DNA from: a virus
Length of the DNA: 21,148 bases
Reading direction: 5' to 3' (one strand)
IMG/VR virus record: IMGVR_UViG_3300038716_000043
Location: 1 to 21,148 of that record
Below the pieces are notes generated by a model. It had not been told where the DNA came from and searched no databases. It saw only the letters and a list, made by a program, of their open reading frames with translations. The position numbers and the translations under genes are program-made. Position 1 is the first letter of the stretch, and each line of letters begins with the position of its first letter. This document shows positions 1-21,148 of this stretch, piece after piece.

Positions 1-97
1 TAATTTTTGTGCCATACTTTGTTCGTTTGCTTTGTCCTTGTCTTGTTTTCTTTTTACCATTTCTTCTTACAAAAGTAATATTATTCTTTTTTGGCAT
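1..97 (-). CDS. Short basic phage protein, C-terminus beyond left edge
   Basis: This reading frame starts with ATG at 97 and stays open to the window edge, so only the first 32 residues are visible. They begin MPKKNNITFVRRNGKKK and continue very rich in Lys, Arg, Gln and Thr, ending in a KYGTK segment. There is no membrane segment. It starts 4 nt after the stop of the preceding gene and continues the run of very short basic genes at this end of the window. I recall similar short basic proteins in marine phage structural regions, but no function is known to me. RNA or DNA binding is only a guess from the charge. Confidence 0.6.
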   Translation of the reverse strand, partial: MPKKNNITFVRRNGKKKTRQGQSKRTKYGTKI

Positions 98-101
98 TAT
101 A

Positions 102-239
102 TTAATCTATCCACTTGCCATGATTCCATAAATGCCAACATCTATGACTAAATATTTGCCAACCCAATTTAAAGTAACTATCAGATATATATTCTCCTGC
201 ATTACATTTGTAAATAAATAATTTATTATTTTTTGACAT
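102..239 (-). CDS. Small Trp/Cys-containing protein, unknown function
   Basis: A 45-residue frame whose ATG at 239 shares one base with the stop of the preceding gene (TAATG), a classic termination-reinitiation junction. The protein starts MSKNNKLFIYKCNAGEYIS and ends with an aromatic, His/Trp-rich tail (RCWHLWNHGKWID). It has two Cys and four Trp, and no clear membrane segment. No separate ribosome binding site is evident, which fits translational coupling. I do not recognise a family. The support is its position in an unbroken chain of coupled genes and the absence of any competing frame. Confidence 0.6.
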   Translation of the reverse strand: MSKNNKLFIYKCNAGEYISDSYFKLGWQIFSHRCWHLWNHGKWID

Positions 240-454
240 TATTTTTTATATACCTTTTCTGCCCCTGCAATTCCAAATGAACCAAGTGTAACCCAAACAA
301 ATGAATTATAAATATTATCGTTAATTATAATTTCTTGTCCTAATAAACCTGTTACTAAATCTACAATTCCAAATACACACATTAATGCAAAAGAAATAAA
401 TCCAATTATTGCTTTTTCATTGTACTCGTTTTCATCTTTAAAAATTGACCACAT
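239..454 (-). CDS. Small two-helix membrane protein
   Basis: 71 residues starting with ATG at 454, which overlaps the TAA of the upstream gene by one base (TAATG). A charged N-terminus (MWSIFKDENEYNEK) is followed by a hydrophobic segment at about residues 15-39 and a second at about 50-66, ending AEKVYKK. Two short helices in a 71-residue phage protein resemble class II holins, but a better holin candidate lies beside the lysozyme (3389-3760). It could instead be a virion or host-membrane protein. Function is unassigned. Confidence 0.7.
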   Translation of the reverse strand: MWSIFKDENEYNEKAIIGFISFALMCVFGIVDLVTGLLGQEIIINDNIYNSFVWVTLGSFGIAGAEKVYKK

Positions 455-786
455 TATTTTTTTCTCCCATATACTTGTTTCTGTGATTTAGGTGGATTCT
501 TTTTTCTACCACCTGGACTCCATAAAAATTTATCTGCCCAATATGCAGCAGACATTTTACCTCTTGCTATATTTCTTTTATGTCTTGCTTTAAATGCTCG
601 TCTTGCACCAGCAGAATAATTATGACCCATACCTTTAGCACCAAATCTAATCAACTTTAATTGATGTCCTGATTCTGACAATACCATAGCTTTCTTGGTT
701 TTATGACTTGGTGTCATCTTAGGTCTATTAACTGCTTTTAACCCATATCGTTTTAATAATTTTTTCTTTCGTTCAATATGTGACAT
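454..786 (-). CDS. Conserved basic phage protein (RFG...ARHK...AYWADK type), unknown function
   Basis: 110 residues starting with ATG at 786, overlapping the previous stop by one base (TAATG). It is strongly basic. It has a central block with KLIRFGAKGMG, then RRAFKARHKRN, then KMSAAYWADKFLW, and ends in a Lys/Gly/Arg tail. I recall the same order of blocks (short beta strand with IRFG, an ARH segment, and a K-S-A-x-YW segment) in small proteins of marine cyanophage-like genomes, generally of unknown function. The setting among structural genes and the high charge suggest a nucleic-acid-contacting or virion role, which is inference. Confidence 0.75.
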   Translation of the reverse strand: MSHIERKKKLLKRYGLKAVNRPKMTPSHKTKKAMVLSESGHQLKLIRFGAKGMGHNYSAGARRAFKARHKRNIARGKMSAAYWADKFLWSPGGRKKNPPKSQKQVYGRKK

Positions 787-965
787 TATTTTCCAACTGT
801 TCTCATAGCAATAGTATGAGATTGTGAAAATGATTTTCCTTTTCTCATTTCTGTTGCCATTTTTCTTAAATGTGCTTTTGTGTGATGCACTTTATGAGTG
901 TTCATTTGTCTTTTTTGAGTAGCATTAAGTCCTTTTAAACTTATTCCTTTTAAATTTTTAGCCAT
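786..965 (-). CDS. Small basic protein (59 residues), unknown function
   Basis: The frame starts with ATG at 965 and stops with TAA at 788-786, one base overlapping the next ATG. Its own ATG overlaps the stop of the 14-codon gene upstream, so it is coupled on both sides. The sequence begins MAKNLKGISLKGLNATQKRQ, continues with a His/Lys-rich helix (THKVHHTKAH) and ends SFSQSHTIAMRTVGK. It is basic, contains no Cys and has no membrane segment. The family is not recognised. Precise coupling at both ends is the main reason to accept it as a gene. Confidence 0.7.
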   Translation of the reverse strand: MAKNLKGISLKGLNATQKRQMNTHKVHHTKAHLRKMATEMRKGKSFSQSHTIAMRTVGK

Positions 966-1009
966 TATTTTCTACGACCTTTTTTCTTTTTCCCTTTATG
1001 ATATGGCAT
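965..1009 (-). CDS. 14-residue basic micropeptide (MPYHKGKKKKGRRK)
   Basis: A 15-codon frame with ATG at 1009 and TAA at 967-965. AGGAGA lies 5 nt upstream, inside the last codons of the connector-like gene, a near-ideal ribosome binding site. The stop overlaps the next ATG (TAATG). Nine of the 14 residues are Lys or Arg. Two readings are possible: a real basic peptide, or a translated leader that delivers ribosomes to the 59-residue gene, which lacks its own good binding site. The strong binding site favours translation either way. Confidence 0.55.
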   Translation of the reverse strand: MPYHKGKKKKGRRK

Positions 1010-1011
1010 TG

Positions 1012-1998
1012 TTATCTCCTTTTCATTTGTATAGATTGCATTCCACCACCTGATGTGTGGTCTAATCCTGATACTTCTACTTCCCATTCATCACTAATTG
1101 TATAAACCCCAGTAGAGAATCGTACATATACTCCATGACCAATATGTTGTAGTCCACCATCAATGATTTGTCCACTTTGTACAAGACTTACTTTTAATCC
1201 AGCATCACTTCCAACATAAGAATCAAACTTTACTCCTGATGCACTCCCTGCTGCAAAAGTTCCTGCTGTACTAATGATTACTTTTATTCTGTCAAATGAC
1301 ACTTGTGGAAAGCCGAAAGTATCTACTATTGCACCAGTTGTACTTGCATTGATAGATACTTCTTTTACGATTTTATCTCTACCATCTTCGTCTTGGTCTA
1401 TGGATATAACACCTTTTCTAATTAAATCTAATAATCCATTAGATTCAATAGGATTGTAAGCGATGTCTTGCAACTCTTCACCTCGTTCTCTATCATAAGG
1501 CATAATTGCTAAACTTGCTGATAGCAAAGCAGTTGACCTAACAATGACTTCAGGAAAGTCCCTACCTAAACTATCCCCAGTTCCTACACCTTTGTTCTTG
1601 TATATTGGTTTATTAATATACGACCTCACAAAGTCGGAACTTCTTGCAATAAACTCATCAAAGAGTGTTTTATTGTCCCTACCAGCAGTAACTGCTTCAT
1701 CAAAGTTGGGATTATTTGTGCTTGTTGGTCTGTAATACACTACATCGGCATCTTCATCAAAGTAATATTTGCCATCTGCATCGATACTTGCTACATCACT
1801 TACTGATGTTAGTTCAATGTCGTTTGCATATAATTGAGTGAATTTCCCAACACTACCTGCTTTGTAGATAGTTGCATTCCCACTACCACTATGACTTACC
1901 CAGTTAGAGATAGTTCGTTTCCTGTCATAATCAAATACAAAAGGTGCTACCAGTTGTATATCTTCTATTGTGCAATATTTTTCAAGATATGTACTCAT
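1012..1998 (-). CDS. Head-tail connector-like structural protein (DUF1320/gp36-like part plus extra domains)
   Basis: 328 residues starting with ATG at 1998. The N-terminus MSTYLEKYCTIEDIQLVAP and the middle (about 113-200: FIARSSDFVRSYINKPIYKN, a helix with RSTALLSASLAIMPYDRERGEEL, then GLLDLIRKGVISI) resemble the order of helices in DUF1320/gp36-type connector proteins that sit under the portal. Between them, at about 30-110, is an inserted beta-rich stretch. The C-terminal third (about 215-328) is beta-rich and Gly/Ser-rich, with the look of a virion surface or joining domain. It overlaps the upstream 56-residue gene by 17 nt. The connector role is an inference from pattern alone; other virion roles are possible. 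Confidence 0.6.
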   Translation of the reverse strand: MSTYLEKYCTIEDIQLVAPFVFDYDRKRTISNWVSHSGSGNATIYKAGSVGKFTQLYANDIELTSVSDVASIDADGKYYFDEDADVVYYRPTSTNNPNFDEAVTAGRDNKTLFDEFIARSSDFVRSYINKPIYKNKGVGTGDSLGRDFPEVIVRSTALLSASLAIMPYDRERGEELQDIAYNPIESNGLLDLIRKGVISIDQDEDGRDKIVKEVSINASTTGAIVDTFGFPQVSFDRIKVIISTAGTFAAGSASGVKFDSYVGSDAGLKVSLVQSGQIIDGGLQHIGHGVYVRFSTGVYTISDEWEVEVSGLDHTSGGGMQSIQMKRR

Positions 1999-2152
1999 TG
2001 CTTAATTCTCCTATTAGTTGAGGAACTTCTAAACTATCAATTAAACGATGTAATTCAGGTAGGTAAAACTCTTTTTCTCTATCCGATATTGTTTTTGCTT
2101 GTAGCATAGCAGATAGCTCTTTCATTCGTTTAATTGTTTCGGCTAAATCCAT
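1982..2152 (-). CDS. Small acidic helical protein (56 residues)
   Basis: The frame starts with ATG at 2152, overlapping the stop of the metallophosphoesterase gene by one base (TAATG), and stops at 1984-1982 inside the next gene. It starts MDLAETIKRMKELSAMLQAK and has a mid-region SDREKEFYLPELHRLIDSL, so it should be nearly all helix. The overlaps on both sides leave no doubt that ribosomes can pass through it. I do not recognise the family. A chaperone or adaptor for the adjacent structural protein would fit the size, but this is speculation. Confidence 0.65.
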   Translation of the reverse strand: MDLAETIKRMKELSAMLQAKTISDREKEFYLPELHRLIDSLEVPQLIGELSNEYIS

Positions 2153-2919
2153 TAGTCCCCCTTAATTATTTTATTGTTCCAAGTTGTCATTCCATTATGT
2201 ATGTCTAAGGTAATTAGGTTAAACCAACCATCATTAAAGAAATCTATGATTCCTACATTATGTGTCCAGTTTACCTTTCTACCTTTTAAAAAATCCTTTT
2301 TCAACTTACATAAGCACCCCATACTTTGTGCTATATGTACACCTGATATATGTTGCATTACACTTCGTTGGCAATCGTGAGTATGTCCATAAATCACATT
2401 ACAACCTAAATTCTGTACTGTTGTTCTTGCATGATTGACACTTGAATAATGCCCACCATGATAAGCATATAGTTTGCTATTTTCTACTTTAAACAACTCA
2501 CCATAAGGATACCATTTGTATCCCCTTTCTTTAATCTTAAATAGATGTTCAGGTTTATATCCATCTAAGTATGGGTTTTCATCTACAAAGGCATTATACC
2601 AATTATCGTGATTACCCATTGCCAAATACTTCTTTTTACACCCTACTTTTTTGAGTGCATTGTCAATTCTGTCTAAATGATAATTGACTTCATCTGCTTC
2701 TTTATCAATCAAGGGGAGTTGATATTCTAATGGTGGTCTTTTTCTTCTTGACCATCTCCAATGAGATACATACTCCCCTTCTGCAAAATCACCTAAGTTG
2801 ATAAATACATCAGGTTTTACTTTTTCAATTACCTTTAATGCACAGCTAAATGCCTTTTCATCATGTAATGGGAAGTGCATATCCCCAAAGATGATGCCTG
2901 TACTCTTGATTTCTTTCAT
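2152..2919 (-). CDS. Calcineurin-like metallophosphoesterase
   Basis: 255 residues with the standard metallophosphoesterase metal-ligand motifs in order: GDMH at 12-15, NLGDF around 41-45, MGNHD at 101-105, a His in YHGGH near 154-157 and GHTHD at 178-182. These bind two metal ions and hydrolyse phosphoester bonds; the substrate is unknown (nucleotides, nucleic acid ends and phosphoproteins are all possible). The region 55-75 (RWSRRKRPPLEYQL) is an Arg-rich insert. The ATG overlaps the lysozyme stop by four bases (ATGA), so it is co-translated with the lysis genes. Phage members of this family sit in various contexts, so a lysis role should not be assumed. Confidence 0.9.
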   Translation of the reverse strand: MKEIKSTGIIFGDMHFPLHDEKAFSCALKVIEKVKPDVFINLGDFAEGEYVSHWRWSRRKRPPLEYQLPLIDKEADEVNYHLDRIDNALKKVGCKKKYLAMGNHDNWYNAFVDENPYLDGYKPEHLFKIKERGYKWYPYGELFKVENSKLYAYHGGHYSSVNHARTTVQNLGCNVIYGHTHDCQRSVMQHISGVHIAQSMGCLCKLKKDFLKGRKVNWTHNVGIIDFFNDGWFNLITLDIHNGMTTWNNKIIKGD

Positions 2920-3392
2920 GTAGTTGTTGCCCTTTTATACCACCCAAAGTAAAATCGTTCTTGGTCAGGTTCTTCGGATACTAATCTACCATAGAATAAG
3001 CAACGATATGCTTGTAATCGTCTTTTTGATATTCTCCCTGCATTTTCTATGGTTATTTTTCCGATAACTCCATCTTCTTCAATTTTATTCATCTTTCTAC
3101 TATTGATGGCTTGTTGTAGTATTTTAACAGCTTGTCTTTGTCCCATATTGACACACATATCGAAATAGGTGGCTTTTAAGTCATTAGGTAAATTATCTGC
3201 TTTACTTGGTTTCCAATAATTGTTGTAATAGATATTAATTGCATCACTTTTGGTAAGATTCTTAATATCTAAATCAGGATACCATCGTTTAGCAATACCA
3301 AACTTAGTTTCACCACCTTTATCGTAAGGGTCATTTACATAACCCCCTTCATGTTCTAATACCTTGTCAATAATTTGTTCAAAGGTAATCAT
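2916..3392 (-). CDS. Endolysin, GH108-type lysozyme
   Basis: 158 residues starting with ATG at 3392 (MITFEQIIDKVLEHEGGYVN). The segment EHEGGYVNDPYDKGGETKFGIAK is split by family motifs: Glu15 in EGG is the expected catalytic acid, and GGETKFGI at 26-33 is the conserved follow-up. The C-terminal half (about 85-155) looks like the peptidoglycan-binding part usual in this family (DGVIGKITIENAG and following). It cleaves the glycan strands of peptidoglycan. The frame is open far upstream to 3593, but that part lies inside the holin gene. The chosen ATG overlaps the holin stop (ATGA), as expected for a holin-lysozyme pair. There is no signal peptide, so it depends on a holin. Confidence 0.88.
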   Translation of the reverse strand: MITFEQIIDKVLEHEGGYVNDPYDKGGETKFGIAKRWYPDLDIKNLTKSDAINIYYNNYWKPSKADNLPNDLKATYFDMCVNMGQRQAVKILQQAINSRKMNKIEEDGVIGKITIENAGRISKRRLQAYRCLFYGRLVSEEPDQERFYFGWYKRATTT

Positions 3393-3760
3393 GCTGACTT
3401 CTTCACTTTTTCGAACGAACGCATTCCCCCAAGACCGAGCATACCCAAAAGTATTGTCGTGAGAGTTGTCATATCGAATACTGGTAAATCCACTTGATAG
3501 CCAAATGAATGTAACAGAAAAAGTAAGAAGGGTTGTAGTACGAAGTGATAACATAGTGCTACTCCACAAGTCCAACCAACAAAAGGACGCCAACCTGCAA
3601 CAAATAAGCTATTGCTATTGGCTTCAACTTTATTAACCTCAATTTGAGCTTTGTTAATCTCTTGTATGAGTTGTGCTTTTTCTGCTTTGTCAAGTGTAAA
3701 GTCATCAATCTTATCTGCTACTTTATCTATGATTCCTGCTACTACATTTAATTTAGGCAT
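3389..3760 (-). CDS. Holin-like membrane protein (3-helix GTA-holin type)
   Basis: 123 residues starting at the Met of MPKLNVVAGIIDKVADKID. A long amphipathic helical N-terminal part (about 1-55, rich in Lys, Glu and Gln) is followed by RPFVGW and a hydrophobic run (about 60-85), then a second run near 95-115 (TTLTTILLGMLGLGG) and a basic end. This layout, with the WRPF motif before the helices, matches three-helix holins of phages and gene transfer agents. It makes the membrane lesion that lets the adjacent GH108 lysozyme reach peptidoglycan. The frame is open for 11 more codons upstream, but the chosen ATG overlaps the previous stop by 8 nt and is the natural start. Gene order supports the role. 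Confidence 0.8.
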   Translation of the reverse strand: MPKLNVVAGIIDKVADKIDDFTLDKAEKAQLIQEINKAQIEVNKVEANSNSLFVAGWRPFVGWTCGVALCYHFVLQPFLLFLLHSFGYQVDLPVFDMTTLTTILLGMLGLGGMRSFEKVKKSA

Positions 3761-3977
3761 CTTTTTCTTCTTTCTTATCATCTTTTTTATCAAAAGATTC
3801 TGTTAGCATTTTAGCAAAAGCACCTTCGGCTACATTTTCTCTATCCATTTCAAAAGCCAAAGATGATTTTCTCTTTCTACAATTTTCTATGTGTTCTACC
3901 AAGATTTTCTGTTCTTGTGATAGTTCATCATAGTTGTAGTCTTTATCGTTTATATTTACTTTTCTTTCTTCACTCAT
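3753..3977 (-). CDS. Small acidic/basic helical protein, DUF6447-like
   Basis: 74 residues if it starts at the second Met (MSEERKVNINDKDY), with GAGGG-like ribosome binding about 9 nt upstream; the first ATG (3983) is too close to that site. The pattern is a short beta-hairpin (VNINDKDYNYDEL), then a helix starting SQEQKILVEHIENCRKRK, then a mostly helical charged tail. Proteins of this pattern (ID-K-Y...LS...K...V..L..L...) are common next to lysis or tail genes in cyanophages and are grouped as DUF6447 in my memory. The function is unknown. It ends 8 nt inside the holin gene, so the two are coupled. Confidence 0.65.
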   Translation of the reverse strand: MSEERKVNINDKDYNYDELSQEQKILVEHIENCRKRKSSLAFEMDRENVAEGAFAKMLTESFDKKDDKKEEKDA

Positions 3978-4009
3978 TTTCATAACCCTCGTTTGTTATT
4001 AATAAAATT

Positions 4010-4297
4010 TTATGTGTGTGTTCCACCAATACATTCACTCATTCTAAATGGTGCAGTTTCTATATCATCATCATATAGATTAACTGAACCTGCTGTAGAC
4101 TGTAATGGATTATTACTTCCACCGATTAAATCAAAAGTTGATGCTTTTCCACCTGCTGCAGCAAAAGTATGTCCTGTGCCATCACACAATCCTTTTAAAG
4201 ATATGTTAGTTGTTTCTTGTACACCAGTTGCTTCACCAATAGCACTACCTGCTGCAAACATTCCAAAATTAGTATTTCCTACTGCTGGTAATGCCAT
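4010..4297 (-). CDS. Gly/Ala/Ser-rich probable virion protein
   Basis: 95 residues starting with ATG at 4297, after AAAGGT. It is low in charge and rich in Gly, Ala, Ser and Thr (MALPAVGNTNFGMFAAGSAI, then TFAAAGGKASTFDLIGG), with no membrane helix. It ends with an acidic YDDDIETAPFRMSECIGGTHT tail when read in pieces around its Cys. The composition and its place directly after the tail fibre and a coiled-coil protein suggest a small virion component, for example a tail-tip or fibre-associated protein. The family is not recognised. Confidence 0.65.
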   Translation of the reverse strand: MALPAVGNTNFGMFAAGSAIGEATGVQETTNISLKGLCDGTGHTFAAAGGKASTFDLIGGSNNPLQSTAGSVNLYDDDIETAPFRMSECIGGTHT

Positions 4298-4299
4298 AA

Positions 4300-4545
4300 T
4301 TAACCTTTAATCTTTTTATATTCAGCGATGTCTGCTTTAAGTTCAGTAACTCTTGCTTCAGCATTTACTAAATCTGCTTCTGCTTGTGAAATTGCTTCAT
4401 CTAGTGATTTTGTTTCAGTCCAATCTACTACTGAAACATCTTTACCTGCTTCATCTTTCATTGAACGAAGATGCTTAATTTCTACCATTTTAGGTGAATC
4501 AACTTGTACTTGTTCTTGTACTTTTTCTGCGATTACTTTAGCCAT
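4300..4545 (-). CDS. Coiled-coil small protein next to the tail fibre
   Basis: 81 residues starting with ATG at 4545, 8 nt inside the end of the fibre gene. The N-terminal half is beta-like and charged (KVQEQVQVDSPKMVEIKHL). The C-terminal half from about residue 45 is a clear heptad-like coiled coil (ISQAEADLVNAEARVTEL, then KADIAEYKKIKG). Proteins of this layout after tail fibres are often assembly helpers or trimeric virion parts. I cannot assign it further. Overlap with the fibre frame indicates coupled synthesis. Confidence 0.65.
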   Translation of the reverse strand: MAKVIAEKVQEQVQVDSPKMVEIKHLRSMKDEAGKDVSVVDWTETKSLDEAISQAEADLVNAEARVTELKADIAEYKKIKG

Positions 4546-7500
4546 TTAATTGTTCCTTTAATTTGTTTATTTGTTGTTGTTGTTCTTGAACTGCTTTTAT
4601 TAATACAGCAGTTAACTTTTCATAATCCATTGTTTTAATTTTGTCATCAAACCATTCATTTTCTTTTACAATTTCAGGGATTACTTGCTCTACCTCTTGT
4701 GCAATGAATCCTATATCATGTCTATTATCTTTTTTCCAATCATATTGCTTTGGATTTAGTTTCATAATAGTATCTAAACCATACTCAATATCTTTAACAT
4801 TTTCTTTTAGCTTTTGGTCTGATGGTGTTGAAGAAAATGCTACTACATCATTTATTACATGTAATGCTCCTGTGTTTATAAGTCGCATTCTTTCGGCAGT
4901 TGTTCCACTACTTCTTGTATCAAATCTTAAATATCCATTTGAAGCATCTACTCTTTTACCATAAATAGCACCTAATGCTTGTCCTGTATTCCAACCACTT
5001 GTTGTTGATTGCCAAAATATTCCTTGCCCAGAATCAGCAGAAGTTGAATTAGCAGTAAGAAATAAATCTCCTGACATTAAATGTAGCTTTGTTGCAGGTG
5101 TTGTAGTTCCTATTCCGACATTACCTGATGAGTTTATGTGCATTACATCAGAATTATTTATTCTAAAATATATAGGTTGTCCTGATGCAGCATTTAAGTA
5201 TGTAGCACCATTATTTTGTTGTAGTAAAGCATAGCCACCACTTGTAGCACTATCTCTATGTTGAAACGAAGCATAATCACTATGAGAGTTGTAACCTACT
5301 CTTGCTCTACCTATTAAAGCAAATTCATCTGCATCTCCACCTACATCTAACAAAGCACCAGGTGAAGTAGTTCCTATACCGACATTGCCTGATGTATTTA
5401 TTGACATTCTTTCATTACCATTAGTAACAAATCCTAAATATCCAGTAGCACCATCTGAACCTCTATAATATCTTATAGTAGAATTTTCAGTAGTATTATA
5501 AAACAATCCTGCTTTAAATGTAACTGCATTAGTGCTTGAACTTCCATCATTATAAATTCTGTATTTAAAAGCAGGTTCAGTTGAATTTTCTGCTTCAAAA
5601 ATATAATTATCTTGTGCTATAGATAGTTTTAAATCTCCTGCGACTTGTAGTTTACTTGAAGGTGTTGAAGTTCCTATACCAATTTTTCCATCTCCAGTAA
5701 TACCCATATAATCACCAACACCTACTTCTCCAAAAGAAATCATGTGTGCATTTGTAGCATCAAAACTACTACCAAACTGGATATATCCCATATTACTTGT
5801 ATCTACTCTTCTTCTAATTCTTTCTCTTGTAGAAGTCCAAGTGCTTCCATCTGATACTCTTTCAGATGAAAATATTAACTGATTTGCATTAGCAGAATCG
5901 GTTTCTAATTTTAATAAATCAATACTATTTCCTGAAGTAGTTCCAAGAGTAAATGAACTTGAATTATCTCCAACATGAAAAGTAGCATCAGGTGAAGTAT
6001 TTCCTATTCCAACTAATCCAGCATTATCTATAGTCATTCTTGTAGTAGCATTTGTTCTAATTTGTAAATCGTGATTAGATGACATTCCTAAAACACCATA
6101 ACTATTATTTGCATTTAATACATAAAATTCAGAAGTTCCTCTTGTGATTTTTAAAGAATCTCCACTAAAATTTGAACCATCAATTTGCAATCCAAAACTT
6201 GGTGATGTAGTTCCTATGCCGACATTACCTGATGAGTTAATTCTCATGGCTTCAGAATTATTATCAGTTGAAAAAATTAAAGAGTGACCAGTATTTGCAG
6301 TCATAAGTTTTAAAGAATTACCATGATAGCTATATTGAAGTCCTGCACCAAAAGCATCATTTGCACTACCAAAAATTACTGCACCAGTATCTGTACTACC
6401 TTCTCCTGATAAAATACTAATACCTGACCTGCTTGAATTTTCTACTACTAATTCATCAGCATCTCCATCAGGTGCTACACTTGCATCTCCATTATAAATG
6501 TGGACTTTACCTTCAGGTGAGTTAGTTCCTATACCGACCTTATCTGTACCACCATCTATAAATAAAGTATTTGTGCTTCCAGTAGTACCAAATCTTGTAT
6601 TAATATCTGCTTGTGCATTGTTAAATTGAATATTACCAGCACTATTAAATTTTATTTTTTCTGTTGTTCCTTGTCTAATGAAAAAAGCAGTTCCACCTGA
6701 ATCTATAAAATCATTAGTTCCATTGTGATAGAGTTCTAACTCATTATTTGCTCCAATTCTTAATTTTCCACTATCGGACAATAAATCTAAATTGCTACTC
6801 GCATCAAAAGTAAGATTGGCTTCTGCATCTAATTCTGTTGTAGTAGAACCTACTGTTACTAATTCATTTTCAGTAGCATTGTTAAGTGCAGTAATTGCTC
6901 CTGTCGTAGTATAACCATAACTTAAAATCTTATCTTGTATTGCAGCAGAAGTCATTAAAGAAGTATCATTATCTGCAAAGGATTCACTTCCTGTTTGGAT
7001 TGCACTAATACTTACACTATCTAATTTTAAGGTTGTAATATGTGTTTTTGAATCTCCAGCATCTACTTTAAATACTACATTACCACTACTATCTTTTGCT
7101 CTAAAATCTAAATCATTGCCACCATTATTGTGCATTGTGTATGCACCAAATAAATTAAAATGTGCTACACTATTTCTTATAATATTAAGATTGTGAGCTG
7201 TTACTGTTCCTACAGTTCCATTAGTATCGCTTGATGCTACTCTTGTAGTAATGGTGTTTGTAGTATCAGTTATGTTTAATTGTGGTGTAGAAGCATCACT
7301 AAAATCTATATCTCCAGTAAAAGTTGGACTTGCTAAGGTTTTATTTGTTAGTGTTTGAGAACTTGTTAGTTGTACAATATCACTATTAGTAATAGATGCT
7401 ATCTTTGTAGCAGTATCTGCATTACCTTCTAAAGCTGCTACTAATGTTCCAGTAGATATAGTTAAGTCCCCAGTAGCACTTGGAGTTGAGGTAGTTGTAC

Positions 7501-8098
7501 CTAAAGTAAATTTATCAGCAGATTCATCCCATATAATTGCTGCATTATCTCCTGTACTACCTCGTTCTATGATTAACCCTGAATCGTTAGCATTAGAACC
7601 TGCTCCACGATTTAATCCTATAATATTATCTGATACATCTAAATTGGTTTGGTTTACAGTAGTGGTTGTTCCATTTACTGTTAAATCTCCTGATAAAGTA
7701 ATACTTGCCCCTTGTGTTGTACCAGTTAGGGTTGGGGCAGCTAAAGTTTTGTTTGATAAGGTTACTGTATTGGTTAGAGTTACATCTCCTGATGCTGTTA
7801 AGTCAATAGCCCCATCACCTGCATCGTCATAGGCAGCAGATAGATTAGTATGACTTGCATTGGTAACCAACATAGCACCAACTGTGTCTTGTATATATTC
7901 TTGTAAAGTGTCTGAACCGATATATAATTGAGTAGATATTTTAACTTTGTTAGAAGCAATCTGTAAATCTGATGCAGTCCCATCTCCATCATACAAAGTA
8001 CGAAGTGTACCATCTATTCCCCCAGTTTCTCCAGTATGAATTAGCTGAACATAACCCTGATTTACAGGTGTATTACCTATATTTGTATTACTACTCAA
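4538..8098 (-). CDS. Tail fibre/appendage protein with C-terminal S74 intramolecular chaperone
   Basis: 1186 residues, the largest gene here. The N-terminal 250 residues contain Ser/Thr/Leu-rich strands (TLTNTVTLSNKTLAAP, SQTLTNKTLASPTF) typical of phage and marine-virus fibres. From about 520 to 1000, six copies of a GIGT-S/T-P segment recur (near 523, 628, 698, 806, 908 and 996), often preceded by SSGNV. These mark repeated beta units of a trimeric fibre. From about residue 1086 the sequence SDQKLKENVKDIEYGLD, then FIAQEVEQVIPEIV, is the S74 chaperone domain, which promotes trimer folding and then cuts itself off near the SD. The start is TTG at 8098, with AAGGA 8 nt upstream, and overlaps the zinc-ribbon gene. 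Receptor binding is the likely role. Confidence 0.9.
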   Translation of the reverse strand: MSSNTNIGNTPVNQGYVQLIHTGETGGIDGTLRTLYDGDGTASDLQIASNKVKISTQLYIGSDTLQEYIQDTVGAMLVTNASHTNLSAAYDDAGDGAIDLTASGDVTLTNTVTLSNKTLAAPTLTGTTQGASITLSGDLTVNGTTTTVNQTNLDVSDNIIGLNRGAGSNANDSGLIIERGSTGDNAAIIWDESADKFTLGTTTSTPSATGDLTISTGTLVAALEGNADTATKIASITNSDIVQLTSSQTLTNKTLASPTFTGDIDFSDASTPQLNITDTTNTITTRVASSDTNGTVGTVTAHNLNIIRNSVAHFNLFGAYTMHNNGGNDLDFRAKDSSGNVVFKVDAGDSKTHITTLKLDSVSISAIQTGSESFADNDTSLMTSAAIQDKILSYGYTTTGAITALNNATENELVTVGSTTTELDAEANLTFDASSNLDLLSDSGKLRIGANNELELYHNGTNDFIDSGGTAFFIRQGTTEKIKFNSAGNIQFNNAQADINTRFGTTGSTNTLFIDGGTDKVGIGTNSPEGKVHIYNGDASVAPDGDADELVVENSSRSGISILSGEGSTDTGAVIFGSANDAFGAGLQYSYHGNSLKLMTANTGHSLIFSTDNNSEAMRINSSGNVGIGTTSPSFGLQIDGSNFSGDSLKITRGTSEFYVLNANNSYGVLGMSSNHDLQIRTNATTRMTIDNAGLVGIGNTSPDATFHVGDNSSSFTLGTTSGNSIDLLKLETDSANANQLIFSSERVSDGSTWTSTRERIRRRVDTSNMGYIQFGSSFDATNAHMISFGEVGVGDYMGITGDGKIGIGTSTPSSKLQVAGDLKLSIAQDNYIFEAENSTEPAFKYRIYNDGSSSTNAVTFKAGLFYNTTENSTIRYYRGSDGATGYLGFVTNGNERMSINTSGNVGIGTTSPGALLDVGGDADEFALIGRARVGYNSHSDYASFQHRDSATSGGYALLQQNNGATYLNAASGQPIYFRINNSDVMHINSSGNVGIGTTTPATKLHLMSGDLFLTANSTSADSGQGIFWQSTTSGWNTGQALGAIYGKRVDASNGYLRFDTRSSGTTAERMRLINTGALHVINDVVAFSSTPSDQKLKENVKDIEYGLDTIMKLNPKQYDWKKDNRHDIGFIAQEVEQVIPEIVKENEWFDDKIKTMDYEKLTAVLIKAVQEQQQQINKLKEQLNG

Positions 8099-8318
8099 TG
8101 TCTAATTCCTTATATAAATCTTTATCTTTCATTCGTTTATGACCTCTACCGATGTCATCAGAAAATATGGCAGGTTTGCCTATGAGTCTTTCAAGCTGTT
8201 TAGGATTATCACATTCTAATTGCTTGACTTCAGAACAATTCTTGTATTTTTCATCATTTATAGGTTGATGCACCTCAAATATCTTTCCACAATCGCATTT
8301 ATAGTCGTATAATGGCAT
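8091..8318 (-). CDS. FmdB-like zinc ribbon protein
   Basis: 75 residues starting with ATG at 8318, after GAAGGAG. The start MPLYDYKCDCGKIFEVHQPI is the FmdB-type zinc ribbon opening (Y-Y-C-x-C-G-x-x-F-E), with Cys8 and Cys10. A second pair, Cys28 and Cys36, is spaced 7 apart rather than the usual CxxC, so metal binding by that half is less certain. The tail is basic and charged (GRGHKRMKDKDLYKELDIE in two pieces). Such zinc ribbons occur in many phages near head genes, with unproven roles in nucleic acid or protein contact. The last codons hold the ribosome binding site and TTG start of the fibre gene. Confidence 0.75.
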   Translation of the reverse strand: MPLYDYKCDCGKIFEVHQPINDEKYKNCSEVKQLECDNPKQLERLIGKPAIFSDDIGRGHKRMKDKDLYKELDIE

Positions 8319-8355
8319 CTAAATCTCCTTCAAATTACTTTTTTATGGTAATATA

Positions 8356-8375
8356 GGGCTAACCGAAATTAGCCC
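8356..8375 (-). other. Hairpin downstream of the capsid gene
   Basis: Just after the capsid stop, GGGCTAA and TTAGCCC form a perfect 7-bp stem with a 6-nt loop. The RNA after the stem on the minus strand is TATATTACC, not a run of T, so it is not a good intrinsic terminator. It may protect the abundant capsid mRNA 3' end or slightly reduce read-through into the fibre gene. Confidence 0.45.
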
Positions 8376-8405
8376 CATATTGAACCGATTTTCACTTATC
8401 CTAAA

Positions 8406-9242
8406 TTATGGATTTGTGAAGTTCACAACACCTAATGATGTTGAGTTAGCAGCATGTGATAATGCTGCACCGAATAGTACATCTGCTACAACAGAAGTTG
8501 CTAAGTGGTCAATATCATAAGATGATTGAACTCTTGGTGCTACTTGTTGTGCAAAGTACACAGATTGTCTGTTAAAGATAGTTGCTGTTTCATCATTTGA
8601 ACCACCATCATCGTCCCAGTCAGTAGAAGGGAAAACATTTAAGCCATAAGCTGACATGATTTTACCTTGTGCGTGTGGGGCTGCTCCATCTCCTCTAACA
8701 TTAGCATCTGTAAAGTCGCCTAATGATAGTAAAGACATATAAGAAGCAGGTGAACAATATAAGTAGTGTTCTCCATCTGTGTAGTCAAATCCTGCATCAA
8801 GCAGTTTCTGTAAACCAGTTCTAATTAATGCAGTTGTAAATACATTGTCAGAACTTAAAGCAGTATCGTTACCAGTAGCAGATTGTAAAATATCTACTGC
8901 TAAGTAGTTTTCTACTTTTTTAGCTAAAGCATAACCCATTGATTTGGCATAAGCACCAAATAGGTCAGCAGATTCTTGAACTCTTACGATGTCCTCGATT
9001 CTTTTAGCTTCGTAATGATGTTGGTCAACTGTTAATTGAATCACACCATCTGTGTTATTTTGATAAGTTACTGCAGTTCCTGCAGACTTAGCAGCAGCAG
9101 TATCTTCTGCTACTTTAGGGATATTTAAAATATCCCCACCTTCAGCTAACATACTCGAGAAATCTGACACTTGATTACGAAGAACGAATTTTCTTTCTGC
9201 ATAATCTAAAATTGCGTCACGCCACATTTCCGGAATAAAATT
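8406..9242 (-). CDS. Major capsid protein, exon 2 (residues 12-289)
   Basis: The bulk of the major capsid protein. Joined to exon 1 (9490-9522) it gives 289 residues, starting MADGNVTTTTANFIPEMWRD. The sequence (AERKFVLRNQVSDFS, INIPK, VTYQNN, HHYEAKRIEDIVRVQ, then the repeated helices and a C-terminal beta-rich part) fits an HK97-fold coat protein of the type found next to scaffold and MuF genes. It assembles into the icosahedral shell around the scaffold encoded just upstream. The frame is open back to an ATG at 9227, but that has no ribosome binding site and would lose the conserved FIPEM start. No frame join without splicing is possible, since stops interrupt the insert. Gene order scaffold-coat is the standard one. 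Confidence 0.85.
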   Translation of the reverse strand, partial: NFIPEMWRDAILDYAERKFVLRNQVSDFSSMLAEGGDILNIPKVAEDTAAAKSAGTAVTYQNNTDGVIQLTVDQHHYEAKRIEDIVRVQESADLFGAYAKSMGYALAKKVENYLAVDILQSATGNDTALSSDNVFTTALIRTGLQKLLDAGFDYTDGEHYLYCSPASYMSLLSLGDFTDANVRGDGAAPHAQGKIMSAYGLNVFPSTDWDDDGGSNDETATIFNRQSVYFAQQVAPRVQSSYDIDHLATSVVADVLFGAALSHAANSTSLGVVNFTNP

Positions 9243-9489
9243 CTAAATGTTATCGTCAAAGTTTTTTATCATTGACTTCTATATCTTTCAATATAGTTCA
9301 GCATATCTTTTCACTATAAGGTGGCTAACCTTTCTGTGTCGCTGCCTCTTGGAAGTATTATATCTTTTCAACTTCTATGCGTTGCCCCTGAATAATCTTT
9401 GATTATCCTTCGGTTCTGATTCCCATGCCTTTCGGTTTAGAGTTCCAGCTTAATTCAGCGATTTATAGCAGCCAATTTTATCGTTCAGC
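9243..9489 (-). ncRNA. Group I self-splicing intron (247 nt) in the capsid gene
   Basis: In transcript order the insert runs 9489 to 9243 and has stops in all useful frames. Its 5' end carries an internal guide sequence AAAATT-GGCTG (9479-9469). GGCTG pairs with the last five exon bases CAGCT, ending in a U-G wobble at the splice site (P1). AAAATT pairs perfectly with the first six bases of exon 2, AATTTT (P10). The insert ends in G. Splicing joins codons GCT and AAT in phase 0. Inside are an 8-bp hairpin (GGATAATC-AAA-GATTATTC), a second stem (GAAGT/ACTTC), a CC-GAAA-GG tetraloop and an AAGATATGCTGAAC segment like the J8/7-P7 (S) motif. Possible P3 is GCTGA/TTAGC. I could not resolve the full core by eye, and no homing endonuclease is inside. 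Confidence rests on P1, P10 and the restored protein. Confidence 0.85.
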
Positions 9490-9522
9490 AGCTGTAGTTG
9501 TTGTTACATTTCCATCAGCCAT
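9490..9522 (-). CDS. Major capsid protein, exon 1 (residues 1-11)
   Basis: Eleven codons, MADGNVTTTTA, starting with ATG at 9522 with AAGGAGAG upstream, the best ribosome binding site in the head region. Without splicing, translation would continue only AER and stop. It ends exactly with the GCT codon whose U is the last base before the intron. Capsid proteins of this type often begin with a Met-Ala-Asp-Gly or similar Thr-rich leader followed by a FIPE/W segment, so the spliced joint reads naturally. Confidence 0.82.
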
Positions 9523-9545
9523 TTTATTACTCTCCTTTTAAGGTT

Positions 9546-10091
9546 TTAATTTCTATAGCCATCTACTATCTGTTTCCAAAGTTTAGGGTTCTTTCTTGCT
9601 TCCTGTCTGTCTTGTTCTGACAAATCACTCCATTTGCTATTACCAGCAAACTTTCCACTTGAAGTAACCTCTTTGGCATCAGATACTTGCACTTTTTTAT
9701 TTCCCAATCTTTCAATGTGCTTTTCCAACTTTAGTGTTGGCAGGTCTGCATAGATTTCTTGTTCGTCATCTGAAAGTTGGGACAGCAGATGTTCTCGTCT
9801 TTGCTTTTCTTGGATTTGGAATTGTTCTACTACAGGTTTTAACTGTGAGTTTTCTTCCTTCATCTTTTCATACAAAGATTTAAACTCCTCTTTTTCTTCA
9901 AGCTGTTTTTGTTCTTGAAGTTTGAGGTTTTCTTTGAGTTCCTTCAACTCGGCTTCTGCTGCTTGGCTTCTTTGTCTGTATTTCTTGCTTTCTGCAATTA
10001 AGCTACCGACTTCTGATTTTGCATCAGTATTTTCCTGTGTAGGAGTTTCTGCTACTGCTTGTTCTTCTACTTTTACATTTTCTTCGGACAT
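9546..10091 (-). CDS. Capsid scaffolding protein
   Basis: 181 residues starting with ATG at 10091 after AGGAGGG. The N-terminus is acidic and disordered (about 1-30, rich in Glu, Ala, Thr). Residues about 30-115 are a long charged coiled coil (KKYRQRSQAAEAELKELKE and onwards, with many Lys, Glu, Gln). The C-terminal part ends SDLSEQDRQEARKNPKLW with a basic WKQIVDGYRN end when split, typical for coat-binding tails of scaffolds. It directs shell assembly and leaves or is cut before packaging. Position directly upstream of the capsid gene is the main support. No protease is seen nearby. Confidence 0.82.
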   Translation of the reverse strand: MSEENVKVEEQAVAETPTQENTDAKSEVGSLIAESKKYRQRSQAAEAELKELKENLKLQEQKQLEEKEEFKSLYEKMKEENSQLKPVVEQFQIQEKQRREHLLSQLSDDEQEIYADLPTLKLEKHIERLGNKKVQVSDAKEVTSSGKFAGNSKWSDLSEQDRQEARKNPKLWKQIVDGYRN

Positions 10092-10105
10092 TCTGCCCTC
10101 CTATT

Positions 10106-10534
10106 TTATTTACCTATTTTAATCTTGATAGGTTTGCTTTCATATTTCTTTACATTCCTATCAACAATTCTTTGCAAGAATATTGCAGACTTATCTCTAT
10201 TCTTTGGACTTAAATCTGCAATAACATATCCTCTATCTTCATTGGCTTGTACAATAGTTCCATTTTCATATACTAAGGTTGCTCTATCTTTTTTGCCTTC
10301 AGGTCTTATTCTTCTTGCTGTTTCACCACTTAATAACATGGTTACTCTATCACTCTTTCTAAATTTTCCTAATGCACCAGTTGCTTTCTTTGCTGCATAA
10401 TCTTTTGACTTATATTTAAAAATACCATTCTGCATAACACCTTTGTTCATGTCTTTAACAATTAATCCTCTTGCATGAGATGCTAATTGACCATAATTGG
10501 TTTTAGTAAAGTTTGCTATGTCAGATGCTTTCAT
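10106..10534 (-). CDS. Small basic head/neck protein candidate
   Basis: 142 residues starting at the Met of MKASDIANFTKTNYGQLASH; the frame is open upstream to 10561, but that part lies in the MuF gene, and the chosen ATG overlaps its stop (TAATG). It is basic throughout, with blocks KSKDYAAKKATGALGKF, SDRVTMLLSGETARRIRP and AIFLQRIVDRNVKKY. The middle block recalls gpG/gp10-like virion morphogenesis or tail completion proteins, but too weakly to assign. Its place between the MuF-type protein and the scaffold argues for a head assembly or neck role. Confidence 0.65.
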   Translation of the reverse strand: MKASDIANFTKTNYGQLASHARGLIVKDMNKGVMQNGIFKYKSKDYAAKKATGALGKFRKSDRVTMLLSGETARRIRPEGKKDRATLVYENGTIVQANEDRGYVIADLSPKNRDKSAIFLQRIVDRNVKKYESKPIKIKIGK

Positions 10535-11232
10535 TATACTGGTATCCATTCGTGTCTGCAATTAAATCCACCACCATCTGCAAAACTTACAGGTGCTTCT
10601 GCTTCTATTTCTGCCATTGTCATACCTTCGCCTTGCATTTCTAATGTTGCTACACATACATCTCGTGTTACTTCGTCAAGAGGTCCAACATATTCAAACT
10701 TTTGTTCAGGTACATCTTCAAATAACTTTGCAGTAGTTGTTCTTGCAAATCTTGCAAAACTATCTTGCAATAACATTACTTGCTGTTTACTGCTTAGTGC
10801 TTTGCCTACTCCATAGGTTTCTGTAAGCCCTTCCATAATACTTTTAGAACTTGCACCAGTTAGTAATCCACGAAACATAGCAGTTTTTAATTCATTAGCA
10901 TATCGTGTTACTCCTGATGAGATAGTATTTAAATCCAATATTGATAATATCTCTATTGCTTGTACTGCTGTAACTGTTTGTTTGGTTCGTTGTGCAGCAG
11001 TTAAAACATCAAAACTTTTCACTACTTGTTTATCATAACTTCCTTTTACTTTTTTAAGCAAAGCAGGAAATCCTAACTTAGTTAGGTCATCAACAAAGTC
11101 AATCTGTTGGAATGCTTGTGCTAATCCTGCATCATCTAACACTTCCAACCCTGCAAGAACTTTCTCAATCTTATTAAGAAGTTTTTTTTGGATTTTCTCC
11201 ATGTCTTTTTGATAAAAGTCTAATTCAGCCAT
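10534..11232 (-). CDS. MuF-type minor head protein
   Basis: 232 residues starting with ATG at 11232, overlapping the portal stop (TAATG). The N-terminal two thirds is helical (MAELDFYQKDMEKIQKKLL onward). The C-terminal 45 residues carry the family signature: RDVCVATLEMQGEG, then EIEAEAPV, then GGGFNCRHEW, with the paired Cys and His residues. In other phages MuF/SPP1 gp7-like proteins bind the portal and act in head morphogenesis or DNA delivery. No fused toxin or peptidase domain is present. Gene order portal-MuF-scaffold-coat supports the call. Confidence 0.85.
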   Translation of the reverse strand: MAELDFYQKDMEKIQKKLLNKIEKVLAGLEVLDDAGLAQAFQQIDFVDDLTKLGFPALLKKVKGSYDKQVVKSFDVLTAAQRTKQTVTAVQAIEILSILDLNTISSGVTRYANELKTAMFRGLLTGASSKSIMEGLTETYGVGKALSSKQQVMLLQDSFARFARTTTAKLFEDVPEQKFEYVGPLDEVTRDVCVATLEMQGEGMTMAEIEAEAPVSFADGGGFNCRHEWIPV

Positions 11233-12557
11233 TATTGTTGTGCTTTAATGATTTGGTCGATTAATGTTTCTTCTTGTGCTTGTGGTTGTTCTGCATCTAT
11301 CTGTTCCACAATGCCTTGTATTTCTTCTTCCTGTAAGTCAGGATTCTTCTTTCTTAGATAAGATTGTCTTGTTTCTAAATCATTTTGGAATGCCCAAGAA
11401 TAGTATTTGATTTCTTCATCTGTACTCATAGGCACTTCTCTTTCAGCAAAATCTATACTGAACTGGTCACCAAGATTAATACCACCTGATACTTCACAGA
11501 TTCTTTTAGCAATCTCAAATTGTTGTTTCTCAAATGGTCTATAGATTTGTTCTGTATCACTTCTTAGTGCGTCCATTAAATCTAATTGGCTCATTTTCTT
11601 AGATAGTCCTGATTCTTGGCTTTTATCTGCCCAGTTAATTCTTACATTGTTTGCTTGTGCAATACTATCTACCATATACTTGGTTGATTCAATCATCGCT
11701 TGAACATTTGCATTCGGTGTTGCATATTGGAAGTTTGCCCCTTCAGGTAATACTAATGCTTTGTCTTGTCCAAAGTTAATTCGTTGTTCAGTATCTAATC
11801 CTGTGAAAACTGGCTGACCGAGTTGGAATCTTCCATGGAGAGCAAGTTCTGTAAGCATAATGTTAATACTTCTCATACCATCTACTAAGTCTGATGCCCC
11901 TTCTCTAAAGAAATCTCTTGTGAATGGGTGTCTATGTGCTATGTTAAATGGTAAGACATCTCCATAGGGATTTCTATCATCAGGAACAATAGAAGTAATC
12001 TTACCTCTACTGCTAATCATAAAGTGTTTCCCTTCCATATCTTCTGTGTCTTTACTCCAAAACATATATTGTGCATCTTCTGTTCGTGCTTGTAGATGTG
12101 ATTCTGCTTGATACATGATAGCAAAAGGTTCATCTTCGTTTGGTTTAAAGAATGGTGTAAAGAAATGGATTGGTCTATATTTTAGTTTCTTGTTTACATC
12201 GTCCCAATGAGTATATAGTGCTTCTGTACCTAATAAATAAGTCAGTTGCTCAAATTGTTTCATAAACGAATCAAAGTCCCCAATGACTTCATTGTAGTTG
12301 TCGTTAAATCTTACAGGTGCTTGTTGATACACCAATGCTCTCCTTGATATAATGTTTCTTACAAGATTAATATACATTGGTGGGATTTGTGATAAACTAT
12401 CACTATCAAAATATCCTTTAATGTCTTGTTCTAAGTTAATTCCTTCAAAGTAATCAAGAAGTCTTTCTCTTTGTTCCATTTCTGAATTGTGTCCTTCTTC
12501 TATCGTATCCATAAGAAGGTCATACAACATCTTTTCTGTTAAATTATAAATTATCAT
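11232..12557 (-). CDS. Portal protein
   Basis: 441 residues starting with ATG at 12557, overlapping the small membrane protein stop (ATGA). It shows SPP1/DUF-type portal layout: an N-terminal helix with LLDYFEGINLEQDI, then IPPMYINLVRNIISRRALVYQ near 60-80, the beta-rich wing (about 110-215), a clip/stem region with RSINIMLTELALHGRFQLGQP near 235-255, the tunnel part with ADKSQESGLSKKMSQLDL near 310-330, and an acidic Gln/Glu-rich tail (EEEIQGIVEQIDAEQPQAQ). It forms the dodecameric DNA gate at one capsid vertex and is the terminase docking site. Position between terminase and MuF confirms it. Confidence 0.88.
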   Translation of the reverse strand: MIIYNLTEKMLYDLLMDTIEEGHNSEMEQRERLLDYFEGINLEQDIKGYFDSDSLSQIPPMYINLVRNIISRRALVYQQAPVRFNDNYNEVIGDFDSFMKQFEQLTYLLGTEALYTHWDDVNKKLKYRPIHFFTPFFKPNEDEPFAIMYQAESHLQARTEDAQYMFWSKDTEDMEGKHFMISSRGKITSIVPDDRNPYGDVLPFNIAHRHPFTRDFFREGASDLVDGMRSINIMLTELALHGRFQLGQPVFTGLDTEQRINFGQDKALVLPEGANFQYATPNANVQAMIESTKYMVDSIAQANNVRINWADKSQESGLSKKMSQLDLMDALRSDTEQIYRPFEKQQFEIAKRICEVSGGINLGDQFSIDFAEREVPMSTDEEIKYYSWAFQNDLETRQSYLRKKNPDLQEEEIQGIVEQIDAEQPQAQEETLIDQIIKAQQ

Positions 12558-12742
12558 GTTTCATACCTTTTATAAAATTTCATCTCATCAGACTGCATAT
12601 TATCCATATATCTGTCTGTAAACTCTTTAATAAGTTCTTTGTTTTGTTCATCTTCTTTTATACTTAATCGGTATCCCCATACCATAGCACCTAACATACT
12701 AACTATAACCCCAACACAGAACCCTAAACTAAACTCTACCAT
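12554..12742 (-). CDS. Single-span membrane protein between terminase and portal
   Basis: 62 residues if started at ATG 12742 (MVEFSLGFCVGVIVSMLGAM), overlapping the terminase stop by 7 nt. The frame is open upstream to 12859 but only inside the terminase gene. Residues about 3-24 form one membrane helix, followed by a charged cytoplasmic-type tail with EDEQNKELIKEFTDRYMDNM. It overlaps the portal gene (ATGA). I recognise no family. Small membrane genes at this place are seen in other phages without known function. Confidence 0.7.
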   Translation of the reverse strand: MVEFSLGFCVGVIVSMLGAMVWGYRLSIKEDEQNKELIKEFTDRYMDNMQSDEMKFYKRYET

Positions 12743-13929
12743 TCTATTGCCTTTGCTTGTCCTTTGAAGCCATATCGGTAGTCCATTGGATAACATAAAG
12801 CATCCAAAAAGTGTGATAAGGTTTCTGTTTTTAATATCTGTCCATTCTCCATTGTGCAAAGTTCTAAATCTCTAATAAGACTCTTGCATTTAGGATTGAT
12901 AAACAAACGATGCTTACCAGTAGCATCTTCTAACATCTTATTCAAAGCATTTAGTCTGTCCTTTTGAGTAGGATTAGCTTTCTTACTAATGACTGTAAAC
13001 CCAGCTTCTTGTAATATCATGTGGTCAGACTTTGTACTATTACTCGTTCTTGCCTTACCTGCTGGGTCAGGATAGACTGGTAATCCTCTACCTTTTTCTT
13101 GCATTAACTTTGCTAATTCAAATGTATTTGAGTTCTGTAATCCTATTTCATCAAATACATAGACTTCTCCAGCAGTATTCTCGCACATTAGGATAGCAGT
13201 CATATATGATGCTACCCCAAAGTCGATTCCCCAAAACATTCTTGGAGATTTATCCATTACTCTACAATGAATATCTCTACTAAAATTATATGCTGCTCTA
13301 TTTGCAGCAGTTAGAAAACTTGCAAGATATTCTTGCTCAAATGTTCTCTTATCTAAATTCTTTTTAGCATTCTCTACTTCTTCTGAAGAAATAAAGCCAC
13401 CATCTAAGGTAGTAAACTGCCAAGACTTATAATCACTATTCTTAGACTGTCCTTTGACAAACAAATCATAAAAGTGGTTTTGTACACCAGTAGGAGTTCC
13501 TACAAACAGTGCATTACCTTTTGTTTCTGCTAAAGTTGGTTGTATAATCTCTCCCCAAACATTTTCTTTCATATAAGAATACTCATCCATCACTACCATC
13601 GTGGTTGACACTCCACGAAGTGAGTCTGGTTTGTCTGCCCCTTTGAGTTCAATCTTTGCCCCATTGTTAAGAGTAATAGATAGTTCAGTTTCATTAATAC
13701 TGACTTCTTTCTTTGCAAAAATGTCTTTGAGGATACTCCAAGATACCATTTTAGCTTGTCTATATGTTGGAAAGACAATCCATCTTCTTTCATTTGCTTT
13801 AAAAGGTTTTGACAATAAAAATAAAATGGAGAAATAAGACTTTCCCCATCTTCTACCACAGGATAAGATTTTGTATCTTGTCTTGTCATTAAGAATTTCT
13901 TTTCTTGTGGCATCAATCGTCCAATCCAT
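12736..13929 (-). CDS. Terminase large subunit
   Basis: 397 residues starting with ATG at 13929. ATPase motifs are a Walker A at 24-31 (CGRRWGKS), Walker B with MVVMDE at 111-116 and the coupling motif FVGTPTG at 142-148. The C-terminal nuclease has its acidic residues in GIDFG (Asp236), YPDPAG (Asp288) and HFLDAL (Asp376). It pumps DNA through the portal and cuts the concatemer. The start overlaps the candidate small subunit by 17 nt. The protein is complete and of slightly short length for the family (usually 400-550). It is the most secure assignment of the packaging module. Confidence 0.95.
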   Translation of the reverse strand: MDWTIDATRKEILNDKTRYKILSCGRRWGKSYFSILFLLSKPFKANERRWIVFPTYRQAKMVSWSILKDIFAKKEVSINETELSITLNNGAKIELKGADKPDSLRGVSTTMVVMDEYSYMKENVWGEIIQPTLAETKGNALFVGTPTGVQNHFYDLFVKGQSKNSDYKSWQFTTLDGGFISSEEVENAKKNLDKRTFEQEYLASFLTAANRAAYNFSRDIHCRVMDKSPRMFWGIDFGVASYMTAILMCENTAGEVYVFDEIGLQNSNTFELAKLMQEKGRGLPVYPDPAGKARTSNSTKSDHMILQEAGFTVISKKANPTQKDRLNALNKMLEDATGKHRLFINPKCKSLIRDLELCTMENGQILKTETLSHFLDALCYPMDYRYGFKGQAKAIEW

Positions 13930-14287
13930 CTATATCAAATACCTTAATCGGTTCATCTGAAACATCTTTAATTCCTATGCTTTGACTTGGTTTACCCAAG
14001 ATTCTGTCAGCAAGAAAGTTAATTGCAGTCATATTACCATCTAATGCTTCTTCATATACTTTACCTACAACAGCTTCTAACATAGTCTTTTTATCTTCTA
14101 ATTCTACATTAGCTAAATCGGTGATATACTCGTTTAGGGCAAATCCTGATTTAGGTCGTCCATTAGGATTTCCTGATTGCCCTTTTTTCCATTGGTGTTT
14201 TACCAAATGCTTATTTTTTTTATCGCTGTTCTTTTGTTGTTTTACAGCGACTTTCTTTTTTGTTTTAGCTGCAGCCAAACTAATCAC
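13913..14287 (-). CDS. DUF5681-like protein, candidate small terminase
   Basis: 124 residues as drawn from a GTG at 14287. A TTG at 14278 is an equally good start, since GGGGTG lies 6 nt before it. A Lys-rich N-terminus is followed by HQWKKGQSGNPNGRPKSG (about 31-48), the DUF5681 signature found in proteins near phage terminase genes. The rest is helical, with LADRILGKPSQS and an acidic end (FDIDGLDD). Its place immediately before the large terminase, with overlapping frames, suggests the DNA-recognition subunit. DUF5681 proteins are not proven terminases, so this remains inference. Confidence 0.7.
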   Translation of the reverse strand: MISLAAAKTKKKVAVKQQKNSDKKNKHLVKHQWKKGQSGNPNGRPKSGFALNEYITDLANVELEDKKTMLEAVVGKVYEEALDGNMTAINFLADRILGKPSQSIGIKDVSDEPIKVFDIDGLDD

Positions 14288-14442
14288 CCCACTATTTGAA
14301 GGTTATGTTCGTTATTAAAACGAAAGGGAAGGTGTTACCCTTCTACTATATAGGGAAAAAGACTACAAGAAACCCTTAGTAAAGTCTTATAAATGCTTGT
14401 AAGTGTTGATATTGTTGATAAAGATTTTTTTTTGAGGACTAC
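14288..14442 (-). promoter_or_regulatory. Gap before the late genes, presumed late-transcription start region
   Basis: About 155 nt without a gene between the intrinsic terminator and the packaging genes. Since the terminator should stop upstream transcription, the late operon needs a start here. The best -10-like sequences on the minus strand (TATATA near 14352, TATAAG near 14389) lack a matching -35, so no good sigma-70 promoter is visible. The stretch holds one copy of a 15-nt repeat, an AAGACT/AGTCTT dyad followed by TTTTT, and a short GAAGG/CCTTC hairpin. A phage-activated promoter is a plausible reading. Confidence 0.4.
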
Positions 14443-14452
14443 AAAAAACCCC
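14361..14452. repeat. Two near-identical 15-nt direct repeats
   Basis: GACTACAAGAAACCC at 14361-14375 and GACTACAAAAAACCC at 14437-14451 differ at one base and start 76 nt apart. The right copy covers the T-run and stem base of the intrinsic terminator. The left copy lies in the presumed late promoter region. They may be protein-binding sites or a relic of duplication. Confidence 0.6.
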
Positions 14453-14464
14453 TCGTTTGAGGGG
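14443..14464 (-). terminator. Strong intrinsic terminator
   Basis: Minus-strand RNA forms CCCCTC-AAAC-GAGGGG, a perfect 6-bp GC-rich stem with a 4-nt loop, directly followed by TTTTTT. It lies 39 nt after the stop of the 73-residue gene and separates the early genes from the packaging operon. Confidence 0.88.
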
Positions 14465-14502
14465 CTTTCTGCACTTAACTGATATAGAGGTAGTATAATC
14501 AA

Positions 14503-14724
14503 TTAAACATTTTCATAAATATCAATTAATTTTTCTAATTGATTTTCACTCAAATTTCTATATTCTACACATTCTTTTTTTACTTTTCCATTTGGCATAG
14601 ATAATGGTACAAAATAAGTTTCTCCACCATTTCCATCATTCCATATTGAACCATATTGAGTTTTTGCTTCATAACCTAACCCTCTATTAGTTTCAAAATA
14701 TCTTACATTTTTTACTTTAATCAT
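14503..14724 (-). CDS. 73-residue protein of an independent transcription unit
   Basis: The protein starts at the Met of MIKVKNVRYFETNRGLGYEA, with GGAG 7 nt before the ATG; nine more codons upstream are open but lack a binding site. It begins with a run of beta strands rich in Tyr and Gly (YGSIWNDGNGGETYFVPL) and ends with a helix (LSENQLEKLIDIYENV). It has no membrane segment and one Cys. The family is not recognised. It has its own consensus promoter (14755-14783) and terminator (14443-14464), unlike every other gene here. That is the arrangement of a moron or a separately timed early gene such as a host-takeover or anti-defence factor, but the function is unknown. Confidence 0.75.
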   Translation of the reverse strand: MIKVKNVRYFETNRGLGYEAKTQYGSIWNDGNGGETYFVPLSMPNGKVKKECVEYRNLSENQLEKLIDIYENV

Positions 14725-14754
14725 TTTAATCTCCATTTGTTTAATTAACACTAT

Positions 14755-14783
14755 AGTATATGGAGTTCTAAAACCAATGTCAA
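14755..14783 (-). promoter_or_regulatory. Consensus sigma-70 promoter
   Basis: On the minus strand TTGACA (14783-14778) is followed by exactly 17 nt and TATACT (14760-14755). The -35 box is a perfect match and the -10 box has five of six consensus bases. Transcription should start near 14748, leaving about a 25-nt leader to the ATG at 14724. It lies in a 73-nt gap between genes and points at the 73-residue gene. Confidence 0.85.
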
Positions 14784-14797
14784 TACTTTTTTTAAAA

Positions 14798-15100
14798 TTA
14801 TTTTCTACGAAGTAAATGCTTAATTATGGTGGCTTGTTTAGATAGTTTTTTGATGGCTCGGTTATAGTAAGTCTTACAAGCCGATTCTGATATTCTCATG
14901 TTAAATGCTATGTCTGCAAAAGGTTTTTTGTATATACTTCTGTCATAGAAAGTTTGATATTCTTGGTCAGTCAATTCTCTACCTGCTACTACTCCAGTTA
15001 GTACATATTTGAGTTCTTGTAGCATTTTAGCTTGTTCTTGCTCTACTTCATCTATTAAATCCTGATAACTTCTTGCTGTGTTTTCGATATTGTTTTTCAT
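14798..15100 (-). CDS. Sigma-region-4/RinA-ArpU-like helix-turn-helix protein
   Basis: 100 residues starting with ATG at 15100, overlapping the methyltransferase stop (ATGA). The first 40 residues are helical with IDEVEQEQAKMLQEL. Residues about 57-88 (KKPFADIAFNMRISESACK, then a basic helix with YYNRAIKKL) look like a sigma-70 region 4 or LuxR-type helix-turn-helix. Phages often encode such small proteins (RinA, ArpU types) just before the terminase genes to switch on late transcription. That matches its place as the last early gene before the packaging genes. The alternative is a terminase small subunit with a similar fold. Confidence 0.65.
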   Translation of the reverse strand: MKNNIENTARSYQDLIDEVEQEQAKMLQELKYVLTGVVAGRELTDQEYQTFYDRSIYKKPFADIAFNMRISESACKTYYNRAIKKLSKQATIIKHLLRRK

Positions 15101-15873
15101 GTTGTATTTAACCTTTTATTAGCAAATTCTACATATTGTTTATCTATATCACAGCCAAAATAATCTAATCCCATTTCTTTTGCTGCTATAAATGATGTTC
15201 CAGTTCCTGCAAAACAATCAAATAATATTCCTTTTTCTAATCCTGATAATTGTATGCACTTTTTTACAAGATTTTTAGGAAATACTGCTATATGCCCACC
15301 TTTTATTTTGTCATTACTGATTTTACCACTTCCTACTGTTTCATAAGGTATATGCCAAGTGTTTACTGTTGGTCGCCACAATCCAATGTTATATCTCTTT
15401 TTATTTTCTTTTATATGCTTCGGTTGATAACCAACACCACTTTTTTCTTGTGATATTTTTGTATTTCCATTTTTAGTAAGATGAAATACAAATTCCCAAC
15501 CATTTGGTAAATATTTTTCACTACGAAATGATGTACCTTGACCTCTTATGTGTTTATCTATTTCTATTTGTTTATTCCATATTATAGTGTTTTGTATTTT
15601 CCAGTCTAATCTTGAAACAAGATTATAACACCATAAAGGGTTTTTTCTTGATGGTTGCAAGTTTAAAAATAAATGTCCACGACTTTTTAACTTTTTACAA
15701 ACTGTGTTCCATACTTCTACTTGCCAATCTATAAAGTTAATTTTATTGTCATTATAGGTATTATACTTCCTATTTATGTTATAAGGTGGACTGCTTACTA
15801 CAATGTCAAAAGTATTGTCTTTTACACCACTCATAACTTCTAAACTATCTCCACACAGTATTTTATTTTTCAA
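15097..15873 (-). CDS. DNA amino-methyltransferase (N4-cytosine or N6-adenine), copy 2
   Basis: 258 residues. Motif IV SSPPYN lies near residues 28-33, and the AdoMet-binding motif I FDCFAGTGTS near 218-227, so the order is beta-class (catalytic motif first). It transfers a methyl group from AdoMet to the amino group of A or C in DNA; the target cannot be read from sequence. The start is TTG at 15873, overlapping the stop of the neighbouring methyltransferase (TTGA); no later Met fits the conserved MKNKILCGDSLEVM start. The same MKNKIL-GD-LEVM start occurs in the neighbour, so the pair looks duplicated. It lacks a paired restriction enzyme and probably protects phage DNA. Confidence 0.88.
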   Translation of the reverse strand: MKNKILCGDSLEVMSGVKDNTFDIVVSSPPYNINRKYNTYNDNKINFIDWQVEVWNTVCKKLKSRGHLFLNLQPSRKNPLWCYNLVSRLDWKIQNTIIWNKQIEIDKHIRGQGTSFRSEKYLPNGWEFVFHLTKNGNTKISQEKSGVGYQPKHIKENKKRYNIGLWRPTVNTWHIPYETVGSGKISNDKIKGGHIAVFPKNLVKKCIQLSGLEKGILFDCFAGTGTSFIAAKEMGLDYFGCDIDKQYVEFANKRLNTT

Positions 15874-16589
15874 AATAGCTTTCCTTGCATAGTGGCATTT
15901 TTAATTCTTTTTTTTGCAAGTTCATGGTAATTTTCATTTAATTCTATACCAATGAAGTTTAAACCAAAACGATTTGATACTACACCAGTAGTTCCACTAC
16001 CCATGAAGTTATCTAAAACTACATCACCTTTTTTTGATGCTACTTTTAATATTCTTTCAACAAGTTTTTCAGGCATTTGTGTTGGGTGTATTCTTCCCTC
16101 TTTTTTTGTAATGTTATGTGGAACATACCAAACACTTGAAAGTGGGTCATCTATGCCACAATCATCATTTAAATAAATGTCATTACCTTTAGATAAATGA
16201 TAAATAATTTCATAATCTAAATGGAATCTTGATTTTGTAGAATCAAAAGAACCTGCATATTTCCAAATAATAAAAGATTTAAAATTTAACTTTTTAAATC
16301 CTTCTGTAAATTCTATCCAATGTGGAGTAGATAACATCTTATTAAATGTTTTAGATTTAATATTAAAAAATATTTGTCCATTTGGTTTTAATACTCTTTC
16401 ATAGTCTAAAAAAACTTGTTCTAAAAATTCTGAATATAATTTTAAAAATAAAATATCTTTTTTTTGTGCAGCATATCCTGCACCATGTATATCTTCATAA
16501 GGTGGAGAAGTAATAATTAAATCAACTGAATTATTGTTTAATTCTTTCATAACTTCTAAACAATCGCCTTGTAGTATTTTATTTTTCAT
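15870..16589 (-). CDS. DNA amino-methyltransferase (N4-cytosine or N6-adenine), copy 1
   Basis: 239 residues starting with ATG at 16589 (MKNKILQGDCLEVMKELN). The frame is open further to a TTG at 16613, but the paralogue next to it begins at the same Met. Motif IV TSPPYED is near 28-34, and motif I LDNFMGSGTTG near 193-203, the beta-class order. RIHPTQMPEKLVERIL before motif I is a hallmark of this group, and contacts AdoMet. It modifies phage DNA together with its neighbour, probably at a different sequence, since the central regions differ. The start has only a weak AAAAG upstream and may rely on coupling to a short frame ending TGA over the ATG. Confidence 0.9.
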   Translation of the reverse strand: MKNKILQGDCLEVMKELNNNSVDLIITSPPYEDIHGAGYAAQKKDILFLKLYSEFLEQVFLDYERVLKPNGQIFFNIKSKTFNKMLSTPHWIEFTEGFKKLNFKSFIIWKYAGSFDSTKSRFHLDYEIIYHLSKGNDIYLNDDCGIDDPLSSVWYVPHNITKKEGRIHPTQMPEKLVERILKVASKKGDVVLDNFMGSGTTGVVSNRFGLNFIGIELNENYHELAKKRIKNATMQGKLF

Positions 16590-16658
16590 AATTCTTTTGG
16601 GATAAGCTGCCAAGCCATGTGATGTAGGGTAAGATTTCCTTTCTAAGTTTCATCACAA

Positions 16659-16862
16659 CTATCCCAAACCTTCATAGCCATGTTTTTTGGCTTTGGTTAT
16701 AATATCTTTTACTGATACAAACATTTTTAATCTATGGCAATACAACTGCATAGACTCTTGTAGGTTTGGCTGTATATCTCCGATTGCACTTACATATTCT
16801 ATTTCATATAAATTATTTACTTTACAATATACTAAAATTGAGTTGAGTTCTTTTACTGTCAT
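16659..16862 (-). CDS. Hypothetical small protein (67 residues)
   Basis: Starts with ATG at 16862 directly after the TAA of the previous gene and ends YEGLG. It is mixed alpha/beta, begins MTVKELNSILVYCKVNNLYE, and has a C-terminal segment SVKDIITKAKKHGYEG that looks like a helix with a basic face. It has two Cys and no membrane segment. I recognise no family. Adjacent genes suggest involvement in DNA modification or replication, but nothing in the protein shows it. Confidence 0.6.
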   Translation of the reverse strand: MTVKELNSILVYCKVNNLYEIEYVSAIGDIQPNLQESMQLYCHRLKMFVSVKDIITKAKKHGYEGLG

Positions 16863-17222
16863 TTAAAAGTCCTCTTGCAATTCAGGAAAGTGTTGGTCTA
16901 ATCCTTTTCTTTTAAGTCGTTCAATGATTCTTTTGTGTGTGGATACATTTTCTTTTAGTTCTTTGTATTGAAACTTAATCCATTCTTTCAATAAATATTG
17001 TGAATCATCTACTTGTATCATACCCATTTTTTCTTTTATTATTTCAGGTAATTGTCCATCGTAACCATTACAATAAAATCCAATGGCTTCATCGTCTTTT
17101 TCCCAAAAGCCATCATGGGTGCAGCTTGTGCTTATATAATACCATAATACTTTTTCTTGTGCAGTTAGTTTTCTAAACCAACTCTTATTGTTTATATCTG
17201 CATCTAAAAATCTTTTTCTCAT
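16863..17222 (-). CDS. Possible replication-initiation or replisome-organiser-like protein
   Basis: 119 residues starting with ATG at 17222 after AGGAG. It starts MRKRFLDADINNKSWFRKLT, then EKVLWYYISTSCTHDGFW with EKDDEAIGFY. Phage replisome organisers and winged-helix replication proteins open in a similar way ("fixed size, L..E.K.LW.YL...CD..G"), with the following helices reading a DNA sequence. The C-terminal part is charged helix (KELKENVSTHKRIIERLKRK). No helicase domain is joined. The call is inference from this N-terminal pattern and the neighbouring DNA genes. Confidence 0.5.
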   Translation of the reverse strand: MRKRFLDADINNKSWFRKLTAQEKVLWYYISTSCTHDGFWEKDDEAIGFYCNGYDGQLPEIIKEKMGMIQVDDSQYLLKEWIKFQYKELKENVSTHKRIIERLKRKGLDQHFPELQEDF

Positions 17223-17235
17223 CTTTTATTCTCCT

Positions 17236-17835
17236 TTATCCCCATTGATTAACCATAGCTTTTGCAATACCTTCCCAAAACCTACTTCTTATCTTTCCAT
17301 GATTGCCTTTCCAACCTGCACCACTATTAAACCATTTAGCAGTATATGTTGGTTCATATTCATCTAATATATTTGTTGGTTTTAGCTTAGGTAAATTTTT
17401 TAACCACAATCTTGTATTTTTACTAAATGGATGTCCATATTCATAAGGTTGTACTGTTTGTGTATGTTTAGGCATTTCAAATATTCTTGCCGATATTGGA
17501 TTTTCTACACATATTTTTTCAATAGGTGCATTATATAAATCCATAAAGAATTTTTTACCTTCTAATCCTTTTTTATATCTTTCTTTATCAAGTTTTTTAT
17601 TAGGATATAACCATCTCATTCCAGCAACACTTAAATATGTGCAAGGTGGGTGTGCTATCATCATATCCCAATCATCGTTTAGAATATCCATAACATCGCC
17701 TTCATGATGTCTATCTGATTTTGTGTAATATTCACTTTCGCATGGAAGTATATCGCAGCTTATAGCATCATGTCCTTTTTTAAGAAACTCATCTCGAACA
17801 ATACCACTATATTCACAAGCTACTAATATTTTCAT
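17236..17835 (-). CDS. C5-cytosine methyltransferase-like protein, short form
   Basis: 199 residues starting with ATG at 17835, overlapping the exonuclease stop (ATGA). It has an N-terminal AdoMet-binding-like start (ILVACEYSGIVRDEF, motif I region), GDVMDI, motif IV AHPPCTYLS with the would-be catalytic Cys near residue 63, and the ENP of motif VI near 111-113. Full C5 methyltransferases are above 300 residues and carry a target-recognition domain and motifs IX-X. Here the chain ends SRFWEGIAKAMVNQWG after a short tail, so target recognition is reduced. Similar short proteins are common in phages. Activity is plausible but not certain. Confidence 0.72.
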   Translation of the reverse strand: MKILVACEYSGIVRDEFLKKGHDAISCDILPCESEYYTKSDRHHEGDVMDILNDDWDMMIAHPPCTYLSVAGMRWLYPNKKLDKERYKKGLEGKKFFMDLYNAPIEKICVENPISARIFEMPKHTQTVQPYEYGHPFSKNTRLWLKNLPKLKPTNILDEYEPTYTAKWFNSGAGWKGNHGKIRSRFWEGIAKAMVNQWG

Positions 17836-18464
17836 CTTTTATTCTCCTGAATTTTTAGTAATAACTTAAACATCTTCCATCCCCAGTTCAAGTCTTTAAT
17901 CTTGTAATGATGTTCCTCATAGACTCCTTTTTCATCTTTATCTAGTTTTAAAAGGATTGCACCTCTTATATCATAGCCAAGATTTTCTTGTATAAGTTGT
18001 CTATATGCACCTAATTGAATTAAAAATTCATCATACACAGCATTAGATGTTTTCCAATCACAAATAACAAACTTTCCATTAACAAAACATAAAGCATCAA
18101 AAGTTCCACCAAATTGATATTTTTCTGATACTAATTTCATTTCGGTTTTATCAAACTCTACATCGTTATCAACAAACCATTGATAAAATCCATAATAAGC
18201 ATTCTTGGCTTGTGATATTTCTTTAGGTGTATATCCATCTAAATTGACTGCACCACCTTTGATAAATTCTTCTATCATAATGTGTGCAAGTGTACCGATT
18301 CTTCCTGCTTCTTTCAAAAGTTGCATAGAATCTTCTCCATTTAAACAATGCTTCCTTGTCCACATTAAAAGTGGTTGCTTATTCCACCCTAAGTTTCCAT
18401 TAATAATGGTAGTAACACTTTTCAATCTCTTTTTTTTCTTATTCCTATAAATTGTATGTGCCAT
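17832..18464 (-). CDS. PD-(D/E)XK exonuclease, RecB/Cas4-like
   Basis: 210 residues starting with ATG at 18464, overlapping the previous stop (TAATG). Motifs of the RecB-type nuclease family are in order: GTLAH with His61, GGTFDALCF with Asp123, VICDWKTS with Asp136 and Lys138, and QLGAYRQL with Gln150 and Tyr154. There is no Cys cluster, so it lacks the iron-sulphur site of Cas4/AddB. Phage members act in recombination or end processing, often with an SSB or annealing protein, and an SSB-like gene lies upstream at 20246-20857. The last codons contain the ribosome binding site of the methyltransferase gene. Confidence 0.85.
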   Translation of the reverse strand: MAHTIYRNKKKKRLKSVTTIINGNLGWNKQPLLMWTRKHCLNGEDSMQLLKEAGRIGTLAHIMIEEFIKGGAVNLDGYTPKEISQAKNAYYGFYQWFVDNDVEFDKTEMKLVSEKYQFGGTFDALCFVNGKFVICDWKTSNAVYDEFLIQLGAYRQLIQENLGYDIRGAILLKLDKDEKGVYEEHHYKIKDLNWGWKMFKLLLKIQENKR

Positions 18465-18706
18465 TATTGTACCTCACCATAAAATTCAGTATTCTCATAG
18501 CATTTACTACACATAGCCATAGCTTCTATATTTTTACCTTCTCCAGTAATATGTATATGTCCTACTGCTTCCCAACCACAACAATCAGATAAATATATTA
18601 TATCCTGATATTCTTCTACATCTAAATTATGTACTTCTTTATATAGTCTTGGAAATAATTTTAAACACCCAATTAATACAGCTATTGTTAATATTAAATC
18701 AATCAT
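18464..18706 (-). CDS. Membrane-anchored small zinc-finger-like protein
   Basis: 80 residues starting with ATG at 18706 after AGGAG. The first ~16 residues (MIDLILTIAVLIGCLKLF) form a membrane anchor. The rest is soluble, with DCCGWEAVGHIHITGEGK and later MCSKCYENTEF: a Cys-Cys pair and a CxxC that can bind one zinc ion. Similar CCG...CxxC peptides occur in many phages without known function. The anchor is unusual. It lies directly before the exonuclease, translationally coupled. Confidence 0.65.
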   Translation of the reverse strand: MIDLILTIAVLIGCLKLFPRLYKEVHNLDVEEYQDIIYLSDCCGWEAVGHIHITGEGKNIEAMAMCSKCYENTEFYGEVQ

Positions 18707-18720
18707 TTTTTTCTCCTTTT

Positions 18721-18888
18721 TTAATTTTTATCATGTTTGTTTAAGAACTTTCTGATTTTACTTTCTAATTCTTTTGATTCTTTGCTAATGAATTTATTTA
18801 ATTTGAATGGGTGTTTAAATACTCTGCCTCGTATTCTACCATTACTATCAACATATTTTATTTCTAATATTTCAACATATTCTCTCAT
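18721..18888 (-). CDS. Small basic protein (55 residues), unknown
   Basis: The frame starts with ATG at 18888, with AGGAG 7 nt upstream, and overlaps the stop of the preceding gene (ATGA). It begins MREYVEILEIKYVDSNGRIR and ends in a basic helix (KELESKIRKFLNKHDKN). The predicted layout is a beta-hairpin followed by a helix. The good ribosome binding site and the coupling show it is translated. The family is not recognised. Confidence 0.7.
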   Translation of the reverse strand: MREYVEILEIKYVDSNGRIRGRVFKHPFKLNKFISKESKELESKIRKFLNKHDKN

Positions 18889-19202
18889 TTTTTTCTCCTT
18901 TTATAAATTCCTTTTCCTCTTGGTCTTGTTTCATCTAAAACATTGTATTGTTCTATCCAAGTTTTATCTCTATTGTATCTTACAGTCATACTTTGAAAAA
19001 TCCACCAAGCTCTACCATGTTTTTTGTAAAATTCTTCTTCTGATTTAATTCGTTCTTTTGTGTAAGCATACAAAGGTTTTATTTTTTTCATTCGTTCTTC
19101 AAATGTACCTGCATACTTACCAAATTGTGCATAGGTAGGGTGGGATTCTTTCTTGACTTGTTTTCTTTTTTGCCAAGCTATTTCTCTTTTGTTTAATTTC
19201 AT
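18885..19202 (-). CDS. Basic protein of 105 residues, unknown
   Basis: Starts with ATG at 19202 after AAGGAGAA. It is very rich in Lys, Arg, Glu and Tyr (MKLNKREIAWQKRKQVKKES, FEERMKKIKPLYAYTKERI, RGKGIYKRRKK), all helical, with a Trp-rich middle (GRAWWIFQSM). It resembles no domain I know. Charge and place among recombination genes would fit nucleic acid binding, but this is only a guess. Confidence 0.7.
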   Translation of the reverse strand: MKLNKREIAWQKRKQVKKESHPTYAQFGKYAGTFEERMKKIKPLYAYTKERIKSEEEFYKKHGRAWWIFQSMTVRYNRDKTWIEQYNVLDETRPRGKGIYKRRKK

Positions 19203-19221
19203 TTTTTCTCCTTTTTGATTA

Positions 19222-19620
19222 TCAATCGTTATCTAATTCATCTTCACTATTTCTTAATTGTAAATCATTGATTTTTTCTTTTAATTCTTCTATTTCTGCT
19301 AACAATGATAGCCAATCAGTAAATTGCATAGTAGCATAAAACTGTGCATTCATTTTAAATACATTTACTGGTGTTTTTGCTAATGGGCAATCATCATCTA
19401 TTTGTTCCCACCATTTAGGAATCATTAGTTTCTTTTGGTCTTTCACTTCAAAGTGAAATTGATATGCAGCAGAATCAGGATTTATATCTATAATATCCCC
19501 CTTAATTGACATTCCACCTGATTGTGGAGTTCGTCTTACATTCGTTCCTAAATATCTATTAATTAATTTAGCGACTTCTCGTTCTGCTCTTTTACCTTTA
19601 GCTTGTGAATTAATCGGCAT
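19222..19620 (-). CDS. Holliday-junction-resolvase-like PD-(D/E)XK nuclease
   Basis: 132 residues starting with ATG at 19620; GGAGAAAA lies just before it inside the end of the previous gene, which it overlaps by 11 nt. Motif order is KGKRAEREVA (Glu13), RRTPQSGGMSIKGDIID (Asp42), FHFEVKDQKKL (Glu58, Lys60) and IPKWWEQ. This matches archaeal-type Hjc and phage resolvase-like proteins, which cut branched DNA for packaging or recombination. The C-terminal 40 residues are an extra coiled helix (ISLLAEIEELKEKINDL in part). The packaging/recombination role is inferred; a restriction-like nuclease is possible. Confidence 0.72.
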   Translation of the reverse strand: MPINSQAKGKRAEREVAKLINRYLGTNVRRTPQSGGMSIKGDIIDINPDSAAYQFHFEVKDQKKLMIPKWWEQIDDDCPLAKTPVNVFKMNAQFYATMQFTDWLSLLAEIEELKEKINDLQLRNSEDELDND

Positions 19621-20059
19621 TTTTCTCCATCGTGTTTGTAAGTTTTGTTAAAAATTCTATTCCCCATTTTTTTCCAATATAATATAAGAGTTCACTACAA
19701 GTGATTTTTCTTTTTAATTCTTTATATTCAGTATTAATAAATAGTTTTTTTACAATACCTGATGATATATCAATTTCTTTTTTATCTGATGGTGTGTCAT
19801 GTTCTACTACCATATATAATGCTTTATTTCCTGTGCTTTGACACCAATTTACAACAATATTTTCTAAGGCATATCTTTGACCATCTAATATGTCATTGCC
19901 TTTTCTTTTTACTTCACCGAGAATTAAATATTTACCCTTGTATTCAAAACAGAAATCTATATCTGTTGGTGAGTATTTTTTATACTGACAATTATTAAAG
20001 ACTATTAATTGTCTTGCTTGATTTTGATTTCTTATACTTCTATTGATGTGTTCTGTCAT
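19610..20059 (-). CDS. Small PD-(D/E)XK nuclease-like protein
   Basis: 149 residues if started at ATG 20059 (MTEHINRSIRNQNQ). The frame is open to a TTG at 20077, but the ATG overlaps the stop of a 26-codon frame (ATGA) and lacks its own binding site, which fits coupling. Residues 33-51 (DIDFCFEYKGKYLILGEVK) carry the catalytic pattern: Asp35, then Glu49-x-Lys51, followed by QRYALE (Gln61). The rest is alpha/beta without further domain. Size and layout resemble stand-alone PD-(D/E)XK enzymes such as VRR-type or homing nucleases. The target is unknown. Confidence 0.65.
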   Translation of the reverse strand: MTEHINRSIRNQNQARQLIVFNNCQYKKYSPTDIDFCFEYKGKYLILGEVKRKGNDILDGQRYALENIVVNWCQSTGNKALYMVVEHDTPSDKKEIDISSGIVKKLFINTEYKELKRKITCSELLYYIGKKWGIEFLTKLTNTMEKNAD

Positions 20060-20136
20060 ATCAGGAGAAAGGGACAACTACTATTCGATTGTGATATGTT
20101 AATTAAACAAAAGAGTATAAGAAGTAGCTGCCCCAT
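20056..20136 (-). CDS. 26-residue hydrophobic peptide
   Basis: Starts with ATG at 20136, with AAAGGA 6 nt upstream, and stops with TGA overlapping the next gene's ATG. It begins MGQLLLILFCLINISQ and continues Ser/Cys/Leu-rich. Membrane insertion is likely. It may be a small membrane protein or a leader that carries ribosomes to the nuclease gene, which has no other binding site. Confidence 0.4.
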   Translation of the reverse strand: MGQLLLILFCLINISQSNSSCPFLLI

Positions 20137-20144
20137 TTTTTCCT

Positions 20145-20246
20145 TTAAAGTAATATTAGCCCCACAAACATAATTCCAAATAATGAAACTGACAAGAAAA
20201 CAACTAATAGTAAAAGCATTATTATTATATTTTCGTTATTCATCAT
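20145..20246 (-). CDS. 33-residue single-span membrane peptide
   Basis: Two in-frame ATG codons at 20246 and 20243 follow the SSB-like gene stop (TAATG). After a short polar start (MMNNEN) nearly all residues are hydrophobic (IIIMLLLLVVFLSVSLFGI and on). The stop is at 20147-20145. It should insert as one helix. It is coupled to the SSB-like gene, so translation is likely. The function is unknown. Confidence 0.5.
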   Translation of the reverse strand: MMNNENIIIMLLLLVVFLSVSLFGIMFVGLILL

Positions 20247-20857
20247 TAAAATGGTAATTCGTCATCATCAATTTGTACTGGTTCATTTGGTTTACTTGCA
20301 GCAGGAATCGTAGATGGATTTTCACAAGCTTCCACCCAACCTTCTACTCGATTAAAATTATTTACAAATTCATCAGTAGTCCATTTCATTCCATTTTCAA
20401 TGTAAAGTCGTACACAGTTGTTGAAAATCATACCAAATCTTGCTCCATTTGTAAAGGTGCTATTGGTAGTATTAACTTGCTGTTTTAGTGCTTTATCTTT
20501 TTGAAGTTGTTGTTCAAATTCATTTACACTTTTCTTTACATTATCAAATTGAGGATTAGCAGATTCTTTGCTTACCTTTTCAACTTTCCAATAATTTCGA
20601 ATCTGACCTTCATTAGTAGTAAATTGTTCCCAACTTAATAAGAAGTCATCTCCAGTTGATATTAAGTCTAATTTCCTTTTAAGTGAATCAGTAGCATCTA
20701 ATGTTAATTGTTTACCATCTTCCAATACTTCATACTTAAAGGTATTGAACTTTTTGCCTTGCCATTCTTTTTCTTCGTAGACACCACTTGAATTTAAAGT
20801 CAATCTAAGTTGCCCACCTATGTTTGCCTTTAGGTCTTTTAAATTTACAAAAGCCAT
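20246..20857 (-). CDS. Single-stranded DNA-binding protein-like
   Basis: 203 residues starting with ATG at 20857 after TAGGAGAA. The N-terminal part up to about 95 reads as beta strands (IGGQLRLTLNSSG, FNTFKYEVLEDGK, DDFLLSWEQFTT) consistent with an OB-type fold. A helical middle (EFEQQLQKDKALKQQV) follows. The end QIDDDELPF matches the acidic C-terminal tip of bacterial and phage SSB proteins (DDDIPF type), which recruits partner proteins. It would coat single-stranded phage DNA and work with the exonuclease and resolvase-like proteins. The fold is inferred, the tip is seen. Confidence 0.75.
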   Translation of the reverse strand: MAFVNLKDLKANIGGQLRLTLNSSGVYEEKEWQGKKFNTFKYEVLEDGKQLTLDATDSLKRKLDLISTGDDFLLSWEQFTTNEGQIRNYWKVEKVSKESANPQFDNVKKSVNEFEQQLQKDKALKQQVNTTNSTFTNGARFGMIFNNCVRLYIENGMKWTTDEFVNNFNRVEGWVEACENPSTIPAASKPNEPVQIDDDELPF

Positions 20858-20866
20858 TATTTTCTC

Positions 20867-21091
20867 CTATTCAATGTGTTCGGCAGAAGTTGGATTGGGT
20901 AATTTCCTAATGTTCTCATCAGGTCTATTAGCCATTTCTTCTGCTAAACGATTTTTCTCATTTTCCACTTGTTGACGAATTTTTCGTAAATCGTGTCTAA
21001 GTGCATTTTCATTATCATTGTTGATTCTATTTCGTTCCATTACTTCAATCAACAATTCTAATTCTTCTAAGGTAAATTTTATGAGTACCAT
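20867..21091 (-). CDS. Small helical protein (74 residues), unknown
   Basis: Starts with ATG at 21091 and ends 9 nt before the SSB-like gene. It opens MVLIKFTLEELELLIEVMER and is almost entirely charged helix (NALRHDLRKIRQQVENEKN), with an N-terminal beta strand and a Pro-rich end. A coiled-coil or ribbon-helix-like small protein is possible, but no family is recognised. The position before SSB suggests an early gene. Confidence 0.65.
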   Translation of the reverse strand: MVLIKFTLEELELLIEVMERNRINNDNENALRHDLRKIRQQVENEKNRLAEEMANRPDENIRKLPNPTSAEHIE

Positions 21092-21148
21092 TCTCTAACT
21101 ACCTTTTTTAAAAATTCCCACATAACTATCATATAGATAGTATAAGCT
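21079..21148 (-). CDS. 3' end of a gene entering from the right edge
   Basis: A minus-strand frame is open from the window edge and stops with TAA at 21081-21079, overlapping the next gene by 13 nt. The visible end is AYTIYMIVMWEFLKKVV plus REWYS. ATG codons at 21132 and 21123 could also start very short peptides. The amount visible is too small to identify. Confidence 0.35.
   Translation of the reverse strand, partial: AYTIYMIVMWEFLKKVVREWYS
21125..21141. repeat. Inverted repeat ACTATC-N5-GATAGT
   Basis: A perfect 6-bp dyad with a 5-bp AT centre (ATATA). It lies about 35 nt upstream of the 74-residue gene's ATG and could be an operator or a promoter-associated dyad. It could also be coding sequence of the gene from the right edge. 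Confidence 0.35.

Follow-up and report, generated by a model that had tools for sequence, protein, structure and literature searches.

Introns in the major capsid genes of phages have been described before. In mycobacteriophage LittleE, the gene for the major capsid subunit is interrupted by a probable group I intron, the splicing of which was shown by RT-PCR and N-terminal sequence (PMC3706429), and a capsid-gene intron of Tuc2009 is quoted in the same paper. Furthermore, Delta and Zeta crAss-like phages harbor group I introns in several core genes, MCP among them (PMC7886860). The locus discussed here, from an uncultured phage, resembles that of LittleE in its interrupted major capsid gene, in the U before the cut and in the G at the intron end. 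Whereas the LittleE intron is about 820 nt long, contains a putative endonuclease gene and resides in a phage whose host is GC-rich, the present intron measures 244 nt, lacks an endonuclease and belongs to an AT-rich phage, with splicing inferred here from sequence. The crAss-like MCP introns share with the present group several insertion points within one capsid gene; they were detected via endonuclease domains, a search that misses an intron without one. An earlier note on this DNA had stressed how notable a ribozyme in a capsid gene is, a point that these described cases weaken (PMC3706429, PMC7886860); for this phage group, our literature search found no capsid-gene intron. At the level of sequence, the closest relatives in annotated records are introns in the terminase region of Staphylococcus phages VB-SauS-SA2 (SA2; 74% identity over 133 nt) and 6ec and of the crAss-like phage cr131_1, which have the core and 3' end in common with the present intron but sit in another host gene, in records without intron annotation.

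The stretch analysed, hereafter the window, comprises 21,148 nucleotides (positions 1 to 21,148 of IMG/VR virus record IMGVR_UViG_3300038716_000043). Its terminase has its nearest counterparts, about 40% identical, in Vibrio, Stenotrophomonas and enterobacterial phages, and bacterial genomes searched with the upstream protein and the capsid protein gave no match. Several neighboring genes merit mention in their own right. The frames of a holin (GTA_holin_3TM) and a glycosyl hydrolase 108 endolysin overlap at 2916-3793, where the TTG listed as the endolysin start probably lies too far upstream, and two adjacent N6/N4 DNA methyltransferase genes occupy 15097-16613. Two PD-(D/E)XK nuclease-like genes are located at 17832-18464 and 19222-19620; either could encode a DNA-processing enzyme, while a role in intron movement would be a guess. 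The capsid gene and its intron are organized as follows.

9522-8406, minus strand: major capsid gene, interrupted by the intron
9536-9532, minus strand: strong ribosome binding site AGGAG, upstream of ATG 9522
9487..9522, minus strand: exon 1, 12 codons, MADGNVTTTTAA; GCTGCT (9492-9487) at its 3' end forms the exon strand of P1, with U at -1
9243..9486, minus strand: group I intron, 244 nt, phase 0, without an endonuclease ORF (empty-site alleles and models R1/R2)
9478..9480, minus strand: in-frame TAA, third intron codon
9474..9479, minus strand: P10 strand AAAATT, partner of exon 2 AATTTT (9242-9237), from sequence
9468..9473, minus strand: internal guide GGCTGC (P1 intron strand), with U·G at the cut and here a U·U mismatch at -4
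9456..9461, minus strand: P3 5' strand TCGCTG, partner CAGCGA 9344-9339 (26-sequence alignment)
9416..9448, minus strand: P4-P5 domain; P4 is 9448-9445 with 9419-9416 (26-sequence alignment)
9390..9408, minus strand: P6a hairpin GGATAATC/GATTATTC, with two-sided changes in all its pairs
9376..9384, minus strand: P7 5' strand CAACGCATA, partner TATGCTG 9305-9299, 100% of cells paired
9352..9375, minus strand: P7.1 hairpin GAAGT...ACTTC, between P7 5' and P3 3' (alignment)
9339..9344, minus strand: P3 3' strand CAGCGA (alignment)
9312..9338, minus strand: P8 hairpin, helix base 100% paired
9299..9305, minus strand: P7 3' strand TATGCTG (alignment)
9279..9296, minus strand: P9 hairpin CTATAT/ATATAG (alignment)
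9255..9276, minus strand: P9.1 hairpin with conserved GATAAAAA loop, then conserved GATAACA ahead of the 3' splice site
9243..9247, minus strand: intron 3' end TTTAG, with the terminal (omega) G at 9243, from sequence
8406..9242, minus strand: exon 2 (NFIPEMWRDAILD...), phrog_267 major head protein (E 3.7e-24)

The elements on which the earlier note had built its reading, namely the ribosome binding site, ATG 9522, the in-frame stop, the AAAATT-GGCTG guide, the terminal G at 9243 and the in-frame NFIPEMW, are all present. Left unspliced, the message encodes a 14-aa peptide, MADGNVTTTTAAER, ended by the in-frame TAA at 9480-9478, and an early in-frame stop is also found in the intron-bearing relatives. 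Among relatives, the intron ends in TTTAG, TTTG or ACTG, with the terminal G in common, and 5-6 pairs of P10 are kept, its AAAATT strand adjoining the guide.

The extent of the insert is set by alleles that lack it. Among the 80 best IMG/VR capsid relatives, 74 carry neither this insert nor a second intron found near the 3' end of the gene (see below), and the intronless alleles read ACAGCTGCT followed directly by AATTTT, or a close variant, at the insertion point. One of them, L002, shares 97% identity with the window across 1498 bases spanning the joint. Since these alleles keep the exact joint, the insert amounts to 244 nt (9486-9243) placed after codon 12, with a 290-aa product, and on their strength the main 5' splice site is most likely the one after codon 12. 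The earlier note had instead placed the cut after codon 11 (CAGCU|GCU), removing 247 nt to leave 289 aa; the frame survives either cut. The CAGCU/GGCUG pairing behind that proposal is real, forming a 5-bp P1 without mismatch in the window at -4.1 kcal/mol, within 0.3 kcal/mol of the codon-12 register (-4.4 kcal/mol), but the empty-site alleles retain both alanine codons and thereby favor a cut at codon 12.

Exon 1 and the internal guide moreover covary among relatives, with the U·G at the cut kept in all nine copies at this site. In L001 and L091, exon GCUGCU pairs with guide GGCAGC, and in L090, exon GCAGCU pairs with guide GGCUGC, each forming a perfect 6-bp helix that ends in U·G at codon 12; in these three relatives P1 is perfect in the codon-12 register only. 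The window and five others combine exon GCUGCU with guide GGCUGC, leaving a U·U at -4, and in five of these six mismatched copies the codon-11 register is almost as stable, while L088 has no usable codon-11 register. Splicing after codon 11, or use of both sites to make two capsid forms, thus seems improbable to us, and the codon-12 cut is adopted below.

The group I core was examined in 26 aligned sequences against a hand-written structure comprising P3, P4, P5, P5a, P6, P6a, P7, P7.1, P8, P9 and P9.1, with 52 pairs counted and with partners slid by 1-3 columns as control. Standard pairs occupy 89.7% of cells versus 33-38% in the slid controls, a comparison biased in favor of the structure, which was drawn while viewing some of the sequences; this bias does not explain the two-sided changes, which number 236 cells versus 27-63. 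No shuffle reached the observed percentage of paired cells or the observed score for covariation. P3, P7, P7.1 and P8 are paired in 100% of cells, with compensatory changes in P3 (two-sided in four of six pairs), P7 and P8, so that the alignment supports the P3/P7 pseudoknot, and the P4-P5 domain is paired in 83% of cells, with two-sided changes in six of its seven pairs. Within P7, a G-C pair invariant in all 26 sequences lies beside an unpaired C/A, and the neighboring pair switches between A-U (16) and G-C (10); by its position, the invariant pair would be the guanosine-binding site. Class IA introns are marked by an extra hairpin, P7.1 (and P7.2), that lies between P7 5' and P3 3'; here all five P7.1 pairs covary, which supports assignment to class IA. 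P7 3' had at first been paired with what is now the P3 3' strand, but this pairing failed across relatives and was dropped; P3/P7 as given holds. Single-sequence folding of the insert, a test blind to the pseudoknot, gave an unexceptional z of -1.44.

Family models connect this core to accepted group I introns. A covariance model (R2), for which 15 introns served as training set, none of them from this capsid gene, detects the insert of the window at 9464-9248 (183.1 bits, E 4.3e-51), together with all other copies tested at both capsid insertion sites, and the insert is the sole match to the intron model within the 21-kb window. In the same search, R2 finds two introns of the Staphylococcus phage Kayvirus PM25 and one of Lactobacillus phage JCL1032, all RF00028-positive, which anchors the family among accepted group I introns; these are more distant and, unlike the window intron, are scored by RF00028. 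The Rfam search proposed by the earlier note as a check yielded no group I match in the window with RF00028, at gathering or relaxed thresholds. The result is uninformative, because the AR9, SA2, 6ec and cr131_1 introns, which models R1 and R2 find or were trained on, also go without an RF00028 match; a negative Rfam search that misses clear homologous phage introns does not refute group I identity. Two introns in gyrA of Bacillus phage AR9 (L127 1463-1718, 1916-2172) are found by R1 and R2 but not by RF00028, indicating that Rfam undercounts this branch of phage introns. Additionally, blastn matched the 3' half of the intron in phages of Staphylococcus, in crAss-like phages and in others, frequently with the pieces of a split gene on either side, and a pattern scan yielded further relatives.

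Taken together, the empty-site alleles, the covarying P3/P7 core, the leave-out model, P1/P10 and the terminal G bear out the earlier reading of the insert as a group I intron within the major capsid gene. At this site (site A), the intron recurs in eight other contigs, at 237-241 nt, and its removal restores the frame in all nine copies. This recurrence amid diverged flanks, along with the full group I core, makes an assembly chimera or translational bypass, which would have nothing besides the interrupted frame in its favor, scarcely credible. Site B lies toward the 3' end of this gene, where L019, L020 and L021 contain a related group I intron of 273 nt; removing L019 5560-5832 restores a 273-residue downstream frame. 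In a capsid-first sample of 95 distinct contigs (hand-counted from two lists), four site-A and three site-B introns were present.

A dead intron might also be imagined, with capsid protein made from the internal ATG 9227 without splicing, as a 273-aa frame opens just past the intron. This codon is preceded by no Shine-Dalgarno sequence, however, and the residues upstream of it are kept in intronless relatives, while the intron core and pairings are intact. Moreover, the ATG is CTG in L038 and CTC in L044, L045, L071 and the intron-bearing L086, and in L086 initiation at that codon therefore cannot replace splicing. We consider such a dead intron very unlikely, and read the insert, almost certainly, as a 244-nt class IA group I intron after codon 12, mobile between phages and predicted to remove itself, with a 290-aa capsid protein as the expected product.

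Group I introns splice by two guanosine-dependent transesterifications. By family membership, an exogenous G would here attack behind the U of GCUGCU, which P1 keeps in place; the freed exon 1 would then attack behind the terminal G, with exon 2 aligned by P10, giving the 290-aa capsid protein. Ribosomes would halt at the TAA in the third intron codon and so stay out of the core; such an early in-frame stop has been proposed to protect the core in many introns of this kind (PMC3984707).

The intron has evidently moved between phages. The L086 and L089 introns show no difference in 240 nt, against about 80% identity in the flanks: in 80-nt bins, capsid flanks reach 75-84% downstream and mostly less than 90% upstream, and exact identity extends just 33 nt upstream and 8 nt downstream of the intron. 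Identical introns in diverged flanks point to lateral movement, despite no encoded endonuclease. Across all pairs, introns are 87-100% identical versus 64-98% for exon 2, and the comparisons indicate that in this phage group the intron is optional and moves laterally. The 244-nt intron has neither a long frame nor an endonuclease gene of its own; HNH_3, GIY-YIG and HNH models gave no match in ten capsid-intron records, mostly short fragments. The intron may spread when co-infecting phages recombine, perhaps following a cut in trans. A free-standing endonuclease reportedly targets an intron site in cyanophage psbA (Zeng et al. 2009, as cited in PMC3984707), which offers a model for such movement here rather than evidence of it.

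A possible trace of this movement lies directly after the intron. Over the 50 nt that open exon 2, the window differs from L002 at 11 positions and L090 at 10, a patch absent from the other loci examined. In the window (9242-9193, minus strand), all 11 differences are synonymous and account for 11 of the 31 exon-2 differences from L002 (binomial p about 1.5e-6), which could reflect co-conversion or recoding. We tentatively propose, as a scenario we hold to be rather doubtful, that a trans-acting cutter lets this small intron, itself devoid of an endonuclease, home among the diverged capsid genes of phages, that the synonymous patch of the window and L090 is a trace of this (co-conversion or a protected site), and that, where P1 is mismatched, the two in-frame 5' sites could give rise to two forms of the capsid protein.

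The locus thus presents, for an uncultured phage group, a compact intron of the capsid gene that escapes both Rfam and screens based on endonucleases; a single gene offers two insertion sites, and lateral movement is clear. Gene-calling programs would give the capsid protein a wrong start residue. The polymorphism for presence and absence, with near-identical alleles, makes a good natural system for studying how endonuclease-free introns spread, and equally suits asking what an intron costs a highly expressed gene.
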